In this document: one piece after another, positions 1 to 64,000 of the stretch
How positions within the stretch are numbered: position 1 is the stretch's first letter
Layout: the number at the start of each line of letters is the position of its first letter
Translations under genes and position numbers: made by a program
Notes under the pieces: generated by a model
The model's input: only the letters and a program-made list of their open reading frames with translations
Told to the model about the DNA's origin: nothing
Databases searched by the model: none
NCBI GenBank assembly: GCA_902768985.1
Contig: CACXNA010000004.1
Span: forward strand, 56,424-120,423
Length of the DNA: 64,000 bases
Direction of reading: 5' to 3'
From: an uncultured Bacteroidia bacterium
GTDB taxonomy: Bacteria > Bacteroidota > Bacteroidia > Bacteroidales > UBA932

Positions 1-1
1 C

Positions 2-226
2 CTGCTCCCCGCCGACGAGATCTTCCGCTGGGCCACGCGCAACGGCGCCGAATTCTTCGGCATCGACGCCGGTGAGATCGCCAAGGGCAAACAGGCGGAC
101 GCCATCCTCATCGACCTCGGCGCCCCGTCCATGCAGCCCTGCCACAACCTGATTTCAAACTGGGTCTACTCAGCAGACACATCCGTCATCCGCTACCGCT
201 TCTGCGCCGGACGGATCTTGAAATAG
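2..226 (+). CDS. Amidohydrolase, C-terminal fragment (5' end outside window)
   Basis: Only the last 74 residues are in the window. The reading frame is open from base 2 and ends at a TAG. It contains ATRNGAEFFGI, then GEIAKGKQADAILIDL, then a tail ending in CAGRILK. This is the usual C-terminal pattern of metal-dependent amidohydrolases: an alpha-helix with A-x-x-NGA, then a G-x-I-x-x-GK-x-AD turn, then the final small beta-domain. The P-C-H-N-L-I-S-N-W-V-Y stretch resembles the 5-methylthioadenosine/S-adenosylhomocysteine deaminase branch, but the metal ligands lie outside the window, so the substrate is an inference. It ends into a bidirectional terminator shared with the ferredoxin gene. 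Confidence 0.75.
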   Translation: MLPADEIFRWATRNGAEFFGIDAGEIAKGKQADAILIDLGAPSMQPCHNLISNWVYSADTSVIRYRFCAGRILK

Positions 227-227
227 A

Positions 228-263
228 AAAAGGGAGCCCCGCTTGGGACTCCCTTACTTTTTA
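228..263. terminator. Bidirectional intrinsic terminator
   Basis: The hairpin has an 11-position stem (AAGGGAG-c-CCC against GGG-a-CTCCCTT, one c/a mismatch) and a gctt loop. A T-run follows on the + strand and an A-run precedes it, so it can end both the amidohydrolase transcript and the convergent ferredoxin transcript. Confidence 0.75.
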
Positions 264-279
264 AGACACTTGTGCGTGA

Positions 280-453
280 CTACTCGGCCGGAGCGATGGC
301 GCCCATCGGGCAAGCATCGGCGCAGGTACCGCAGTCGATGCAGACGTTCGGGTCGATGGTGTAGACATCACCCTCCTGGATAGCGCCGGAAGGGCATTCA
401 CCCTGGCAAGTACCACATGCCACGCAGGTGTCGGGATTGATCTTGTAAGCCAT
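280..453 (-). CDS. 2x[4Fe-4S] ferredoxin
   Basis: This is a 57-residue ferredoxin-type protein, a soluble low-potential electron carrier. Two classical cluster motifs are visible: C-VA-C-GT-C-QGE-C-P near residues 10-21 and C-ID-C-GT-C-ADA-C-P near residues 38-49. Each has the CxxCxxCxxxCP spacing that lets the last Cys of one motif complete the cluster of the other. The length matches clostridial-type ferredoxins found as free-standing genes in Bacteroidales. A TACTTTTG box on the minus strand (504-511) gives a leader of about 45 nt before the ATG at 453. Partner enzymes, such as pyruvate:ferredoxin oxidoreductase, are not in the window. Confidence 0.93.
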   Translation of the reverse strand: MAYKINPDTCVACGTCQGECPSGAIQEGDVYTIDPNVCIDCGTCADACPMGAIAPAE

Positions 454-503
454 TATCAGTAAAATTTAGTGTGTGTTCGGTCCGTTATTTGCAAAAACCG
501 GGA

Positions 504-511
504 CAAAAGTA
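504..511 (-). promoter_or_regulatory. Putative -7 box of ferredoxin gene
   Basis: Reading the minus strand gives TACTTTTG, a match to the Bacteroidetes -7 consensus TAnnTTTG, about 50 nt upstream of the ferredoxin ATG. No clear -33 TTG is seen. Confidence 0.5.
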
Positions 512-524
512 ATCATTTTTTTCG

Positions 525-532
525 TAAATTTG
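525..532 (+). promoter_or_regulatory. Putative -7 box of DUF1573 gene
   Basis: TAAATTTG lies only five bases before the ATG at 538. The transcript would therefore start at or next to the start codon. This box also argues against the longer reading frame that begins at 469. Confidence 0.55.
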
Positions 533-537
533 CAGAT

Positions 538-897
538 ATGAAAACGCTTTTGACAATCTTGCTTGCTGCCGCGCTTGCAGCACCCATCCAGTTTGACAAA
601 ACTGTACACGACTTTGGCGAGATCAGCACCAAAGCCGGCAAGCAGACCTGCACCTTTACCGTGACCAACGACGCAGACGAGGACCTCTCGATCCTGGCCG
701 TTGTCCCTTCCTGCGGATGCACCGACGTCGTGTGGACGCGCGAAGCCATCGCTCCGGGCGCCAAGGGCGAAATCAAAGCCACCTACTCCAACGACGAAGG
801 TACGGGCACCTTCGACAAGACCCTGACGGTCTACACCTCCGCGCAGAAGAAACCCGTCATCCTGCACCTCAAAGGTTCAGTCAAGAATGCCAAATAA
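538..897 (+). CDS. DUF1573 domain secreted protein
   Basis: This is a 119-residue protein with a short signal peptide (MKTLLTILLAAALAAP) followed by one DUF1573 immunoglobulin-like domain. Family hallmarks are visible: F-D-K-T-V-H-D-F-G-E-I near residues 19-29 (xHDFGxI), then F-T-V-T-N, then V-V-P-S-C-G-C-T-D near residues 61-69, and P-G-x-K-G-E-I. DUF1573 proteins are abundant exported proteins of Bacteroidetes with no established biochemical role. The start at 538 is chosen because the promoter box and signal peptide fit it; an upstream start at 469 would add residues ahead of the signal peptide. The 3' end overlaps parE by 11 bases. Confidence 0.85.
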   Translation: MKTLLTILLAAALAAPIQFDKTVHDFGEISTKAGKQTCTFTVTNDADEDLSILAVVPSCGCTDVVWTREAIAPGAKGEIKATYSNDEGTGTFDKTLTVYTSAQKKPVILHLKGSVKNAK

Positions 898-2791
898 CAG
901 CAACTACACAGACGACAACATACGCACCCTCGAAGGCGTACAGCACGTACGCCTTCGTCCGGGTATGTACATCGGCCGACTCGGCAACGGTAACAACCCG
1001 GGCGACGGCATCTACGTTCTCCTGAAAGAAATCGTGGACAATTCCATCGACGAATTCGCGATGGGATTCGGCAAGGAGATCCGCATCGACATCAACGAAA
1101 ACGAAGTCACCGTGCGCGACTTCGGCCGCGGCATCCCCCTCGATTCCGTGATCAAGGCCGTGAGCATCCTCAACACCGGCGGCAAGTTCGACGACAAGGT
1201 CTTCAAGAAGTCCGTCGGCCTCAACGGCGTCGGCACCAAGGCCGTCAACGCCCTCTCCGAGAGCTTCTACGTCTGCTCCCACCGCGACGGCGAAAGCTCC
1301 TGGGCGCGCTTCGAGCGCGGCGAGCTGAAGGACAGCGGCAAGGAGAAGACCACGGAGAAGAACGGCACGCTCGTCACCTTCACGCCGGACAAGATGATGT
1401 TCGGCGAATACGCCTTCAACATGGACTTCGTGGAGACGATGGTCAAGAACTATTCTTACCTCAAGAAAGGCCTGACCCTCCTCCTCAACGGCACGCCCTA
1501 CAAGTCCGAGAACGGCCTGCTGGACCTCGTGAACGAGAACCTGCTCAGCGACGAGCCGCTCTACCCGCCCATCCACCTGGAGGGCGAGGACATCGAGATC
1601 GTCCTCAGCCACAGCAACGCCTACGGCGAGAACATCTCCTCCTTCGTCAACGGCCAGAACACCCGCGACGGCGGCACGCACCTCGCCGCCTACCGCGAGG
1701 CCATCGCCAAGACCCTGAAGGAATTCTTCAAGAAGAATTATGACCCCACCGACTGCCGCCAGGGCGTCGTGGGCGCCATCAGCATCCAGATCCAGGAGCC
1801 GAACTTCGAAGGCCAGACCAAGACGAAGCTCGGATCCAACTACATGTGGGAGAAGCAGTTCCACGATGAGAGCGGCGCGCTCAAGACCGACATCGGCCCG
1901 ACCATCCGCTCCTACGTGAACGACTTCGTCGCCAAGAACCTGGACAACTACCTGCGCATCCACAAGGAGATCGTCCCCGTGATCGAGGAGAAGATCAAAT
2001 CCTCCCAGAAGGAGCGCGAAGAGATCAGCGGCATCCAGAAGAAGACGCGCGAGCGCAACAAGCGCACCAACGTCTACAACCCCAAGCTGCGCGACTGCCG
2101 CTACCACTACAACGACAAAGTGACCGAGAAGACGCAGGAGAACATCGAAGCCTCCTCCATCTTCATCACGGAGGGCGACTCCGCAAGCGGAACGATCACC
2201 AAGGCGCGCAACGCCAACTACCAGGCGGTCTTCTCGCTGCGCGGCAAGCCGCTCAACTGTTATAAGGAAAAACGCAAGAAGTTTGCGGAGAACGAAGAGC
2301 TGAACCTGCTTATCTCAGCCCTCGGCATCGAGGACGACCTCGAAGGCCTCCGCTACAACAACATCATCGTGGCGACCGATGCCGATGACGACGGCATGCA
2401 CATCCGCCTGCTGATGCTGACCTTCTTTATGAAATACTACCCCGACCTGATCCGGCGCGGCCACGTGTACATCCTCCAGACGCCGCTCTTCCGCGTGCGC
2501 AACAAGAAGGAGAGCCACTACTGCTACAACCAGGAAGAAAAGGAAAAGGCGCTCAAGTCCCTCAAGACCGGCGCCGAAATCACCCGATTCAAAGGTTTGG
2601 GAGAAATCTCTTCTGACGAATTCGTCCACTTCATCGGTCCGGAAATGCGCCTCGACCTCGTCAAGATCGCCGAGGAGGAGTCCATCGCGAACATCATGGC
2701 GTTCTACATGGGTGACAACACCCTCGACCGCCAGAACTTCATCCGCGCCAACCTCCGCTCCGAAGAGGAACTGGAAGACGTCAACATCTAG
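887..2791 (+). CDS. parE: DNA topoisomerase IV subunit B
   Basis: The 634-residue ATPase subunit of topoisomerase IV uses ATP to drive decatenation of daughter chromosomes with ParC. The GHKL ATPase fold is recognised by EIVDNSIDEF (ATP-Mg ligand region), DFGRGIPLD, GGKFDD, and VGLNGVGTKAVNALS. The TOPRIM metal site is EGDSASG (E429) with DADDDGMH (D498 onward). The opening ...VQHVRLRPGMYIGRLG is typical of ParE rather than GyrB, and the length suits ParE from Bacteroidetes. It overlaps the DUF1573 stop and shares four bases with the convergent response regulator gene. parC is not adjacent. Confidence 0.94.
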   Translation: MPNNSNYTDDNIRTLEGVQHVRLRPGMYIGRLGNGNNPGDGIYVLLKEIVDNSIDEFAMGFGKEIRIDINENEVTVRDFGRGIPLDSVIKAVSILNTGGKFDDKVFKKSVGLNGVGTKAVNALSESFYVCSHRDGESSWARFERGELKDSGKEKTTEKNGTLVTFTPDKMMFGEYAFNMDFVETMVKNYSYLKKGLTLLLNGTPYKSENGLLDLVNENLLSDEPLYPPIHLEGEDIEIVLSHSNAYGENISSFVNGQNTRDGGTHLAAYREAIAKTLKEFFKKNYDPTDCRQGVVGAISIQIQEPNFEGQTKTKLGSNYMWEKQFHDESGALKTDIGPTIRSYVNDFVAKNLDNYLRIHKEIVPVIEEKIKSSQKEREEISGIQKKTRERNKRTNVYNPKLRDCRYHYNDKVTEKTQENIEASSIFITEGDSASGTITKARNANYQAVFSLRGKPLNCYKEKRKKFAENEELNLLISALGIEDDLEGLRYNNIIVATDADDDGMHIRLLMLTFFMKYYPDLIRRGHVYILQTPLFRVRNKKESHYCYNQEEKEKALKSLKTGAEITRFKGLGEISSDEFVHFIGPEMRLDLVKIAEEESIANIMAFYMGDNTLDRQNFIRANLRSEEELEDVNI

Positions 2792-3198
2792 CCCTTAGGC
2801 ACAAACTCCAGCTGCGTAAAGACGCTGTTGAGCAGTTTCTCCATGATGATTGGCTTCATGATGAAGTCGTTCGCTCCGAGATCGAATCCCTTCACCACGT
2901 CCTCGTTCGAGTTGAGCGCGGACAGGATGACGATGCGGATATCCGCCGTGGCGGAATCCGCCCGCAGGCGTTTGATAACTTCAAAGCCGTCTATGCCGGG
3001 CATCATCAGATCCAGGAGGATCAAGTCCGGTTTGCGCGAGGCCACGGCGTCCAGCGCTTGCTGGCCGTTGGCGGCCGTACGGATTTCAAATTTGAAACGG
3101 GACAGCATCTTCTGCACCAGCAGCAGGTTCAGCGGAATGTCATCCACTGCCAGGATGTTGTAGTTTGAATAATCGCGGTTCAGATCAAAAGCAGGCAT
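2788..3198 (-). CDS. Single-domain response regulator (CheY-like)
   Basis: This 136-residue protein is one receiver domain with no output domain. The acidic pair is D19-D20 (AVDD), the phosphoacceptor is D63 (LLDLMMPG), the switch Ser is S93 (ILSA) and the conserved Lys is K115 (MKP). It begins 16 bases after the end of the histidine kinase gene on the same strand, so the two are very likely one operon and a cognate phosphorelay pair. Having no DNA-binding domain, it would act by protein contact or pass the phosphate on. The stop overlaps the convergent parE stop. Confidence 0.88.
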   Translation of the reverse strand: MPAFDLNRDYSNYNILAVDDIPLNLLLVQKMLSRFKFEIRTAANGQQALDAVASRKPDLILLDLMMPGIDGFEVIKRLRADSATADIRIVILSALNSNEDVVKGFDLGANDFIMKPIIMEKLLNSVFTQLEFVPKG

Positions 3199-3214
3199 GA
3201 TCTATAGTTAGTTA

Positions 3215-5203
3215 TTAGTTAGTTGATGGTGTATTGTCTTCTAGCTGCGGCGGCTCGACGGGCACCTCGAAAACGAAGCGCGCGCCTCCGGCCGTATATG
3301 TGGTATCCAGGTAAACCGAGGCGCCCATGCGCCCGGCGATGTCGCGGCAAATGCTCAGGCCCAGGCCCGTCCCCTGGACGAAATCGTTCAACTTCGTAAA
3401 GCGTTCGAAGATGTGCTCAGCCTGGTCGGCGGGAACGCCGGGGCCCGTGTCCGTCACGAAGTAGGACACGTAGCCGGGGCGGCTCGTCAGCGAGCTGGAC
3501 AGGCGGATCTCCCCTTCCTTCGTATGCTTGCAGGAATTGGTCAGCAGGTTGATGAGGATCTGCTGCACGCGGCGCGGGTCCGTCTGGAACGTGAACGGTT
3601 CCTCCGACTCCGGCGCGTAGTACATCTTCACGCCCGGCTGCAGGCGGTGCTCCGCGCTGCGGATCGCAGCCTGCGCGATGAAGTTCATCTCCCCTTCCTC
3701 GTAGGTGATCCGGTACTTGCCGGCATCCATCGCGGAAGCGTTGAGGATGTCGTCCAGCAACATCGTCAACATCTTGGTATTGTTGATGATATGATCGGAG
3801 AATTCCGCCTTCTCCTCCTCCGGGAAGGATCCGTCCGGTAGCGCGAGCAGCTGTGAGAAGCCCACGATGGCATTCAGCGGTGTTCGCACTTCATGGCTCA
3901 TATTCTGTACAAACCGGGTCTTGGCCGCATTGGCCAGCTCCACCTGTTCGTTCGCTTCCTTCAGCTCCCGGATTCGTTCTTCGTCCATCTCCCGCGCCTT
4001 GCGCAGGTTGCGGTTGTGCACCCAGAAGAAGCCGGACGAGACGAGCAGGATCACCATGACCAGGAACTCCACCAGGCGCGTAGCCATCAGCACCTCTTGG
4101 TTCTTCTCGGTCAGCTGCCGGTTCAGCGAGTAATTCTGATAGCGCCCGGAAGCCTCCTCGAGACGCATGTTGTTGACCCTGGACAACATGTATTGCATCT
4201 CCTCATAGCGCTTGCGCATCATCGTGAGGGAAATGTCATACTGCCCCCACTGCGCGGCCAGGCGACCCAGGAACAGCTGCTGGCGGGGCAGCGCCAGCGT
4301 GTCCATCAGCGCCTGCGACGGCCGCGCGTTGTGCACCACCGCGTCCACGCACGCGAAGAACTCCTCGCCCGTGCGGAAGAAAGAGCGGAAAGCCGAATCG
4401 TTCAGGCAGTAGTCCCGCTTGCGTTCGTATTCGGCCACATCCTTGTCGAACGCGGCAATCTGGGCCTGGTAGTACGAGCAGCGGAGCGTGTCCAGGTGCG
4501 CCTGGGCGGCCTCCGCCGCCTTGTTGTAGAACAGGCGGCTCGAATCCTCGGAGAAGTCGTACGTGTCCGCCAGGTCGCAGTACGTACGCGTGACGGGCTG
4601 CCGCCGGACATCCGGGTCCTTCGACTCCGCATACAGGTCCAGCGCCTGCAGGAGGTAAAACCGCGTATTCACGATATCCCCCTGCTGCATGTACATCTGG
4701 GCCAGGAAACGGAGGGCCTGCCACTCGCCGTAGTCGTTGTTCTCCTGCTCGGACTCCTTCAGCATCTCGTCCAGCAGGTCGAACGCCGCCGTAATCTGCC
4801 GCGAGTCGAAGTAGTAATTCTGCGCCAGGTCGTAGGAGTAGTAGTAATACTGGGTGTATCCCATTTCGCGGGCCACTTCCCGCAGTTTGTCAAACGCCTC
4901 GTCCACCTGCCGGTTCATCTGGAGACGCTGCTCCATGGGAACGTTTACGCCCACCCGGCAAATCCGCCGGAGGGCAAAGACATAGTAGAGCGTTTGGGCC
5001 TTGGTGTCGCCCCGCTCGATCGCCGTCGCCAGCAGGTCGGCGTTGATCTCGTCGAAATCCTCGGCCGCCGGATCATCCACTACCGCCTCCACCCGCTGCA
5101 GGATCGCATAGCAGACGTCGTCGATTTCGTAGGGATTATTCTGCGCGGCGGACGGCCAGACGGCCGCCAGCAGACACAGGCATGCGAGGACAAAACGTTT
5201 CAT
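3215..5203 (-). CDS. Membrane sensor histidine kinase with TPR-like sensor region
   Basis: This 662-residue kinase has a signal peptide ([21 protein letters not shown]) and a long exported region rich in helical repeats resembling TPRs (about residues 25-345). A coiled segment follows, then one membrane helix near 376-394 and another coiled segment. The HisKA box is [16 protein letters not shown] with His437. The HATPase domain has an N box ([13 protein letters not shown]), a G1 box (VTDTGPGVP) and a G2 box (GTGLGLSI). It should phosphorylate the neighbouring single-domain regulator. The start is the ATG at 5203; a TTG at 5212 is rejected because it lies inside the TATCTTTG promoter box. The signal it senses cannot be read from sequence. 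Confidence 0.88.
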
Positions 5204-5209
5204 GTTGGT

Positions 5210-5217
5210 CAAAGATA
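5210..5217 (-). promoter_or_regulatory. -7 promoter box of the kinase/regulator operon
   Basis: The minus strand reads TATCTTTG, a strong TAnnTTTG match, ending six bases before the ATG at 5203. The transcript is therefore expected to be leaderless or nearly so. Confidence 0.65.
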
Positions 5218-5291
5218 GAAATTTTTTGATATAATCAAAATGATTGTCTCCGGCAGCAAAACAAATAGAACGATTTGTTGAAGAAATTCCC

Positions 5292-5299
5292 TACCTTTG
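5292..5299 (+). promoter_or_regulatory. -7 promoter box of AraC-type gene
   Basis: TACCTTTG matches TAnnTTTG and lies 19 bases before the ATG at 5319. Its position inside the longer open frame (from 5244) supports the shorter protein. Confidence 0.6.
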
Positions 5300-5318
5300 T
5301 CCAGAAAGAAACCCTGCC

Positions 5319-5657
5319 ATGCCACGCCGCCTCAACGCCGATTTCGAACAGCTCGTCATCGAGCAACGCGCCTATCTGGAGCCGCATCCCACGGTGACGG
5401 AAGTGGCCCGGCGACTGCGGACCAACAAGACGTATATCTCCCGACTGGTCAACGAAGTATACGGCATGTCCTTCTCCGACCTGGTCCATTCGCTCCGCGC
5501 CCGCTACGCCCGGCAGTACCTGGCCGAACACCCCGGCGCCCGCCAGGAGGAGGTCGCCGCAGCCTGCGGCTATGCGAGCGTCTACAGCTTCAACCGTTCT
5601 TTCAAAAAGGCCACGGACCTCACGCCCCGCGAAGCAAAGATGCGGAACGCTTTGTAA
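5319..5657 (+). CDS. Small AraC/XylS-type DNA-binding protein
   Basis: This 112-residue protein is essentially only the double helix-turn-helix domain of AraC regulators. The first HTH is around PTVTEVARRLRTNKTYISRLVNE. The second is around ARQEEVAAACGYASVYSFNRSFKKATDLTPREAK, which carries the family signature (A..CGY.S...F.R.FKK..G.TP). No sensor or receiver domain is attached. In Bacteroidetes such stand-alone domains resemble the output half of hybrid two-component systems, and this one lies divergent from a histidine kinase gene with no output protein of its own, so a functional link is possible but unproven. The ATG at 5319 is chosen because of the TACCTTTG promoter. Confidence 0.8.
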   Translation: MPRRLNADFEQLVIEQRAYLEPHPTVTEVARRLRTNKTYISRLVNEVYGMSFSDLVHSLRARYARQYLAEHPGARQEEVAAACGYASVYSFNRSFKKATDLTPREAKMRNAL

Positions 5658-5673
5658 TTCCGAAAATTATTCC

Positions 5674-5681
5674 TATCTTTG
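5674..5681 (+). promoter_or_regulatory. Promoter of the rpsF-rpsR-rplI operon
   Basis: TATCTTTG is a good -7 box, with a TTG at 5652-5654 about 19 bases upstream as the -33 element. The leader to rpsF is about 45 nt, long enough for ribosomal protein autoregulation, but no S6:S18 motif was confirmed. Confidence 0.7.
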
Positions 5682-5728
5682 CAGCCCCTTTTTTAGAGGG
5701 ACTGTGTATTTATTTAATTATTAACAAA

Positions 5729-6142
5729 ATGATCAAACAGTACGAAACCGTTTTCATTGCAACTCCCGTTTTGTCTGACACCCAGATGAAGGAAGCGGTT
5801 GCCAAGTACACCCAGCTGATCCGTGACAACGGCGGCGAGATCGTGTACGAAGAGGACTGGGGTCTCAAGCAGCTCGCTTACCCCATCCAGCACAAGACGT
5901 CAGGATTCTATTACCTGATCGAGTTCAAGGCTGACCCGCAGTTCGTGGGCACCCTCGAGACCCAGTATCACCGTGACGAGCGCATCCTCCGCTACCTCAC
6001 CGTAGCCTTGGACAAGAACGCCGTCGCTTACGCCGAGCACCGCCGCCAGACGCGCGCCGCCAAGGCCGCTGCCGCCGCCGCTGCTCCTCAGCAGGAAGAG
6101 GCCCCCAAGGCCGAGGCCGAAGAGATTGAAACCGAAGAATAA
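5729..6142 (+). CDS. rpsF: 30S ribosomal protein S6
   Basis: This 137-residue S6 protein of the small-subunit platform pairs with S18. It begins MIKQYETVFIATPVLSDTQ and contains GGEIVYEEDWGLKQLAYPIQHKTSGFYY, the family's central strand and helix region. The C-terminal third is an Ala/Glu-rich low-complexity tail (AAKAAAAAAAPQQEEAPKA), which makes it longer than the roughly 100-residue core; acidic or Ala-rich S6 tails are common. It is first in the conserved rpsF-rpsR-rplI operon, with 15 bases before rpsR. Confidence 0.96.
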   Translation: MIKQYETVFIATPVLSDTQMKEAVAKYTQLIRDNGGEIVYEEDWGLKQLAYPIQHKTSGFYYLIEFKADPQFVGTLETQYHRDERILRYLTVALDKNAVAYAEHRRQTRAAKAAAAAAAPQQEEAPKAEAEEIETEE

Positions 6143-6157
6143 TCAGGAGGAATCATT

Positions 6158-6424
6158 ATGGCAAACAACAACGAAATCCGTTATCTGAACCCTCCTACCG
6201 TAGAGGTTCGCAAGAAGAAATACTGCCGCTTCAAGAAGGCGGGCATCAAGTATGTCGACTACAAGGACGCCGAGTTCCTCAAGAAGTTCCTCAATGAGCA
6301 GGGTAAGATCCTTCCCCGCCGCATCACGGGTACTTCCCTCAAGTTCCAGCGCAAGGTTGCGCAGGCCGTCAAGCGCGCCCGCTCCCTCGCCCTTCTCCCG
6401 TATGTCACCGACCTCCTCAAATAA
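6158..6424 (+). CDS. rpsR: 30S ribosomal protein S18
   Basis: This 88-residue S18 protein is the partner of S6 in the 30S platform. Recognisable core: [62 protein letters not shown]. The length and the position between rpsF and rplI are canonical. It starts 15 bases after rpsF, with AGGAGG-like sequence ahead of the ATG, one of the few clear ribosome binding sites in the window. Confidence 0.97.
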
Positions 6425-6434
6425 TTGAAGCGTT

Positions 6435-6887
6435 ATGAAGATCATTCTCAAGAAAGAAGTTGCCAATCTCGGCGAGGCCGGAGATGTGGTAGAAGTCAAG
6501 ACCGGTTACGCGCTCAATTATCTCGTCCCGCAGGGCTACGCCTCCGTCGGCACCCCGTCCGCGCTCAAGCAGCACGCCGAGACCCTTCGCCAGCGCGCCC
6601 ACAAGGAAGCCAAGCTGGTTGCTGACGCCCAGGCCCTCGCCGCCAAGATCGAGGCCGTGGAAGTGAAGCTGACCGCCAAGGTCGGCGAGAGCGGCAAGCT
6701 CTATGGCGCCGTGACCGCCGCCCAGGTGGCCGAGGCCCTCGCCGCCGCCGGCGTCGAGGTCGACAAGAAGAACGTCACCGTTCCTGAGATCAAGGAAGTC
6801 GGTGAGTTCGAAGGCAAGGTGAAGTGCTACAAGGGCGTCTTCGCCAAGATCAAGGTCCTCGTGGAGGCCGAAGCCGCTGCCGAATAA
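6435..6887 (+). CDS. rplI: 50S ribosomal protein L9
   Basis: This 150-residue L9 protein has the N-terminal rRNA-binding domain (MKIILKKEVANLGEAGDVVEVKTGYALNYLVPQGYA), the long connecting helix (residues about 40-75) and the C-terminal domain with KVGESGKLYGAVTAAQVAEAL. Length and order are typical. It is last in the operon and followed by a strong terminator at 6912. Confidence 0.97.
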   Translation: MKIILKKEVANLGEAGDVVEVKTGYALNYLVPQGYASVGTPSALKQHAETLRQRAHKEAKLVADAQALAAKIEAVEVKLTAKVGESGKLYGAVTAAQVAEALAAAGVEVDKKNVTVPEIKEVGEFEGKVKCYKGVFAKIKVLVEAEAAAE

Positions 6888-6911
6888 TCCTTTTTGGATA
6901 CAAATACTGAG

Positions 6912-6944
6912 AAAAACAGGCCATTTCGGCCTGTTTTTCTTGTT
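6912..6944 (+). terminator. Intrinsic terminator after rplI
   Basis: AAAAACAGGCC pairs with GGCCTGTTTTT (11-bp perfect stem, loop ATTTC), with the T-run included in and following the stem. Confidence 0.9.
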
Positions 6945-6983
6945 TTTTGCTCAATATATGCGCTAATCTGACGAAATATTAGC

Positions 6984-6991
6984 TATATTTG
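6984..6991 (+). promoter_or_regulatory. Promoter of the polysaccharide locus
   Basis: TATATTTG, a perfect match to the Bacteroidetes -7 box, lies 24 bases before the ATG of the initiating sugar transferase. A TTG reading at 6989 is part of this box and is not a start codon. No invertible repeats, as around phase-variable capsule promoters, are seen. Confidence 0.7.
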
Positions 6992-7015
6992 TTGAACCAC
7001 ATTAAGACGAACACT

Positions 7016-8356
7016 ATGCCAAACGGGCAAAAACAGACTTTAAAGACGAGACTCGCTCCCGTTTTTCAGGACACGTTTCTATCGTGCCTCGGGTCTTTCT
7101 TCGCCTTCCTGATGGTCCGTTGGCTGTCCAACCCGATCTACGGATTCACCCGCCACTTCCTTATTTATGTCGGTACGGCGCTGCTCGGTACCGTGGTGGG
7201 CCTGCTGGTCTCGGGCACGATCCGTACCGCCCGCACCGGCGAATACCGTTTCTCCGTAGACCGCCTCTTCCTGACCGTCCTGATCAAGGATATCATCCTG
7301 CTCATCCTGATGCTGATCGACAAGGGAGGCTTTTCGCAACCCTCGCTCGTCGTGCTGGCCCTCATCTCCGATACCCTTTTCTCTTCCATGCTGATCTTCT
7401 TCATCCGCACCTCGATCAACCGCATGCAGGAAGAAGCCTTGGAGATGAAGGAGTTGTCCTTCCGGCCCAACACGCTGGTCTACGGCGACGATGAGAACGC
7501 CGCGCTCTTTGCCGAAAGCGCCAAGCAGAGCGGCCGCTACAACATCCTGGGCCTGTTGACCCGCAACCCGGAAATGGATAAGAAGGTCCTCCGCGGCTTC
7601 CTTATATATTATGTAGCGAATGACGAAGCCCTGGCCACCCTCCAGTGGCGCCTGGGCGGCGTCGACTGTATCCTCATCCCGAAGGGAGGAGACGGCAACG
7701 GCCCCGACGCCGACAGCGGCGGTGGCGGCGGGAGCGGCAACATTCCCAAAAGCAGCAAAATGAGCCCCTTCGAGCGCTTCGCCAAGCGAAGTTTCGACAT
7801 CGTGCTGTCCGGGATCCTGATCATCATCTTCTCCCCTTTGATTATCATCTGTGCGCTGGCCGTCTTCATCGAGGACGGCAGTCCCGTTATCTATTCCCAG
7901 GAGCGAATCGGCCTGGGCGGGCATCCGTTCCGCATCCTCAAGTTCCGCTCCATGCGGCGGGATGCCGAAGCCATGGGCATCCCGCGCCTCTACACCGGCG
8001 ACAACGACCCGCGCCTGACCCGCGTAGGCAAATTCCTGCGCCAGCATCACCTTGACGAGCTTCCACAGCTCTGGAACGTCTTCCGGGGGGACATGTCCTT
8101 CATCGGATACCGTCCGGAGCGGCAATTCTACATAGACCGTATCATGGAGCGCAATCCACGATACCGGTACCTCTATCAGATCCGTCCCGGGGTCACGAGC
8201 TACGCGACCCTCTACAACGGATATACCGACACCCTGGAGAAAATGCTGACCCGCCTCGATCTCGACCTCTACTACCTGCGCAACCACTCCGTGTGGTTTG
8301 ATTTCCGGGTACTGGGGCTGACCTTCCTGAGCATCATCAGCGGCAAGAAATTCTAA
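7016..8356 (+). CDS. Polyprenyl-phosphate sugar-1-phosphate transferase (capsule initiation)
   Basis: This 446-residue initiating enzyme transfers a hexose-1-phosphate to undecaprenyl phosphate at the inner membrane. The N-terminal half has about four membrane helices and a Rossmann-like segment. A Gly/Asp/Ser linker follows near residues 225-245 (GGDGNGPDADSGGGGGSG). The catalytic domain then runs KRSFDIVLSGILIIIFSPLI (membrane re-entrant helix), YSQERIGLGGHPFRILKFRSMRRDAE, DPRLTRVGKFLRQHHLDELPQLWNVFRGDMSFIGYRPER and RPGVTSYATL. These are the WcaJ/WbaP family motifs. It opens the locus and is followed 12 bases later by the UpxY-type gene. The sugar specificity is not evident. Confidence 0.9.
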   Translation: MPNGQKQTLKTRLAPVFQDTFLSCLGSFFAFLMVRWLSNPIYGFTRHFLIYVGTALLGTVVGLLVSGTIRTARTGEYRFSVDRLFLTVLIKDIILLILMLIDKGGFSQPSLVVLALISDTLFSSMLIFFIRTSINRMQEEALEMKELSFRPNTLVYGDDENAALFAESAKQSGRYNILGLLTRNPEMDKKVLRGFLIYYVANDEALATLQWRLGGVDCILIPKGGDGNGPDADSGGGGGSGNIPKSSKMSPFERFAKRSFDIVLSGILIIIFSPLIIICALAVFIEDGSPVIYSQERIGLGGHPFRILKFRSMRRDAEAMGIPRLYTGDNDPRLTRVGKFLRQHHLDELPQLWNVFRGDMSFIGYRPERQFYIDRIMERNPRYRYLYQIRPGVTSYATLYNGYTDTLEKMLTRLDLDLYYLRNHSVWFDFRVLGLTFLSIISGKKF

Positions 8357-8368
8357 TCCCCGACGACG

Positions 8369-8881
8369 ATGGCGACAAGACCCGATCAGACCTGCTGGTT
8401 CGCAGCGCACACGCGCTGCGGCGCGGAGCTGGGCGTGCGCGAGCGCCTCGGCCGCCTGGGGACGGAACACTTTCTCCCGACCGAACTGCGTTCGCGTACG
8501 CGCGGGCGCGCGAAATACGAAAAGCCGCTCATTCCGGGCCTGATTTTTGTCCGGACTACCAAGCGGCAGGCCTGCGCCCTCGCCAACGAACAGGGGGTGC
8601 CGGTGCGCTACCTGATCGACCCCGCCACGAAGACCCTGCTGGTCGTGCCTGACAAGCAGATGGAAGACTTCCAGCGGGTGCTGAACCTCTCCACCGAGGA
8701 GGGCGGCCTGCTCGACCGGCCCCTCGCCCTGGGCGACCGCGTCCGCGTGACGAAGGGCGTGCTGAGCGGCGTCGAGGGGCGCGTGCTGGAATTCCACGGC
8801 CGCACCTACGTGGTCGTCGAGCTGCTGGGCAGCTGGTTCGCCCGCGCCGACGTCCCCCGCGCCTGGCTGGAACTGATATAA
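8369..8881 (+). CDS. UpxY-type NusG-family transcription antiterminator
   Basis: This 170-residue NusG paralogue has the NGN domain with W-F-A-A-H-T-R-C-G-A-E near the N-terminus and PLIPGLIFVR near residues 51-60. The C-terminal KOW domain is GDRVRVTKGVLSGVEGRVLEF. Proteins of this type (UpxY in Bacteroides, LoaP and RfaH elsewhere) load on RNA polymerase in a polysaccharide operon and suppress premature termination, which suits the roughly 23-kb locus downstream. In Bacteroides capsule loci UpxY is the first gene; here it follows the initiating transferase. No UpxZ homologue is seen. The assignment is by domain and context; target specificity is inferred. Confidence 0.85.
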   Translation: MATRPDQTCWFAAHTRCGAELGVRERLGRLGTEHFLPTELRSRTRGRAKYEKPLIPGLIFVRTTKRQACALANEQGVPVRYLIDPATKTLLVVPDKQMEDFQRVLNLSTEEGGLLDRPLALGDRVRVTKGVLSGVEGRVLEFHGRTYVVVELLGSWFARADVPRAWLELI

Positions 8882-8888
8882 CCCCATC

Positions 8889-8915
8889 GTCATTCCGGGC
8901 TAGACCCGGAATCTC
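8889..8915. repeat. GTCATTC/GAATCT palindromic repeat, copy 1
   Basis: GTCATTC, then a CCGGG...CCCGG inner stem with loop CTAGA, then GAATCTC. It lies in the gap between the UpxY gene and the small peptide gene. One of six related copies in the window. Confidence 0.8.
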
Positions 8916-8959
8916 GAACAAAAATGAAACTTTTAGACTAATAAAACGTATAACTATAT

Positions 8960-9145
8960 ATGAGCAAGAAACTTAAATACACCGCTCCCGCCATCCTGGA
9001 GGATCTGGCGCTCGAGCTCGAAGCTGAGATTCTTGGTGCATCCGCCGAGCTGAAGGTGGATGAGAGTATCGACAAAGTCGAAACCATGGGCCAGGAGATT
9101 GGCGGCACCGTCGACGCCACCCAGTGGACCCAGGATTGGCAATAG
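8960..9145 (+). CDS. Small acidic peptide of unknown function with Gly-Gly motif
   Basis: This 61-residue protein has no signal peptide. It starts with a lysine-rich end and Y-T-A-P, then an acidic amphipathic stretch (ILEDLALELEAEILGAS), then ESIDKVETMGQEIGG and a short tail TVDATQWTQDWQ. Short proteins with this build (K-Y-x-x-P start, Glu-rich middle, 'IL-x-x-S', Trp/Asp-rich end) are familiar in Bacteroidales ahead of fimbrillin-like lipoprotein genes, but none has an established role to my knowledge. The Gly-Gly before a 12-residue tail looks like a double-glycine leader. It lies 25 bases upstream of the lipoprotein gene and is probably co-transcribed. Its function is not known. Confidence 0.6.
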   Translation: MSKKLKYTAPAILEDLALELEAEILGASAELKVDESIDKVETMGQEIGGTVDATQWTQDWQ

Positions 9146-9170
9146 CCCCATAGGCATAACCCCATCAAGT

Positions 9171-11072
9171 ATGAAAATCAGAACCATCATCCCGGCAGCA
9201 TTGGCCGTGCTGGCCCTTGTCTCCTGCGACAAGCTCTTCGTGGGCGACCGCACCGGCAAGCCGGTGACGTTCAGCGCCTCTTCGGATGTTCCCGCCGGCA
9301 CGAAGACTGCCTACTCCGGCGAGGTCATCAATGGCCGCGAGCGCATTAACTGGGTGGACAAGGATCCGGTTCGCATGATCATGTATGTCCATGACCAGTA
9401 CAGCCGCAGTTCCAACACCGAAACGGACACCAAGACCTACTACGTCGTGGACATCCACGAGGAGGGGCAGAAGAGCGTGGGCAAAGTCGCTTCCGCAGGT
9501 GCCTTCCTGACCTGGCGCGAGAACCTGGTGCACGATTTCTATAGCATCTATCCCGGCAACTACATCGGCAGTACAAAGATCTCGGGGTATACCCGGGAGA
9601 TTAATCTCACCCTACCCTCCGCCCAGCACGGCGACATCGCCACCAACATGCGCTACGCCTACATGGCGGCCATCCACGAAGGATATACGACTGCGGGCAA
9701 GGGCAGTGTAGTTCTGGACTACTATCCGATGGTCACCACCGTCTACATCACGCTCAACAACGCGACGCAGAAAGCGATGACCATCCGCAGCGTCCGAATC
9801 AAATCTATCAGTGGTCAGGCTATCGTCGGAACGTACACGATTACCTCTTCCGGCGGCACTTCGCCCTTCACTCCCCAGGGCTGGGGCGAGACCGCCACTT
9901 CTCCGGAAGTGTCCGTTGTTCTCAACAACGCCACCCTCCAGCCTGGCGAGAGCACCACGTGCGTCATCTTCCTAATGCCGACCAAGACTTACCAAACTAG
10001 CGATTTGAAGCTGACGGTCGTGACCAATGGCGGCGTCTCTGATCTCACCATGCAGAATCAGGCCGTTTCCCAATTCGATCCTTGCAAGAAGTATAACCTG
10101 TCATTCAACGTCGAGGAACGACCGATCCAGTTCGACGACATGACGCAGGTGATGAACAATTTGTGCATCTTATCTAATTCACTTATTAGCAATAACTTTG
10201 TTTACCTAGGCTGGAAGACTCCTCCGGGATTGTATTACAACCTGGATTACAAGCGTGGAACCTGGCCGGATTATCCTGACGGTTACATTCCGGTGTCGGA
10301 TGAAGACCTTCAGGCGGCCCTGCAGGAAGTGACGGAAATTTCGAATGCCGACAACCAGTCCCTGAATAACATGTTGAACAACCTCACACCGGCCGATTTC
10401 GCAATCTTCCCGAACCTGCGGTCCATCAAACTCACCAACCTCGGCAATAACTTAGAAAGCTTTTCGGTTGCCAACCTGAACAACCTCATCGAGTTGATCT
10501 ATTCCGGGAACGCTTCGAATCTCTCCATCGCGAACTGCAACTTCAATTCGAACGATCCATTGATTATCAAGTCCTCCAGAATGCTTGATAACATTAGTAT
10601 AACGGACATCACGGGCTTAAAAGAGATTATTATTCAGGCCGGAGATAATGGTGGCGGCAACATTGGTGAGGTATTCATCCAGAACTGTCCTGATCTTCAG
10701 ACTATTAGGATCACCTCCCCCAGTCATGCACATATCGCATTGCCGAAAGCGGTTTTCGACAACCTAGGCGTAGAGACAATCATTATTGAACAAGCCAACA
10801 TGACGAAGGAAATCGAGGTCCGGGATTGTTATAACCTCGAGCGATTCATCGTGGCCAATCAGAGTAATGATAAGCTCGAAAGCATATCTCTAACCAATTG
10901 TCCGGTTTTGGGCGACTCAGCAGTAGATAACTCTGAATTTGGCCTCACCGGTTTCAACGTTGAATGGGTTGCCATGAACTTCATCGCCAGAAAGGACAAT
11001 TGCCCGAACCTGGGCCCGACATTTAATACAAAGAACAACCAGGGGGCAATAACGGTTACTTTCCGGGAGTAA
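9171..11072 (+). CDS. Fimbrillin-like surface lipoprotein with leucine-rich-type C-terminal half
   Basis: This 633-residue lipoprotein has signal peptide MKIRTIIPAALAVLALVSC with the lipidated Cys at 19. The first half (about 25-330) has the pattern of Bacteroidales fimbrillin/Mfa-type proteins: F-S-A-S-S...GTKTAYSG, R-I-N-W-V-D-K-D-P-V-R, a 'DFYSIYP' strand and 'LQPGESTTCVIFLMPT'. The second half (about 400-633) is a run of short strand repeats (LRSIKLTNLGNN, LESFSVANLNN, LIELIYSGN and so on), as in BspA-like leucine-rich surface proteins. An adhesin or surface recognition role is likely but inferred. It lies inside the polysaccharide locus after the small peptide gene. The 3' part is AT-richer than the 5' part. 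Its end overlaps the convergent nucleotidyltransferase gene by 17 bases. Confidence 0.75.
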   Translation: MKIRTIIPAALAVLALVSCDKLFVGDRTGKPVTFSASSDVPAGTKTAYSGEVINGRERINWVDKDPVRMIMYVHDQYSRSSNTETDTKTYYVVDIHEEGQKSVGKVASAGAFLTWRENLVHDFYSIYPGNYIGSTKISGYTREINLTLPSAQHGDIATNMRYAYMAAIHEGYTTAGKGSVVLDYYPMVTTVYITLNNATQKAMTIRSVRIKSISGQAIVGTYTITSSGGTSPFTPQGWGETATSPEVSVVLNNATLQPGESTTCVIFLMPTKTYQTSDLKLTVVTNGGVSDLTMQNQAVSQFDPCKKYNLSFNVEERPIQFDDMTQVMNNLCILSNSLISNNFVYLGWKTPPGLYYNLDYKRGTWPDYPDGYIPVSDEDLQAALQEVTEISNADNQSLNNMLNNLTPADFAIFPNLRSIKLTNLGNNLESFSVANLNNLIELIYSGNASNLSIANCNFNSNDPLIIKSSRMLDNISITDITGLKEIIIQAGDNGGGNIGEVFIQNCPDLQTIRITSPSHAHIALPKAVFDNLGVETIIIEQANMTKEIEVRDCYNLERFIVANQSNDKLESISLTNCPVLGDSAVDNSEFGLTGFNVEWVAMNFIARKDNCPNLGPTFNTKNNQGAITVTFRE

Positions 11073-12036
11073 ACAGATTACCCAGCGTCAGCTCCCAGAT
11101 GTAGGCAAAAGTCTCTCTGGTACAATACGATAGAGAGAACGGCAGCCGCCGCAGGAAAGCCCCTGCGGTGGCTGCTTTCGTTGGGGCGTGGTGGGCGAAG
11201 TGGCCGGTGCGCCGGACGATTCGGCGCAGGCGCTCCGGAGCCACGGGCTGGAAGTCCGGAAGACAACAGGCCGGATCAAGTCCGAAATCGTCCACCAGCA
11301 GCGAACAAAGCAGCTTATGCCAGCGCAGCAGACCGGCGCGTTTCAGCGCCGCACGTAGCTCTGACTCGTCGTATTTTCCCTCGAGACGGGCCAGCGCGAC
11401 CGCCAGGTCGCAGAGCTGTTTGCAGCCCAGGCCATGCCCGATCACATGCTTGAAGATATGGGCCGACAGCAGGAGGATTTCCCCACAGGGAGAACCCGGT
11501 GCCGGCAACTTTCCAGCCGGGCGGTGAATGTCGTAATAACGCGGGTGCAGCTCGATAGAAACCAGGTCCTGGGTCAGCACCAGTGCGCCGTCCGAGGCCA
11601 TTTTGGCCGCCGGGAAGAGCGCCCACGCACGCAGCAACTCCCCTTCCGGAAGGAAGACATCGATATCGCCGACCTGGCGGGCAGACGGGTCCGCATAATA
11701 CTTCGCCGCTTCGCGCCCTTTCTGGACGACGGGATGCAGTCCGGCGTCAGCCAACTGTTGCAGCAGCTCCGCCTGCACGTGCGCATAGCGCGCATTCGCC
11801 CGGGCGAACGCCTCCTCCACGGTCCGCAGGATCGGCTGGAGTTCCTCCGGCGGTCGCTGCTCGGTCGGAAGGTGTGCAATCCCCTTCAAGAGCAGGCCCA
11901 TCACGGCCTGTTCGCGGCTCAGGGCCAGCAGCTGCTCCCACCCGGCCGTGTCCGGCACGGACGGCAGCCGCAGGTCCTGCTCCCAAAGACCAGCACGAAG
12001 TAGCGCCAAAAATGTATTCCACACGCTGTCGGACAT
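11056..12036 (-). CDS. Nucleotidyltransferase family protein (NTP_transf_5-like)
   Basis: This 326-residue protein carries Q-K-G-R-E-A-A-K-Y-Y-A-D-P-S-A-R-Q-V-G-D-I-D-V-F-L near residues 109-133. It is the signature of the uncharacterised nucleotidyltransferase family (K-G-x8-P-x-x-R-x-x-G-D-I-D-L/V), where the two Asp would bind metal. The rest is helical. Members occur beside surface polysaccharide genes and in some ribosomal-peptide (for example lasso peptide) clusters; the substrate is unknown. It is the only minus-strand gene in the locus, convergent to the lipoprotein gene. The start lies about 23 bases from the divergent promoter of the SGNH hydrolase. Confidence 0.75.
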   Translation of the reverse strand: MSDSVWNTFLALLRAGLWEQDLRLPSVPDTAGWEQLLALSREQAVMGLLLKGIAHLPTEQRPPEELQPILRTVEEAFARANARYAHVQAELLQQLADAGLHPVVQKGREAAKYYADPSARQVGDIDVFLPEGELLRAWALFPAAKMASDGALVLTQDLVSIELHPRYYDIHRPAGKLPAPGSPCGEILLLSAHIFKHVIGHGLGCKQLCDLAVALARLEGKYDESELRAALKRAGLLRWHKLLCSLLVDDFGLDPACCLPDFQPVAPERLRRIVRRTGHFAHHAPTKAATAGAFLRRLPFSLSYCTRETFAYIWELTLGNLFTPGK

Positions 12037-12059
12037 ACGTCAAAGGTAGGAATTTTTCG

Positions 12060-12067
12060 TATATTTG
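12060..12067 (+). promoter_or_regulatory. -7 promoter box of SGNH hydrolase gene
   Basis: TATATTTG is nine bases before the ATG at 12077. The TTG inside it (12065) is rejected as a start codon. Confidence 0.6.
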
Positions 12068-12076
12068 TCCCTTAGA

Positions 12077-12787
12077 ATGAGGAGATTTCTGCTCATAGTG
12101 TCTTCTTTCCTGGCGATGAACGCATTCGCACAGGAGCAGTTGTTGCTGCTGCCGCAGGCGGGGTTTGACGCGCCGGAAGCAGTCCTTCATTCCCCACTCT
12201 ACGGCAAGACCGTCATCGTCTTCGGCGACAGCTACGTCCAGAACGCCGCCAATCCCATCGAAGAGACCTGGCACTACAAACTGGCCCGCAAATACAACAT
12301 GGAGTACCACAACTGGGGCCGAAACGGCAGCTGTGTGGCCTATGAGTGGAAGTCGGATGTTTTCGGTCCGCCCATGTACGAACGTTACACCGCCCTGCCG
12401 GACACGGCCGACTACGTGATTGTCATCGGCGGGCACAACGACGCCGTACTGATGCACCGCTATGGTGAAGGGACAGAGTTCTTCCGGTCCAAGTTGGACA
12501 TCCTCTGCCAAGGCCTGAAAGAGAAATTCCCCACCGCTAAGATCTGCTTCGTCACCCCCTGGAACGTCCCCCAACCGATGTACAAGGAGACCGCCGAAGC
12601 CATTGAGGAGGTTTGCGGGGAAAACGGAATTCCCGTCTTCAACTCCGTCATCAACAGCGGCATCACCCCTCGCTTCCGGGGCTTCCGCAGCATCTATTTC
12701 CAGAGCCCTGACGACGTAGCCCACCTCAACGCCAAGGGTCACGACCTCTTCCTCCCCCGCATCGAACCCTTCCTCCTGGGACTCTAA
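12077..12787 (+). CDS. Secreted SGNH/GDSL-family hydrolase
   Basis: This 236-residue exported hydrolase has signal peptide MRRFLLIVSSFLAMNAFAQ. Block I is VIVFGDSYVQN with the nucleophile Ser52. The Gly block is NWGRNGSC, the Asn block is VIVIGGHNDA, and block V is DDVAHLNAKGHD with the catalytic Asp and His. SGNH enzymes hydrolyse esters; in a polysaccharide locus deacetylation of sugars is a natural guess, and the locus encodes several O-acyltransferases. The substrate is not shown. The gene has its own promoter and is followed by a palindromic repeat. Confidence 0.83.
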   Translation: MRRFLLIVSSFLAMNAFAQEQLLLLPQAGFDAPEAVLHSPLYGKTVIVFGDSYVQNAANPIEETWHYKLARKYNMEYHNWGRNGSCVAYEWKSDVFGPPMYERYTALPDTADYVIVIGGHNDAVLMHRYGEGTEFFRSKLDILCQGLKEKFPTAKICFVTPWNVPQPMYKETAEAIEEVCGENGIPVFNSVINSGITPRFRGFRSIYFQSPDDVAHLNAKGHDLFLPRIEPFLLGL

Positions 12788-12795
12788 TCCCCGCC

Positions 12796-12823
12796 GTCAT
12801 TCGCCGGCTCCGACCGGCGAATC
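12796..12823. repeat. GTCATTC/GAATCT palindromic repeat, copy 2
   Basis: GTCATTC, inner stem GCCGG...CCGGC with loop CTCCGA, then GAATCT. It lies right after the SGNH hydrolase gene, where it could serve as a transcript-end hairpin. Confidence 0.8.
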
Positions 12824-12869
12824 TACATTTCAGCCACGTCAGGGGCTTGTTATTTCAGTAAAAAACAAA

Positions 12870-12877
12870 TATATTTG
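12870..12877 (+). promoter_or_regulatory. Promoter of the beta-barrel gene
   Basis: TATATTTG with a TTG at 12847-12849 (spacing 20) makes a good -33/-7 pair. The leader is about 95 nt and contains a small ACGGC/GCCGT hairpin at 12935-12947. Confidence 0.65.
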
Positions 12878-12977
12878 TTATTGAGATGGTCCGCCATTTC
12901 ATATCTCCATCCCGGATCTGCCCCTGCAGGCCCGACGGCGAAGCCGTAAAATCCTGACTCTCAAAGACTTCCAAACC

Positions 12978-13652
12978 ATGATGCGCAAGATTGCGCTGCT
13001 GCTCGCAGCTATTCTTCTGAGCGTGAACGCTTTAGCCCGTCCGCTCCCCGACCGCTATTCCCCGTTCCAGTACGGCCACCGCTGGTACTTCTCGTTCCAG
13101 GCCGGCCCGGCCTATTCCCCGGCAGAGTACCAGGACTCGTACTTTGCAAACGGCAAGGGCTTTGACGCCCTCTCCTGGCACGGCGCCCTCGCCTTTGGCT
13201 ACAATTTCAACGACGCGTGGGACCTGCGCATCTCCGGTGTGTACGGCTACAACGCCGGCGCCCTCTCGCCCTACAACGGCTTTTATCCCCACCGTTACCA
13301 CGCCGCCGAGTTGTTCGCCGATGTGATCCTCAACTACAACGCGCTGGCCGAATACAACACCGCATTCAACGTGAAGACCTACGCCGGCATAGGCGGCGCC
13401 TACACCTTTGGATTCACTGAGGTGAACCACCCTTATCAGGTGCTGGATTCACCGAATCTCTGCCCTGGCATTCGCGTGGGCGGCATCCTGGAATACGACT
13501 ACGAGAGCGGTTTCGGCTGGTTCTTCGACCTGGGCGCCGAGGCCTTCACCGACTGGTACAACGGTCACGAATCCGACGGCCTCCCGGTGGAATTCGTTTT
13601 CAAGCTCTCCTTCGGCCTTATTTATCACTTTCCGCTTAGGAACAACAGATAG
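12978..13652 (+). CDS. Outer-membrane beta-barrel protein, unknown function
   Basis: This 224-residue protein has a signal peptide (MMRKIALLLAAILLSVNALA) followed by alternating aromatic/Gly strands (GHRWYFSFQAGPAYSP, LSWHGALAFGYNFNDAWDLRISGVYGYNAG, GWFFDLGAEAFTDWY). It ends in FKLSFGLIYHFPLRNNR, a strand rich in aromatic residues as at the end of small outer-membrane barrels. The size suits an 8-strand OmpA/OmpX-like barrel. No specific family is recognised. Its stop is in the same frame as, and 66 bases upstream of, the first ATG of the flippase gene. Confidence 0.7.
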   Translation: MMRKIALLLAAILLSVNALARPLPDRYSPFQYGHRWYFSFQAGPAYSPAEYQDSYFANGKGFDALSWHGALAFGYNFNDAWDLRISGVYGYNAGALSPYNGFYPHRYHAAELFADVILNYNALAEYNTAFNVKTYAGIGGAYTFGFTEVNHPYQVLDSPNLCPGIRVGGILEYDYESGFGWFFDLGAEAFTDWYNGHESDGLPVEFVFKLSFGLIYHFPLRNNR

Positions 13653-13718
13653 CTTACGGAGTCTTCAAACTACAGTTCTAAGCGCGTAGCAAAGAACACG
13701 CTGATTCTCTACGGCCGG

Positions 13719-15200
13719 ATGTTTTTCATCCTGCTGATCAGTTTATACACCAGCAGGGTTATCCTCAACACGCTCGGCGTAGAAGACTTCGGTGTATACG
13801 AAGTGGTTGGAGGTGTTGTTGCCATGTTCTCCATCCTCTCGTCCTCCCTGTCCACGGCCATCAGTCGTTTCATTACGTTTTCGATTGGAAAGAATGACTT
13901 GGAAGAGTCCACGAAGATTTACTCTACGTCCATTATCATTCAGGTACTGCTAGCCATCATTATCGGCATCTTGATTGAGTTTATCGGCGTTTGGTACCTC
14001 TACCACAAAATGAATCTCCCTGACGGCCGCCTCGACGCCGCTTTCTGGGTTTTGCAGTGTTCTATAGCCACTTTCATGTTGGGGTTGATTAGTGTCCCGT
14101 TCGATGCGGAAATCGTAGCGCATGAAGACATGAAAGCGTATGCCTATTTCTCAATTCTCGACGCAATTCTTGCGTTACTGATTGTTTTTCTACTACGCGT
14201 TTTACCGGCTGACAAATTGATTGTCTATGCAGTTCTCAATTTGGCTGTCTGTGTATTTATGCGTTCTCTGTATATTATTTATTGCAGGAGACACTACAAA
14301 GAATGCAGATTTGTATTCTCCATAGACAAACGCCTGCTTAAAGAAGTCGGATCCTTTACTGGTTGGCATTTGCTGGGCGAAAGCGCATGGATTATCAACA
14401 ACCAAGGTGTTACACTTTTGGTAAACTCCTTTTTCGGAGTCGCAATGAATACCGCTCGAGGAATAGCGTCTCGCATGTTTGGCCTTGTCAACAAGTTTTC
14501 AATGAACTTCATGACAGCGCTTTCCCCGCAAATCACAAAAACATATGCGGAGGGAGACTTGAAAGCCATGCACACGCTCCTGTTTCGTGGGACCAAACTA
14601 TCATACTACCTAATGCTGTTTTTGGCCATCCCCATCCTTGTAGAAACGCCCATTATTCTTCAGCTTTGGCTTAAAACGGTTCCCGACCACTCCGTTGTCT
14701 TTACTCGCTTATCCGTTGTCTCTGCCTTAATCATTGTTTTGGGAACACCGCTTGTTAAGGCGCAGCTGGCTACCGGAGATCTAAAAAAATATCAGATTGT
14801 CGTAAGCTCTTGTACCATAGGCGTTTTCCCGCTCACCTGGATAGCATACAAGTGCGGCCTGCCCGCCGAGTACTCCTACCACATTTTTAACTTGGTTTAC
14901 TTTATCGTCCTATTTGTGCGGGTTGCTCTCGTGAAGGATTTGATTGACTTACCTTGGAAGAAGTTCTTGACCGACGTATATCTACGCGTATTCGTTGTCT
15001 CCGCTTTGGCGGGGATCGTTCCATTCCTTCTCAGTAGATTCCAGCCGGAATCAATCTGGAGACTAATTGAGATCACAGCAGTCAGCGCCCTAAGCGTCTG
15101 TGCTTCCGTTTACACAATTGGATTGAATGCAGAAGAGCGGAGTTTCGTGATCACATCTCTCAAACGTTTCCTCAGCAAGAAACCTGTTCCTTCCGCATGA
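13719..15200 (+). CDS. Oligosaccharide flippase (Wzx/MATE-like), N-terminus uncertain
   Basis: This is a polytopic protein of at least 493 residues with about 12-14 membrane helices. It matches the lipid-linked oligosaccharide flippases of Bacteroidetes (LISLYTSRVILNTLGVEDFGVYEVVGGVVAMFSILSSSLSTAISRFITF...). It should move the undecaprenyl-linked repeat unit across the inner membrane. The family's conserved start, a basic segment ending KR-x-AKNT-x-x-LY-x-RM, is encoded upstream of the first ATG (13674-13718: SSKRVAKNTLILYGR) but has no ATG, GTG or TTG back to the TAG at 13650. Either translation starts at a non-standard codon or the gene lost its start. Clearly AT-richer than the locus ends; it overlaps the next gene by four bases. 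Confidence 0.85.
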   Translation: MFFILLISLYTSRVILNTLGVEDFGVYEVVGGVVAMFSILSSSLSTAISRFITFSIGKNDLEESTKIYSTSIIIQVLLAIIIGILIEFIGVWYLYHKMNLPDGRLDAAFWVLQCSIATFMLGLISVPFDAEIVAHEDMKAYAYFSILDAILALLIVFLLRVLPADKLIVYAVLNLAVCVFMRSLYIIYCRRHYKECRFVFSIDKRLLKEVGSFTGWHLLGESAWIINNQGVTLLVNSFFGVAMNTARGIASRMFGLVNKFSMNFMTALSPQITKTYAEGDLKAMHTLLFRGTKLSYYLMLFLAIPILVETPIILQLWLKTVPDHSVVFTRLSVVSALIIVLGTPLVKAQLATGDLKKYQIVVSSCTIGVFPLTWIAYKCGLPAEYSYHIFNLVYFIVLFVRVALVKDLIDLPWKKFLTDVYLRVFVVSALAGIVPFLLSRFQPESIWRLIEITAVSALSVCASVYTIGLNAEERSFVITSLKRFLSKKPVPSA

Positions 15201-16339
15201 TTGTCATCAAGGAGAAAAGCGCATGTTGTGGTTGCCAGGCTTGCAAAATGGCCTGTCCGGCAAAATGCATATCGATGGTCTGTGACAATGAAGGATTCCT
15301 CTATCCAAAGGTGAATCAGGCTGATTGTTTAGATTGTCATCTCTGTGAAAAAACCTGTCCACTACTTAACAAGACAACCGTTAGGGAGACAGCGCCGGTT
15401 GCGTGCTTTGCAGCCATCTCGAAAGATGCGGAAACTCGGCTTTTGAGTTCCTCCGGTGGAGTTTTTTCGCTTTTGGCCGAGAGTATCATTAAACAAGGTG
15501 GCGTTGTATTTGGTGCGCAATTTGACGACCAGTTTACTGTTTGCCATTCTTGTACCGAGACGATGGACGGCCTCGCCCCGCTCCGCGGGAGCAAATACGC
15601 CCAAAGTGACCTGCGGAATAGTTATTCTCAAGTTCGTCAGTTTTTGAAGGAGAAGCGCCCGGTTCTATTCACAGGCACACCTTGTCAAATTGCAGGGTTG
15701 CGGGGTTATCTCCAGAATAAAGACGATGACAGTTTATTTCTGGTATCTGTCGTATGTCATGGAGCCCCGAGCCCCCAAGTCTGGAAAGAATATTTGATGC
15801 ACGTCACCAACGACACACTACCGACTGCGGTTTCAATGCGAGACAAAACCGAAGGGTGGAGCAGATACAAAATGGTGATCAAGCGGAACCATGAAACCTG
15901 TTTGAATACTACGGCTACAGACACTCCGTTTATGCGAGCCTTCCTAAGCAATCTTACCCTCCGTCCGTCGTGTTATTCCTGCCAATTCCGCGGCGACCAC
16001 GGAAGCGACCTGACGCTCGGAGATTATTGGGGAATCGAGGAAATCCATCCAGATATGTCTGATGATAAAGGGACTTCGCTCATCCTTGTATACACATCCA
16101 AAGGCCAGCAGCTCCTTTCTAACCTGGACCTCAAGTTGAAAGAGAGCCGCTATGAGGACGCCGTCAAAGGGAATCCTTCTATCATTTATTCGGCTTATAG
16201 GCCCGCTGAAAGAACCTTGTTCTGGAGAGCATTCCGCAGACACGGGGCAAAAGCGCTGAATGATTATACGACCGAAAACAATACGGCCCGAGTTAGAAGG
16301 CTTTGGGCGAGACTCCTACGAAAATTCCGAATTGGATGA
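15197..16339 (+). CDS. Ferredoxin / F420-hydrogenase beta-like (FrhB) protein of polysaccharide loci
   Basis: This 380-residue protein begins with two [4Fe-4S] motifs (C-C-G-C-QA-C-KMA-C-P and C-LD-C-HL-C-EKT-C-P). The FrhB/FdhB N and C domains follow (SSSGGVFSLLAESIIKQGGVVFGAQFD, FTGTPCQIAGLRGYL, VVCHGAPSPQVWKEYL, LTLGDYWGIEEI). Such proteins are regularly paired with polysaccharide pyruvyl transferases in Bacteroidetes and Firmicutes capsule clusters, as here. The redox role in glycan synthesis is not established. ATGA overlaps at both ends show tight translational coupling. Confidence 0.85.
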   Translation: MIVIKEKSACCGCQACKMACPAKCISMVCDNEGFLYPKVNQADCLDCHLCEKTCPLLNKTTVRETAPVACFAAISKDAETRLLSSSGGVFSLLAESIIKQGGVVFGAQFDDQFTVCHSCTETMDGLAPLRGSKYAQSDLRNSYSQVRQFLKEKRPVLFTGTPCQIAGLRGYLQNKDDDSLFLVSVVCHGAPSPQVWKEYLMHVTNDTLPTAVSMRDKTEGWSRYKMVIKRNHETCLNTTATDTPFMRAFLSNLTLRPSCYSCQFRGDHGSDLTLGDYWGIEEIHPDMSDDKGTSLILVYTSKGQQLLSNLDLKLKESRYEDAVKGNPSIIYSAYRPAERTLFWRAFRRHGAKALNDYTTENNTARVRRLWARLLRKFRIG

Positions 16340-17445
16340 GGATCTGCATCTTAACACAACCCCTTGGGGCTAATTACGGAGGCATTCTGCAGGCTTATGC
16401 CCTACAGAGAGCTCTGAAAGATATGGGGCACCAGGTAACTACGCTGCGTTTCCCGCCCGAAGTATCATGGGTTCCTGCGGGCATCAGAAAGCATATCCTT
16501 ACTTTCCGTCGTTTCGTTTCCAAGTATATCAAAGGGAACCGAACTATCGCGTTCTGCAATCCTGACAAACAGACCCGGTTCGCTTATAAGGAGCTGAGCC
16601 GTTTCCTGGATGAGAAGATGCAGTGCCTGCCGGTCAAGGCACCCCTTACCCAGCAGGATTTGCCCGATTTTGATGCCTATATTGTGGGGAGCGACCAGGT
16701 TTGGAGACCTGCCTATTCACCGTGCCTTCCGAATTTCTACCTGGATTTTCTGGGAGACGCTCCGGTCAGACGGATTGCCTACGCCGCTTCGTTTGGCGTA
16801 GACATCTGGGAAGCCGACGAAGCGACAACAGCACGCATTCGCCCCCTGGCCCAAAGATTCGACACCGTTTCCGTTCGGGAGGCCTCCGGGGTAGCGCTCT
16901 GCGACAAATACCTGGGCATTCAGGCAAAGGTAATGCCGGATCCGACGCTCCTTCTTCCTGCGTCAGACTATTTAAATCTGTGCCAATCCTGTCATAAGCA
17001 AGATGAGCCCTATATTGCTGCTTACGTGCTTGACAGAGGAGAACCCGAAAGTCGTTTTCTCGACAGAATGTCGGGAAAAACCGGCCTTCCTGTCAAGTAT
17101 ATCGGCCTTTTGGATTGGACGAAGAGCACGGACGCTCTGGAAAGTTGGCTGGATGATATCGCCCGGGCGAGATACGTGGTAACCAATTCTTTCCACGGCA
17201 CGGTCTTTTCCATCCTATTTGAGAAAGATTTCATTCCCATCATCAATCGGGCGCGGGGAGCTTCGCGTTTTGAATCTCTTCTTAACACCATGGGGCTGCA
17301 GAATCGGCTGCTCGAGCGGGAAGACTTGGAGCATAGCAGTTTCGAATTCCCGGCTATTGACTACGGGCAGATTCAGAAAACGCTTTATGACATACGCAGG
17401 AAGGGTATCACTTTTCTGGCTGATTCATTATCGACCCGGATATGA
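16336..17445 (+). CDS. Polysaccharide pyruvyl transferase family protein
   Basis: This 369-residue enzyme is expected to add pyruvate from phosphoenolpyruvate to a sugar, as in CsaB/WcaK-type proteins. Visible: MRICILTQPLGANYGGILQAYALQRAL (N-terminal Rossmann motif with the N-Y-G-G-x-L-Q-A signature), DAYIVGSDQVWRP, RRIAYAASFG, SVREASGVALC, MPDPTLLL, and TNSFHGTVFSILFEKDFI (the SFH motif of the active site). The start at 16336 is chosen over 16303 because it gives an ATGA overlap with the previous stop and removes 11 residues that precede the conserved start. It follows its usual FrhB-like partner. Confidence 0.88.
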   Translation: MRICILTQPLGANYGGILQAYALQRALKDMGHQVTTLRFPPEVSWVPAGIRKHILTFRRFVSKYIKGNRTIAFCNPDKQTRFAYKELSRFLDEKMQCLPVKAPLTQQDLPDFDAYIVGSDQVWRPAYSPCLPNFYLDFLGDAPVRRIAYAASFGVDIWEADEATTARIRPLAQRFDTVSVREASGVALCDKYLGIQAKVMPDPTLLLPASDYLNLCQSCHKQDEPYIAAYVLDRGEPESRFLDRMSGKTGLPVKYIGLLDWTKSTDALESWLDDIARARYVVTNSFHGTVFSILFEKDFIPIINRARGASRFESLLNTMGLQNRLLEREDLEHSSFEFPAIDYGQIQKTLYDIRRKGITFLADSLSTRI

Positions 17446-18683
17446 GTAAAGTTCTATTCGTTCTGCCGTTTTTCCCCTATCCGCTAATCAGCGGGGGGAG
17501 CCAGGCGATGTATAACGGCATGGTTGCAGCCGCATCTGCGAAAGCAGATCTCTATCTTGTCTATCCAGACTACGGTACGCCCGAGGAAGATCGGCAGGCA
17601 TTGTCCCAGGTACTGGAGGGGAAAATTCAGATATTCCCTTTCCAAATGCAAGTAAACAAGAAAGGAGAAGAGCTCTTGAATCTTATTTACCGGCTTAAAT
17701 ACAAAGCCAAGAAGTTGATTCGAGGAGAAGCCTCAGCCCGGCCGGAGGCGACGGCTCCGTATGAGGAGTGGATGTCGCAGATGATGCCCAAGTCCGAAGC
17801 CTTCTGTCAGTATATCAACGAGTTGATCTCCAAGCACAAAATCGACATCGTCCAATGCGAGATGCTGGACACCCTTGCCTTGGGATTAACACTTCCGCTT
17901 CATGTCAAGAAGTACTTTGTGCACCACGAGCTGGGATTTGTCCGTAAAAGCCAGCATGCTCATCTAGAAAAGGAGCCGCTGGTCGGTCAGGCGATTCTGG
18001 AAATCAACCGAGTCGTCGAGATCGACTTGTTGAATCGCTTTGATACGGTGATCACCCTTTCCGAAACAGACACTCAAAAATTAAAGGCAGCAGGAGTCAC
18101 ATCACGCCTCCATACGTCCTTTGCCACTATCAATCATGCTCCGCAGTCGATATCGGATTACACAGGAAAGGACATTATCGCCTTTGTCGGTCCGGAACTG
18201 CATCCCCCAAACAAAGAAGGCCTTCTGTGGTTCCTTCGTAATAGCTGGGACAGGCTGTTGTCGGCCAATCCAGACATGCAGCTTCGTATCATCGGGCAAT
18301 GGACAGAGGAGACACAGCAGGAACTGTGTGCAAAATACAGGCAGATTCATTTTCTGGGCTATGTTGAGGATCTCTCCGTAGCTATCCGGGATACGATTAT
18401 GATCGTTCCCATCCTGACCGGCAGCGGAATTCGGATGAAAATCCTGGAAGCCGGGCTAATCGGCGCCCCCGTGGTAACGACATCAGTCGGCGTGGAAGGG
18501 ATTCCGCTCGTAAACGGCGAGAATTGCTTTATTGCCGATGAACCGGAAGAATTTGAAAAGGGGATTCTCGCCCTCTCGGATCAAACCCTGCGAGAGCGTT
18601 TCATCCACTCCACACAGCAGATCATCGCTGACCGTTATTCCCAGCAGGCCCTCATTAAAAATCGGGCCAAGCTTTATCAATAA
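17442..18683 (+). CDS. Glycosyltransferase, GT-B fold (GT4-like)
   Basis: This 413-residue cytoplasmic glycosyltransferase starts MSKVLFVLPFFPYPLISGGSQ, a typical N-domain opening with the acceptor-side Gly loop. The C-domain shows DIIAFVGPELHPPNKEGLLWFL, LRIIGQW, IHFLGYVEDLSVAIRDTIMIVPILTGSGIRMKILEAGLIGAPVVTTSVGVEGI. The last is the nucleotide-sugar binding E-x7-E-like segment of the GT4 family. It would extend the repeat unit; donor and linkage are unknown. It has a four-base overlap with the pyruvyl transferase gene and 8 bases before the acetyltransferase gene. Confidence 0.85.
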   Translation: MSKVLFVLPFFPYPLISGGSQAMYNGMVAAASAKADLYLVYPDYGTPEEDRQALSQVLEGKIQIFPFQMQVNKKGEELLNLIYRLKYKAKKLIRGEASARPEATAPYEEWMSQMMPKSEAFCQYINELISKHKIDIVQCEMLDTLALGLTLPLHVKKYFVHHELGFVRKSQHAHLEKEPLVGQAILEINRVVEIDLLNRFDTVITLSETDTQKLKAAGVTSRLHTSFATINHAPQSISDYTGKDIIAFVGPELHPPNKEGLLWFLRNSWDRLLSANPDMQLRIIGQWTEETQQELCAKYRQIHFLGYVEDLSVAIRDTIMIVPILTGSGIRMKILEAGLIGAPVVTTSVGVEGIPLVNGENCFIADEPEEFEKGILALSDQTLRERFIHSTQQIIADRYSQQALIKNRAKLYQ

Positions 18684-18691
18684 GATGCCCT

Positions 18692-19180
18692 ATGACTGCC
18701 AAGGAAAAATTCATGGAATGGTGGATCCGTCCGGAGATGTACTACATCAAGCGGTACCTTCGTTTTCTGCGCAAGGAGGAGAAGTACACCTTCGAACATC
18801 CGAACAAACTGCTCTGTTTCTGGTACCGCGGACTCAAGAACCGACTCGGCTCCCGGTTGGGTTTCATCATCAGTGCAGGTTGCTTCGGCGAAGACCTGCA
18901 TTTGGAGCACTTCGGTTCCGTGATTGTGAATCCCAAAGCCCGGATCGGGAAAGGATGTATCATCCACGGCAACTGCTGCATCGGCAGTGATGGCGGATAT
19001 CCCGACGACTCCCCTGTCCTCGGCGACAATGTCGACATCGGACAGAACGCCCAGATTATCGGCGGGATCCGAATCGCGGACAATGTTCGGATCGGGGCAG
19101 GTGCGGTAGTGGTCAAAGATATTTTGACGCCCGGCGTGACTGTCGTGGGCGTCCCTGGCAGAATCATCGAAAAGCGATGA
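18692..19180 (+). CDS. Serine-acetyltransferase-like hexapeptide acyltransferase
   Basis: This 162-residue protein has a left-handed beta-helix. The N-terminal part is helical, and the hexapeptide repeats begin near residue 68 (CFGEDLHLEHFGSVIVNPKARIGKGCIIHGNCCIGSDGG). They continue with V-LGDNVDIGQNAQIIGGIRIADNVRIGAGAVVVKDI and end VVGVPGRIIEKR. The H-x-x-x-x-x-I-N/G and G-VP-G-R endings fit the CysE/LacA group. In this operon it most likely O-acetylates a sugar from acetyl-CoA rather than making cysteine. It overlaps the following GT2 gene by four bases. Confidence 0.85.
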   Translation: MTAKEKFMEWWIRPEMYYIKRYLRFLRKEEKYTFEHPNKLLCFWYRGLKNRLGSRLGFIISAGCFGEDLHLEHFGSVIVNPKARIGKGCIIHGNCCIGSDGGYPDDSPVLGDNVDIGQNAQIIGGIRIADNVRIGAGAVVVKDILTPGVTVVGVPGRIIEKR

Positions 19181-20100
19181 CGAAGATTTCATTTATCATG
19201 CCGGCTTGGAAGGCGCGCTTCCTCCAAGAAGCAATCGCTAGCATCATTGCTCAGACTAACCCGGATTGGGAGTTGGTCGTGATTGATGACTGTTCCCCCG
19301 AACCTCTTCAGGCGATTGTAGAAGATTTTAGCGATACCCGTATCCGATATATCCGCAACGAGAAAAACCTAGGTGGAAAGAATCTGGTCAAGCAATGGAA
19401 CCACTGCATCTCCTTTGCCACAGGGGACTATATCGTTCTGGCGGCCGATGACGATGTATACAAACCCACCTTCTGTGGAGAATGTATCCGCTTAGCGAAC
19501 AAATATCCCGAAGTTGATTTGATTCACTCATCGGTAGAACAGATTGACGAGGAAGGAAAACACCTTTGGGATGATAGCATCCTCCCGGAATTCACCAACA
19601 AATACGAATACCTCAACTGGTGGCTTACAGGACGCTCCTTCACCTGTATCGGAAATTTCGCTTTCAAACGAACGGCATTGCAGGAGATGGGCGGCTTTAT
19701 TGACTTCCCCTGCGCATTCGGCTCAGATATCGCTACACCAATTGCACTATCTCGAAACGGCGTTGCCAATACATCCGAAATGCTTTTTTGCTTCCGGCAG
19801 TCCACCCAGCATCTATCCGCAGATTCTTCCCGATTCAAGGAGAAGTTGGAGGCCATCTCGCAGTTATCGGAGTGGCTGCAGGCCATTGACTATGAGGCCC
19901 CGGACAATCCGGAAGACAAGGCTTTCTACGAAGTCAAGAATACGGATTATCTACATAAGAAAGTCGTATATGATTATTTCAATCTGGTCATTTGTTTCGT
20001 CCCCGCAACGAAGTTGCCTGAATACCTGAAGTTCTGCCGTCTGGCGACGCTCAAAGACAAGTTTATGATGATTCTCCGCTGGATAAAGAGAAAAATATGA
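19177..20100 (+). CDS. Glycosyltransferase family 2
   Basis: This 307-residue inverting glycosyltransferase has a GT-A fold. It opens MTKISFIMPAWKARFLQEAIASIIAQTNPDWELVVIDDCS, followed by the donor-binding D-D and then FATGDYIVLAADDDVY (the DXD metal site within ADDD). Position inside the operon implies addition of one sugar to the lipid-linked unit. There are four-base overlaps on both sides. The base composition is lower in GC than that of the housekeeping genes nearby. Confidence 0.88.
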   Translation: MTKISFIMPAWKARFLQEAIASIIAQTNPDWELVVIDDCSPEPLQAIVEDFSDTRIRYIRNEKNLGGKNLVKQWNHCISFATGDYIVLAADDDVYKPTFCGECIRLANKYPEVDLIHSSVEQIDEEGKHLWDDSILPEFTNKYEYLNWWLTGRSFTCIGNFAFKRTALQEMGGFIDFPCAFGSDIATPIALSRNGVANTSEMLFCFRQSTQHLSADSSRFKEKLEAISQLSEWLQAIDYEAPDNPEDKAFYEVKNTDYLHKKVVYDYFNLVICFVPATKLPEYLKFCRLATLKDKFMMILRWIKRKI

Positions 20101-21230
20101 AAATACGAAACGTAGGAAACGAACTCAGTTCACGTCAATCCGAGCTCATCAAGACGATGCGCTTTCCCTTGATGATGCTTGTTCTTTACCAGCATTCTGT
20201 CCGCAGTTATAGCGCGCCTATGATGCTTTCATTAGATAGTGCCAACGTTTTCCATTTCCTCACGGAAATGTTCTCGCATTTCTTCTGCGCCATAGCCGTA
20301 GCTTGGTTCTTCTTTTTCTCTGGCTTCCTGTACTATCACAACCTTCAGGAAGACCAGTTTGGGAAGAACTGGGCGATACAGAAATTGAACCGCCGAGTTC
20401 ATTCAATACTCATTCCACATCTTTTCTGGAACCTACTTAATGTCCTCATGGTTCTACTGGTCACCTGGCTCTTCGGTCTGATCGGAATCGGAATCACCAG
20501 CGATCAAATGGTGGGCGTTAACAAAGGGCCTTTGTATTGGTTCATAACCGGTCCTATTGACTTCCCGCTATGGTATCTTCGAGATCTGTTTATCATGTCT
20601 ATGCTGGCTCCGGCATTCTATTATCCCATCAAGAAATGGCCTTGGATATCGCTGGCTGTCATTCTGATACTGTATCTTGTTTCCTTCAAGATTGACTTCT
20701 TCCTATTCCCGACCTTCTCCCTCTTCGGGATGGGAGCGTGGATGAGTATCCGTAAAGGCAACATCCTTGCTTTCTGTCGACTGCTTAGATACCCCGCTGC
20801 GGCCATCGCCTTTTTCCTGTTGCCTATTGCGACGTTCTTTCATGGGAGCGAATACGATCTTGACAAGTTCTTCCGCCTGCTTTTCATCCCTTCGGGCATG
20901 ATTACTTTCATGAACATCTGCGACAAGTTGTATGAGTTCGAGGGGTATCGAAAACTTATGCTCAGACTGACAGAGACCGTCTTCTTCATTTATGCCGCGC
21001 ATGAGATCTATATTCTCGGCTGGACAAAAGGGTTTTTCCTGCGAGCATTTGGAGCGACGTTGGCAGCCAAGTGGATCTCTTACCTGTTCGTTCCTGTTGT
21101 CACATTAGCCATTTGCCTGGCTCTATTCTACCTGCTTAAACATATCATGCCGAAGACGTTGTCGTTTGCTTGCGGCTGGCGAACAGTCCATAAAGAAACG
21201 TACACGAAATACGAGCAAAAGTACTTATGA
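20097..21230 (+). CDS. Acyltransferase family 3 membrane protein
   Basis: This 377-residue protein has about ten membrane helices and the acyltransferase-3 (OafA/NodX-type) pattern. It has an N-terminal MRFPLMMLVLYQHSV with the conserved His in helix 1, then AVAWFFFFSGFLYYHN, an R-x10-R segment near NRRVHSILIPHLFWNLL, and WYLRDLFIMSMLAPAFYYPIKKW. These enzymes move acyl groups, usually acetyl, onto sugars in the membrane or periplasm. It belongs to the same branch as the shorter protein at 25554. It is translationally coupled to its neighbours by ATGA overlaps. Confidence 0.85.
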   Translation: MKIRNVGNELSSRQSELIKTMRFPLMMLVLYQHSVRSYSAPMMLSLDSANVFHFLTEMFSHFFCAIAVAWFFFFSGFLYYHNLQEDQFGKNWAIQKLNRRVHSILIPHLFWNLLNVLMVLLVTWLFGLIGIGITSDQMVGVNKGPLYWFITGPIDFPLWYLRDLFIMSMLAPAFYYPIKKWPWISLAVILILYLVSFKIDFFLFPTFSLFGMGAWMSIRKGNILAFCRLLRYPAAAIAFFLLPIATFFHGSEYDLDKFFRLLFIPSGMITFMNICDKLYEFEGYRKLMLRLTETVFFIYAAHEIYILGWTKGFFLRAFGATLAAKWISYLFVPVVTLAICLALFYLLKHIMPKTLSFACGWRTVHKETYTKYEQKYL

Positions 21231-22132
21231 TTCCTCTCGCCATAGCCTTCACTCCCAATTACTTCGTTCAGGCAGCCACGCTGCTCCGCTCGGTGCTAGA
21301 TGCCAGCCCGAATGGACGGTTCCGGGTAGTATGCCTGCTGTCGGAAGAGATTCCCGACCGGATGAAGGACAAGCTGTCCTGGCTGGACGAGGACCGACTT
21401 TCGCTGGAATTCATCCCACTGAAAGGTCGGCTGGAGGGCATCTATATCGATCCGCGCTACACGGAAGCCGCGTCGCTGCGTCTGCTGTTGCCGGAACTGC
21501 TTCCGGAGCTGGAGCGCATCATTTACCTGGACTGCGATATCATCGTTCGGCAGGATTTGGCCAGACTATGGAATGAGACCGAGTTGGGTGACAACTATTT
21601 GGCCGCTATATACGAAGCAGCGATTGAAGGACAGGCCGAGCGCTTCCGAGCGCTGGGTTGCGACCCTGCCAAGTATTTCAACTCCGGTTTTCTGCTGATG
21701 AATCTGGAGCAGATGCGAAAAGAAAAAGTGTCGGAGAAGTTGCTGGAGGCCTGCCGGGTCCCCTATCTGGAATTCCCGGATCAGGATGCTCTCAACCAGG
21801 TCTGTCAGGGACGCGTGCTGCCGCTCAGCCCGCTCTACAACAGCATCCGCACCTTCTTTATACCTAAGTACAAGCCCGACTTTGTCCGCCAGTACGACGA
21901 GAAGCTTTGGCACCGCGTCCAGCGGGAAGCAACCATCCACTACACGGGGGGAAAACCTTGGGATCTCTTCACTGTCCAATTCGGCGCCTGGTGGCGGGTG
22001 TATGACCGCCTGCCCGAGAGTATCAAGGCTGAATGGCAGCCCGGCAAAATGAGACGGTTCTGGTGCGTCTACCGCACTCCACTCGGACGCGTACTGGATG
22101 CACTTCGGGCCATTAAACAACTCCGGGGATAA
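21227..22132 (+). CDS. Glycosyltransferase family 8
   Basis: This 301-residue retaining glycosyltransferase has MIPLAIAFTPNYFVQAATLLRSVLDASP (donor-binding N-terminus), RLLLPELLPELERIIYLDCDIIV (the DCD metal site of GT8), KYFNSGFLLMNLEQMR, PDQDALNQV and IHYTGGKPW near the C-terminus (the HxxGxxKPW motif). All key residues are present, so it should be active, probably using a UDP-hexose. It begins the GC-richer second half of the operon. Confidence 0.9.
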   Translation: MIPLAIAFTPNYFVQAATLLRSVLDASPNGRFRVVCLLSEEIPDRMKDKLSWLDEDRLSLEFIPLKGRLEGIYIDPRYTEAASLRLLLPELLPELERIIYLDCDIIVRQDLARLWNETELGDNYLAAIYEAAIEGQAERFRALGCDPAKYFNSGFLLMNLEQMRKEKVSEKLLEACRVPYLEFPDQDALNQVCQGRVLPLSPLYNSIRTFFIPKYKPDFVRQYDEKLWHRVQREATIHYTGGKPWDLFTVQFGAWWRVYDRLPESIKAEWQPGKMRRFWCVYRTPLGRVLDALRAIKQLRG

Positions 22133-22141
22133 AAAGGTGAC

Positions 22142-23122
22142 ATGAAGATCAGCCTAATCACACCCGTCTACAACGCCGAGGCCACGCTCCCGGCCACGCT
22201 CGAGAGCATCCGCGCGCAGCGTTTCCGCGACTTCGAAGTCATCTTCTCCGAAGACGCAGGAACAGATGGCTCAGCTGCTTTGCTTGAAGCGTTCTGTCAG
22301 GATAGCGGCTTGCCTTGCAAGCTGTTGCGCGCCGAGAAAAACGGCGGCGCCGCGGCAGCCCGCAACCGGGCGCTGGAAGTGGCCGAGGGCGAGTATCTGG
22401 CTTTCGCAGATGCGGACGACTTACTGGATCCCGGCATGCTGGAACTGGCCGTCACAGCCGTCGAAGCTTCTGAGCATCCTGTCGATATCGTCGGCTGGGA
22501 TTGGACCTTGGGCCTCAACCAGGATGGCCGCTACATGCGGCAGGCGGACTATACGGCTCCTATCGAGGCGCTGCGAAATCTCACCGGCGGCACCATGCGC
22601 TGGAATCTCTGGATGTTCCTGGTGCGGCGCGAGCTGATTGAGCAGCATGGCATCCGCTTCATTCCGGGCGCGGATATCGGCGAGGATATGCAGTTCATGC
22701 TGCGGGCATTCCTGAAGGCCAATCACGTCGTGCAGCTTCATGAATCGCTGTACCGCTACAATGCGGTCAACAGTGCATCCATCAGCAAGCAATTCAGCCC
22801 GGAGAAGCGCGCGCAAGTCGAGATCAATTTCCGCGAGGTGGAGCGCTGCTTTGCCAGCTCGGATTTCTGCCGGGAGTATCCCAACGCGCTGGAAGATTTG
22901 AAGCTCTTCCTCAAGCGGCCGCTGCTGATCAGCGCGAACAAACTGGACTACGAGACCTGGTATAGCTGGTTTCCGGAAGTTAATGAGAGGGCCAAACAGA
23001 AAGGCAGCCTTCCGATGCACACCATTGTTCTGCAGCGCATGGCCTCGAACCGCTGCTGGCTGGGTGTTAAAATGTATTATCTGCTGATACACAAGTTCGT
23101 GTACGGAATTTTGTATCGTTAA
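22142..23122 (+). CDS. Glycosyltransferase family 2
   Basis: This 326-residue GT-A enzyme opens MKISLITPVYNAEATLPATLESIRAQRFRDFEVIFSEDAGTDGS, then AEKNGGAAAARNRALEVAEGEYLAFADADDLLDPGMLE (the DXD metal site in DADD). A later GADIGEDMQFMLRAFL supplies the ED acid/base-like motif common in capsule GT2 enzymes. It would add a sugar to the growing repeat unit. It lies nine bases after the GT8 gene and four before the polymerase gene. Confidence 0.9.
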   Translation: MKISLITPVYNAEATLPATLESIRAQRFRDFEVIFSEDAGTDGSAALLEAFCQDSGLPCKLLRAEKNGGAAAARNRALEVAEGEYLAFADADDLLDPGMLELAVTAVEASEHPVDIVGWDWTLGLNQDGRYMRQADYTAPIEALRNLTGGTMRWNLWMFLVRRELIEQHGIRFIPGADIGEDMQFMLRAFLKANHVVQLHESLYRYNAVNSASISKQFSPEKRAQVEINFREVERCFASSDFCREYPNALEDLKLFLKRPLLISANKLDYETWYSWFPEVNERAKQKGSLPMHTIVLQRMASNRCWLGVKMYYLLIHKFVYGILYR

Positions 23123-23126
23123 GAGA

Positions 23127-24410
23127 ATGCGAAAGATTCTGGTTGGCCTGATTCTGACGGTGGTGGTGAGCTTTTACGTGTTCCCCATCTCGTTCACGTT
23201 CTTGCCGAATGCCATCAACTCCAAAATTCTGGTAGGCGTGTTTGGAATACTCGCTTTCCTGCTGGATGGTACCCGCAAAAATGGAATCTACTTCTCCCAA
23301 TATACCATTTTTGGCGCGGTGTTGGCCGGAGCGTTTTCCGTCTGGTGCCTGTTTTCCATTACAAACACCAGTAACTACAACACCATCTATGCCGACTATA
23401 TTGTATCTTACGCCACCTGGCTGGCAGGTGCCTATGGCGTCTACGCAGCATTGCACATGGCATACGAGAAGGTAGACCTGGAGATTGTCACACGCTACCT
23501 GGCTTTGGTCGGCGTCTATCAATGTATCACCGCCGTTCTGATTGATAACTACAGTTCTGTACAATCTTTTGTGGATCGGTACATGGATTTGGATCAGGAT
23601 TTCCTGCACAGAGGAAATCGCATGTATGGCATTGGTGCAGCACTCGACCCGGGCGGGATCCGCTTCGCCACCATTTTGGTCATGATTGCACACCAATTCG
23701 CCACCAACCAGAACGTACGCAACAACAGTCTGTACCAAACGTCCGATCTCGTAGCTTTTGCCATTATTACCATCATCGGTTCCGTTATTTCCCGCACGAC
23801 TTCAATCGGTGCCGCTTTGGGAATTGGCTATATCATCATCGCTCTCTTCCGTATGCGAAAGGGAGGATTTGTAACAACCAAGATGGTCCAACGATTCTTC
23901 TGGTTCTTCCTCGTGATGATCGGTATCATCTTGGCGGCCGTCTACTTTTATCGCTCCAGCGAAACCTTCAAGGAGTATCTTCGCTTTGGCTTCGAAGCTT
24001 TCTTTAACTGGGTGGAAACCGGCGAGTTCCGGACCGATTCAACAGATGTTCTGATGAGCAGAATGTGGATTTGGCCAACCGATCTTCACACCTGGATATT
24101 CGGGAAGGGAACTTTCGGCATCTATGAGAACAACACCGATATCGGCTACTGCAACTTTACCTTGTACTGTGGTCTGATCGGGATGCTTATCTTTTCTGTC
24201 TTCTTCTTGTACTGCCATTTCTCAATGGCCAAGAAGTTCCGCGAATTCACGTTTACGGCTTGGCTGCTGACCGCTCTGACCTTCATCGTTTGGGTGAAGG
24301 TGACCACGGATATCTTTTTCATTGATGCGCTCCTGTTTTGCTGCGTCGGGGATTTCGAAGACGAATCGGAGAGTGTTGCCGAAGACACGATAACACAACC
24401 AACTATATAA
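23127..24410 (+). CDS. O-antigen polymerase-like membrane protein (Wzy)
   Basis: This 427-residue protein has about 10-11 membrane helices and one larger hydrophilic loop (about 270-320) containing VLMSRMWIWPTDLHTWIFGKGTFGIYENNTDIGYCNF. The G-x-G...TDIGY/HN-like loop is the feature shared by O-antigen polymerases and ligases. No catalytic motif is strict in this family, so the call rests on topology and on the locus otherwise lacking a polymerase. It would join repeat units on the periplasmic face. The C-terminal tail is acidic and hydrophilic. Confidence 0.72.
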   Translation: MRKILVGLILTVVVSFYVFPISFTFLPNAINSKILVGVFGILAFLLDGTRKNGIYFSQYTIFGAVLAGAFSVWCLFSITNTSNYNTIYADYIVSYATWLAGAYGVYAALHMAYEKVDLEIVTRYLALVGVYQCITAVLIDNYSSVQSFVDRYMDLDQDFLHRGNRMYGIGAALDPGGIRFATILVMIAHQFATNQNVRNNSLYQTSDLVAFAIITIIGSVISRTTSIGAALGIGYIIIALFRMRKGGFVTTKMVQRFFWFFLVMIGIILAAVYFYRSSETFKEYLRFGFEAFFNWVETGEFRTDSTDVLMSRMWIWPTDLHTWIFGKGTFGIYENNTDIGYCNFTLYCGLIGMLIFSVFFLYCHFSMAKKFREFTFTAWLLTALTFIVWVKVTTDIFFIDALLFCCVGDFEDESESVAEDTITQPTI

Positions 24411-24414
24411 CCGT

Positions 24415-25557
24415 ATGAAACTGATTTACTGCCACGCAGATGTCTACAACCCCGGAGGGATGGAGCGGGTGCTCCTCAACAAACTCCGCGGGTGGGTGGA
24501 ACGCGGCTACGAGACCATGCTCGTGACCACCGACCAGCACGGACGCCCGCCGTTCTACGAGTTCCCGCCGGAAGTCCGGATGGTGGACCTCGGCATCAAC
24601 TACAAAGACGACAACGACAAGAATCCCATTGCCAAGACGCTCGGCTACCTGCGCCGGCGAAAGAAGCACCGCGAGGCGCTGACGGAGCTGCTCATGCGCG
24701 AGCGGCCCGACATCGTGGTGTCACTCTTCCCGTCGGAATCTTCCTTCATCCCGGACATCCAGGACGGTAGCCTGAAGATGCTGGAACTGCACTTCAACAA
24801 GCTGTTCCGCCTGCAATACAACCGCAAGGGCCTCCTGGGCCTGGCGGACCGCATCCGCACGAAGCAGGATGAGAAGTTAGTTCGCAAATTCGACAACTTC
24901 ATCGTGCTGACGCGACAGGACGCTGAAATGTGGGGTAACCTGCCTAACCTCTCCGTCATGCCCAACGCCGCCGTCACCATGCCGCACATCGAGCACAAGC
25001 CCGGCAACCACCGCGTGATTGCCGTCGGGCGCCTGGACTACCAAAAGGGCTTCGACCGCCTGCTGGACGCCTGGGCCCTGGTCCCGGCAGAATTGCGCAA
25101 GTTCTGGCACCTGGACATTTTCGGCCAGGGCGAGTGGGAAGAAAAACTGAAACAGCAGATCGTGACGCTCGGCATCGGCGAGTCCGCTGCCGTGAACAAA
25201 CCGACCGACAAGATCTTTGATGAATACGCCGCCAGCGACTTCCTGGTGATGACCTCGCATTACGAGGGTTTCCCGATGGTGATGATTGAAGCCATGGCCT
25301 GCGGCGTGCCCACCGTCTGCTTCGATTTCCTCTGCGGGCCGCGCGACATTATCGCGAACGGCATCAACGGCATCGTGGTGCCCGAAGGCGACCTGCAGGC
25401 GCTGGCCACGGCGATGCAGCAGCTGATGGAGCATCCCGAGCAACTCAAGCACCTGTCCGACCAGGCCAAACGGATTTCCGAAGAATACTCCCAGGAGGTC
25501 ATTATGAAACGCTGGGACCTTTTCATGAACGACCAACTCCGCATCCGCAAGAAATGA
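24415..25557 (+). CDS. Glycosyltransferase family 4
   Basis: This 380-residue GT-B enzyme opens MKLIYCHADVYNPGGMERVLLNKL (the N-domain P-G-G-x-E-R loop seen in GalNAc- and galactosyl-transferases). The C-domain contains HRVIAVGRLDYQKGFDRLLDAWALV, LDIFGQGEWEEKLK and EYAASDFLVMTSHYEGFPMVMIEAMACGVPTVCFDFLCGPRDII (the E-G-F-x4-I-E-A nucleotide-sugar site). Markedly higher GC than the flippase end of the operon. Starts four bases after the polymerase gene. Confidence 0.9.
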   Translation: MKLIYCHADVYNPGGMERVLLNKLRGWVERGYETMLVTTDQHGRPPFYEFPPEVRMVDLGINYKDDNDKNPIAKTLGYLRRRKKHREALTELLMRERPDIVVSLFPSESSFIPDIQDGSLKMLELHFNKLFRLQYNRKGLLGLADRIRTKQDEKLVRKFDNFIVLTRQDAEMWGNLPNLSVMPNAAVTMPHIEHKPGNHRVIAVGRLDYQKGFDRLLDAWALVPAELRKFWHLDIFGQGEWEEKLKQQIVTLGIGESAAVNKPTDKIFDEYAASDFLVMTSHYEGFPMVMIEAMACGVPTVCFDFLCGPRDIIANGINGIVVPEGDLQALATAMQQLMEHPEQLKHLSDQAKRISEEYSQEVIMKRWDLFMNDQLRIRKK

Positions 25558-26426
25558 CCGAGACGAAGACAACGCAACGCTACCCCTTTCTGGACCTGCT
25601 GAAGGTTTTCCTGACCATCGGCATCGTCTTCCGCCACGCCGAACTGGTGGGGTTGGAGGGCCGTTCGGAAGCCTTTGACTTCCTAACGCGCGGCATGATG
25701 CTGATCACGGAAGCGTGCGTTCCGCTCTTCTTCATCATCTCCGGTTTCCTGTATTTCCGCAACGTCCCGAAGAAAGCCGGTGTGGACTTCTTCTGGAAGA
25801 AAACCCGCAACCGCTTCTTCACGCTGCTCATCCCCTATCTGATTGCGAACGCTTTCGCTTTCGTTTGCTACTGGCTCGCTCACCGCTTCGCCCCGGACAT
25901 GATTTCCGGCTTCTTCGGGGACGACTGGAACAAGCCGTTCTTCATCTTCTGGACGGGCCCGGTCAACATGTCGCTCTGGTTCATCCGCGACCTCATCATC
26001 GCCTGCCTCGTGGCGCCGCTGATCTACCTATTGGTGCGCTACACCCGCATCTGGGGCGTGCTGGCGCTGGCCGCCGTGTGGATCTGGGTGGGCGGCTCGC
26101 CCTGGTACAACATCTGGTTCACCATCGGCGCGTGGGTGGCCGTCTGCCAGGGAAACAACGCAGACAAGTTGCTCAGTAAGATCCACTGCGAGGCACCGCT
26201 ATATGCCTCCGCCTGGAGCTTCTTCGTCTACCTATACCATTACATTCCGATCATCTCGCTCAAGAAACTGTTCGTCTACCTGATTGAGCCGCAGTCGTTC
26301 ATCTCCCTAACCGGGACTTATCTGGCTACTGCGCTGCTGGTACTCGCCTTGATGACCGGACTGTTCATCGTCCTGAAAGAAATCGCCCCGCGCGTGACCG
26401 GCGTACTGGTCGGCGGTAAGTTATGA
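25554..26426 (+). CDS. Acyltransferase family 3 membrane protein
   Basis: This 290-residue protein is related to the one at 20097 but shorter. It has PFLDLLKVFLTIGIVFRHAEL (helix 1 with the conserved R-H), VPLFFIISGFLYFRN, FWKKTRNRFFTLLIPYLIANAF (R-x10-R like) and NMSLWFIRDLIIACLVAPLIYLL. About eight membrane helices are predicted by eye. The region between the periplasmic loop and the last helices is shorter than in the paralogue, so a deletion or a compact variant is possible. Probably a sugar O-acetylase. ATGA overlaps on both sides. Confidence 0.83.
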   Translation: MTETKTTQRYPFLDLLKVFLTIGIVFRHAELVGLEGRSEAFDFLTRGMMLITEACVPLFFIISGFLYFRNVPKKAGVDFFWKKTRNRFFTLLIPYLIANAFAFVCYWLAHRFAPDMISGFFGDDWNKPFFIFWTGPVNMSLWFIRDLIIACLVAPLIYLLVRYTRIWGVLALAAVWIWVGGSPWYNIWFTIGAWVAVCQGNNADKLLSKIHCEAPLYASAWSFFVYLYHYIPIISLKKLFVYLIEPQSFISLTGTYLATALLVLALMTGLFIVLKEIAPRVTGVLVGGKL

Positions 26427-27640
26427 CACATAAACTCCTGCAAATCAATCCCGTGGTCCGGCTCAACACCTCAACTGGACGCATTATGAAGGAGATCGGC
26501 GAGATCGCCCAGGCAGCCGGTTGGGAGAGCTACATCGCCTATAGCGGCGCTCGGGACGGTGTACCGCAGCACAGTTCGCAGCTGGTCCCGGTCGGGAACA
26601 AGCTGGACCTCGCGCTCCACGCCGTGGCCACGCGCCTGTTCGACGCCCACGGGCTGGTCTCACGCCGCGCCACGAAGCAGCTGATCCGGCGTATACGCGA
26701 GATCGATCCGGACATCGTTCATATCCACAATGTCCACGGCTACTGGCTCAACTATCCCCTGCTCTGCCAGTACCTGCGCGAAAGCGGCAAGCCCGTGATC
26801 TGGACCGTCCATGACTGCTGGCTCTACACGGGCCACTGCTACTATTACTCCGCGGCCCGCTGCGACAAGTGGCAGACGGGCTGCGGCCACTGCCCGCAGA
26901 AGCGGGCCTTCCCGGCCAGCTGGATCTTCGACCGCTCGGCGCGCAACTGGCGCGACAAGCAGCGCGCCTTCGGCTCGCTGGAGCGGCTGACCATCGTCCC
27001 CGTGTCCGACTGGATCCGGCAAGAGATGGCCCATTCCTTTCTGGCGGACAAGCCCTTCCAGGTCATCCACAATGGCATCGACCTGGACGTCTTCCACCCG
27101 AATGAGCCGAATGCGGAACGACCCGCCGGCACCGTCATCCTCGGCGTGGCCACGCTGTGGCACGAGGAGAAGGGCGTCCGGGACTTCATCGACCTGGCCG
27201 GCCGCCTGCAGGAAGGCGAGCACCTCGTGCTCGTAGGTCGCATGAGCGAGGAGCAACGGGCGGCCTTCCCCGCCAGCGTCGAATTCATCGAGCGCACGAA
27301 GAACGTGGCCAAACTCGCCGCGCTATATGCCCGGGCCACGGCCTTCGTCAACCCGACCTGGCAGGATAACTACCCGACCGTCAACCTAGAAGCCATCGCC
27401 TGCGGCACGCCGGTGGTGACCTACCGCACCGGCGGCAGCGTCGAGGCGGTCGCGGAAGGAACCGGCTTCGTGGTGGAACAGGGCGACGTACAGGGGCTGC
27501 TCGACCGCGTGCGCGAACTGGCCGCCGAAGACAGGAAAACCATCGCTGAGCGCTGCCGGGCACATGCTTTGCAGCATTTCAGCAAACAGGAACGATACCA
27601 AGACTATATCCGACTTTATGAAAGTCTTACAACTCGGTAA
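26423..27640 (+). CDS. Glycosyltransferase family 4
   Basis: This 405-residue GT-B enzyme opens KLLQINPVVRLNTSTGRIMKEI. It has HIHNVHGYWLNYPLLCQYL, then VIWTVHDCWLYTGHCYYYSAARCDKWQTGCGHCPQ, a Cys/His-rich insert with C-x-x-C that is typical of colanic-acid WcaC-like transferases. The C-domain follows with GVATLWHEEKGVRDFI and FVNPTWQDNYPTVNLEAIACGTPVVTYRTGGSVEAV. The 3' end overlaps the next gene by 23 bases. Confidence 0.9.
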   Translation: MTHKLLQINPVVRLNTSTGRIMKEIGEIAQAAGWESYIAYSGARDGVPQHSSQLVPVGNKLDLALHAVATRLFDAHGLVSRRATKQLIRRIREIDPDIVHIHNVHGYWLNYPLLCQYLRESGKPVIWTVHDCWLYTGHCYYYSAARCDKWQTGCGHCPQKRAFPASWIFDRSARNWRDKQRAFGSLERLTIVPVSDWIRQEMAHSFLADKPFQVIHNGIDLDVFHPNEPNAERPAGTVILGVATLWHEEKGVRDFIDLAGRLQEGEHLVLVGRMSEEQRAAFPASVEFIERTKNVAKLAALYARATAFVNPTWQDNYPTVNLEAIACGTPVVTYRTGGSVEAVAEGTGFVVEQGDVQGLLDRVRELAAEDRKTIAERCRAHALQHFSKQERYQDYIRLYESLTTR

Positions 27641-28772
27641 ATTCTACCCCATCCGGGGTGGCGTGGAGAAGGTCATGTGGGATATCACCTTCGGCCTGGC
27701 CGAGCGCGGTATCCAGTGTGACATGCTCTGCGCCGTGTTGCCGGGAGAGAAGGTGGATGAAGAACACAAGGCTTTTATCACCGAGACCAAGGAAACCCTG
27801 GAGCTCAGCCTGGGTCCGTACGGCCGCGTCATCGGCGTCCGCGCCTTTGCCAAGAAGGCAGGTACCATGTTGTCGTTCTCGATGATACGCTGGATGATCC
27901 AGCATGCCAAGGAGTACGACATCATCCACATCCACCATCCGGATCCGATGGCCGCCCTGGCCCTGTGGCACTGCCGCTACAAGGGGCGCGTCTTCCTGCA
28001 CTGGCACAGCGACATCCTGCGGCAGAAGTTGCTGCTGGCCTTCTACGTGCCGCTACAGTCCTGGCTGATCAAGCGCGCCGAGCGCATCATCGGCACCACG
28101 CCGGTTTACATCCGCGAGTCCCCCTACCTGCAGAATGTCCAGGAGAAGGTCACCTACGTGCCCATTGGCATCCAGCCCGTCATCTACGCCCCCTGGGATG
28201 CGGACGAGATCCGCGCCCGCTACCCGGGCAAAAAGATCGTCTTTGCCCTGGGTCGGCTCGTCCCTTACAAGGGCTTCCACGTCTTGATCGAGGCCGCCAC
28301 CCGCCTGGGGCCGGAATACCTTGTCCTGATTGGCGGCAAGGGTCCCCTGCAGGAAGAATTGCAGAAGCAAATCGAAGAACTCGGCGTACAGGACCGCGTC
28401 AAGCTGCTCGGCTATCTGTCCGTAGAGGAAGTCCCGGCCATGTTCGGAGCCTGCGACGTGTACGTGATGAGTTCCAACCAGAAGACCGAGGCTTTCGGCA
28501 TTGTGCAGATCGAGGCCATGTCCTGCGGCAAACCCGTCGTCTCGACGCGCATCCCGCACTCGGGTGTGTCCTGGGTCAACAAGGACGGCGAGTCCGGCCT
28601 CAACGTCCCCCCGGACGATCCCAAGAACCTCGCCTTTGCCATCAAACGTATCTGCGACAACGAGCAGAACTACCAGAAATTCGCCGCGGGCGCGATGAAG
28701 CGCTACGAAGAGCTCTTCACCTCCCGCCAAATGATCGATAAAATCCTCAATGTATATGAAAAAACTGACTAA
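27618..28772 (+). CDS. Glycosyltransferase family 4
   Basis: This 384-residue GT-B enzyme opens MKVLQLGKFYPIRGGVEKVMWDIT (P-x-x-GG-x-E). Later come DIIHIHHPDPMAALAL, KIVFALGRLVPYKGFHVLIEAA, VLIGGKGPLQEEL, VKLLGYLSVEEVPAMFGACDVYVMSS and EAFGIVQIEAMSCGKPVVSTRI (E-A-F-G-x4-E-A donor site). The start at 27618 is chosen because it begins at the conserved N-terminal strand; the frame is open further upstream but inside the preceding gene. It overlaps the export lipoprotein gene by 17 bases. It is the last sugar-adding enzyme of the operon. Confidence 0.9.
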   Translation: MKVLQLGKFYPIRGGVEKVMWDITFGLAERGIQCDMLCAVLPGEKVDEEHKAFITETKETLELSLGPYGRVIGVRAFAKKAGTMLSFSMIRWMIQHAKEYDIIHIHHPDPMAALALWHCRYKGRVFLHWHSDILRQKLLLAFYVPLQSWLIKRAERIIGTTPVYIRESPYLQNVQEKVTYVPIGIQPVIYAPWDADEIRARYPGKKIVFALGRLVPYKGFHVLIEAATRLGPEYLVLIGGKGPLQEELQKQIEELGVQDRVKLLGYLSVEEVPAMFGACDVYVMSSNQKTEAFGIVQIEAMSCGKPVVSTRIPHSGVSWVNKDGESGLNVPPDDPKNLAFAIKRICDNEQNYQKFAAGAMKRYEELFTSRQMIDKILNVYEKTD

Positions 28773-29526
28773 ACTGATGCTGCTGCCAGCGATCGGAGTT
28801 CTGCTGGCGGCCTGCTCCACACCCAAGAAAATCAGTTATCTTCGGGATTTGGAGTACAATGTGCCCTTTGACGCGCGCCCTGCTCCGGAGCTACGCCTCA
28901 AGGTGGACGACCGGATCAGCATCCAGGTCTTCAGCGAGCAGATGGAGCTCGCCGCCCCATTTAACGCTGCAGGCGTTCAAATAGAAGGAGAAGCCAGTTC
29001 GCTCCTGTCCTCTACTTATGGTGTTGACGCCCGAGGCAACATCGATTTCCCCATTCTGGGCGAACTCCATGTAGAGGGAAAAACCTTGAACGAAGTCCAG
29101 AAGGAGATTTCCGCCGAGATCACCCGACGGGGCTTCATCAAAGAGCCTGTCGTCAAGGCTGAACTGGAGAATTTCTCCGTCATTGTCATCGGCCAGATGG
29201 GTCAAAAGATTATCCCTGTGGAAGGGAGCAGTCTCAATTTGATCCAGTTGATGGCCCAGATGGAAGGAGATTTGCAGTCAGCCAAGATTCCAGACGTCAT
29301 GGTCATCCGCACCGAAAACGGGATGCGGCAGGCCTATCAGGTAAGCCTCCAGACCAAGAAGTTATACAACTCGCCCGTGTTCTACCTCCAGCAGAACGAT
29401 GTCATTTATGTAAAACCCCGAGGCGTGCGACTCTCCACCGGCGGAGATTTATTCTTAAAGTATTTCTCTCCACTAGTTTCCGCAATATCCTCTGCCATAC
29501 TAATCGTTTTATACTTGAGAAAATAG
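28756..29526 (+). CDS. Polysaccharide export lipoprotein (Wza-like, Poly_export/SLBB)
   Basis: This 256-residue outer-membrane lipoprotein has signal peptide MKKLTKLMLLPAIGVLLAAC with a good lipobox. The Poly_export domain has LKVDDRISIQVFSEQ near residues 45-60 and GVDARGNIDFPILGELHVEGKTLNEVQKEISAEI. An SLBB-like part follows, then a C-terminal membrane-spanning helix (LVSAISSAILIVLYL). This is the short form common in Bacteroidetes, to be paired with the Wzc-like kinase downstream. A start two codons earlier (28750) is also possible. It overlaps the last glycosyltransferase gene. Confidence 0.88.
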   Translation: MKKLTKLMLLPAIGVLLAACSTPKKISYLRDLEYNVPFDARPAPELRLKVDDRISIQVFSEQMELAAPFNAAGVQIEGEASSLLSSTYGVDARGNIDFPILGELHVEGKTLNEVQKEISAEITRRGFIKEPVVKAELENFSVIVIGQMGQKIIPVEGSSLNLIQLMAQMEGDLQSAKIPDVMVIRTENGMRQAYQVSLQTKKLYNSPVFYLQQNDVIYVKPRGVRLSTGGDLFLKYFSPLVSAISSAILIVLYLRK

Positions 29527-29529
29527 CCT

Positions 29530-31944
29530 ATGAAAAGCCCTGCCAAAAAGGTAACGCGCAATGAGCAGGTCAACTTGGTTGATTTGTTCTATTACCTGAT
29601 TGGGAACTGGTATTGGTTCTTGATCATTATCCTTGCATCGCTGGTCGTGGCCTATTTCCGCTATGCCCGGATGCCCTTCATTTATAGCAGTAGCGTGACG
29701 GCTATCATCAAGAATCCGGGTGACGACATCCGGACGGTCCGTATGGAAACCTACGACCGAATGATCAATACCGTCTCCGTCAGCAACGAGGAACTCCAGC
29801 TTAAGTCGCTTTCTTTGATGTCAGAAGTGGTCAAAGCGCTGGATGCCGATGTCTGCTACCTGGACCGCATCAAGGTTCGTGACGTGGAGCTCTATACCTC
29901 ACTGTCGCCGATTCGGATGGTTTTTGACCGGGAAAATGCTGATCCGGGTATCTTTGAAGTGGTCGTGATGCCATTGGATGCCAACCACATCCGACTGAGG
30001 ACGGATGAAGGAACGAAAACGGTTGCGCTCAAGGATACAGTCGCGCTGAACAACGGCTGGGTCTCCTTCATACCGACTGCCCGCTATACCCCAGATAGCT
30101 ATGGCCAGATGATACGCGTTCGAAAGTACCCAGTCAACACATCGGCCTACAAGTACATCGCACAACTCCGGATTTCCACCGAGAAACAAATCATCCGACT
30201 GACGGAATCAGATTACAACGCCCAGCGTGCCGCCGACATCGTCAATATGCTCGTTGTCAAGTATAACGAAGCATCCATCCGGGAGAAGAACCGCGTGGCA
30301 GTCAACACCGAGCACTTCATCAACGAGCGCCTTGCCATTATTGAGAAGGAGTTGGGCAGCGTTGAAAGCGGGATGGCCGCATTCAAGAGCCAAAACCAAC
30401 TCATGAGTGTAGATCAAGCTGCATCCATGTATTTGGGAGACAGCCGCAACTACAGCGCGGAATTGGTGGACATTGAGACTCGTCTGGCCCTGTCAGGCTA
30501 TCTGAAGGACTACGTAGTCAAGTCCGCGGACAGCTTCCAGATGATTCCGGCCAACATGGGCCTGGAGGACTCCAACGTGGACCAAATGGTCTCGCAGTAC
30601 AACGACCAGGTCCTGCGGCGCGAAAAGCTGGTGGCCGCCAGTAGCACGGAAAGCCCGGCGGTTCGCCAGGCGGACGCCGCGCTCAACACCCTGCGGAGCA
30701 ACATCCTCGGCCTGATCCAGAACCTGCAGACCAGCCTGCAGATCCAGAAGCGCGATCTCACCGAGCGGGAGCGCGCCGCTGTCCAGAAATTCTCCACCAT
30801 GCCCACCAAGGAGCGGCAGATGCTGGAATACGAGCGGCAGCAATCCATCAAGCAGGAGCTATACCTCTACCTGTTAAACAAGCGCGAGGAGAATGCCATC
30901 TCCCAGGCCATGGCCGACGACAACATCCGCGTGGTTGACCCGGGTTGGGCCAACTACACACCGGTCTCCCCCCAGCGCATGAAAATCATCGCGTTGGCCA
31001 TCCTGATCGGTCTGCTGATTCCGGCCGCCGTCCTGATTGCCCGCCTCTTCCTGGACACCAAGATCCGTACGCGCAAAGAGATCGAGGAGAACATCGACGT
31101 ACCCTTCCTGGCGGAGATTCCGCTCAACAAGGACATGCGGCACATCATCTTCAAGACCGGCAAGCACAAACATGGCGCGGACAAGCCCTCGCCCTTCGTT
31201 TACGACCCTAACTCGCACAGCGTCTTCACCGAGGCCATGCGCATGATGTGCACGAACCTCCAGTTCCTCGACCCGGACAGCAAGCTGCCGATGGTCATCG
31301 CCACGACCTCCTACTCGTCCTCCTCGGGCAAGACCTTCGTCACGGCCAACATGGCGGCCTGCCTCGCGGACGCACAGAAGCGCGTGGTGCTGATCGACAC
31401 GGATATGCGCAAGCGCTCCATGTCCAGCGCCTTCGAGCTCAAGCACAAGACCCTGGGCCTGTCCAACTACCTCTACGACCTGGACGTCACGCTGGACGAC
31501 ATCCTGCACAAGGATGCCCGCCCGGGCATCGACTTCATCCCGGCCGGCCCGACGCCGCCCAACCCGACCGAGCTCCTGGCGCGGCCGCGCCTGGACGAGC
31601 TGATCAAGCTGCTGCGCGAGCAGTACGATTACATCCTGCTCGACGGTGTGCCCATCCAGATGCTCGCGGACCCGCTGGTGATGAACCGCGTCGTGGACAC
31701 CAACCTCTTCATCCTGCGCAGCGGCCAGCTGGACCGCCGTATCCTCCCGCAGCTCGACGAGCTCAACGAGAAGCGCCACCTGCACAACATGGCCATCGTC
31801 TTCAACGGACCGCAGGTCAAGCGTCGCCATGGCTACGGCTTCGGCTCCTACGGCTACGGTTACGGCTACGGTTATGGCAGCAGCTACGGCTACTACGGCG
31901 AAGAAGAGAAAAAGAAGAAAGGAATCCATAAATTGCTAGGCTAA
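29530..31944 (+). CDS. Wzc-like chain-length determinant / tyrosine kinase
   Basis: This 804-residue inner-membrane protein has a Wzz domain with TM1 (WYWFLIIILASLVVAYF, about 29-45), a long periplasmic coiled region, and TM2 (IIALAILIGLLIPAAVLIARLF, about 486-507). The cytoplasmic BY-kinase has a Walker A segment SYSSSSGKTF (Lys601), Walker A' LIDTDMR (Asp623) and Walker B ILLDGVP (Asp705). The P-loop is written with serines instead of the usual P-G-E-G. The C-terminus is a striking Gly/Tyr cluster (about 763-790), the expected autophosphorylation tail. It controls polymer length and export with the Wza-like protein just upstream. Confidence 0.92.
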   Translation: MKSPAKKVTRNEQVNLVDLFYYLIGNWYWFLIIILASLVVAYFRYARMPFIYSSSVTAIIKNPGDDIRTVRMETYDRMINTVSVSNEELQLKSLSLMSEVVKALDADVCYLDRIKVRDVELYTSLSPIRMVFDRENADPGIFEVVVMPLDANHIRLRTDEGTKTVALKDTVALNNGWVSFIPTARYTPDSYGQMIRVRKYPVNTSAYKYIAQLRISTEKQIIRLTESDYNAQRAADIVNMLVVKYNEASIREKNRVAVNTEHFINERLAIIEKELGSVESGMAAFKSQNQLMSVDQAASMYLGDSRNYSAELVDIETRLALSGYLKDYVVKSADSFQMIPANMGLEDSNVDQMVSQYNDQVLRREKLVAASSTESPAVRQADAALNTLRSNILGLIQNLQTSLQIQKRDLTERERAAVQKFSTMPTKERQMLEYERQQSIKQELYLYLLNKREENAISQAMADDNIRVVDPGWANYTPVSPQRMKIIALAILIGLLIPAAVLIARLFLDTKIRTRKEIEENIDVPFLAEIPLNKDMRHIIFKTGKHKHGADKPSPFVYDPNSHSVFTEAMRMMCTNLQFLDPDSKLPMVIATTSYSSSSGKTFVTANMAACLADAQKRVVLIDTDMRKRSMSSAFELKHKTLGLSNYLYDLDVTLDDILHKDARPGIDFIPAGPTPPNPTELLARPRLDELIKLLREQYDYILLDGVPIQMLADPLVMNRVVDTNLFILRSGQLDRRILPQLDELNEKRHLHNMAIVFNGPQVKRRHGYGFGSYGYGYGYGYGSSYGYYGEEEKKKKGIHKLLG

Positions 31945-31949
31945 TCAAC

Positions 31950-32342
31950 ATGACCATTGCAGTAGACTTCGACGGCACCATCGTCGAGCACAAGTACCCC
32001 GAGATCGGCAAGGAGAAGCCCTTTGCCATCCAAACCCTGCGCACCCTGCAGCAGGAAGGCAACCGCATCATCCTTTTCACATCCCGCGAGGGCGAGCTGC
32101 TCGAAGACGCAGTCGCCTACTGCCACAAAAAAGGCCTGGATTTCTTCGCCGTGAACAGCAACCAGCCGGCCGACGCGCTCTTTCCCCGGCAGACCAGCAA
32201 GGTGATCGCCGACGTCTACATCGACGACAAGAACCTCGGCGGCCTGCCCGACTGGACCGACATCTACAGGATGATCAACGGCCAGCGCGCGGAGCGCCAC
32301 GCCGCCCGGGAGAAGCGGTCCTGGTTTTCCCGGAGGAAGTAG
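31950..32342 (+). CDS. HAD-superfamily small hydrolase
   Basis: This 130-residue protein has MTIAVDFDGTIVEHKYPEIGKEKPFAIQTLRTLQQEGNRIILFTSREGELLEDAV. Motif I is DFDGT with both Asp, motif II is FTSREG, and motif III/IV lies near VIADVYIDDKNLGG. It matches a compact cap-less HAD group widespread in Bacteroidales, phosphatases of unknown substrate. As the final gene of the polysaccharide operon it may act on a sugar or nucleotide phosphate; this is inferred. The basic tail (RAERHAAREKRSWFSRRK) is unusual. Confidence 0.8.
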   Translation: MTIAVDFDGTIVEHKYPEIGKEKPFAIQTLRTLQQEGNRIILFTSREGELLEDAVAYCHKKGLDFFAVNSNQPADALFPRQTSKVIADVYIDDKNLGGLPDWTDIYRMINGQRAERHAAREKRSWFSRRK

Positions 32343-32358
32343 ATTCCCGGCCATCATA

Positions 32359-32385
32359 GTCATTCCGGGCTTGACCCGGAATCTC
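32359..32385. repeat. GTCATTC/GAATCT palindromic repeat, copy 3
   Basis: GTCATTC, inner CCGGG/CCCGG stem with loop CTTGA, then GAATCTC. It differs from copy 1 at one core base (T for A). It sits just ahead of the operon terminator. Confidence 0.82.
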
Positions 32386-32390
32386 AAAAG

Positions 32391-32423
32391 AAAGGCTGTC
32401 CCTTTGCGGGACGGCCTTTTTTT
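32391..32423 (+). terminator. Intrinsic terminator of the polysaccharide operon
   Basis: AAAGGCTGTCCC pairs with GGGACGGCCTTT (12 bp, one G-T pair; loop TTTGC), followed by a run of seven T. Confidence 0.92.
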
Positions 32424-32425
32424 GC

Positions 32426-32433
32426 TATATTTG
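32426..32433 (+). promoter_or_regulatory. Promoter of the POT transporter operon
   Basis: TATATTTG with a TTG at 32404-32406 (spacing 19), which falls in the loop of the preceding terminator. The leader to the ATG at 32466 is about 27 nt. Confidence 0.7.
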
Positions 32434-32465
32434 TCTTTTACGACTAAAACTTAAAACAGTACCAT

Positions 32466-34148
32466 ATGTTCAAAGGTCAACCCAAAGGTCTTTACGCCCT
32501 GGCCCTCGCCAACACCGGCGAGCGTTTCGGCTATTACACCATGCTCGCCATCTTCCTCCTGTTCCTGCAGGCGAAGTTCGGTTTTACCGCAGCCGCGGCG
32601 GGCCAGTTCTACGCTATTTTCCTGGCAGCCGTCTACTTCATGCCGGTCCTCGGCGGATGGCTCGCCGACAAGATCGGCTTCGGCAAGTGCGTGGTCACCG
32701 GCGTGTCGGTGATGTTCGCGGGCTACCTCCTGCTCGCCATCCCCACCAACGCCTTTGAGAGCCGCGGCCTCGCCCTCGCCATGATGATCGGCGCCCTGCT
32801 GCTCATCGCCGTGGGTACGGGCCTCTTCAAGGGCAATCTCCAGGTGATGACGGGCAACCTCTACGACGATCCCGCCTACAGCGCCAAGCGCGACTCCGGT
32901 TTCAGCCTCTTCTACATGGCCATCAACGTGGGCGCCATGTTCGCCCCCACCGCCGCCACGGCCCTCACCAACAAGCACCTGGCCGGCGCCGGCCTCATCT
33001 ACAAGGCTGACATCCCCGCCCTCGCGCACCAGTGCCTGAACGGCACGCTGCAGGACGCTTCCGGTCTGGAGGCCCTCCAGGCCATGATGCCGGGCTCCGA
33101 CGTGGCTGCCATGTCCCTGACTGACTTCAGCCAGTACTACATCAACCAGCTCTCGACCGCCTACAACCTCGGCTTCGCCGTGGCCTGCGTGTCCCTGATC
33201 TTCTCGATGGCCATCTACTTCGGCTTCCGCTCCTGGTTCAAGCACACGGACGTCAACGCCAAGCAGGCCGCCGCGGCCAGCGAGAACGCCGTCGAGCTCT
33301 CGCCCAAGCAGACCAAGGACCGCATCGTGGCCCTCTGCTTCGTGTTCGCCGTGGTGATCTTCTTCTGGATGGCCTTCCACCAGAACGGCTCCTCGCTCAC
33401 CTACTTCGCCCGCGACTACACCCAGGACACCGTGAGCGGCCCGCTCCGCATCGGATTCAACATCTGGCCGCTCTTCCTGATCGCGGTCTCGATCTATACG
33501 CTCTTCGCGACCTTCCAGTCTGAGACGGCCCGCGGCAAGAGCATCTGCGGCGTCGTGACGCTCCTCCTCTGGGGCGGCGCCTACGCGCTCTATTCCGGCA
33601 TGGACGAGGTCCTGCACATCCTGCCGCAGCAGTTCCAGCAGTTCAACCCGTTCTTCGTCGTCGCCCTGACGCCGGTCTCCATGGCCCTCTTCGGCGCCCT
33701 CGCCAAGAAGGGTAAGGAGCCGTCCGCGCCGAAGAAGATTGGTCTCGGCATGTTCGTGGCCGCCGTCGGCTACCTCATCATGCTCGCCGCGTCCAACGGC
33801 CAGCCCGCCCCGTCGGCCCTCAAGGCCGTCGGCGGCGTTTCCCCCGACCCGGTGGTCCCGACCTACCTCATCGGCACCTACCTCATCCTCACCTTCGCTG
33901 AGCTGCTCCTCAGCCCGATGGGTATCTCCTTCGTGTCCAAGGTCGCTCCGCCAAAGTACAAGGGCCTGATGATGGGTTGCTGGTTCGCCGCCACCGCCAT
34001 CGGCAACTACCTCAGCTCCATCCCCTCCATGCTGTGGGACAACGTCCCCCTGTGGGTCAACTGGACGGTGCTCATGGCGCTCTGCATCATCTCCGGCGTC
34101 GTGATGTTCTCCTTCCTCAAGCGTCTGGAGGCCGCTACGGCCGAATAA
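32466..34148 (+). CDS. Proton-dependent oligopeptide transporter (POT/PTR family)
   Basis: This 560-residue MFS protein imports di- and tripeptides with protons. The family signature is at the start: TGERFGYYTMLAIFLLFLQ (the ExxERFGYY motif, here GERFGYY). Next are GGWLADKIGFGKCVVTG (MFS loop 2-3) and GTGLFKGNLQVMTGNLYDD with SGFSLFYMAINVGAMFAP (PTR2 signature region). The second half has FFWMAFHQNGSSLTYFARDYT and ELLLSPMGISFVSKVAPPKYKGLMMGCWF. About 12-14 helices. It pairs functionally with pepD downstream: uptake of peptides, then hydrolysis. Confidence 0.9.
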   Translation: MFKGQPKGLYALALANTGERFGYYTMLAIFLLFLQAKFGFTAAAAGQFYAIFLAAVYFMPVLGGWLADKIGFGKCVVTGVSVMFAGYLLLAIPTNAFESRGLALAMMIGALLLIAVGTGLFKGNLQVMTGNLYDDPAYSAKRDSGFSLFYMAINVGAMFAPTAATALTNKHLAGAGLIYKADIPALAHQCLNGTLQDASGLEALQAMMPGSDVAAMSLTDFSQYYINQLSTAYNLGFAVACVSLIFSMAIYFGFRSWFKHTDVNAKQAAAASENAVELSPKQTKDRIVALCFVFAVVIFFWMAFHQNGSSLTYFARDYTQDTVSGPLRIGFNIWPLFLIAVSIYTLFATFQSETARGKSICGVVTLLLWGGAYALYSGMDEVLHILPQQFQQFNPFFVVALTPVSMALFGALAKKGKEPSAPKKIGLGMFVAAVGYLIMLAASNGQPAPSALKAVGGVSPDPVVPTYLIGTYLILTFAELLLSPMGISFVSKVAPPKYKGLMMGCWFAATAIGNYLSSIPSMLWDNVPLWVNWTVLMALCIISGVVMFSFLKRLEAATAE

Positions 34149-34151
34149 ACG

Positions 34152-35069
34152 ATGCACAAGCTCGGGGTCTTCTTGCTGAAGGTGCCGCTCCGCCTGCTGG
34201 GGCTGCTGCCGCTGCGCGTCCACTACGCGCTGGGGCGCTTCGTGGCCTGGCTGGCTGAGGACGTCGTGCGCTACCGCCGCGACGTGGTGATGCACAACCT
34301 CACCAAAGCCTTCCCCGAGAAGAACGTCTGGGACCTGAAGCCCATCCGCAAGGCCTTCTACCAGCATTTCGGCGAACTGGTCGCCGAAGCGGTCTGGTTC
34401 GGCGGATGCCGGAATGCCAAACGGCTGCGCCGCGCCCGCCTGGTGGAGGTGGAGAATCCCGAAGTGGCCGCGCGCCTCTTCGAGGCCGCGCCGAGCATGG
34501 TCGTCATGTACTCGCACTGCGGCAACTGGGAGCTCTACGGCGGCATCGAGTCCTACAACTACACCGACAAGCCGCTCCCCTTCAACGAGCAGAACTTCTG
34601 CGTGGTGTACCGGGAATTGTCCAGCCGCGCGTGGGACGATGTCATGCGGGACAACCGCTTCGCGCCCCTGAAGGACCGCAAGCACTTCCCCGGCTACATC
34701 GAGACCAAGGATCTCATCCGCTACGCCTACTCGCACCGCGACGAGAAGAAGATTTACAACGTCAACACCGACCAGCGTCCCTATTTCGAATCGCCCGCCA
34801 ACATGGACGTCGACTTCTTCGGCCAGCAGGTGCAGACGATGACGGGCGCCGCCGCGCTCGCGCGCAAGCTTGGCATGAGCATTGCGTATCTGTCCATGCG
34901 GCGCGAGCGCCGGGGGCACTACGTGATGCGCTACGAGCCCATCTGCGAAGACGCGTCGAAGCTTGGCGTGGCGGAGATCATGCAGCAGTACTACCGGCTC
35001 GTGGAGGCCGACATCCGGCAGCAGCCGGAGAATTATCTCTGGACTCATCAACGTTTCGCAAGAACGTAA
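34152..35069 (+). CDS. Lysophospholipid / lipid A-type acyltransferase (LpxL-HtrB family)
   Basis: This 305-residue membrane-anchored acyltransferase has an N-terminal hydrophobic anchor (LGVFLLKVPLRLLGLLPLRVHYALGRFVAWL). The catalytic HX4E motif is SHCGNWELYGG, with His and Glu both present, and a later region is NVNTDQRPYFESPANMDVDFFGQQVQTMTGAAALARKLG. This is the secondary acyltransferase fold that acylates lipid A or ornithine-type lipids. It starts three bases after the transporter gene and is probably co-transcribed; the lipid acceptor is not evident. Confidence 0.87.
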   Translation: MHKLGVFLLKVPLRLLGLLPLRVHYALGRFVAWLAEDVVRYRRDVVMHNLTKAFPEKNVWDLKPIRKAFYQHFGELVAEAVWFGGCRNAKRLRRARLVEVENPEVAARLFEAAPSMVVMYSHCGNWELYGGIESYNYTDKPLPFNEQNFCVVYRELSSRAWDDVMRDNRFAPLKDRKHFPGYIETKDLIRYAYSHRDEKKIYNVNTDQRPYFESPANMDVDFFGQQVQTMTGAAALARKLGMSIAYLSMRRERRGHYVMRYEPICEDASKLGVAEIMQQYYRLVEADIRQQPENYLWTHQRFART

Positions 35070-35084
35070 AATACTCATAAAGCT

Positions 35085-36539
35085 ATGACCATCAAAGAAT
35101 TGAAACCTCAGGTTGTTTGGAACAACTTCTATGGACTTACCCGCTGCCCGCGTCCCTCGAAGCATGAGGAGATCGTGCGCCAGCACCTGCTCGACTGGGC
35201 CAAGGAGCACAAGGTCGAGGCGTTCGCCGACGAGACCGGCAACGTGATTATGCGCATCCCCGCCACCCCCGGTTACGAGAACCGCAAGGGTGTCGTGCTC
35301 CAGGGCCACATGGACATGGTGCCGCAGAAGACCGCGGACACCGTCCACGACTTCCTGAAGGACCCGATCAATACCGTCATCGACGGCGAATGGGTCACCG
35401 CCGTGGGCACCACGCTCGGCGCCGACAACGGCATGGGCGTCGCCATGGCGATGTCCGTCGCCGAGGACAAGAGCGTCAAGCACGGCCCCATCGAGGTCCT
35501 CGTGACCTACGACGAGGAGACGGGCATGACCGGCGCCGAGGCCCTCAAGCCGGGCCTCCTGAAGGGTGACATCCTCCTCAACCTCGACTCCGAGGACGAG
35601 AACGAGCTCTGCATCGGCTGCGCCGGCGGCCTGGACGCCGAGGCGGACTTCAAGTACAAGAGCCTGCCCGTCCCTGCGGGCTACGTGGGCTACAAGATCG
35701 AGATCAAGGGCCTGTCCGGCGGCCACTCCGGCATGGACATCTCCCTCTACCGCGGCAACGCCAACAAGATCATGGTCCGCACCCTCATCCCTATGCTCGA
35801 GCGCTATGGCGCCAAGGTGGCCGACTTCAACGGCGGCAGCCTGCGCAACGCCATCCCGTTCGAGGCGGACGCCGTGATCGCCCTGCCTAAGGAGAAGGCG
35901 ACCGCCGCTCTCCGCTATGCCAACGAGATCCTCAAGATCTGCCGCGAGCGCTTCAAGGAAAGCGACCCGGGCTTCCAGTGGAGCATCACCAAGGTCAACA
36001 AGCCCGCCCGCTGCATCGAGGACGCCGTGATCCTGAACGCCTGCAAGGCCATCGCCGTCTGCCCGTCCAACGTGATCCGCATGAGCCAGACCATGCAGGG
36101 CCTCACCGAGACCTCCATTAACCTGGCCGTCGTGCGCTGCAAGCGCGGCCACCTCACGGTCAACTCCCTGCTCCGCAGCGCCATGAACACCGCCAAGCAG
36201 GACCTCGCCTTGCGCGTGAAGTACATCTTCGAGTTCGCCGGCGCCAAGATCAAGTTCTTCGGCGGCTACCCGGGCTGGACGCCCAAGCCGGACACGCCGA
36301 TCAACAAGTTGATCAACGACATGCACGTCAAGCTCTACGGCAAGCCGATGAACGTCCTCGCCACCCACGGCGGCCTGGAGTGCGCGCTGCTCGGTGCCAA
36401 GTATCCCAACTGGGAGATGGTCTCCATCGGCCCCACCGTCCTCTATCCGCACTCTCCGGACGAGCGCGTCAACATCGCCTCTGTCCAGCGGAGCTGGGAC
36501 CTGCTGAAGGCCGTCCTAGAGAATATTCCTGAGAAATAG
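35085..36539 (+). CDS. pepD: Aminoacyl-histidine dipeptidase (Xaa-His/beta-Ala-His)
   Basis: This 484-residue M20-family metallopeptidase hydrolyses dipeptides such as Xaa-His. Metal-site motifs are VVLQGHMDMVPQK (His and catalytic Asp), GADNGMGVAMAMSV (bridging Asp), VTYDEETGMTGAEAL (Glu-Glu), and the late ATHGGLECALL. A lid domain lies between about 200 and 400 (GLSGGHSGMDI). The length equals the PepD family standard. It follows a peptide transporter gene, so peptide use is the probable shared theme. Confidence 0.92.
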   Translation: MTIKELKPQVVWNNFYGLTRCPRPSKHEEIVRQHLLDWAKEHKVEAFADETGNVIMRIPATPGYENRKGVVLQGHMDMVPQKTADTVHDFLKDPINTVIDGEWVTAVGTTLGADNGMGVAMAMSVAEDKSVKHGPIEVLVTYDEETGMTGAEALKPGLLKGDILLNLDSEDENELCIGCAGGLDAEADFKYKSLPVPAGYVGYKIEIKGLSGGHSGMDISLYRGNANKIMVRTLIPMLERYGAKVADFNGGSLRNAIPFEADAVIALPKEKATAALRYANEILKICRERFKESDPGFQWSITKVNKPARCIEDAVILNACKAIAVCPSNVIRMSQTMQGLTETSINLAVVRCKRGHLTVNSLLRSAMNTAKQDLALRVKYIFEFAGAKIKFFGGYPGWTPKPDTPINKLINDMHVKLYGKPMNVLATHGGLECALLGAKYPNWEMVSIGPTVLYPHSPDERVNIASVQRSWDLLKAVLENIPEK

Positions 36540-36542
36540 GAT

Positions 36543-37127
36543 TTGCCCAAGCTGTATATCATATCAGGCTGCAACGGATCCGGCAAGACAACAGCGTCCT
36601 ACACGCTCTTGCCGGATCTGTTGAATTGCCGGGAGTTCGTGAACTCGGACGAGTTCGCCAAGAGTTTCTCGCCTTTCGACCCGGGTGCGGCGTCCGTGAC
36701 GGCCAGCCGCTACATGTTGATGAAGATCAACTATCTGCTGGAGCGGAAGGCGGACTTCGCGATCGAGACGACGCTCGCGACCCGCTCGCTGTTGCAGATC
36801 GTGCGGCAGGCGCAGCAGCAGAACTACGAGACGACGGTCCTGTATTTCTGGCTGAATTCGCCGGAGCTCGCCATCGAGCGGGTGCGGGACCGCGTGGAGT
36901 CCGGCGGCCACCACATCCCCGACGCCGTGATCCGGCGCCGCTATGTGATGGGCCTGCAGTATCTCTTCGACGTGTACATCCCGGTCATCGACCGCTGGAT
37001 CCTGGCGGACAATTCCAAGCCGCCTTTCTCGGTCGTGGCCGAGGGGTCGAAGGATGTGATCTACATCAAGGACAACGAGAAGTATCAACTTATTCAGCGT
37101 ATTGCGCATCCCAATGAATCCGTGTGA
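36543..37127 (+). CDS. Zeta-toxin-like P-loop ATPase/kinase
   Basis: This 194-residue P-loop protein opens PKLYIISGCNGSGKTTASYTLLPDLL (Walker A GCNGSGKT). It then has FVNSDEFAKSFSPFDP, where the Asp follows the zeta-toxin pattern N-x-D-x-I/F, and DFAIETTLATRSLL, VLYFWLNSPELAIERVRDRVESGGHHIPDAVIRRRY (an R-rich lid with G-G-H-x-I-P). It belongs to the 'predicted ABC-type ATPase'/zeta-like group, which has kinase folds but is often unlinked to toxin-antitoxin function. The start is a TTG three bases after the pepD stop; no ATG occurs for about 170 bases. No epsilon-like antitoxin is nearby. It overlaps tldD by 14 bases. Confidence 0.8.
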   Translation: MPKLYIISGCNGSGKTTASYTLLPDLLNCREFVNSDEFAKSFSPFDPGAASVTASRYMLMKINYLLERKADFAIETTLATRSLLQIVRQAQQQNYETTVLYFWLNSPELAIERVRDRVESGGHHIPDAVIRRRYVMGLQYLFDVYIPVIDRWILADNSKPPFSVVAEGSKDVIYIKDNEKYQLIQRIAHPNESV

Positions 37128-38625
37128 CCGTTTTGGCGTGAGCGAAGAGCAGCTTCGCGCGCTCGTGGCCGAGGGGCTGCGGGCGGGCGGCGACTGGTGT
37201 GACCTTTATTTCGAGGACACGTCCTACCACGACCTGCTCCTCCGCGACGGGGTCGTCGGCTCCGGCGGCTACCACGTCGACTACGGCTGCGGCATCCGCG
37301 TCCTGAAGGGCGAAAAAACCGGCTACGCCTACGCCGAATCTACAGATTATCAATCCCTGCGAAGCGCCGCCATCGCTGCTGGCAGTATTGCAGCAACCGT
37401 TGCTCCGTTCCGCGGCGGCCAGCCCCGTCAGACGTCCGGCTGCGCCGGACCCTTCCCACAGACTACGTCTGCGGGCCCCTCCCTCTTACGAAGCCGAGGG
37501 TGGCTACGGTCTGCCGAGGCTGCCGCCGTCTCCACTCCGCCGGTTGCTGCCTACTATAATGAACTGCTACCGTGGGAGGATGCGGAGGTGGCGGGATTTA
37601 TTCCGTTTCTGAAGCGGATCGAGGCGGGGATCCGGGCGCGGGACAGCCGCGTCCTGAAGGTCGTCGCCATCCTGTCGTACTCCGTCAGCGACATCCTGAT
37701 GTACAACTCCCTCGGCGAGCTGACCACGGACCACCGCCCTTTGGGCAGCATATCTGTCCAGGTCATCTTCCAGCAAGGCAAGCGCACGGAAAACAACACC
37801 GTCTCGCGCAGCCTGCGCATGGGCGCCGAATTCGTCAGCGACGCCGTGCTCGAAGACCTCGTCAGCCGCACCGTCGAAGGCATGGACGCCCGCTTCGAGG
37901 CGCGCCGGCCCAAGGGCGGGCAGATGCCCGTCGTGATGGGCGCCGGCGCCTCCGGCATCCTGCTCCACGAGGCCATGGGCCACGCCTTCGAGGCCGACTT
38001 CAACCGCAAGGGGCAGTCCATCTTCAGCGACCGCATGGGCCAGCGCATCTGCCGTCCCGGCATCAACATCCTGGACGACGCCACAGTGCCCGCCAGCCGC
38101 GGCGCCTGCAACTACGACGACGAGGGCGTGCCCGGCCAGAAAACCTACATGGTCACGGACGGCGTCCTGACCTCCTATCTCCACGACCGCATCAGCGCGG
38201 GCTTCTACGGCGTGGCCCCGACGGGCAACGGCCGGCGGGAGTCGTTCCGCTACAACCCCATTCCGCGCATGCGGACGACCTACATGGAGAGCGGCCCCGA
38301 CGGGACGCGGGAGGACCTGATCGCTTCCGTAAAACGGGGAATTTACGTAGACCAGTTCGCGAACGGACAGGTCAAGATCGGCGAAGGGGATTTCACCTTC
38401 TTCGTCAAAAGCGGCTTCCTCATCGAGGGCGGCCGGCTGACGATGCCCGTCAAGGACATCAACATCATCGGCAACGGGCCGCAGGCCCTGGCCGACATCC
38501 AGGCGGTCGCGGGCGACCTGCGGATCGACGAGGGCACCTGGACCTGCGGGAAGGAGCAGAGCGTCGCCGTGTCCTGCGGCATTCCTTCCGTATTGATTGG
38601 AAATTTAACGGTCGGAGGAGAGTAA
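37114..38625 (+). CDS. tldD: TldD metalloprotease homologue with in-frame repeat insertion
   Basis: This 503-residue protein is the catalytic half of the TldD/TldE (PmbA) protease, which trims unfolded peptides and processes some microcin and PQQ-type precursors. The zinc motif is LLHEAMGHAFEADF (His285-Glu-x3-His). The end LTMPVKDINIIGNGPQALADIQAV is typical. It carries an insertion at about residues 101-128, encoded by a repeat (37416-37497) shared with the partner gene, in a loop before NELLPWEDAEVAGFIPFLKRIE. The reading frame stays open, so it may still be functional. The start ATG at 37114 is chosen over an upstream TTG. Confidence 0.85.
   Translation: MNPCDRFGVSEEQLRALVAEGLRAGGDWCDLYFEDTSYHDLLLRDGVVGSGGYHVDYGCGIRVLKGEKTGYAYAESTDYQSLRSAAIAAGSIAATVAPFRGGQPRQTSGCAGPFPQTTSAGPSLLRSRGWLRSAEAAAVSTPPVAAYYNELLPWEDAEVAGFIPFLKRIEAGIRARDSRVLKVVAILSYSVSDILMYNSLGELTTDHRPLGSISVQVIFQQGKRTENNTVSRSLRMGAEFVSDAVLEDLVSRTVEGMDARFEARRPKGGQMPVVMGAGASGILLHEAMGHAFEADFNRKGQSIFSDRMGQRICRPGINILDDATVPASRGACNYDDEGVPGQKTYMVTDGVLTSYLHDRISAGFYGVAPTGNGRRESFRYNPIPRMRTTYMESGPDGTREDLIASVKRGIYVDQFANGQVKIGEGDFTFFVKSGFLIEGGRLTMPVKDINIIGNGPQALADIQAVAGDLRIDEGTWTCGKEQSVAVSCGIPSVLIGNLTVGGE
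37416..37497 (+). repeat. 82-bp in-frame element inside tldD
   Basis: The arms are conserved with the copy in pmbA (39062-39143). A shared GTCCGGC-TGC-GCCGGAC hairpin is followed by a 15-bp variable core (here a CAGAC-TAC-GTCTG hairpin), then GGGCCCCTCCCTCTTACG. Both copies have equal length and the same reading frame, giving the peptide QTSGCAGP...GPSLLRSR. Confidence 0.85.
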
Positions 38626-38626
38626 G

Positions 38627-40150
38627 ATGATTACAGATAAGGAGTTGGACTTCGTCCGGAAAGCACTTGACATGGCCGCGCGCGCCGGCGCCCAGCACGC
38701 CCGCGCGACGCTGTCGCTCAGCGAGGAGGACCTCGTGGCGACGCTCGACGGCGAGGTCGACCGCGTGACGCATTGCGCCGACCGTTCGCTGTCGCTGGCC
38801 CTCTTCGTCGACGGCCGCTTCGGCAGCTATTCGACCAACAAACTCGACGCGGCCTCGCTCGAGGGCTTCATCGCCCGCGCCGTGGCCGCCACCCGCATGG
38901 TCGCGCCGGACCCGCTCCGCGTCCTCCCCGACCCTGCCCGCTGCTGCCACGACGCCCTCACCGGCAACGAACTCGGCCTCGTCGACCCCGCCCGCGAAAA
39001 GGTCTCTCCGGCAGACCGACAGAACATCGCCCTATCCGCCTCTGTTTTGGCTTCGCTCCACGGCAGCCAGCCTCTCCAGACGTCCGGCTGCGCCGGACCC
39101 CTCCCCTTGCTAGCGCAAACGGGCCCCTCCCTCTTACGGAGCCGGCTCGAAGAGAAAATGTCCCCTTGCAGGGGACTACAGGGGTTAGAGAACAAGCCAG
39201 CTTGCTGGCTACGTTCTGGAGGGGCTGCTGCCGATTCCGCTGCGCCAACAGAGGCGAAGTATCAGATTATTTCTGAAGAAGGAGAATATAGCGATAGTAT
39301 CTACGAGACGGTGGTGATGGACACGAACGGGGTGTGCTGCAGACACAGTGAGACTTCGTTTGATTATGGCGTGGAGATTACGATTGAGAGCGAGGGCGAG
39401 AAATACAGCGGCTACTGGTGGGACGCCTCCTCGCGCCTCGCGGAACTGGACGCCCCGGCGTGCGGCCGCCAGGCCCTCGCGCGCGCCGTCGGCCAGATCG
39501 GCTCCGCGCCCGTCGCCGGCGGCCGCTACACCGCCGTCATCGACGCGGAGATGGCCTCCAAGGTCGTCTCCCCGATCCTCCGCGCCCTGAGCGGCTACGC
39601 CATCCAGCAGAACAACTCCTTCCTGATGGACAGCCTCGGGCGGCAGGTATTCCCCGAAGGGCTCAGCATCCTGGACGTTCCCCGCATCCCCGGGCAGACC
39701 TGCTCCAAATACTTTGACTCCGAAGGCGTTGCGACCGTCGAGGCCCCCGTCGTCGAGGCCGGCGTCGTGAAGCAATACTTCATCAACAGCTACATGGCCG
39801 GGAAGCTCCAGATGGCCCCGACAGTCGAAGACGCCACCCGCCCCAAGGTCCTCCCCTGGCCCTGCGCCGGCCTGGACCGCGACGCAATCCTGCGTCGCTG
39901 CGGCAGCGGCATCCTGGTCACCGACTTCAACGGCGGCAACAGCAACCCCGTGACCGGAGACTTCTCCTACGGCATCGAAGGCTACTGGTTTGAGGACGGC
40001 AAGATCGTCCGCCCTGTGAGCGGCATGCTGATGACCGGCAACTTCCTCACGCTGTGGTCGCGCCTGCTCGCCGCCGGCGACGACGCGCGCCCCTGCCAGA
40101 CCAAGCTTGTCCCGACCCTCGCCTTCGCGGAAGTAGATTTTAGCGGATGA
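38627..40150 (+). CDS. pmbA: PmbA/TldE homologue with in-frame repeat insertion
   Basis: This 507-residue partner of TldD lacks the HExxxH metal site, as expected for TldE. Visible family parts: DGEVDRVTHCADRSLSLALFVDGRFGSYSTN, the central DTNGVCCRHSETSFDYGVEI, and the C-terminal GLSILDVPRIPGQTCSKYFDSEGVATVEAPVVEAGVVKQYFINSYMAGKLQ and GILVTDFNGGNSNPVTGDFSYGIEGYW. It is about 60 residues longer than usual. The extra is a repeat-encoded block (about residues 146-200) holding the element shared with tldD plus further small palindromes. It starts one base after the tldD stop, so the pair is an operon. Confidence 0.85.
   Translation: MITDKELDFVRKALDMAARAGAQHARATLSLSEEDLVATLDGEVDRVTHCADRSLSLALFVDGRFGSYSTNKLDAASLEGFIARAVAATRMVAPDPLRVLPDPARCCHDALTGNELGLVDPAREKVSPADRQNIALSASVLASLHGSQPLQTSGCAGPLPLLAQTGPSLLRSRLEEKMSPCRGLQGLENKPACWLRSGGAAADSAAPTEAKYQIISEEGEYSDSIYETVVMDTNGVCCRHSETSFDYGVEITIESEGEKYSGYWWDASSRLAELDAPACGRQALARAVGQIGSAPVAGGRYTAVIDAEMASKVVSPILRALSGYAIQQNNSFLMDSLGRQVFPEGLSILDVPRIPGQTCSKYFDSEGVATVEAPVVEAGVVKQYFINSYMAGKLQMAPTVEDATRPKVLPWPCAGLDRDAILRRCGSGILVTDFNGGNSNPVTGDFSYGIEGYWFEDGKIVRPVSGMLMTGNFLTLWSRLLAAGDDARPCQTKLVPTLAFAEVDFSG
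39062..39143 (+). repeat. 82-bp in-frame element inside pmbA
   Basis: Same arms as the tldD copy, including the GTCCGGC-TGC-GCCGGAC hairpin, but the 15-bp core is replaced by a different hairpin (TTGC-TAGC-GCAA). It is followed to about 39226 by more palindromic modules: CCCCT-TGC-AGGGG at 39162-39174 and AGCCAGCTTGCTGGCT at 39195-39210, all kept in frame. Confidence 0.85.
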
Positions 40151-40212
40151 GCCTTTTCTTCCGCTTTTCCTTGTGAGCTGCAACTCATTGAGGATTAGCG
40201 GAATATAGATTT

Positions 40213-40239
40213 ATACTCCCCCGGTTTTGGGGGTAGTAC
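40213..40239 (+). terminator. Hairpin after pmbA, possible terminator
   Basis: TACTCCCCC pairs with GGGGGTAGTA (one bulged T; loop GGTTTT). There is no strong T-run, so its role as a terminator is uncertain. It opens the 583-base gene-free stretch 40151-40733. Confidence 0.4.
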
Positions 40240-40279
40240 AAAATAGTAAAATACTGAGTATTAGACAAATACTGCTCAC

Positions 40280-40325
40280 AGCGAAAACGAAAGCGAAAAC
40301 GAAAGCGAAAGCGGAGAAAACAGAA
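40280..40325 (+). repeat. GAAARC hexamer run
   Basis: Five near-perfect hexamers alternate GAAAAC and GAAAGC (40282-40311), followed by looser GAAAAC units. The strand is purine-only apart from the C. It directly precedes the slyD leader repeats. Confidence 0.7.
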
Positions 40326-40335
40326 AACAAACAGA

Positions 40336-40377
40336 ATGACAAATGTTGTTTTACATAAGTTTATGACTTATAAATAA
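40336..40377 (+). CDS. Putative leader mini-ORF 1 (13 codons)
   Basis: ATG to TAA encodes MTNVVLHKFMTYK. It occupies the same place in its repeat unit as the two better conserved mini-ORFs but shares little peptide sequence. Translation is not shown. Confidence 0.25.
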   Translation: MTNVVLHKFMTYK

Positions 40378-40458
40378 TTACGAAAATAACCAGGTACTTT
40401 TGGCACCGGTTAGTTTCAGAAAAGATTGATTAATAATGAATTATGAAAAACAGCAGAG

Positions 40459-40503
40459 ATGAACAGCAGGGGCGGGATGGTAATGTTTTATGTAAATTAT
40501 TAA
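40459..40503 (+). CDS. Putative leader mini-ORF 2 (14 codons)
   Basis: It encodes MNSRGGMVMFYVNY and ends in TAA. The ATG lies in the context CAGCAGAGATGAA, which is repeated as CAGAGAGATGAA at slyD itself. The peptide differs from the next copy by one residue. Confidence 0.35.
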   Translation: MNSRGGMVMFYVNY

Positions 40504-40596
40504 CTGATAAAGATTTTACAAAAGTAACTGGGAATCTGAGAAGCCAGTTAGTTTCATAAATAATTGACTAATAATAGATTATGGAAAACAGCAGAG

Positions 40597-40641
40597 ATGA
40601 ACAGCAGGGACGGGATGGTAATGTTTTATGTAAATTATTGA
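40597..40641 (+). CDS. Putative leader mini-ORF 3 (14 codons)
   Basis: It encodes MNSRDGMVMFYVNY and ends in TGA. Between this and the previous copy only one codon (Gly to Asp) and the stop (TAA to TGA) differ. Such recent duplicates cannot show selection by themselves. Confidence 0.35.
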   Translation: MNSRDGMVMFYVNY

Positions 40642-40733
40642 CTGATAAAGATTTACAAAAGTAACTGGGAACTTGAGAGCCTGGTTAGGATTTATAAAAT
40701 ATTGAATATAAATAAATTATAAATAACAGAGAG

Positions 40734-41390
40734 ATGAAAGTAGAGAACAACAAAGTCGTGGCCGTGAGCTACGCACTCGAAGTAGAAGGTAAGATCGCAG
40801 ACAAGTCCGCCCCCGGCAACCCCCTGGAGTACATCCACGGCACCGGCATGCTCCTTCCCAAGTTTGAAGGAGCCCTGGAGGGCAAAGAGCCCGGCGACAA
40901 CTTCGACTTCGTCCTGAGCCCCGAACACGGCTACGGCACCTATGACCCGAAATACCTCGTCGACCTCCCCAAGACGGCCTTCGCCATCGACGGACAGGTG
41001 CGCGAAGACCTCCTGGTCGTCGGCCGCACCATCCCGATGCTGAACCAGGCCGGCCAGGTGGTCCAGGGCACCGTCAGCAAGGTCACGGACACCACCGTCA
41101 CGATGGACTTCAACCACCCGATGGCCGGCAAGACCCTGCACTTCACCGGCAAGGTGGAGAGCGTGCGCGGCGCCACGGACAAGGAGCTGACCGAGGGCCT
41201 GCACGGCGAATACCTCCCGCAGGAGGAAGGCTGCGGTGGCTGCCACGGCGGCGGTTGTCACAAAGAAGACGGCGGCGGTTGCCACAAAGAAGACGGCGAA
41301 TGCTGCGGCAAAGGCAAGGGCGAAGGCCATTGCCACAAGGACGGCGAAGGCGACTGCGGCTGCGGCAAAGAAGGCTGCGACTGCAAATAA
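40734..41390 (+). CDS. slyD: SlyD-like FKBP-type peptidyl-prolyl isomerase with Cys/His-rich tail
   Basis: This 218-residue cytoplasmic prolyl isomerase and chaperone has MKVENNKVVAVSYALEVEGKIADKS, then PLEYIHGTGMLLPKFEGALEGKEPGD (FKBP active-site strand), and SPEHGYGTYDPKYLVDLPKTAF leading into the insert-in-flap domain. The FKBP fold then closes with MDFNHPMAGKTLHFTGKVESVR. From about residue 166 the tail is packed with CGGCHGGGCHKEDGGGCHKEDGECC and similar motifs, the metal-binding end known from E. coli SlyD, where it binds Ni, Zn and other metals for hydrogenase maturation. The unusual leader upstream is described separately. Confidence 0.93.
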   Translation: MKVENNKVVAVSYALEVEGKIADKSAPGNPLEYIHGTGMLLPKFEGALEGKEPGDNFDFVLSPEHGYGTYDPKYLVDLPKTAFAIDGQVREDLLVVGRTIPMLNQAGQVVQGTVSKVTDTTVTMDFNHPMAGKTLHFTGKVESVRGATDKELTEGLHGEYLPQEEGCGGCHGGGCHKEDGGGCHKEDGECCGKGKGEGHCHKDGEGDCGCGKEGCDCK

Positions 41391-41399
41391 AATCGAATA

Positions 41400-42491
41400 A
41401 TGCGTACCGCCGTCGTCATCCTCAACTGGAACACCCGGGACTACCTGGAGCGTTTCCTGCCGCCCCTGCTGGACAGTCTGCAGGGGCAGGATGCCGGCGT
41501 CGTGGTCGCAGATAATGCCAGCACGGACGGCTCGCGGGAGCTGCTCGCCGAGCGCTTCCCGCAGGTCCGGACGATCCTGTTCGACGAGAACTACGGCTTC
41601 ACCGGCGGCTACAACCGCGCCTTCGCGGGACTGCTAGGAGATTCGCCGGTCAAGCCGGCGAATGACGAACAGGCGCCCGAATACCTGGTGCTGCTGAATT
41701 CCGACATCGAGGTGCCGGCCGGATGGCTGGCGCCGCTCGTCGCGTGGATGGACGCGCACCCGGACTACGCCGCGTGCGGCCCCAAGCTTCACGCGATGGA
41801 GCGCGACGGCGACGGCTACCGCCGCACCGACCGCTTCGAATACGCCGGCGCCGCCGGCGGCCTGCTCGACCGCTACGGCTTCCCCTTCTGCCGCGGCCGC
41901 GTGCTCGGACGCACGGAGCGCGACGCGGGGCAGTACGACGCGCCGCAGGACGCCCTCTGGGTGTCCGGCGCGTGCCTGCTCGTCCGCGCCCGCGCCTGGC
42001 GCGAGCTGGGCGGCCTGGACGCGCGCTTTTTCGCGCACATGGAGGAGATCGACTGGTGCTGGCGCGCCTGGCGCGCGGGCTGGCGCGTGGGCGTGGTGCC
42101 GCAGAGCTGCGTGTACCACCTCGGCGGCGGCACCCTCGCGCCCGCGTCCCCATTCAAACTGAAACTCAACTACCGCAACGGCCTGCTCCTGCTGGAGAAC
42201 AACCTGCCCGCGACCATTGGGCCGCGGCGGGCGCGCGGACGCATCCGCATGCGCAAGATTTTGGATTGTTGCGCAGCTATCGTATATTTGCTGTCTGGAA
42301 AGCCGGCCAACGCCCGGGCTGTCCGGGACGCGCACCGCGAATACCGCCAGCTCCGCACGCCGGGCACAAAAACGGGGCCCGGTGTTCCCGGCAAGCCGAA
42401 AGGACTGCTGGATGTCTGCATCCTGGTCCAGGCCGCGCTGCGGGGAGAGAAGGTTTTTAAATTTGTGAGAAGCTATGAAAGTAGTCATTGA
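41400..42491 (+). CDS. Glycosyltransferase family 2 (rhamnosyltransferase-like) with in-frame repeat
   Basis: This 363-residue GT-A enzyme opens MRTAVVILNWNTRDYLERFLPPLLDSL, then VVVADNASTDGSRELL, ENYGFTGGYNRAF, and YLVLLNSDIEVPAGWLAPLV (the DXD-like N-S-D). Late motifs are FFAHMEEIDWCWRAWRAGW (E-x-D-W/LCWR, catalytic base region) and VYHLGGGTL. This is the WbbL-like branch. Residues about 81-90 (DSPVKPANDE) are encoded by a palindromic repeat that sits between a helix and the DXD strand. The C-terminus is overlapped 17 bases by trkA. The acceptor is unknown. Confidence 0.88.
   Translation: MRTAVVILNWNTRDYLERFLPPLLDSLQGQDAGVVVADNASTDGSRELLAERFPQVRTILFDENYGFTGGYNRAFAGLLGDSPVKPANDEQAPEYLVLLNSDIEVPAGWLAPLVAWMDAHPDYAACGPKLHAMERDGDGYRRTDRFEYAGAAGGLLDRYGFPFCRGRVLGRTERDAGQYDAPQDALWVSGACLLVRARAWRELGGLDARFFAHMEEIDWCWRAWRAGWRVGVVPQSCVYHLGGGTLAPASPFKLKLNYRNGLLLLENNLPATIGPRRARGRIRMRKILDCCAAIVYLLSGKPANARAVRDAHREYRQLRTPGTKTGPGVPGKPKGLLDVCILVQAALRGEKVFKFVRSYESSH
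41639..41666. repeat. GTCATTC/GAATCT palindromic repeat, copy 4, inside a coding region
   Basis: Read on the minus strand: GTCATTC, GCCGG/CCGGC stem with loop CTTGA, GAATCT. On the + strand it encodes DSPVKPAND in the frame of the glycosyltransferase, without a stop. Confidence 0.85.
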
Positions 42492-43836
42492 GGGAGCCGG
42501 TGAGGTTGGTTCCCATCTCGCGAAGATGCTTCGCGCCGAGGCGAACGAAGTCACGGTGATCGACGACAACGCCGACCGCATTACCTCCCTGACGTCCTAC
42601 GCCGACGTTGAGACGGTCCTCGGCAACCCCTCGTCGATCGAAATCCTGCGCGCCGCGAACGTGGAGAAGGCGGACCTGTTCATCGCCGTCTATCCGCTGG
42701 CCGCCCAGGAGATCAACATCGTGGGCGCCCTGCTCGCCAAGCAGCTCGGCGCCGCCAAGGTGATCGCGCGCGTCAACGACGAAGACTATCTGAACGCCGA
42801 GAACAAGCTCCTCTTCAAGGAATTGGGCATCGAGCTCATGTTCTACCCCGAGAAGAGCGCCGCCGACGAAATCGTGGCCTTCCTCAAGCACAACTCCACC
42901 GCCGAGACGATGGACTTCGCCCGCGGACGGCTCCAGATCGCCGTCTTCCGGCTCACCGAAGACTCCCCCATCCTCGACCTCAAGCTGCTCGAATTCATCA
43001 AGAATTCCACTTCCGAAGAGCTCCAGCAGTTCCGCGTCATCGCCATCTCGCGCGACGAGACGACCATCATCCCCAGGCTGGACACGAAGTTCCTCTACGG
43101 CGACCTCGTCTTCACCATCACCACGCGCGAAGGCGTGGAAGCGCTCTACCGCCACTTCGGCAAGACCAACGTCTCCATCGACAGCGCATTCATCCTCGGC
43201 GGCGGCCCCATCGGCGAGATGCTCGCCCGCTCGCTGAGCCGCATCGGCCTCAAGGTCAAGCTGGTAGAAGGCGACAAGGACCGCTGTATCGAGCTGTCGG
43301 AGAAGCTCCCGGAGACCGTGCGCATCGTCCACGGCGACGGCCGCAACTCGGATTTCCTCTACGAGGAGGGCATCCAGGAATACGATTCCTTCATCGCCCT
43401 GACGGGCAATGACGAAAGCAACGTCCTGTCCTGCGTGGTGGCCAAGAAATTCGGCGTGCCGCGCACCATCGCCGAGGTGGAGAACATCGAGTACATCCAC
43501 ATCGCGGAGGAAATGGGCGTGGACAACGTCATCAACAAGAAACTCATCACCGCGGGGCGCATCTTCAAGTTCACCCTGTCGGGCAAGGCGCGCTCGGTGC
43601 GCTACATGACCGGCACCAACGCCGAAGTCATCGAGTACACGGTGGCGCCGGGTTCGGCCATCACCACCGCGCCGCTCAAGGAAATGGACTTCCCGCGGAA
43701 CGCCATCATCGGCGGTGTGATCCGCGGCAGCGAAGCCTTCATCGCCGTAGGTGACACGGTCATCCAACCCTACGACCGCGTGGCGATCTTCGCGCTGCCG
43801 GAGACCATCCAGGACATCGACAAATTCTTTAAATAG
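42475..43836 (+). CDS. trkA: Trk potassium uptake regulatory subunit TrkA
   Basis: This 453-residue cytoplasmic NAD-binding subunit gates a Trk potassium channel. It has two tandem RCK modules. The first starts VVIEGAGEVGSHLAKML (GxGxxG, residues about 7-12) with a VIDDNADR acidic end. The second starts SAFILGGGPIGEMLARSL near residue 240 with KLVEGDKDRC. Each is followed by a TrkA-C domain. The length is standard. The membrane partner trkH is not adjacent; downstream is the convergent dnaJ. The start overlaps the glycosyltransferase gene by 17 bases. Confidence 0.93.
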   Translation: MKVVIEGAGEVGSHLAKMLRAEANEVTVIDDNADRITSLTSYADVETVLGNPSSIEILRAANVEKADLFIAVYPLAAQEINIVGALLAKQLGAAKVIARVNDEDYLNAENKLLFKELGIELMFYPEKSAADEIVAFLKHNSTAETMDFARGRLQIAVFRLTEDSPILDLKLLEFIKNSTSEELQQFRVIAISRDETTIIPRLDTKFLYGDLVFTITTREGVEALYRHFGKTNVSIDSAFILGGGPIGEMLARSLSRIGLKVKLVEGDKDRCIELSEKLPETVRIVHGDGRNSDFLYEEGIQEYDSFIALTGNDESNVLSCVVAKKFGVPRTIAEVENIEYIHIAEEMGVDNVINKKLITAGRIFKFTLSGKARSVRYMTGTNAEVIEYTVAPGSAITTAPLKEMDFPRNAIIGGVIRGSEAFIAVGDTVIQPYDRVAIFALPETIQDIDKFFK

Positions 43837-43841
43837 GAAGG

Positions 43842-43868
43842 AGATTCCGGCTCTGCGGCCGGAATGAC
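43842..43868. repeat. GTCATTC/GAATCT palindromic repeat, copy 5
   Basis: Read on the minus strand: GTCATTC, CCGGC/GCCGG stem with loop CGCAGA, GAATCTC. It fills most of the 38-base gap between the convergent trkA and dnaJ genes and may end both transcripts. Confidence 0.82.
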
Positions 43869-43874
43869 TATTTC

Positions 43875-45056
43875 CTAGAAGTACTGACTTTCTTTCTCGA
43901 AGAGCGCCCGGTCGTCGCGGTTCGGATCCGGACGGACGGCGTCGCGCATCTTCTCGATGGCCTCGCGCTCGCTGCGTCCCAGCTTGCGCGGGATCCACAC
44001 CAGGATCTTCACGTACAGGTCGCCGCGGCTGCTGAGGCCGTAGCCGTTCACGGACGGCAGGCCCTTGCCGCGCAGGCGCTGGACCGTGCCGGACTGCGTG
44101 CCGGCGTCCAGCTTGAGCGAGATCGGGCCGTCGAGGCCCGGGACCTGGATCTCGCAGCCCAGCATCGCGTCGGCGACGCTGATCACGCGCGTATAGAAGA
44201 TGTTCGCGCCGTCGCGCTTCAGCTGGGCGTGCGGCTGCTCCTCCACGATCACGAGCAGGTCGCCGTTCACGCCGCCCTGCGGCGCGGCGTGGCCTTCTCC
44301 GCGCAGCGACAGCTGCATGCCGTCCTCCACGCCCGCCGGGATGCGGACCTTGACGGTCTCCTTCACCCGGACGAGGCCGGTGCCCTTGCAGCGGCCGCAG
44401 GGGTTCGTGACCACCTTGCCGGTGCCGTTGCAGTGCGGACAGATGGAAGTCGACATGGCGCGGCCGAACAGGGTGTTCGTCACGTGCTGCACCTGGCCGG
44501 CGCCCTTGCAGGTCGGGCAGGTCTTCACGTCAGATGCGTTCTTGGCGCCGCGGCCGCCGCAGTCCGGGCAGGGCCGGTTGCGCTCAATCGTGACTTCCTT
44601 CTCGCAGCCGCTCGCGATCTCCTCCAGCGTCACCTTGACGCGGGTGCGGATGTCGCGGCCGCGCTGCTGACGGGGGCCCTGCTGGCCACCGCCGAAGCCA
44701 AAATCGCCGAAGCCGCCAAAGCCGCCGAAGCCCCCGAACGCGCCTCCGAAGAGGTTGTTCAGGATGTCGTTCAGGTTGCCGAAGCCCTGGCTCCAGTCCT
44801 GGGCGCCGGCTCCGTCCACGCCGGCGAAGCCGAACTGGTCGTATTTCGCCTTCTTGTCGGGGTCGCTCAGCACGGAATAGGCCTCGGAGGCCTCTTTGAA
44901 CTTCTCTTCCGCGGTTTTCTTCTCAGCGTCCGTCCCGCTGACCCAGCGGTCCGGATGCCATTTGAGCGCGGCCTTGCGGTACGCGCCCTTAATATCATCG
45001 GCCGAGGCTCCCTTCTGGAGCCCCAGGACCTCGTAGTAATCTCTTTTCTCTGCCAT
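43875..45056 (-). CDS. dnaJ: Chaperone protein DnaJ
   Basis: This 393-residue Hsp40 co-chaperone stimulates the DnaK ATPase. The J domain starts MAEKRDYYEVLGL with ALKWHPDRW (HPD motif intact). The Gly/Phe region is strong (FGGAFGGFGGFGGFGDFGFGGGQQG, about 100-125). Four zinc motifs follow: CPDCGGRG, CPTCKGAG, CPHCNGTG and CGRCKGTG. The C-terminal substrate domain then follows with RIPAGVEDGMQLSLRGEG. The start at 45056 is taken rather than 45074 because it begins with the conserved J domain. It lies four bases after grpE. Confidence 0.95.
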   Translation of the reverse strand: MAEKRDYYEVLGLQKGASADDIKGAYRKAALKWHPDRWVSGTDAEKKTAEEKFKEASEAYSVLSDPDKKAKYDQFGFAGVDGAGAQDWSQGFGNLNDILNNLFGGAFGGFGGFGGFGDFGFGGGQQGPRQQRGRDIRTRVKVTLEEIASGCEKEVTIERNRPCPDCGGRGAKNASDVKTCPTCKGAGQVQHVTNTLFGRAMSTSICPHCNGTGKVVTNPCGRCKGTGLVRVKETVKVRIPAGVEDGMQLSLRGEGHAAPQGGVNGDLLVIVEEQPHAQLKRDGANIFYTRVISVADAMLGCEIQVPGLDGPISLKLDAGTQSGTVQRLRGKGLPSVNGYGLSSRGDLYVKILVWIPRKLGRSEREAIEKMRDAVRPDPNRDDRALFEKESQYF

Positions 45057-45060
45057 ACGC

Positions 45061-45597
45061 TTACGCTCCCACAACTACCTTGGCATAGCGCAGGACCTTG
45101 CCGCCCAGCGTGTAGCCCGTCTGAACCACGTCGATCACCTTGCCCTTCAGCTCCTCGCTCGGTGCCGGGAACTGCGTCACGGCCTCGTGGAAGTCCGTAT
45201 TGAAGACTTCGCCCTTGGCCTCGATCCGGGCCAGGCCCTGGGTCTTCAGGTAATCCATCAACTTGTTGTATATCAGCGCAGTGCCTTCCTTGGCCGCCTC
45301 GTCGGACGACTTGGAGAGCATCTCCATGGCGCGCTCGCAGTCGTCCAGCACCGGGAGGAGCCCCTCGATGGTCTTGGCCGACGCGGAGGCGATCAGGTTC
45401 AGCCGGTCCTCCGAGCTGCGGCGCCGGAAAGTCTCGAATTCCGCCATCAGGCGGATGTAGCTGTCCTTTTCGGCCGCCAATTTGTCAGTCAGCTCGGCGA
45501 CCTGCTTCTTCAGATCGTCGCCCTTGCGCTCTTCTTTCTTCTGTTTCTTCTTGGGCTCCGCAGCCTGCGGGGCCTGTTTATCTTTGTTTTCTGCCAT
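45061..45597 (-). CDS. grpE: Nucleotide exchange factor GrpE
   Basis: This 178-residue exchange factor for DnaK has a lysine- and glutamate-rich start (about 1-30), then a long coiled-coil helix (DDLKKQVAELTDKLAAEKDSYIRLMAEFETFRRRSSEDRLNL). The C-terminal beta domain has EAVTQFPAPSEELKGKVIDVVQTGYTLGGKVLRYAKVVVG, the family signature. It is first in a grpE-dnaJ operon, as in other Bacteroidetes. hrcA and dnaK are not in the window. Its promoter lies in 45600-45660; a minus-strand AGCTTTTG segment is a possible but weak -7 box. Confidence 0.95.
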   Translation of the reverse strand: MAENKDKQAPQAAEPKKKQKKEERKGDDLKKQVAELTDKLAAEKDSYIRLMAEFETFRRRSSEDRLNLIASASAKTIEGLLPVLDDCERAMEMLSKSSDEAAKEGTALIYNKLMDYLKTQGLARIEAKGEVFNTDFHEAVTQFPAPSEELKGKVIDVVQTGYTLGGKVLRYAKVVVGA

Positions 45598-45616
45598 AAT
45601 TCGAAGTTCTTTGCCC

Positions 45617-45655
45617 TTTGCTGAAGCAAAAGCTCTGCCAATGACAGAATGTCAT
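45617..45655. promoter_or_regulatory. Two inverted repeats between grpE and the exporter operon
   Basis: TTTGCT-GA-AGCAAA (45617-45630) and ATGACA-GAA-TGTCAT (45641-45655) lie in the 85-base divergent gap. They could be regulator sites for either operon. They are not CIRCE elements (TTAGCACTC-N9-GAGTGCTAA). Confidence 0.4.
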
Positions 45656-45669
45656 ATGCCAAAAAATAT

Positions 45670-45677
45670 TATATTTG
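45670..45677 (+). promoter_or_regulatory. Promoter of the NHLM-like export operon
   Basis: TATATTTG lies five bases before the ATG at 45683, so the transcript would begin at or next to the start codon. Confidence 0.65.
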
Positions 45678-45682
45678 TAACT

Positions 45683-46546
45683 ATGAACCGCAATCCCCTA
45701 TCAGAAGAAGAACGCAAAGAGAAGCTCCAGTCGCCCGAACAGATCGGCAGCACCCTCAAAGTGACGGCGTTGCCCACGTATATCCTGGCCGTCACGGCGC
45801 TCCTGCTGCTGGGCGCCTTCTTCGTCTGGGGTTTTCTCGGAAGCGTCTCGGACAAGGTATATTACAGCGGCGTCGTCTTCCCGCAGGAAGGCACGGCGGA
45901 CATCTCCCTGCCCAACCGCGGCATGGTCCGCACGATGTTCCTGCACAACGGCGACCACGTGGTCCCGGGCCAGTCCGTGGCCCTCATCTCCGTCAACGAC
46001 AGCTACAGCATCCTCACCAGCACCGTCGAGGGCACGGTCATCAGTTCCAAGGTGGACAATGAGGCCTTCGAGGCCTTCGAGCCCATCCTCAGCGTGGTGA
46101 GCGGCAACGCCGCCGAGACGCAGCGCGCCATGCTCATCGCCTACATCGACAACGCCGGCCAGCGCGACCTCCGCGAAGGAATGATGGCCCAGGTGTGGCC
46201 GGAGGATGAGAAGCGGGATGAGATCGGCTACGTCAAAGGGCGCGTCACCCGCATCGACCGCTATCCCGTTTCGGAAAGCGAAGTCCGCCAGACCCTCAAG
46301 AATGAGGAAATGGCGAACCGCCTGCTCTCCTCCGGGGACATGATGTTCCAGGTGCAGATCGACCTGCTGCCCTCCCCGGAAGACCCTTCCCAATACGACT
46401 GGTCCTTCGGCGAGCCGGAGGATGTCAACCTGAATGTCGGCACCTACTGCTCCGTGATGAGCGAAACCCGGCGCCGCAGCATGTTCCGCTACCTGTTTGA
46501 GTCGGTCAGAACGCGCTTCCGGGGCGCCAAACTCCGCGTCGAATGA
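45683..46546 (+). CDS. HlyD-type membrane fusion protein of NHLM-like export system
   Basis: This 287-residue inner-membrane adaptor has a short cytoplasmic end with LQSPEQIGSTLKVT, one membrane helix (YILAVTALLLLGAFFVWGFLGSV, about 33-55), then KVYYSGVVFPQEGTADISLPNRGMVRTMFLHNGDHVVPGQSVALISV, a biotinyl-lipoyl-like half motif. The SPEQ...VT...W-G-x-x-G-S opening closely resembles the secretion protein of NHLM bacteriocin systems rather than ordinary HlyD. It lacks the long coiled-coil hairpin of type I adaptors, as that group does. First gene of a five-gene operon, coupled to the ABC transporter by ATGA. Confidence 0.78.
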   Translation: MNRNPLSEEERKEKLQSPEQIGSTLKVTALPTYILAVTALLLLGAFFVWGFLGSVSDKVYYSGVVFPQEGTADISLPNRGMVRTMFLHNGDHVVPGQSVALISVNDSYSILTSTVEGTVISSKVDNEAFEAFEPILSVVSGNAAETQRAMLIAYIDNAGQRDLREGMMAQVWPEDEKRDEIGYVKGRVTRIDRYPVSESEVRQTLKNEEMANRLLSSGDMMFQVQIDLLPSPEDPSQYDWSFGEPEDVNLNVGTYCSVMSETRRRSMFRYLFESVRTRFRGAKLRVE

Positions 46547-48270
46547 GCAAGAACAAGTCCACGACAGCGCTCATCCTGCATTTCATGCGGGGATGCATGG
46601 CCTTCTACTGGGTCACGTTCCTGCTGTACTTCGTGGATATTGTCGCCTACCTGCTGGCGCCCTTCTTCCAGCAGGTTTACACGGACAACATCATCACCCG
46701 CAAGAACCCCGAGTGGTTCGGGCCCCTGATGTTCTGCTACATCCTGCTGTTCGTGCTGGAGCTGGGGGTGTGGATGTCCATGAACCTCCTCCGCCGACGG
46801 CATTTCACCAAGATGGGACTCGTCAGTTCGTCCCGCTTCGTTCTGAACATCCTGAAACTGCCCATGCTGGTGCTGGACCGCTTCTCGTCCGGCGAACTGG
46901 TGGCCCGCTACTCCAGCATCCCCAGCATCACCCGCACGATGGACCAGTTCTCCATCGGACTCATTTTCGTCGTCCAATCCCTCATCAGCGCCGCGATGCT
47001 GATGATGTACAGCTGGAAGCTGGGGCTGGTCGTACTGGTGTCCATGTCCCTGCTCGTGCTCGTGATGCAGGTGACGGCCGACAGCATGAAGAAGAAAGCC
47101 AAGGGTACGGAAGTGACCGACGCCCAGCTGCAAAGCGTCACCATGACGGGCATCAAGAACATGGAGACCATCAAGTCCATGGGCGGAGAGCGCACCTTCT
47201 ACAGCAAGTGGGAGAATTCCTTTGTCCAGGCCCTCAACGTGCGGGTCCAGTCCTCCATGAGCAACATGGGCACCGGCTCCCTGCCTCTGCTGGTCCTGCA
47301 CCTGAGCAACGCCCTCATCCTGATCCTGGGTGCCTGGTTCATCCTGAAAGGCGAACTGACGCCGGGTATGCTGCTGGCTTCCCAGGCGCTGGCCGCCAGC
47401 ATCATCTACCCCATCAACTCGGCGGTCAAGTCCACCCAGAGCGTCTATCGCAGCCAGGCCGCCATGGAGCGCCTGGAAGAGGTGGAAGAGGCCTGCGAGG
47501 GGCGCAGCCTGGAGCTGTCCAGCCTGGACGCGCTCCCGGAGCAGCCCAAGCTGCGGGGAGATGTTGAGTTGAGAAACGTCACCTTCGGCTACGACCGCAG
47601 CCTGCCCCCCGTCCTCAAGAATTTCTCCCTGAAGATCCCGGCCGGACAGCGGATCGCCTTCGTGGGCTTCTCGGGCTGCGGCAAGAGCACCATCGCCAAG
47701 CTCATCTCCGGGCTCTACGAGCCCTGGGAGGGCGAAGTGCTCCTCGACGGCGTGCCCGTGCAGCAGGTCAACCGCGCCGTCAGGATCAATTCCCTGTCGG
47801 TTGTCAACCAGGACATTACGCTCTTCGAAGGCACCATCGAGGACAATTTGAAGATGTGGGATGAGTCCATCGAGGACTTCGCCATGGTGATGGCAGCCCA
47901 CGACGCACAGATCCATGAGGAGATCGCCGAGCGCCCCGGGGCCTACCAGTCCCGGCTGACCGAGAACGGCAAGAACTTCAGCGGCGGCCAGCGCCAGCGC
48001 ATGGAGATTGCCACCGCCCTTGCGAAAGACCCCTCCATCCTCATCATGGATGAAGGCACCTCCGCCCTGGATCCCAAGACCGAGGAGAAGGTGATGCAGC
48101 ATATCGCCAACCTGGGCATCACCCTGATTCTGATCGCCCACCGCCTGAGCACCATCCGGGACTGCGACTGCATCTACGTGATGGAGAAAGGTCGGATCCA
48201 GCAGCAGGGCACCCACGACGAGCTGCTGCAGCAGGAAGGCCTGTACCGTGAGTTAATGAAATACGCCTGA
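46543..48270 (+). CDS. NHLM-like ABC transporter (permease-ATPase), no C39 peptidase domain
   Basis: This 575-residue half-transporter has six membrane helices (about 15-300) and then an ATPase. The ATPase has FVGFSGCGKSTIAKL (Walker A), NQDITLFEGTIEDNL (Q-loop region), KNFSGGQRQRMEIATAL (signature), ILIMDEGTSALDP (Walker B with D-E-G rather than D-E-A) and IAHRLST (His switch). Its closest familiar relatives are the NHLM peptidase/ATP-binding proteins, which carry an N-terminal C39 cysteine protease of about 140 residues; here the protein begins directly before the first helix and no C39 motif is present. It probably pairs with the next gene as a heterodimer. Confidence 0.8.
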   Translation: MSKNKSTTALILHFMRGCMAFYWVTFLLYFVDIVAYLLAPFFQQVYTDNIITRKNPEWFGPLMFCYILLFVLELGVWMSMNLLRRRHFTKMGLVSSSRFVLNILKLPMLVLDRFSSGELVARYSSIPSITRTMDQFSIGLIFVVQSLISAAMLMMYSWKLGLVVLVSMSLLVLVMQVTADSMKKKAKGTEVTDAQLQSVTMTGIKNMETIKSMGGERTFYSKWENSFVQALNVRVQSSMSNMGTGSLPLLVLHLSNALILILGAWFILKGELTPGMLLASQALAASIIYPINSAVKSTQSVYRSQAAMERLEEVEEACEGRSLELSSLDALPEQPKLRGDVELRNVTFGYDRSLPPVLKNFSLKIPAGQRIAFVGFSGCGKSTIAKLISGLYEPWEGEVLLDGVPVQQVNRAVRINSLSVVNQDITLFEGTIEDNLKMWDESIEDFAMVMAAHDAQIHEEIAERPGAYQSRLTENGKNFSGGQRQRMEIATALAKDPSILIMDEGTSALDPKTEEKVMQHIANLGITLILIAHRLSTIRDCDCIYVMEKGRIQQQGTHDELLQQEGLYRELMKYA

Positions 48271-48272
48271 CC

Positions 48273-50378
48273 ATGAACAATCTATTCTTCGAACAATTGG
48301 TCCAGCGTATTGAAGGCGACCGCAAGGCGATGAACCAGGCGGCCGACCTCTTCCGGGGCATGATCGACCGCAAGGTCTGGAAGAAACTCACCCTGAAGCG
48401 GGAGATCCCGGAGGACCTCGACCAGCTGGAAGAGGCCTTCTACCGGCAGCAGATCTTCTTCCGCCAGATCCGGCTGGAAGGCAAATGGTGGCGGCGCTGC
48501 TCGGGCAAGCTGCTGGCCTTCTCGGCCGATGACGACACGCCGGTCCTGCTCGCCCCCGGCTTCGCCGACTACATTTTCGTCGATCCCCGGACGGGGCAGC
48601 GCTGCAACGCCCGCAAGCACATGGAGCGCCTCAAGAAGGAGGCCTTCGCCCTGTCCTACCCCCTGCCCCAGGGGGAGCTCACCATCCGCTCGCTCATCGG
48701 GCACGCCCTGCGGCAGCTGAACGTGTACGATGGCGTCTGCGCCCTCCTGGCCTGCCTGGGCGTGGTGCTGCTCACCATGTTCACCCCGTACGCGTGCAAG
48801 TTGCTATTTGACGAAGTCATCCCTTCGGGCGACGCCGCCCAGATCGCACCCATCGCGGTGCTCCTCTTCAGCGCCGCGGCCGGCCTGGTCATGGTGCAGA
48901 TGACCCGCAACTACCTGGTCGTCCGCATGAAGGACAAGATGGAATATGCCATGCAGTCCTCGCTGATGACCCGCCTGCTCTCCCTGCCCGCCGCTTTCTT
49001 CAAGAAATACTCTCCCGGAGAGCTGTCCAACCGCGTCCTGTCCGTGGTCCGCTTCTCCACGCAGCTCACCGAAGACATGCTCTCCACCATCCTGACGCTG
49101 CTCTTCACGGTGATGCTGTTCCTGCAGTTCTTCACCTACGGCGGACCGCTGCTCTGGACGGGCATCGTGGTGATGGCGCTGTACATGCTCACCATCTACG
49201 TCCAGTATTCCTGCCGCAAGAAAGTGCAGGACCAGGCCAATGCACACGCATCCAAGCTGACGGGACTCATCTACAACCTGGCGGTCGGGGCGCAGAAGAT
49301 CCGCACCAACGGGGCGGAGATCCGGGCTTTCCGCCACTGGGCCGAGGCCTACGAGCCGTCCGACCCGGACGGCAGCCGCTATCCGGCGCTGTTCAATTAC
49401 AGCAATTCCATCAGCTACAACTTCCGCATGGTGCCGCTGATCGTGACCATGCTGGCCGCCTGGCACTACGGCCTGGGGCTGTCGGATTACATCGCCTACT
49501 GCAGCGTGCTCGCCATCGCCACCGAAGCCATCCAGAACTTCCAGCGCATCACCAAGACCCTGGCCCAGCTGGCGCCGGAGATCAAGTTGTGCCGTCCCAT
49601 CCTGGAGGCCCGGCCGGAAACGGACGAGGGCTCCATCTTCCTCAAGGACGTGAGCGGCAACATCGATATCCGCGGCCTCAAGTTCCGCTACGACGAGGAC
49701 ATGCCCTACATCTTCAACAACCTGAACCTGCGCATCAACGCCGGCGACTATGTCGCGCTTGTGGGCCCCTCGGGTTGCGGCAAATCCACCCTGGTGCGCC
49801 TGATGCTGGGATTCGAGCAGGCGGAGAGCGGCTCCATCTTCTTCGACGAGCACAACCTCGACGACATCAACAAGCCCAGCCTGCGGCGCTACTGCATCAG
49901 CATCTGCCTGCAGGACGGACAGCTGGTGGAGGGCACCATCCGCGACAACATCCTGTTCGGCAACGGCAGCTACAGCGACGAAGAAGTGTGGGAAGCTGCG
50001 AAAAATGCCGCCCTGGACAAGGACATCGAAGCCATGCCGCGCGGGCTGGACACCCCCATCTCCGCCGACGGCCAGGGCGTGTCCGGCGGCCAGCGGCAGC
50101 GCATCCTCATCGCCCGCGCCCTCATCCGCAAGCCCAAGATCTTCTTCCTGGACGAAGCGACCTCGGCCCTGGACAACATCAGCCAGCACATCATCACCGA
50201 GAACCTGGCCAGGATGCACTGCACCCGCATCACCATCGCGCACCGCATGAGCACCATCCGCGAGTGCAACCGCATCATCGTCCTGGGCGACGGCAAGGTG
50301 GCCGAAGACGGCAGTTACGACGAGCTGCTCGCCAAGGGCGGCCTCTTCACGAACATCATCAAACGGCAGACGGTATGA
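48273..50378 (+). CDS. NHLM-like ABC transporter, second half with N-terminal accessory domain
   Basis: This 701-residue protein has a cytoplasmic N-terminal region of about 150 residues without protease motifs (LAPGFADYIFVDPRTGQRC and so on). This matches the large second ABC protein of NHLM systems. Membrane helices follow (about 155-420), then the ATPase: YVALVGPSGCGKSTLVRLML, ICLQDGQLVEGTIRDNILFG, GQGVSGGQRQRILIARALI, IFFLDEATSALDN, IAHRMST. All catalytic residues are present. It lies two bases after the first ABC gene and overlaps the TolC-like gene. Confidence 0.8.
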   Translation: MNNLFFEQLVQRIEGDRKAMNQAADLFRGMIDRKVWKKLTLKREIPEDLDQLEEAFYRQQIFFRQIRLEGKWWRRCSGKLLAFSADDDTPVLLAPGFADYIFVDPRTGQRCNARKHMERLKKEAFALSYPLPQGELTIRSLIGHALRQLNVYDGVCALLACLGVVLLTMFTPYACKLLFDEVIPSGDAAQIAPIAVLLFSAAAGLVMVQMTRNYLVVRMKDKMEYAMQSSLMTRLLSLPAAFFKKYSPGELSNRVLSVVRFSTQLTEDMLSTILTLLFTVMLFLQFFTYGGPLLWTGIVVMALYMLTIYVQYSCRKKVQDQANAHASKLTGLIYNLAVGAQKIRTNGAEIRAFRHWAEAYEPSDPDGSRYPALFNYSNSISYNFRMVPLIVTMLAAWHYGLGLSDYIAYCSVLAIATEAIQNFQRITKTLAQLAPEIKLCRPILEARPETDEGSIFLKDVSGNIDIRGLKFRYDEDMPYIFNNLNLRINAGDYVALVGPSGCGKSTLVRLMLGFEQAESGSIFFDEHNLDDINKPSLRRYCISICLQDGQLVEGTIRDNILFGNGSYSDEEVWEAAKNAALDKDIEAMPRGLDTPISADGQGVSGGQRQRILIARALIRKPKIFFLDEATSALDNISQHIITENLARMHCTRITIAHRMSTIRECNRIIVLGDGKVAEDGSYDELLAKGGLFTNIIKRQTV

Positions 50379-51790
50379 GAAAGTATTTGATCGGACTTCT
50401 TCTATTGTGCGGCCTGCCGCTGCTGAGCCGGGCCCAGAGCCTGGACGAGATCATCCGCCTCGCCCAGGACAGCACGCTGACGGCCTTCCAGAGCCGCTAC
50501 GCGTACGAATTCCAAATCCAGAAGAACGCGCAGTTCGAGGCGCTGCGCAAGCCGCAGCTGGAGCTGAACGTCGCGCCCAACTACCAGCGGATGATCAACG
50601 ACATCTCGCGCAACTACGTCTACCTGCGCAACTACAACCGCTTCTCCACCGCCGCCCAGCTGAAGCTTTCGCAGAAAGTGCTGGGCCTGGGCGGCGAGGC
50701 CTACGTGGGCAGCCAGGTGCTGTGGAGCGAATATTTCACCGGCGACACGGCCAACCGTCTCCGCGACTTCGTCGCCACGCCGCTCATCGCGGGCTACCAG
50801 CAGTCGCTGCTGGGCTACAATCCCTACCGCTGGGAGAAGGCCGCCGAGGACCAGCGGCTCGAGGCGGCGCGCCGGCAGCTCAGCTACGACCTGCACCTGA
50901 TCGCCGAGGAGGCGACCCGGCGCTTCTTCCGCCTGGCCTGCGCCCAGGGCATGCTGGACATGTGCGAGCGCAACAAGCAGACGGCCGACACGCTGTACGC
51001 CATCGCCAGGGAGAAGGCCAGCATCGCCATCGTCACGCTGGCCGAGCTCCGCTCCCTGGAGCTGCAGCGGCTGAACGCCGCCAACGCGCTGCTCAGCGCC
51101 CGCAACGAGGAGCAGCTGGCGCGTGAATCCCTGGCGGCCTACCTCCGCATCCCCGTCCCGGCGGCCGGCTCCCGGCTCGCCGTGCCCACCGCCACCGACC
51201 AGGTCCTCCTCACGGACGACGAGGCCCTGCTGATGGCCCGCGCCCACAGCGCGGCCCTCCAGCAGCAACAGGTGGCCCTCACCGAGGCGCGCCACCAGGA
51301 GGAAAAGGCCCGCAAGGAGCGGGGCCCGAAAATCGGCGTCGGACTCGACCTGGGCATGCAGCAGCTGGGCAGCACCTTCGTCGGCGCTTACCAGCATCCC
51401 CAGTTCTACATGGTCGGGACCGTCACCCTCAGCGTGCCGCTGATGGACCACGGCGCCGCCCGCAAGGGGCACGCCGCGGCCGCCGCCTGGACCTCCCGCG
51501 AGGAGATGGCGCTGCAGGAAGTCGACCGCGCCCTCACGGAGGACGTCCACACCACGCTCGACAACCTGCGCTCGCACCGGCAGCTGCTCGCCCGGACCGC
51601 CGAGGCCGTGGCGATGGCCGACGAAGTCTTCGAGCTCACGGCCGAGAACTACGCCAACGGCCTCTGCGACATCAACACCTACTCGCTCGCGCAGAACCGC
51701 CGCGACGAGGCCTACAACCAACACCTCAGCGCGTTGGCCAACTACTGGACCACCTATTATCATTTGCTAACCCTGACGCAGCATGAATAG
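50375..51790 (+). CDS. TolC-like outer-membrane efflux protein
   Basis: This 471-residue outer-membrane channel has signal peptide MRKYLIGLLLLCGLPLLSRAQ followed by SLDEIIRLAQDSTLTAF, the usual OEP opening. Two long helical repeats (about 150-240 and 360-450) and barrel-like strands follow, with the C-terminal FELTAENYANGLCDINTYSLAQNRRDEA matching the OEP motif (Y-x-x-G-x-x-x-x-x-x-L-x-A). It would give the ABC pair a route through the outer membrane. Four-base overlap with the ABC gene and eight-base overlap with the adaptor gene show one translational unit. Confidence 0.85.
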   Translation: MRKYLIGLLLLCGLPLLSRAQSLDEIIRLAQDSTLTAFQSRYAYEFQIQKNAQFEALRKPQLELNVAPNYQRMINDISRNYVYLRNYNRFSTAAQLKLSQKVLGLGGEAYVGSQVLWSEYFTGDTANRLRDFVATPLIAGYQQSLLGYNPYRWEKAAEDQRLEAARRQLSYDLHLIAEEATRRFFRLACAQGMLDMCERNKQTADTLYAIAREKASIAIVTLAELRSLELQRLNAANALLSARNEEQLARESLAAYLRIPVPAAGSRLAVPTATDQVLLTDDEALLMARAHSAALQQQQVALTEARHQEEKARKERGPKIGVGLDLGMQQLGSTFVGAYQHPQFYMVGTVTLSVPLMDHGAARKGHAAAAAWTSREEMALQEVDRALTEDVHTTLDNLRSHRQLLARTAEAVAMADEVFELTAENYANGLCDINTYSLAQNRRDEAYNQHLSALANYWTTYYHLLTLTQHE

Positions 51791-52613
51791 ACATATCGCT
51801 TCCCTCACCCTGCTGCTGGCCCTGGCCGCCTGCCAGTCCCGCCAGCCGGTCGTCTTCCCGGACCCCGAGCCCGCTCCCACCCCGGAGCCGGCGGCCGAGG
51901 CCGCAACGCCCAGCCAGAATCTGCAGCAGACCATCGCCGCAGAAGGATTCTCCAGCAAGGGGACGATCGAGGCCATCACCGAAGTGCCGGTCTACAGCCG
52001 GATCAGCGAGCAGATCGTCCAGTTCGACATCGAGCTGGGTCAGCGGATCCGCAAGGGGCAGGTGGTCACCCGCCTCAGCCAGGACGTCCTGAAGGACCGC
52101 ATCGCGCGCGGCCAGGCGGACCTGGAGCGGGCCGAATTCCAGTACCAGGCCATCCTGATGGGCCAAGGTTACAAACGGAACGAGCTGGAGCAGGCGCCGG
52201 AGGAGATCAAGCGCCAGGCGCGCGTCAACAGCGGGTACAACACCGCCCAGGCGGCCCTGCAGCAGCTGGAGCACGAGCTCACCTATTGCACCATCACCGC
52301 CCCCATCTCGGGCGCCGTGAGCCGGGTCGAGACCACGCTGTACAGCGCGGCCACCCCCGGCGTCCCCCTTTTCTACATCGTTGACACTGAGCACCTCAAA
52401 GTCAGTTTCGACGTGTTGGAGAATGAGCTCCACAAGTTCCCGCTGGGCACGCCCATCCGGGTGATTTCCATCGCCTATCCGTCCGAGGAGCACAAGGCCA
52501 CCGTGTCGGCCATCAGCCCCGTGGTGGAGAAGAACGGCATGGTCCGCCTGGAGGGTACCCTCACCCCGCACCCCCACCTGATGCCGGGCATGACGGCCAT
52601 CGTCTCCCGGTAA
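51783..52613 (+). CDS. Periplasmic adaptor lipoprotein (RND/HlyD-type membrane fusion protein)
   Basis: This 276-residue lipoprotein has signal peptide MNRHIASLTLLLALAAC with a lipobox, a Pro/Glu-rich linker, then SKGTIEAITEVPVYSRISEQIVQFDIELGQRIRKGQVVTRL (first lipoyl half), and a helical hairpin of about 60 residues. The second lipoyl half is LTYCTITAPISGAVSRVETTLYSAATPGVPLFYIVD, followed by a beta-barrel domain ending TPHPHLMPGMTAIVSR. It is slightly short at the C-terminus compared with AcrA-type proteins. The operon thus has two adaptors, one inner-membrane and one lipidated. Last gene before the SLBB promoter. Confidence 0.83.
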   Translation: MNRHIASLTLLLALAACQSRQPVVFPDPEPAPTPEPAAEAATPSQNLQQTIAAEGFSSKGTIEAITEVPVYSRISEQIVQFDIELGQRIRKGQVVTRLSQDVLKDRIARGQADLERAEFQYQAILMGQGYKRNELEQAPEEIKRQARVNSGYNTAQAALQQLEHELTYCTITAPISGAVSRVETTLYSAATPGVPLFYIVDTEHLKVSFDVLENELHKFPLGTPIRVISIAYPSEEHKATVSAISPVVEKNGMVRLEGTLTPHPHLMPGMTAIVSR

Positions 52614-52649
52614 ATACGGCACGAAGTGCTGTATTTCAAGAATTATTCG

Positions 52650-52657
52650 TAACTTTG
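52650..52657 (+). promoter_or_regulatory. Promoter of the SLBB-Wzz pair
   Basis: TAACTTTG lies eight bases before an ATG at 52665 and 31 bases before the ATG at 52689 that begins the signal peptide. Confidence 0.65.
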
Positions 52658-52688
52658 TCCGATTATGAATATTAACTACTATCAGTAT

Positions 52689-55391
52689 ATGAAGAAGCTT
52701 TTTACGGTTCTTACATGTGTTTTGCTGTCCCTGACGGCTATGGCCCAGTCGGCCAACGTGATGTCGATGGCTCGCGCCGAGCTCCAGAAGCGCGGCCTCG
52801 TCGAGGCTGACGTGCGCGCCCGCCTCCTCGAGGACGGCATCAATATCGATACGCTTTCCCCGGCAGACTATCCCGCCTACCAGGATCGGATCATGCGGAT
52901 CCTCGACCAAATGGAGGCGGAGAAGGCCCAGCCGGCGACCGGCACCGTGGCACCGCCCGAGACCCCTTATGACGTCGCACCGAAGGATGCCACCGAGATT
53001 GTGCAGACCACAATGGGAGAAGCTGCCGCCGAGGCTGCGCTCGATAAGGCGCTCGAAGAGAATCACGTTTCCACCACGGCCGGCAACGATATCTTCGGCC
53101 ACTCCCTCTTCACCAACGCCAACCTGAGCGTCTTCCGCACCACCGACGGTGCCCAGGCGCCCGACAGCTACGTGCTGGGCGAAGGGGACGAGGTCCACAT
53201 TTCCATCTTCGGTTCCTCCCAGACCGAGATCCACCAGCGCATCGCGCCGGACGGCTCCATCCAGCCGGCCGGCTCCAGCAAGATATTCCTCAAGGGTTTG
53301 ACCCTGGCCCAGGCCCGCCAGGCCATCCGCAGCAAACTGGCCCAGCACTATTCCTTCCGCCAGGACCAGATCGCCGTGACCATCTCCACCGCCCGTACCG
53401 TCCAGGTGGGCATCTACGGTGAAGTCGGCGTCCAGGGCGACTTCACCCTGAGCGCCCTCAACACGGTCTTCAACGCCCTGGCCGCAGCCGGCGGCCCCAC
53501 GGCCAACGGTTCCATCCGCGAAATCCAGCTCTCCCGCGGCGGCAAGACCTACACGATGGACCTCTACAAATACATGCTCAACCCCACTCAGGGTGTGGGC
53601 TACGAGATCCAGAACGGCGACGTGATCTTCGTTCCCGTCGCCCGCAAGATCGTCGACATCACGGGCGCCGTCTACCGCCCCATGCGCTATGAGGTGGTGG
53701 ATGGAGACAAAGTTTCCGACCTGATCAAATATGCCGGCGGCCTTACCGCGAACGCCAATCCTGACTTCATCCAGGTTGCGCACTTGGAGAACGGCAAGAT
53801 CGAATACAACGACTACGACATGGCCGGGGCACTGAACGGTGCCGTGAAGATCCGGCTGGAGAACGGCGACCGCGTGGCGGTTCACGGCCTCCAGAATCCG
53901 GAAGAGACCTTTGTCGCCATCCACGGTGACGTCTACTACGAAGGCCGCTACGACCTGTCCAAGAACCAGACCCTCAAGGCCCTCCTCGAGAACGCGAAGC
54001 CGCGCTACACCGCCATGACCGACTACGTCCTCGTGGAGCGCACCCATGCCGACCAGACCGTCGAGGTCCTCACCGTCCCCTTCCCGGGCATTAACGGTAA
54101 TCCTGATTTCGTTCTGCAGTCCAAGGATGCCGTCACCGTGCGGGATCTGAAGACCTACCGGGATGTCGAAACCCTATCCGTCCGGGGTGAGGTCCGCAAC
54201 CCGTTCTCCCGCGAGTTCTCGCTCAACGACCGCATGACCGTCGGTCAGGCCATCGAATATGCGGGCGGCCTCAAGCCGAGCGTCTTCCCCGTGGCCTACA
54301 TCGTCCGCAAGGATGTCACGAATCCCGACAAGCGGGAATATATCAGCGTGTCCCTGGAGCGCGACCTGGAGAAGCTGCTCCAGCCCGGCGACGAGCTGAC
54401 CGTGTATGACAACTCGACCTACACCAACATCGGCGAGGTCAGCATCTTCGGCGCCGTCAAGAACGCCATGGGCGTGACGTACGATCCTTCGCTGACGCTG
54501 CACGACCTCATCATGATGGCCGGCGGCTTCGAGACGGGCGCCGCCTACAACCGCGTGGAAGTGTTCCGCACCAAGATTTCCGACACGCAGGAAGTTGAAT
54601 ATGACCAGATCACCCTCGCCGTCAACGAGGACTACTATCCGGTCGACGGAGATTTCCAGCTCCGCCCCTACGACAAGGTGGTGGTCCGCATGACCCCGAA
54701 CTTTGCCACTTCCCGCACCGTGGAGATCAACGGCCGCGTCCGTTACCCCGGCACCTATGTGCTGGAGGATTCCACCACCTCCCTGTCCGAGATCATCAAG
54801 CAGGCGGGCGGTCTGCTGGACGACGCTGATCCTTATGCCACCATCTTCCGTACCAACGGCCGCATCCCGGGCAACATCGGTTTCGACCTGGCTGAGATGA
54901 ACAAGCACAAGGGCAAGCTCACCAGCGATCCGAATCTGATGGAAGGCGACGTGATCAACGTGGTCCGCCAGGAGAATACGGTGACCATCCGCACGGTCGG
55001 CACCCGCATGAGCCAGTACGTGCCGGAAGGCTTCGAAGAGAGCCAGAAGACCGTCATCTACCAGGGTCCTCACAGCGCCGGCTGGTACATCCGCCACTAC
55101 GCCGGCGGCTTCGCCAAGTTCGCCGACCGCAACAGCGTCACCGTGACCATGCCCAACAACCAGACCGAAGGGACGCACACCTTCATCTTCCGCAACTACC
55201 CCACCGTCCAGCCCGGCAGCGTGATCACGCTCCGACTGGATCAGGAGAAGATCGACGATCACAACCGCAAGATGGCGGAGCCCAAGGCCAAGGTGGACTT
55301 CGAATCCGTCGCTTCCAAGACCCTGTCCGCAGTGACGTCCATCACCTCCCTCTACATCTTGATCGCAAACCTTGCCAAGACAAAGCAATAA
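52689..55391 (+). CDS. Large polysaccharide export protein with multiple SLBB domains
   Basis: This 900-residue exported protein has signal peptide MKKLFTVLTCVLLSLTAMAQ without a lipobox Cys. A helical region follows (about 20-130), then a Poly_export domain (YVLGEGDEVHISIFGSSQTEIHQRIAPDGSIQPAG). A series of SLBB domains comes next, each opening with V-x-G-x-V-x-x-P-x-x-Y/F (for example VDITGAVYRPMRYEVVDGDKVSDLIKYAGGL, LSVRGEVRNPFSREFSLNDRMTVGQAIEYAGGL, VEINGRVRYPGTYVLEDSTTSLSEIIKQAGGL). The C-terminus has a helix. This is the long multi-SLBB form of Wza-like proteins known in Bacteroidetes. The start at 52689 is preferred over 52665 because it starts the signal peptide. Partner Wzz gene follows one base later. 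Confidence 0.88.
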   Translation: MKKLFTVLTCVLLSLTAMAQSANVMSMARAELQKRGLVEADVRARLLEDGINIDTLSPADYPAYQDRIMRILDQMEAEKAQPATGTVAPPETPYDVAPKDATEIVQTTMGEAAAEAALDKALEENHVSTTAGNDIFGHSLFTNANLSVFRTTDGAQAPDSYVLGEGDEVHISIFGSSQTEIHQRIAPDGSIQPAGSSKIFLKGLTLAQARQAIRSKLAQHYSFRQDQIAVTISTARTVQVGIYGEVGVQGDFTLSALNTVFNALAAAGGPTANGSIREIQLSRGGKTYTMDLYKYMLNPTQGVGYEIQNGDVIFVPVARKIVDITGAVYRPMRYEVVDGDKVSDLIKYAGGLTANANPDFIQVAHLENGKIEYNDYDMAGALNGAVKIRLENGDRVAVHGLQNPEETFVAIHGDVYYEGRYDLSKNQTLKALLENAKPRYTAMTDYVLVERTHADQTVEVLTVPFPGINGNPDFVLQSKDAVTVRDLKTYRDVETLSVRGEVRNPFSREFSLNDRMTVGQAIEYAGGLKPSVFPVAYIVRKDVTNPDKREYISVSLERDLEKLLQPGDELTVYDNSTYTNIGEVSIFGAVKNAMGVTYDPSLTLHDLIMMAGGFETGAAYNRVEVFRTKISDTQEVEYDQITLAVNEDYYPVDGDFQLRPYDKVVVRMTPNFATSRTVEINGRVRYPGTYVLEDSTTSLSEIIKQAGGLLDDADPYATIFRTNGRIPGNIGFDLAEMNKHKGKLTSDPNLMEGDVINVVRQENTVTIRTVGTRMSQYVPEGFEESQKTVIYQGPHSAGWYIRHYAGGFAKFADRNSVTVTMPNNQTEGTHTFIFRNYPTVQPGSVITLRLDQEKIDDHNRKMAEPKAKVDFESVASKTLSAVTSITSLYILIANLAKTKQ

Positions 55392-55392
55392 T

Positions 55393-56544
55393 ATGGAAGA
55401 GAACATCCAGCAACAGCAATACAACAATGACTCCGCGGGCGACGCCATCGCCATCGTCAAGAGCCTGTGGGCTGGCCGCAAGCTGATCATCATCTGCACG
55501 GCTGTGTTTATCGTGCTCGGCCTGGTCGCTGCGCTCACGATGGTGCGCACCTACACCGTCAGCACCACGATGGTCCCGCAGGTCAGCTCCTCGCGCAGCT
55601 CTTCGCTGAGCAGCCTGGCTTCGCTGGCGGGATTCGACATCTCTTCGACTACCTCCGGAGCGGACCTCTCCCCGATCATCTATCCGCAGATCGTGAGCAG
55701 CACGCCGTTCCGCCGTGCGCTGATCTACACGCCGCTGCACTACGAGAAGGCCGACACGGCCGTGTGCATGTATACCTATGCCATGGAGTACAGCAAGCCG
55801 ACGGTCTTCGGAACGATCAAGAAATATACGGTCGGACTGCCCGGCACCATCATGGGCGCCCTCCGCGGCACGAAGGAAGACCTCGTACTTCCTGAAGACG
55901 GGGCCACTTCCGACGAGCCCCAGCCGGTCCTCGTCTCCAAGGACGAGGAGAAGGTCATGGAGACCGTGGCCAAGAACGTCGTGCTGACGGCCGACAAGAA
56001 GGAAGGCTACCTGACCCTGACGGTCGTGGGCGCCGAGCCGCTCCAGACCGCAGAGCTGGCCATGAAGGCACAGCAGCTGCTGCAGGAGGAGATCACGCGT
56101 TTCCGCACCGAGAAGGCACAGAGCCAGCTGGATTACATCCAGGCCCGCTACAACGAAGTCAAGGCCGAAGCTGAGAGCTACCAGGCCGCCCTGGCCGCCG
56201 TCACGGACCGTTCCCAGAGCATGACCACCACCCGCGCCAAGATCGAGCGGGATCGTCTGCAGTCCAAGTATTCCGTAGCCAACTCCATTTATCTGGAGAT
56301 GGCCAAGCAGCTGGAGCAGGCCAAGATGCAGGTCAAGCAGGACACGCCGGTGTTCACCGTCGTCCAGCCGGTCACGGTCCCCAGCAAGCCGTCGAACAGC
56401 CGCGCCAAGACGCTCGTCATCTGGACCTTCTTCGGTTTCATCCTGGGTTGCGGCATCGTCTTCCTCAAGGGCTACTGGCCCAAGCTGAAGGAGATGTTCG
56501 CCGCCGACGAGCAGAAACCCGCCGACGAGCAGCCGAAACAGTAG
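55393..56544 (+). CDS. Wzz/Wzc-type chain-length determinant without kinase domain
   Basis: This 383-residue inner-membrane protein has a Wzz domain with TM1 near residues 36-56 (KLIIICTAVFIVLGLVAALTM), a periplasmic coiled coil (about 220-320, EEITRFRTEKAQSQLDYIQARYNEVKAEAESYQAAL), a V-T-V-P-S-K-P-S-N-S-R-A-K motif (GNVR-like, about 333-345), and TM2 near 347-365. A short Lys/Glu-rich tail replaces the tyrosine kinase. It likely sets chain length for a second surface polymer exported by the SLBB protein. No glycosyltransferase cluster is next to this pair. Ends before a strong terminator. Confidence 0.88.
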   Translation: MEENIQQQQYNNDSAGDAIAIVKSLWAGRKLIIICTAVFIVLGLVAALTMVRTYTVSTTMVPQVSSSRSSSLSSLASLAGFDISSTTSGADLSPIIYPQIVSSTPFRRALIYTPLHYEKADTAVCMYTYAMEYSKPTVFGTIKKYTVGLPGTIMGALRGTKEDLVLPEDGATSDEPQPVLVSKDEEKVMETVAKNVVLTADKKEGYLTLTVVGAEPLQTAELAMKAQQLLQEEITRFRTEKAQSQLDYIQARYNEVKAEAESYQAALAAVTDRSQSMTTTRAKIERDRLQSKYSVANSIYLEMAKQLEQAKMQVKQDTPVFTVVQPVTVPSKPSNSRAKTLVIWTFFGFILGCGIVFLKGYWPKLKEMFAADEQKPADEQPKQ

Positions 56545-56567
56545 AATAGACTACGACATAAAACAAG

Positions 56568-56598
56568 AAAGCCCCGCAAATGTTTGCGGGGCTTTTTC
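56568..56598. terminator. Bidirectional intrinsic terminator
   Basis: AAAGCCCCGCAAA pairs with TTTGCGGGGCTTT (13-bp perfect stem, 2-base loop), with A- and T-runs at both sides. It serves the Wzz transcript and the convergent rplS/tRNA side. Confidence 0.93.
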
Positions 56599-56599
56599 G

Positions 56600-56673
56600 T
56601 GACGCCTGCAGGATTCAAACCTGCGACCTTTTGATCCGTAGTCAAATGCTCTATTCAGCTGAGCTAAGGCGCC
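56600..56673 (-). tRNA. tRNA-Arg (ACG anticodon)
   Basis: 74 nt on the minus strand. The acceptor stem GGCGCCT pairs with AGGCGTC (one G-T pair). The D-arm is GCTC...GAGC, the anticodon stem is TTTGA/TCAAA with loop CTACGGA (anticodon ACG, read ICG after editing), and the T-arm is GCAGG-TTTGAATC-CTGC. CCA is not encoded. It lies between rplS and the terminator on the same strand as rplS. Confidence 0.95.
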
Positions 56674-56702
56674 ATAACCAACCGGCGCAAGGCCGGTCTA
56701 TC

Positions 56703-57083
56703 TTACTCTGCCGGAGCGTCCTTGACGACACGCTTCGCTTCCTTGATGCGAGCCTTCTTACCAGAGAGGTTGCGGAGGTAGAAGATACGTGCGCGACGGA
56801 CTTTACCGACTTTGTTCAGTTCAATCTTGTCAATGGCCGGAGACTCGTAAGGGAAGATTCTCTCGACACCGACACCGTTGGAAACTTTCCGGATGGTGAA
56901 GGTCTTCGTGTACGGGGTGGAACCACAAATCTGGATCACCACGCCGCGGAAGCTCTGGAGTCTCTCCTTGTCGCCTTCCTTGATCCGGTACGTCACCGTG
57001 ATGGTGTCACCGGCTTTGAACTGCGGGTAGGAGGCAGCTTTGTTCTCGGAGAACGACTGCTCTACTAAGTTAATCAAATCCAT
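56703..57083 (-). CDS. rplS: 50S ribosomal protein L19
   Basis: This 126-residue L19 protein bridges the ribosomal subunits. Core: ASYPQFKAGDTITVTYRIKEGDKERLQSFRGVVIQICG, then TFTIRKVSNGVGVERIFPYESPAIDKIELNKVGKVRRARIFYLRNLSGKKARIKE. Length typical. It reads from a TATATTTG promoter at 57155-57162 (minus strand) with a leader of about 65 nt, and tRNA-Arg follows 29 bases after the stop, so both may be on one transcript. trmD and rimM, the usual enterobacterial neighbours, are absent. Confidence 0.97.
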   Translation of the reverse strand: MDLINLVEQSFSENKAASYPQFKAGDTITVTYRIKEGDKERLQSFRGVVIQICGSTPYTKTFTIRKVSNGVGVERIFPYESPAIDKIELNKVGKVRRARIFYLRNLSGKKARIKEAKRVVKDAPAE

Positions 57084-57154
57084 AATATGTCAATGTATTT
57101 GAAGAGGCAGCGTCATCAAACCGTTCGAAGAGAGGCTGCTTTCTTTTCGGACTG

Positions 57155-57162
57155 CAAATATA
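57155..57162 (-). promoter_or_regulatory. Promoter of rplS
   Basis: The minus strand reads TATATTTG, a perfect -7 box, about 70 bases upstream of the rplS ATG. Confidence 0.7.
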
Positions 57163-57201
57163 GTATCTTTTCGGATACCTGCAAAATTTTTCTGCAAATA
57201 T

Positions 57202-58464
57202 TTAAATGTTCTGCTGGTCGTCGGCGGCATTGATGCCCAGGGACGCGAGCTGCTTGAGGAAAGCGTCCTCAAAACCGCGCTCGGCAATCCTGCGGGACAT
57301 GTTGAGCACCAGGCTGTCGCCGTAGCCGACGCAGGCGGAGGCGCCGGAGTTGCCGCGCTGGCGGCCGAGGATGAAGTCGACGTCGCGCACGTACGGGCGC
57401 ATCGCCTCCGGCAGCTCGATCCGGCCGAGGTTGGACAGGGTGTGCGAGCAGTAGCGGTCCCCTTTCAGCTTGAAGATGATGTCGATGATGGGCTTCTTGA
57501 GCACGCGCGGGATGCAGTTGATGGCGAAGTTGTCCTCCAGCTCTACGTTCTTCGCGATCTTCGGCTCCAGCTCGCTCGCCATCGAATACAGGCGCTTCTG
57601 CGCACGGACGATGCCGAGGATCTGGTTGAAATCGTATTCCCCGTTGCGGACATCCACGCCCAGCATCACGTAGGAGGAGAAGTTGCGGAGCGTACGCCCG
57701 CCGAAGATCTTCCGCAGGTCCACCGGCACGTTGACCTTGAGGGCTGAGCGGCGGCGGAACGGATCCTTGCGGCGCACGTCCTGCAGGGCGGCCACCATGG
57801 CCGCGGTGAGAAATTCCGTCACCGTGGCGTCGCGCCGCTTGGCCTCGGCGTGCACCTGCGCCATCGGCATCTTGATGCGCACGTCGCGCAGCACCTTGGG
57901 CGCGAGCACGCGGCCACGGATGTGGTAGGCCGCGTCGTTCTGCTCCAGCGCGCCGCGCTTGCCGCTGAAGTCGTCGAAGGAGTCGACGAGTTCGGAGGCG
58001 CTGGGCGCGTCCGAGGGGTCGAGGATGCGGCCGCCGTACGTCGGCGCGATGCCGTAGCGCAGCCGGAGGTATTCCGCGGTCAGCGTGAGCAGGAAGGTCA
58101 TGCCCCCGTTTCCGTCCGTCAGGACGTGGAAGATGTCTTCAACGATGCGGCAGCCGTCCGCGGACACGCGGAAGAGGAAGCCGTCGTTGCCGGCAATGCT
58201 GAACTGGTGCAGCGGCTGCATCGGCAGCACGCGCACCGGGCGGTCCAGCTTGCGCAGGTACCACCACAGGGCGCCGCCCGTGAGGGTGTAGCCGAAGGTC
58301 GGGATGCGGGAGACGGTGTTCTCCAGCGCACGCTGGAGGGTCTGCTCGTCCACGGGCTCGGAGAGCGTCACGGACATGCGGTACAGCGAAGCGTATTTCT
58401 TCGAAAGGCTGGCGGGATATATAAACGAGGCGTTGTCGAGCCTCAACAGTTTCTGCTGCATCAT
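57202..58464 (-). CDS. Condensation/alcohol-acetyltransferase-like acyltransferase
   Basis: This 420-residue protein has the fold of CoA-dependent acyltransferases (AATase, PapA, NRPS condensation domains). The likely active-site motif is FHVLTDGNGG near residues 113-122, an H-x-x-x-D-G form. Supporting parts: YRMSVTLSEPVDEQTLQRALENTVSRIPTFGY at the start, NVPVDLRKIFGGRTLRNFSSYVMLGVD in the middle, and SNLGRIELPEAMRPYV near the end. Related uncharacterised proteins are common in gut Bacteroidetes and Firmicutes. The natural acceptor is unknown. The start at 58464 is set by a TAACTTTG box at 58489-58496 inside the longer reading frame. Confidence 0.75.
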   Translation of the reverse strand: MMQQKLLRLDNASFIYPASLSKKYASLYRMSVTLSEPVDEQTLQRALENTVSRIPTFGYTLTGGALWWYLRKLDRPVRVLPMQPLHQFSIAGNDGFLFRVSADGCRIVEDIFHVLTDGNGGMTFLLTLTAEYLRLRYGIAPTYGGRILDPSDAPSASELVDSFDDFSGKRGALEQNDAAYHIRGRVLAPKVLRDVRIKMPMAQVHAEAKRRDATVTEFLTAAMVAALQDVRRKDPFRRRSALKVNVPVDLRKIFGGRTLRNFSSYVMLGVDVRNGEYDFNQILGIVRAQKRLYSMASELEPKIAKNVELEDNFAINCIPRVLKKPIIDIIFKLKGDRYCSHTLSNLGRIELPEAMRPYVRDVDFILGRQRGNSGASACVGYGDSLVLNMSRRIAERGFEDAFLKQLASLGINAADDQQNI

Positions 58465-58488
58465 GGCGATTTCGTTTGTTTTCGAAGG

Positions 58489-58496
58489 CAAAGTTA
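58489..58496 (-). promoter_or_regulatory. Promoter of the acyltransferase gene
   Basis: The minus strand reads TAACTTTG, 24 bases before the start at 58464. Confidence 0.65.
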
Positions 58497-58728
58497 TGGG
58501 TCTGCGACGCGTCCGCAAAAGCATTCTGATCGAAACAGGCAAAAAGGTGACGAACAGCATGTTTGGCGGGGAATTTAGACAGTTTCAGGGACGAAACGCA
58601 ACGTTTTGAAGATTAATCCCAGGCCGATTCGGGACGAAAATACGCACTTATCAACCACTTTTTGGCGTGGTTAAATGACATGTTGATAACTTTTTTCGGG
58701 AAAGCGAATCAGGAATGGAAATAATTTC

Positions 58729-58736
58729 TATTTTTG
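58729..58736 (+). promoter_or_regulatory. -7 box of the DUF2795 gene
   Basis: TATTTTTG matches TAnnTTTG, 22 bases before the ATG at 58759. Confidence 0.55.
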
Positions 58737-58758
58737 CGCGAAATTAAAAAGTACGACT

Positions 58759-58980
58759 ATGTATTGGACACTCGAACTTGCCAGCGCTCTGGACGATGCT
58801 CCGTGGCCTGCAACCAAAGAAGAATTGATAGATTATGCGAACCGTTCCGGTGCTCCGGAAGAGGTGATTGAGAACCTGGAAGAGCTCGAAGAAGAGGGCG
58901 AGATCTACGAGACCATCGAGGACATCTGGCCCGACTACCCCACCAAGGAGGACTTCTTCTTTAACGAGGAAGAATATTAG
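58759..58980 (+). CDS. Small acidic DUF2795 protein
   Basis: This 73-residue protein has the DUF2795 pattern: MYWTLELASALDDAPWPATKEELIDYANRSGAPEEVIENLEELEEEGEIYETIEDIWPDYPTKEDFFFNEEEY. The A-x-x-D-x-P-W-P-A-T-K-x-E-L-x-x-Y-A stretch and the V-x-x-L-x-x-L helix are family hallmarks. It is common in Bacteroidetes and its function is unknown. Its last bases (GAGGAAGAATATTAG) are one arm of a 14-bp direct repeat that bounds the AbiE module, so its original 3' flank and terminator may now lie at 60938-60976. Confidence 0.85.
   Translation: MYWTLELASALDDAPWPATKEELIDYANRSGAPEEVIENLEELEEEGEIYETIEDIWPDYPTKEDFFFNEEEY
58966..58979 (+). repeat. Left 14-bp direct repeat flanking the AbiE module
   Basis: GAGGAAGAATATTA, at the 3' end of the DUF2795 gene. 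It is identical to 60924-60937. Confidence 0.75.
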
Positions 58981-59013
58981 GCAATTAGACTACTGAAAAT
59001 AAGCAACTTACAT

Positions 59014-59055
59014 CCATCGGGTACGATTTTCAAGAATCGTACCCGATGGCTTTTT
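59014..59055 (+). terminator. Strong intrinsic terminator
   Basis: A perfect 15-bp stem, CCATCGGGTACGATT against AATCGTACCCGATGG with loop TTCAAG, is followed by CTTTTT. It lies inside the segment bounded by the 14-bp repeats. Confidence 0.92.
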
Positions 59056-59199
59056 AAGGCATTCTAGGGCATACTGAGGAACTATAAGTGAACGCATAAC
59101 TGAACGCAAAAACAGACGCATTTTTGCAAGAAGAATTATGTGAGACTTGAAAATAGTCCAGCTTTTCATATTTAATTATCATTTGTTAATATTTTAGTT

Positions 59200-59223
59200 T
59201 ATATTTGCGGTAAATATTACCGC
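59200..59223 (+). promoter_or_regulatory. Promoter and overlapping operator of the AbiE operon
   Basis: TATATTTG (59200-59207) is overlapped at its last base by the perfect palindrome GCGGTAAATATTACCGC (59207-59223), which covers the expected transcript start and ends one base before the ATG. AbiEi antitoxins repress their own operons by binding inverted repeats, so this is the likely operator. Confidence 0.75.
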
Positions 59224-59224
59224 G

Positions 59225-59983
59225 ATGGCTACAAAAATAAAGAAGATACTTGATCTTACTCCCCGAGATTCAGTGCAGTTTTCCTCCTGGTTGGCCGCAC
59301 AGGGAATAGACCGGAAGGAGCAGTCACTGTATGTGCGCAGCGGCTGGCTGGAAAGGGTGGCCCAAGGCGTTTACAAGATAGCTGGGAGCAGCCCCACGCT
59401 ATTTGGCGCTGTTGCCTCATACAACAACCAACTGGGCAAGGCCTGCCACGTTGGGGCGTCCTCCGCGCTGGACCTCCGAGGATACTCTCATTTCGTTTCC
59501 ATGGGCAAACCCTCTGCCTATCTTTTTACGGATAAGGAATCCCGCTTGCCGGGCTGGTTCGGCTCCGTGGAGTGGGACATGACGGTAAAGTACTTCACCA
59601 CATCTATTTTCGGCGGAGATACAGGGCTGGAATTATATGACTACAACGGCGCTCAACTGCTCATATCCGGTCCGGAACGAGCGTTCATGGAATGCCTGCA
59701 CCTATCCCCGGAGCAGTTCTCCCTGCTAGACAGCTATTATGTCATGGAAATGATGACAACACTCCGTCCCGCTCTGGTCCAGCAACTGCTGGAAAAATGC
59801 ACTTCTATCAAGGTGAAACGCCTGTTCCTATACATGGCAGAAAAGGCCGGCCACAACTGGATCCATTCCCTTGACCTCTCCAAAGTGAACCTCGGCAAAG
59901 GCATTAGGAACATATCCGCCACCGGGCGTTTCGACAGCAAATATCAGATAATCATCCCAACAGAACTGGCCAACTATGAATAA
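59225..59983 (+). CDS. AbiEi-family antitoxin (type IV toxin-antitoxin)
   Basis: This 252-residue protein has an N-terminal winged helix (TPRDSVQFSSWLAAQGIDRKEQSLYVRSGWLERVAQGVYKI, the shared AbiEi opening) and a C-terminal domain (LELYDYNGAQLLISGPERAFMECLHLSPEQ; LVQQLLEKCTSIKVKRLFLYMAEKAGHNW). In AbiE systems the antitoxin represses the operon and counteracts the AbiEii toxin without binding it directly. The gene overlaps the toxin gene by eight bases. The leader is very short and contains the palindromic operator. Lower GC than the core genes, fitting acquired DNA. Confidence 0.87.
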   Translation: MATKIKKILDLTPRDSVQFSSWLAAQGIDRKEQSLYVRSGWLERVAQGVYKIAGSSPTLFGAVASYNNQLGKACHVGASSALDLRGYSHFVSMGKPSAYLFTDKESRLPGWFGSVEWDMTVKYFTTSIFGGDTGLELYDYNGAQLLISGPERAFMECLHLSPEQFSLLDSYYVMEMMTTLRPALVQQLLEKCTSIKVKRLFLYMAEKAGHNWIHSLDLSKVNLGKGIRNISATGRFDSKYQIIIPTELANYE

Positions 59984-60875
59984 AGAATACGCAGAGAAAG
60001 TGGAAGTCCTCCTTAGGCTTCTTCCTATCGTGATGGACGAGAAGGTCTTCGCCGTCCACGGAGGATCGGCCATCAATCTTTTTGTCCGGGACCTACCACG
60101 GTACTCAGTCGATATAGACCTTACCTATATCCCCCTAGAGGGAAGGGAGGAGAGCCTGGAGCACATCAATAACCATCTCATGAGCATTGTCGACAAGGCT
60201 AAACGTGCTTTCCACGGCATGCACATCGTTCCAAAGTTGAATACCAGTAAACTTCTCTGCGAATACCAGGGAAAACAGGTCAAAGTCGAAGTCAACCAGA
60301 CTAAGCGCGGCATCATCGGCGGCAACGTGCAGATGCTTCCGCTATGCAAAAAAGCTCAGGATGAATTCGGTATGTACTGCGAGGCCGAAATTGTGCCTAT
60401 GACTCTCCTCTACGGCGGCAAGATTGCAGCAGCCCTTTCCCGCCAGCATCCCCGGGACCTATTTGATGTCAAATATATGGAATACCCACTGGCGGAAACT
60501 CGTGAGGGCCTTCTGTTCTGCCTCCTTGGAAGCGACCGCCCCCTCCACGAATCCTTCGCCCCCAACCTCATTGATCAGCACGACGCTCTAGCCAATCAGT
60601 TCGACGGAATGACCGACGTCCCCTTCACATACGAAGAATTCGAGCAGACTCGCGCCCAACTCATCCAAGACGTTTTCGCCCTGATGACCGCGGCCGACAA
60701 ATCCTTCCTCGTCAGTTTCGAACAAGGAGAGCCCGACTGGGACAACTTCGACTTCAGCTATTTCAAGGATTACCCTTCCGTACAATGGAAACTGCAGAAT
60801 CTCCAAAAACTGAAGAAACAGAATCCAATCAAATTAACTGCGGAAGCATCAAAGTTACAGTCAGTCTTTGGATAA
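59976..60875 (+). CDS. AbiEii-family nucleotidyltransferase toxin
   Basis: This 299-residue protein has the AbiEii/AbiGii DNA-polymerase-beta-like nucleotidyltransferase signature VHGGSAINLFVRDLPRYSVDIDLTY (G-S-x-x-x-x-x-x-R-x-S-x-D-I-D-L with both metal Asp). Later family parts are EIVPMTLLYGGKIAAALSRQHPRDLFDVKYM. Characterised relatives block phage growth or cell growth, in some cases by adding nucleotides to tRNA. All key residues are present, so an active toxin is expected. It ends 48 bases before the right-hand 14-bp repeat. Confidence 0.87.
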   Translation: MNKEYAEKVEVLLRLLPIVMDEKVFAVHGGSAINLFVRDLPRYSVDIDLTYIPLEGREESLEHINNHLMSIVDKAKRAFHGMHIVPKLNTSKLLCEYQGKQVKVEVNQTKRGIIGGNVQMLPLCKKAQDEFGMYCEAEIVPMTLLYGGKIAAALSRQHPRDLFDVKYMEYPLAETREGLLFCLLGSDRPLHESFAPNLIDQHDALANQFDGMTDVPFTYEEFEQTRAQLIQDVFALMTAADKSFLVSFEQGEPDWDNFDFSYFKDYPSVQWKLQNLQKLKKQNPIKLTAEASKLQSVFG

Positions 60876-60923
60876 CGCTTTATACTACAGGTGATTAGAG
60901 TATAGCTATAAATCCTTGGAAAG

Positions 60924-60937
60924 GAGGAAGAATATTA
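60924..60937 (+). repeat. Right 14-bp direct repeat flanking the AbiE module
   Basis: GAGGAAGAATATTA followed by A, which would make an in-frame TAA stop if joined to the DUF2795 gene. Confidence 0.75.
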
Positions 60938-60944
60938 AAAAGAT

Positions 60945-60976
60945 AACCGAGGACGAATGAGTCCCCGGTTTTTTTG
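60945..60976 (+). terminator. Intrinsic terminator after the AbiE segment
   Basis: AACCGAGGAC pairs with GTCCCCGGTT (10 positions, one mismatch; loop GAATGA), followed by seven T. It may be the ancestral terminator of the DUF2795 gene. Confidence 0.85.
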
Positions 60977-61129
60977 TGGGTTGCGGTGAGAATAGAAGTA
61001 TGGCATAAAGATGCCCAAACCGGCATGGAACGGAAACTCATGGAAAAAGTTTACCGGGTAGAGGGCTGGATGAGATAAGGCGAGAGTGCAGCAAGGCGCA
61101 AAATCATATTGTAATTCGTCATTATTTGG

Positions 61130-61137
61130 TAACTTTG
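61130..61137 (+). promoter_or_regulatory. Promoter of the 107-residue protein gene
   Basis: TAACTTTG with TTG at 61109-61111 (spacing about 19) is a full -33/-7 pair, 26 bases before the ATG at 61163. The 287 bases upstream (60876-61162) hold only the repeat and terminator described. Confidence 0.7.
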
Positions 61138-61162
61138 CAGGACGAAACCACATAACGATACT

Positions 61163-61486
61163 ATGACAGAGATAACCATAAGCGTTGGATTGAACGATGC
61201 TACTACAATGCAGCAGAGGTATCAGACAGAGATGTATGTTGACATCATGAAGTACGTATGTCAAAGCTACCATGTTGCTTTTTCTTATATTGTCTCTGAC
61301 GGTGGCTACTTCCACGAAAATGGTGACTTTACCAAGGAGAAAACGCTTGTTCTTTGCCTGCTAGATCCTCAGGAAGGAATTGTGAATGCCATAGCGAGAG
61401 ACCTGTGTGTGTTTTTCCATCAAGAATCTGTACTCATCACCGAGAGCCAGGTCCGGTCTTATTTCATAAAAGAAAAACTGTACTAG
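61163..61486 (+). CDS. Conserved-looking small protein of unknown function
   Basis: This 107-residue soluble protein begins MTEITISVGLNDATTMQQRYQTEMYVDIMKYVCQSYHVAFSYIVSDGGYFHENGDFTKEKTLVLCLLDPQEGIVNAIARDLCVFFHQESVLITES. The alternating strand-helix-strand pattern suggests a small alpha/beta fold, perhaps ferredoxin-like. The good promoter and codon use argue for a real gene. I recognise no named family with confidence. It is followed six bases after its stop by a palindromic repeat and lies between the AbiE segment and the Rpn cluster, so it belongs to the accessory region. Confidence 0.6.
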   Translation: MTEITISVGLNDATTMQQRYQTEMYVDIMKYVCQSYHVAFSYIVSDGGYFHENGDFTKEKTLVLCLLDPQEGIVNAIARDLCVFFHQESVLITESQVRSYFIKEKLY

Positions 61487-61491
61487 CCGAT

Positions 61492-61517
61492 AGATTCTTC
61501 GCTGCGCTCAGAATGAC
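61492..61517. repeat. GTCATTC/GAATCT palindromic repeat, copy 6
   Basis: Read on the minus strand: GTCATTC, core TGAGCGCAGCGAA, GAATCT. The core differs wholly from copies 1-5. A second isolated half (AGAATGAC, 61536-61543) follows. Confidence 0.75.
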
Positions 61518-61574
61518 AAGAAGGAGGGGGCGCACAGAATGACAATCCTGCAATTCGGTCTATGCTGTGGACCG

Positions 61575-61691
61575 AAAGGGATCGAGAAAGGGACTGAACA
61601 AATTGCCCGGCGGATGCTGGCAGACAACGAACCAATTGAGAAGATTGTCAAGTACTCCGGCCTCACCGAAGAGCAAGTCCGAGCACTATAA
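61575..61691 (+). pseudogene. Decayed 3' end of an Rpn-family nuclease gene
   Basis: Thirty-eight codons ending at TAA read KGIEKGTEQIARRMLADNEPIEKIVKYSGLTEEQVRAL. This aligns with the C-terminal tail of the intact gene at 62091-62951. The catalytic part is missing; upstream is a TTCGGTC/GACCGAA inverted repeat (61554-61576) and the GTCATTC repeat, so the junction probably marks a rearrangement. The longer open frame from 61567 is in another frame and is not supported. Confidence 0.8.
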
Positions 61692-61893
61692 TACGAAAAG
61701 GACCAAGGAACTAACCTTGGTCCTTTTCATTTCCCACCACCGCCTTCTCCGCCGGGAGCGGCAGGGCTGCCGCCGTACGGGCAGAAAAATGCCCGTCCGC
61801 CGCCACCCTGCCGCTCTTACCGGCTCCGAAGGCCGCGTCAGCCGCTCCCCACGCACGGCCCCCGCACACCCCCCGACAGCACAGGCAAACGGG
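61605..61893 (+). repeat. About 290-bp direct repeat, copy A (Rpn 3' end and structured tail)
   Basis: High identity to 62865-63153. It contains the gene tail, the terminator, and a structured segment: outer stem GAGCGGCAGGG (61756-61766) with CCCTGCCGCTC (61806-61816), and an apical hairpin ACGGGCA-GAAAAA-TGCCCGT (61777-61796). Except for this, 61692-62090 holds no gene I can support. Confidence 0.85.
61696..61727. terminator. Intrinsic terminator, copy A
   Basis: AAAAGGACCAAGG pairs perfectly with CCTTGGTCCTTTT (13 bp, loop AACTAA). Confidence 0.9.
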
Positions 61894-62090
61894 CGGTTCC
61901 CGCACATCCTCCCCCACCGGCTGACGCAAAACTGGCAGTCCTTTGGTTTTTCAAGCAGGGAATAAAAGTATTACGTCAATCGTGCAAGCAATGAGCGTTA
62001 AAGATACGAATTTTACTGACCCGTATTGATTCTTTTTGCATATTCGCTTCCAGGGCCGGTAAAACCTAGACCCGGTCCGAGTCTAACATT

Positions 62091-62951
62091 ATGAAAAACA
62101 ATCAACAAATTCTCTACATCGACCCGATGGTCGATTTCGGATTCAAGAAGATCTTCAAGGATTCCGGAAAGAAACAACTCATCATCCGTCCCCTCAACGC
62201 CATCTTTGGCCTGGACATCGCGGACATCGACATTCGCGAGAGCGAACAACTCGGCCTGACGGAGCAGGAACGCAAAGTCACTTACGACATGCACTGCGAC
62301 ACGCGGGATGGCCGCTCTTTCATCATCGAAGTGCAGCTCGCCGATCAGCCGTACTTCATGGAGCGGGCCATCTTCTACTCTGCTCGGACTATCTCGCAGA
62401 AAGGCCAATCCGGAAAGTGGGACTACGACTTCAAGCCCGTCTTTTTCCTGGGCCTGCTGAACTTCGACATTCGGCACTTGGAACCAGAGAAGGTTGACCC
62501 GGGACAGTTCATCTACAAGTTCTCGCTCCGCGAAGACGAAACCCACGAGCAAATGAGCCGGGCACTCCGCTTCGCTTTCATGGAAGTCGAACGCTTCAAC
62601 AAGGCCAAAGACGACTGCGAGACCTTCGAAGAGCGTTTCTTGTATCTCATGAAGAATTTACCTACATTTGTCGAGAAACCCGAGTTATGGGATGACCCTT
62701 ATTTCAACGAGTTTATGGAACAAGCCGAATTTGCCAGCATGTCTTTCGAGGAGCAGGAAGCCTACATCGCCTCGATGAAGCAGAAGTGGGATTACGATAA
62801 CTCCATTGACTTTGCCGAGCAGAAAGGTATCGAGAAAGGTATCGAACAAGGTATCGAACAAGTCGCCCGGCGGATGCTGGAAGACAAAATGCCCCTCGAT
62901 CAGATTGTCAAATTCACCGGCCTCACCGAAGAGCAAGTCCGAGCACTATAA
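62091..62951 (+). CDS. Rpn-family PD-(D/E)XK nuclease / putative transposase
   Basis: This 286-residue protein of the PDDEXK_2 (Rpn, 'recombination-promoting nuclease') family opens ILYIDPMVDFGFKKIFKDSGKKQLIIRPLNAIFG. The nuclease core is TYDMHCDTRDGRSFIIEVQLADQPYFMERAIFYSARTIS, with Asp66, Glu80 and Gln82 as the likely D...E-x-Q catalytic set. The central part (DDPYFNEFMEQAEFASMSFEEQEAYIASMKQKWDYDN) and a repeated IEKGIEQGIEQ tail are typical. Such genes are mobile and often multicopy; roles in recombination or phage defence have been proposed. A damaged relative lies upstream and another member downstream. Confidence 0.88.
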   Translation: MKNNQQILYIDPMVDFGFKKIFKDSGKKQLIIRPLNAIFGLDIADIDIRESEQLGLTEQERKVTYDMHCDTRDGRSFIIEVQLADQPYFMERAIFYSARTISQKGQSGKWDYDFKPVFFLGLLNFDIRHLEPEKVDPGQFIYKFSLREDETHEQMSRALRFAFMEVERFNKAKDDCETFEERFLYLMKNLPTFVEKPELWDDPYFNEFMEQAEFASMSFEEQEAYIASMKQKWDYDNSIDFAEQKGIEKGIEQGIEQVARRMLEDKMPLDQIVKFTGLTEEQVRAL

Positions 62952-63153
62952 TACGAAAAGGACCAAGGAACTAACCTTGGTCCTTTTCATTTCCCGCCAC
63001 CGCCTTCTCCGCCGGGAGCGGCAGGGCTGCCGCCGTGCAAGCAAAAAAAGCTTGCCCGCCGCCACCCTGCCGCTCTTACCGGCTCCGAAGGCCGCGTCAG
63101 CCGCTCCCCACGCACGGCCCCCGCACACCCCCCGACAGCACAGGCAAACGGGC
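62865..63153 (+). repeat. About 290-bp direct repeat, copy B
   Basis: Same order as copy A. The outer stem is identical (63016-63026 with 63065-63075), but the apical hairpin is replaced by GCAAGC-AAAAAAA-GCTTGC (63037-63055). It occupies most of the gene-free stretch 62952-63280; the remainder shows nothing recognisable. Confidence 0.85.
62956..62987. terminator. Intrinsic terminator, copy B
   Basis: Identical to the terminator at 61696-61727: a 13-bp perfect stem with T-rich end after the Rpn gene stop. Confidence 0.9.
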
Positions 63154-63280
63154 GACGGCAGCAACGTTTTTTGTCTAATCGGAAAATCGGGAATTATTTC
63201 ACAATTACCCCCTGACAATTCTTACAGGTTCTTGGAAAAGTAAAATCCATCGTCCATCTTCACAGCAAAAAAGATCAGCT

Positions 63281-64000
63281 ATGGAAAATCTAGAAGAGCC
63301 CCGTATCAAGTACATCTCCCACAAAGCGAAGGGAGTCTACGCCAACATCCTCCTTGACGACTGGTTCAAGCGAACTTTTGAAGAGTTGCCCAGTAGCAAA
63401 CGCCTGCTCACCCTGCTCCTGCAGGAGCTCATTCCGGAGCGCCAGATCGTCGACATCAAGTACGCTCCGCAGGAGCACACCAATCCCAATCCCGACAAGC
63501 GCGACATTCGCGTCGATGTCGAGGCGACTGATGCCAACGGCACCCGCTTCCTCGTGGAGATGCAACGCGAGCCGCAGGATTTCTTCTACGAGCGAGCAGT
63601 CTATAACGCATCTCACTGTGTCATCCGCCAGTTGGAAAAAGGTGACGAGGAGTACGAGTTCCCGCCAGTCTATTTCATCGGCCTTGTGGACTTCCCGCTG
63701 CATGACGACCCGAACCGAGTCCTCTATCGCTATTCTTTGTTTGAGGACACCGACAATGAACTGATGACCGACTCGTTGCACTACATCTTCCTGGAATTGC
63801 CCAACTGCGGCAAAGCCCTGACACCCGAGGCGACCATTTTGGACAACTTTTGTTTCTCGATGCACAACATGCAGTTTCTGGAGGAACGACCGGAAGATCT
63901 GCGGCAGGAAATCTTTGAACTATTGTTTGATGCGGCAAATATTGCTACATTTGCTCCCGAGGACAAGATCAAATACGAATACGCCATGACTACGGAACGA
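63281..64000 (+). CDS. Rpn-family PD-(D/E)XK nuclease, 3' end outside window
   Basis: 240 codons are present and open to the window end. It starts MENLEEPRIKYISHKAKGVYANILLDDWFKRTFEELPSSKRLLTLLLQELIPERQIVDI. The nuclease core is KRDIRVDVEATDANGTRFLVEMQREPQDFFYERAVYNASHCV, with D, E and Q of the D...E-x-Q set in place. It belongs to the same family as the gene at 62091 but is clearly divergent, so it is not a recent duplicate. The ATG at 63281 has no obvious promoter box. Confidence 0.85.
   Translation, partial: MENLEEPRIKYISHKAKGVYANILLDDWFKRTFEELPSSKRLLTLLLQELIPERQIVDIKYAPQEHTNPNPDKRDIRVDVEATDANGTRFLVEMQREPQDFFYERAVYNASHCVIRQLEKGDEEYEFPPVYFIGLVDFPLHDDPNRVLYRYSLFEDTDNELMTDSLHYIFLELPNCGKALTPEATILDNFCFSMHNMQFLEERPEDLRQEIFELLFDAANIATFAPEDKIKYEYAMTTER

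What the first reader, a model, noticed from the sequence alone, without database searches (positions are those of the whole stretch)
37416..39143. Same 82-bp element inserted in frame in both partners of the TldD/PmbA protease
tldD (37416-37497) and pmbA (39062-39143) each contain an element of identical length and reading frame. The outer sequence is nearly the same (about 30 bases around the GTCCGGC-TGC-GCCGGAC hairpin, then GGGCCCCTCCCTCTTACG), and both encode QTSGCAGP...GPSLLRSR. The proteins are longer than their families by about the size of the inserts, and neither frame is broken. In-frame selfish palindromes inside proteins are known from Rickettsia (RPE); an element present in both genes of one complex would be a new case, possibly spread by gene conversion.
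Basis: partly seen in the sequence, partly recalled or inferred. Interest (0 to 1): 0.75.

Follow-up and report, generated by a model that had tools for sequence, protein, structure and literature searches.

The report
In-frame palindromic repeats in Bacteroidales genes
The two matching inserts in this bacterium's tldD and pmbA genes are two copies of a scattered, hairpin-folding DNA element that sits inside many protein genes of gut Bacteroidales without breaking them, something known in detail mainly from Rickettsia.

Summary
Each "82-bp" stretch is the inner part of a roughly 145-bp (tldD) or 202-bp (pmbA) element: a bulged outer stem enclosing three or more hairpins. The model finds 12 copies in the genome, all open in the frame of their host ORF (tldD, pmbA, trmB twice, polA, dsbD and others). 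The core matches in 310 of 400 genomes searched of the genus and in 11 of 25 genera of the family. Of 81 sampled copies with readable flanks, 72 lie in frame inside one gene, 7 are intergenic, 1 is frame-shifted and 1 joins two genes. Core length is a multiple of 3 in 68 of 72 in-gene copies but 1 of 7 intergenic ones, so in-gene copies are evidently translated. Close relatives carry pmbA without the insert. Outer arms differ between copies yet stay complementary. In some species copies avoid genes (G449 and G105, 0 of 16); in others they sit mostly in genes (G191, 8 of 8). The TldD/PmbA pair is two hits on one permissive linker. It works like Rickettsia palindromic elements. No mobilising enzyme was found. 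New variant of a known kind.

The parts
37399..37433 (+). 5' outer arm of the tldD copy (outer end approximate)
   Evidence: pairs with 37509-37543, with bulges, in the fold; end estimated from near-identical copies at unrelated sites
37434..37508 (+). core of the tldD copy, 75 nt, three hairpins, conserved GGGCCCCTCCCTCTTACG at 37473-37490
   Evidence: RNA model R1, E 8.9e-24; this copy is one of the seven the model was built from
37434..37450 (+). hairpin 1, GTCCGGC-TGC-GCCGGAC
37509..37543 (+). 3' outer arm of the tldD copy (outer end approximate)
37102..38625 (+). tldD, 507 aa, frame open through the element
   Evidence: Pfam PmbA_TldD_1st/2nd/3rd
39047..39081 (+). 5' outer arm of the pmbA copy (outer end approximate)
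39082..39213 (+). core of the pmbA copy, 132 nt, with the longer 3' module (two further hairpins, about 39167-39212)
39214..39248 (+). 3' outer arm of the pmbA copy (outer end approximate)
38627..40150 (+). pmbA, 507 aa, frame open through the element; orthologues without it in G008 and G308, with 7 and 9 residues at the site in G015 and G177

Best explanation
The two stretches are members of a dispersed family of palindromic elements (about 140-200 bp): a long, bulged outer stem whose sequence is particular to each copy or small group of copies, closing over a conserved core with three hairpins. No gene of its own was seen in it, and it spreads as non-autonomous DNA by a mobilising enzyme not identified here (inferred). 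In this lineage it inserts into or persists in protein genes, often in linkers. Copies with no stop and a frame-neutral length survive there, so the gene is translated straight through and the protein gains some 45-70 extra residues, probably unstructured (inferred). The outer arms stay complementary while they change, either because the folded single strand is what is mobilised or by repeated correction of imperfect palindromes (inferred). tldD and pmbA were hit separately at the same permissive inter-domain linker.
For: Multicopy: 9 exact 18-mers against 0 for the reversed control and 12 copies by covariance model in a 2.35-Mb genome. All 12 are open in the host ORF, in several frames and both orientations; Pfam names 10 of the 11 host genes. 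Insertion: pmbA has 3 residues at the site in G008 and G308, 7 in G015, 9 in G177, against 46-112 in ten relatives and 70 in the window. Copies over 90% alike at unrelated sites share the core and some 20-35 nt of each arm and then stop matching. Translation: all 81 copies with flanks were read: 72 in frame inside one gene, 7 intergenic, 1 shifted, 1 joining two genes; core length a multiple of 3 in 68 of 72 versus 1 of 7, p = 5e-6 (by the script's own uncorrected classes 64 of 68 versus 7 of 13, p = 8e-4). Structure: over 12 arm positions 0.91 complementary within an element versus 0.65 when arms are exchanged, highest of 500 shuffles 0.69, n = 86; arm position 13 is T-A in 29, C-G in 25, A-T in 23. 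A second set gives 0.84 vs 0.51 (39 in ORFs) and 0.93 vs 0.48 (29 outside).
Against: No mobilising enzyme: the one Y1-transposase-like match of the genome is weak (E 1e-3, below cut-off) and most of its nearest homologues carry GGGGAAGGTC-type repeats of their own; 1 of 30 Y1 loci examined has a core-like match. No target duplication was shown. One copy (L045) breaks the frame of a TrmH-like gene. One (L043) joins a QueH-like and a XerC-like gene in frame, which may be misassembly at the repeat. Many of the 81 copies are at the same site in different species (about 25 host genes by my reading), so they are not independent. Translation and movement are inferred from sequence; no peptide or fresh insertion was observed. 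The named genomes are mostly metagenome assemblies. The sample was gathered with a pattern or model tuned to this subfamily.
Confidence: 0.85

Rival explanations
1. An ancestral variable linker of TldD and PmbA that happens to look alike, with no mobile element.
For: The TldD linker is variable across the genus.
Against: The same DNA core lies in nine other genes of the genome and in hundreds of genomes; element-free pmbA in close relatives.
Confidence: 0.02
2. The element is removed after transcription (an intron-like or bypassed element) and leaves no trace in the protein.
For: Strong conserved fold; insertion inside conserved genes, twice within the span of one Pfam model (YgiQ-like, HI0933-like).
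Against: In-gene copies are open in frame and mostly frame-neutral in length, intergenic ones are not; an excised element would need neither. Host frames used are of five kinds in both orientations.
Confidence: 0.05
3. Gene conversion or duplication of one element between tldD and pmbA.
For: Shared outer sequences 1648 bp apart; in G080 the tldD copy shares hairpin 2 with the pmbA copies.
Against: In the window the two copies differ in hairpin 2, the 3' module and partly in the arms; the same core occurs in unrelated genes.
Confidence: 0.08
4. A GTAG/CGTC-type REP doublet (REPIN) moved by a RAYT transposase.
For: CGTC precedes hairpin 1; CGTAG precedes hairpin 3 on the minus strand in the 75-nt form; RAYT-like genes are common in the genus (286 of 400 genomes).
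Against: The minus-strand tag is GTG in the 69-nt form. The nearest RAYT-like genes carry other repeats. 1 of 30 Y1 loci has a core-like match. G119 has 12 copies and no Y1 match, at 83% completeness.
Confidence: 0.15
5. Each insertion makes its own outer arms by inverted copying of the host flank (fold-back synthesis), so arms are partly host sequence.
For: Arms differ between most sites; in pmbA of G000 ten native bases (CGCCTCTGTT) recur inverted at the far end.
Against: Over 11 pmbA genes the match of the native 5' flank to its own far end (mean 8.2) barely exceeds that to other species' (7.1, maximum 12.5), and for the 3' flank it is lower (6.5 against 7.1); some copies at different sites share arms.
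Confidence: 0.15

Closest known systems
Rickettsia palindromic elements (RPE)
   Same: Short palindromic repeats of about 150 bp, multicopy, many inserted in frame in unrelated metabolic genes (PMC10969869, passages read).
   Different: Other phylum; three-hairpin core; arms particular to each copy; matches in more than 300 genomes; some lineages of the family intergenic. Sequence relation to RPE was not tested.
Intragenic GTAG/CGTC REPs (Di Nocera 2013, PMC3733652)
   Same: Hairpin repeats, some inside genes, many of those in DNA replication and repair genes; CGTC repeats known from Bacteroidetes (abstract, sections 6, 15, 16 and passages read).
   Different: REPs are 20-40 bp hairpins, mostly intergenic; this element is 140-200 bp and in several species mostly intragenic.
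MITEs
   Same: Non-autonomous, inverted-repeat DNA of 70-300 bp (size from PMC3733652, passage).
   Different: MITE ends match those of a transposon family (recalled); here the arms vary and no parent was found.
Coding palindromes of Nematomorpha mitochondria (PMC6649704)
   Same: Inverted repeats inside protein genes (start of abstract seen in a search listing only).
   Different: Perfect palindromes in mitochondria; no dispersed core family is mentioned in the part seen.

Membership tests
Rickettsia palindromic elements | Multicopy palindromic DNA of about 150 bp | tested here: met
   12 copies, about 140-200 bp
Rickettsia palindromic elements | In-frame insertion in unrelated protein genes | tested here: met
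   12 of 12 in the genome; 72 of 81 in the wider sample
Rickettsia palindromic elements | Sequence homology to RPE families | not tested
   No RPE sequence was fetched; the named hosts are Bacteroidales, not Rickettsia (record titles)
REP / REPIN with RAYT | Hairpin units of 20-40 bp | tested here: not met
   Three hairpins inside one outer stem, about 140 bp or more
REP / REPIN with RAYT | Unpaired GTAG or CGTC tag | tested here: inconclusive
   CGTC is present at hairpin 1 but its GTC is paired; the minus-strand GTAG is lost in the 69-nt form
REP / REPIN with RAYT | Flanks a Y1/RAYT gene | tested here: not met
   1 of 30 Y1 loci has a core-like match (36 matches, 30 with a locus); the nearest RAYT-like genes carry other repeats
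REP / REPIN with RAYT | Mostly extragenic | tested here: inconclusive
   So in G449 and G105 (0 of 16 in ORFs), not in G191, G223, G265 (24 of 28)
MITE | Family-constant terminal inverted repeats (definition recalled) | tested here: not met
   Arms vary between copies while staying complementary
MITE | Target site duplication (definition recalled) | not tested
   No fresh insertion with an exact empty site was examined
Rfam RNA family | Match to a described family | tested here: not met
   No match reached a gathering score in the tldD-pmbA region or in 13 loci of relatives; three sub-threshold matches at E 0.44-2.6, one of them (PreQ1, 21.4 of 39 bits) overlapping an element
Intron or bypass element | Indifferent to host frame | tested here: not met
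   Core length multiple of 3 in 68 of 72 in-gene copies against 1 of 7 intergenic

The most novel reading that the evidence does not exclude
A family-wide class of three-hairpin palindromic mobile elements of Bacteroidales in which whole lineages have changed habitat between intergenic DNA and life in frame inside proteins, with outer arms that are rewritten as matched pairs (by fold-back copying or by selection on the folded strand). If so, one element family gives a natural experiment on how selfish DNA becomes protein.
Probability: 0.35. Interest if true: 0.8.

Novelty: new variant of a known kind. Interest (0 to 1): 0.62.

Why it matters
A 2024 review says RPEs took in-frame insertion to an unusually high frequency and that it is 'conceivable' that a similar mechanism occurred in other prokaryotes (PMC10969869, passages). 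Here it appears in hundreds of related genomes, with filled, empty and decayed versions of the same gene, intergenic sister lineages, and repeated hits on the same linkers. That makes old questions testable: how such DNA moves, why it is tolerated, and whether the added peptides ever gain a role. It also warns annotators and protein modellers that such linker segments are inserted DNA rather than protein design.

Tried and rejected
Rfam search of the region and of 13 relatives' loci: no match at gathering score. RAYT-like transposase as mobiliser: considered because one lies about 4.5 kb from a copy and such genes are common in the genus. Not supported: by eye 9 of the 12 nearest homologues' loci show GGGGAAGGTC/GACCTTCCCC-type repeats, one a GGGCAAGGTC variant, one none, and in one no ORF was found by the script; of the 30 Y1 loci only 3 have those 10-mers and 1 a core-like match, so most Y1 genes there have other repeats or none. 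The G000 protein had no NCBIfam match up to E 1. Phage carriage: one IMG/VR hit, which lacks the hairpin-1 arm. Inverted copying of the host flank: inconclusive. AlphaFold2 model of TldD: mean pLDDT 39.8, too poor for any claim; residues 100-155 came out as coil below 50, but most of the protein was below 50. The first arm-covariation script found 2 elements because of a bad pattern and was replaced. The first frame test with fixed windows mis-scored copies near gene ends; it was replaced plus reading of translations.

Rows dropped: 14 of 125 pattern hits without a GTCC arm (they include at least five Bacteroidales loci as well as Actinobacteria); near-identical arms, 94 to 86; 5 of 86 at contig ends, copies whose ends the pattern missed and duplicate arms, 100 to 68. 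Changes to the classes (68 in-frame, 13 not) after reading all 81: L109 moved to intergenic; L047, L055, L127, L149, L166 and L196 to in-frame; L043 set aside because it joins two genes; L041, L069, L121, L158, L183, L200 kept as intergenic; L045 counted as frame-shifted.
Full report
WHAT WAS CHECKED. The two 82-bp stretches exist as described. The shared motifs lie at 37429-37452/39077-39100 and 37473-37490/39121-39138, far beyond chance, and both frames are open.

WHAT IT IS. Searching the whole genome for GGGCCCCTCCCTCTTACG with up to one mismatch gave 9 places, all exact, and none for the reversed control. A covariance model of the core (R1, built from seven of these) finds 12 copies. In most copies the minimum-energy fold shows one architecture: an outer stem of 20-45 bp with single-base bulges that encloses hairpin 1 (GTCCGGC/GCCGGAC), hairpin 2 (variable) and hairpin 3 (CCTCCCTC...GAGGGTGG); in the longer copies such as pmbA a 3' module adds hairpins and the predicted fold of hairpin 3 changes. 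Near-identical copies at unrelated sites share the core and some 20-35 nt of arm on each side, which puts the element at roughly 140-200 bp. There is no Rfam match at gathering score.

WHERE THE COPIES SIT. All 12 copies of the genome are inside ORFs and open in the host frame: tldD, pmbA, trmB (two), dsbD, an HI0933-like oxidoreductase, a helix-hairpin-helix protein, an RlmI-like methyltransferase, a THUMP-like protein, a YgiQ-like radical-SAM protein, polA and one unknown. dsbD, the THUMP-like gene and polA are read on the strand opposite to the element as drawn. Several sites lie between Pfam domains (TldD, PmbA, PolA, RlmI-like, before DsbD_TM); the YgiQ-like and HI0933-like sites lie within the span of one model. 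TldD and PmbA are hit in the same linker between domain 1 and the central domain.

IS IT AN INSERTION. pmbA of 15 close relatives was compared with that of the window's genome: G008 and G308 have 3 residues at the site, G015 7, G177 9, G251 27 (remains of the arms but no core), and the ten others 46-112, against 70 in the window. A sixteenth, G045, more distant, has 36 residues with no core recognised; G209 and G042 could not be parsed. In tldD many relatives carry a palindrome, of differing subfamily and orientation; G015 looks like a deletion remnant.

IS IT TRANSLATED. From all loci held then, 86 distinct elements were defined and 81 had enough flank. All 81 were read: 72 are in frame within one gene, 7 are intergenic, 1 (L045, a TrmH-like gene) is frame-shifted, and 1 (L043) joins a QueH-like to a XerC-like gene in frame, possibly a misassembly. 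The uncorrected script count was 68 in-frame and 13 not. Core length is a multiple of 3 in 68 of 72 versus 1 of 7, p = 5e-6; with the script's own classes 64 of 68 versus 7 of 13, p = 8e-4. Over the element a mean of 3.65 of 6 frames are open, so open frames alone would be weak evidence; frame-neutral length is the stronger one. Many copies are at orthologous sites (about 25 host genes by my reading), so the p-values are only indicative.

THE ARMS. Within an element the first 12 arm positions are 91% complementary; exchanging arms between elements gives 65% (highest of 500 shuffles 69%). Several positions use three or more pair types. In pmbA the arms of G000, G080 and G108 differ at one pair (T-A, G-C, and an unpaired T/C). 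This is compensation or paired rewriting; the data do not separate selection on a folded strand from palindrome correction, and relatedness of copies was not modelled.

HOST RANGE AND HABITAT. R1 matches 310 of 400 genomes of the genus at E <= 1e-3 (at most 13 candidates scored per genome) and 57 of 199 in a family-wide draw at E <= 1e-4, in 11 of 25 genera including this one. I fetched 100 copies from 16 species and asked whether an ORF of at least 120 codons spans each. G191 8 of 8, G223 8 of 10, G265 8 of 10, G097 14 of 17, G081 6 of 7, G042 4 of 5, G232 5 of 6, G045 1 of 1, G090 1 of 2; against G105 0 of 6, G449 0 of 10, G577 1 of 5, G463 1 of 3, G044 1 of 5, G016 1 of 3, G410 0 of 2. Control windows elsewhere in the same loci fell in such ORFs in 31 of 36 (G105) and 57 of 60 (G449), so those species' copies avoid genes; 0 of 16 versus 88 of 96, p = 8e-14. 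Splitting the species into two groups was done after seeing the result, the species were chosen by me, and some long ORFs in GC-rich loci look spurious; these hits were not all read. In the first group 55 of 66 copies lie in ORFs against 314 of 396 control windows: no avoidance of genes, and no preference for them either. G223 and G265 also hold intergenic copies with a core like that of G105 (L302, L310), so habitat may follow subfamily; this was not tested formally. An earlier batch of 20 loci (18 from other genera, 2 from other species of the genus) points the same way: one, L266 in trmB, was clearly in frame.

HOW IT PROBABLY WORKS. Shown: dispersed copies, presence/absence among relatives, conserved predicted fold, frame neutrality. 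Inferred: movement in trans, translation into the mature protein, tolerance through linkers. The mobiliser is unknown. RAYT-like Y1 genes are frequent, but the nearest ones carry GGGGAAGGTC-type repeats, and 1 of 30 Y1 loci has a core-like match.

AGAINST WHAT IS KNOWN. Rickettsia palindromic elements are the nearest functional parallel: about 150 bp, many in frame in unrelated genes (PMC10969869, passages read). Intragenic REPs, CGTC repeats that correspond to RPE-4 and RPE-6, and CGTC repeats in Bacteroidetes are described in PMC3733652 (abstract, sections 6, 15, 16 and passages read). I saw no report of this family in the listings of five searches of the held library, which lacks most subscription journals. 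That the genus is Cryptobacteroides is a guess from memory, not a tool result.

VERDICT. A real, widespread, in-frame palindromic element family; the TldD/PmbA pair is incidental. New variant of a known kind.

Noticed in passing
window 40377-40688: Imperfect tandem copies of a 137-138-nt AT-rich unit between pmbA and the following gene: two full copies 84% alike, and a 37-nt part seen three times.
   Followed up: no
window 36543-37127: A Zeta_toxin/AAA_33-like kinase ORF overlaps the start of the tldD ORF.
   Followed up: no
L081:1396-2316 and homologues L082-L092: RAYT-like Y1 proteins of about 306 aa, preceded in several loci by another open reading frame that overlaps or abuts it, most near inverted GGGGAAGGTC...GACCTTCCCC repeats; matches in 286 of 400 genomes at E <= 1e-10; no NCBIfam match for the G000 protein.
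   Followed up: partly
L013, L017, L019, L022, L242 (tldD linkers of relatives): Other palindromic inserts occupy the same TldD linker in other species of the genus, some apparently nested.
   Followed up: no
core of the element, minus strand: CCCYTCCC and CCCCTCCC lie on either side of hairpin 2, so the minus strand carries two GGGAGGGG-like runs that might form a G-quadruplex; these bases are invariant or nearly so in the seven aligned cores.
   Followed up: no
atpG-like (L317, L324), murE-like (L293, L303, L304) and ribF-like (L276, L315, L343) genes of G191, G081, G223, G265, G097, G232: The same linker of housekeeping genes carries an element in two or more species (gene names are my reading of the translations).
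   Followed up: no
L043 (G015): A QueH-like and a XerC-like gene are joined in frame through one element; misassembly at the repeat or a real fusion.
   Followed up: partly
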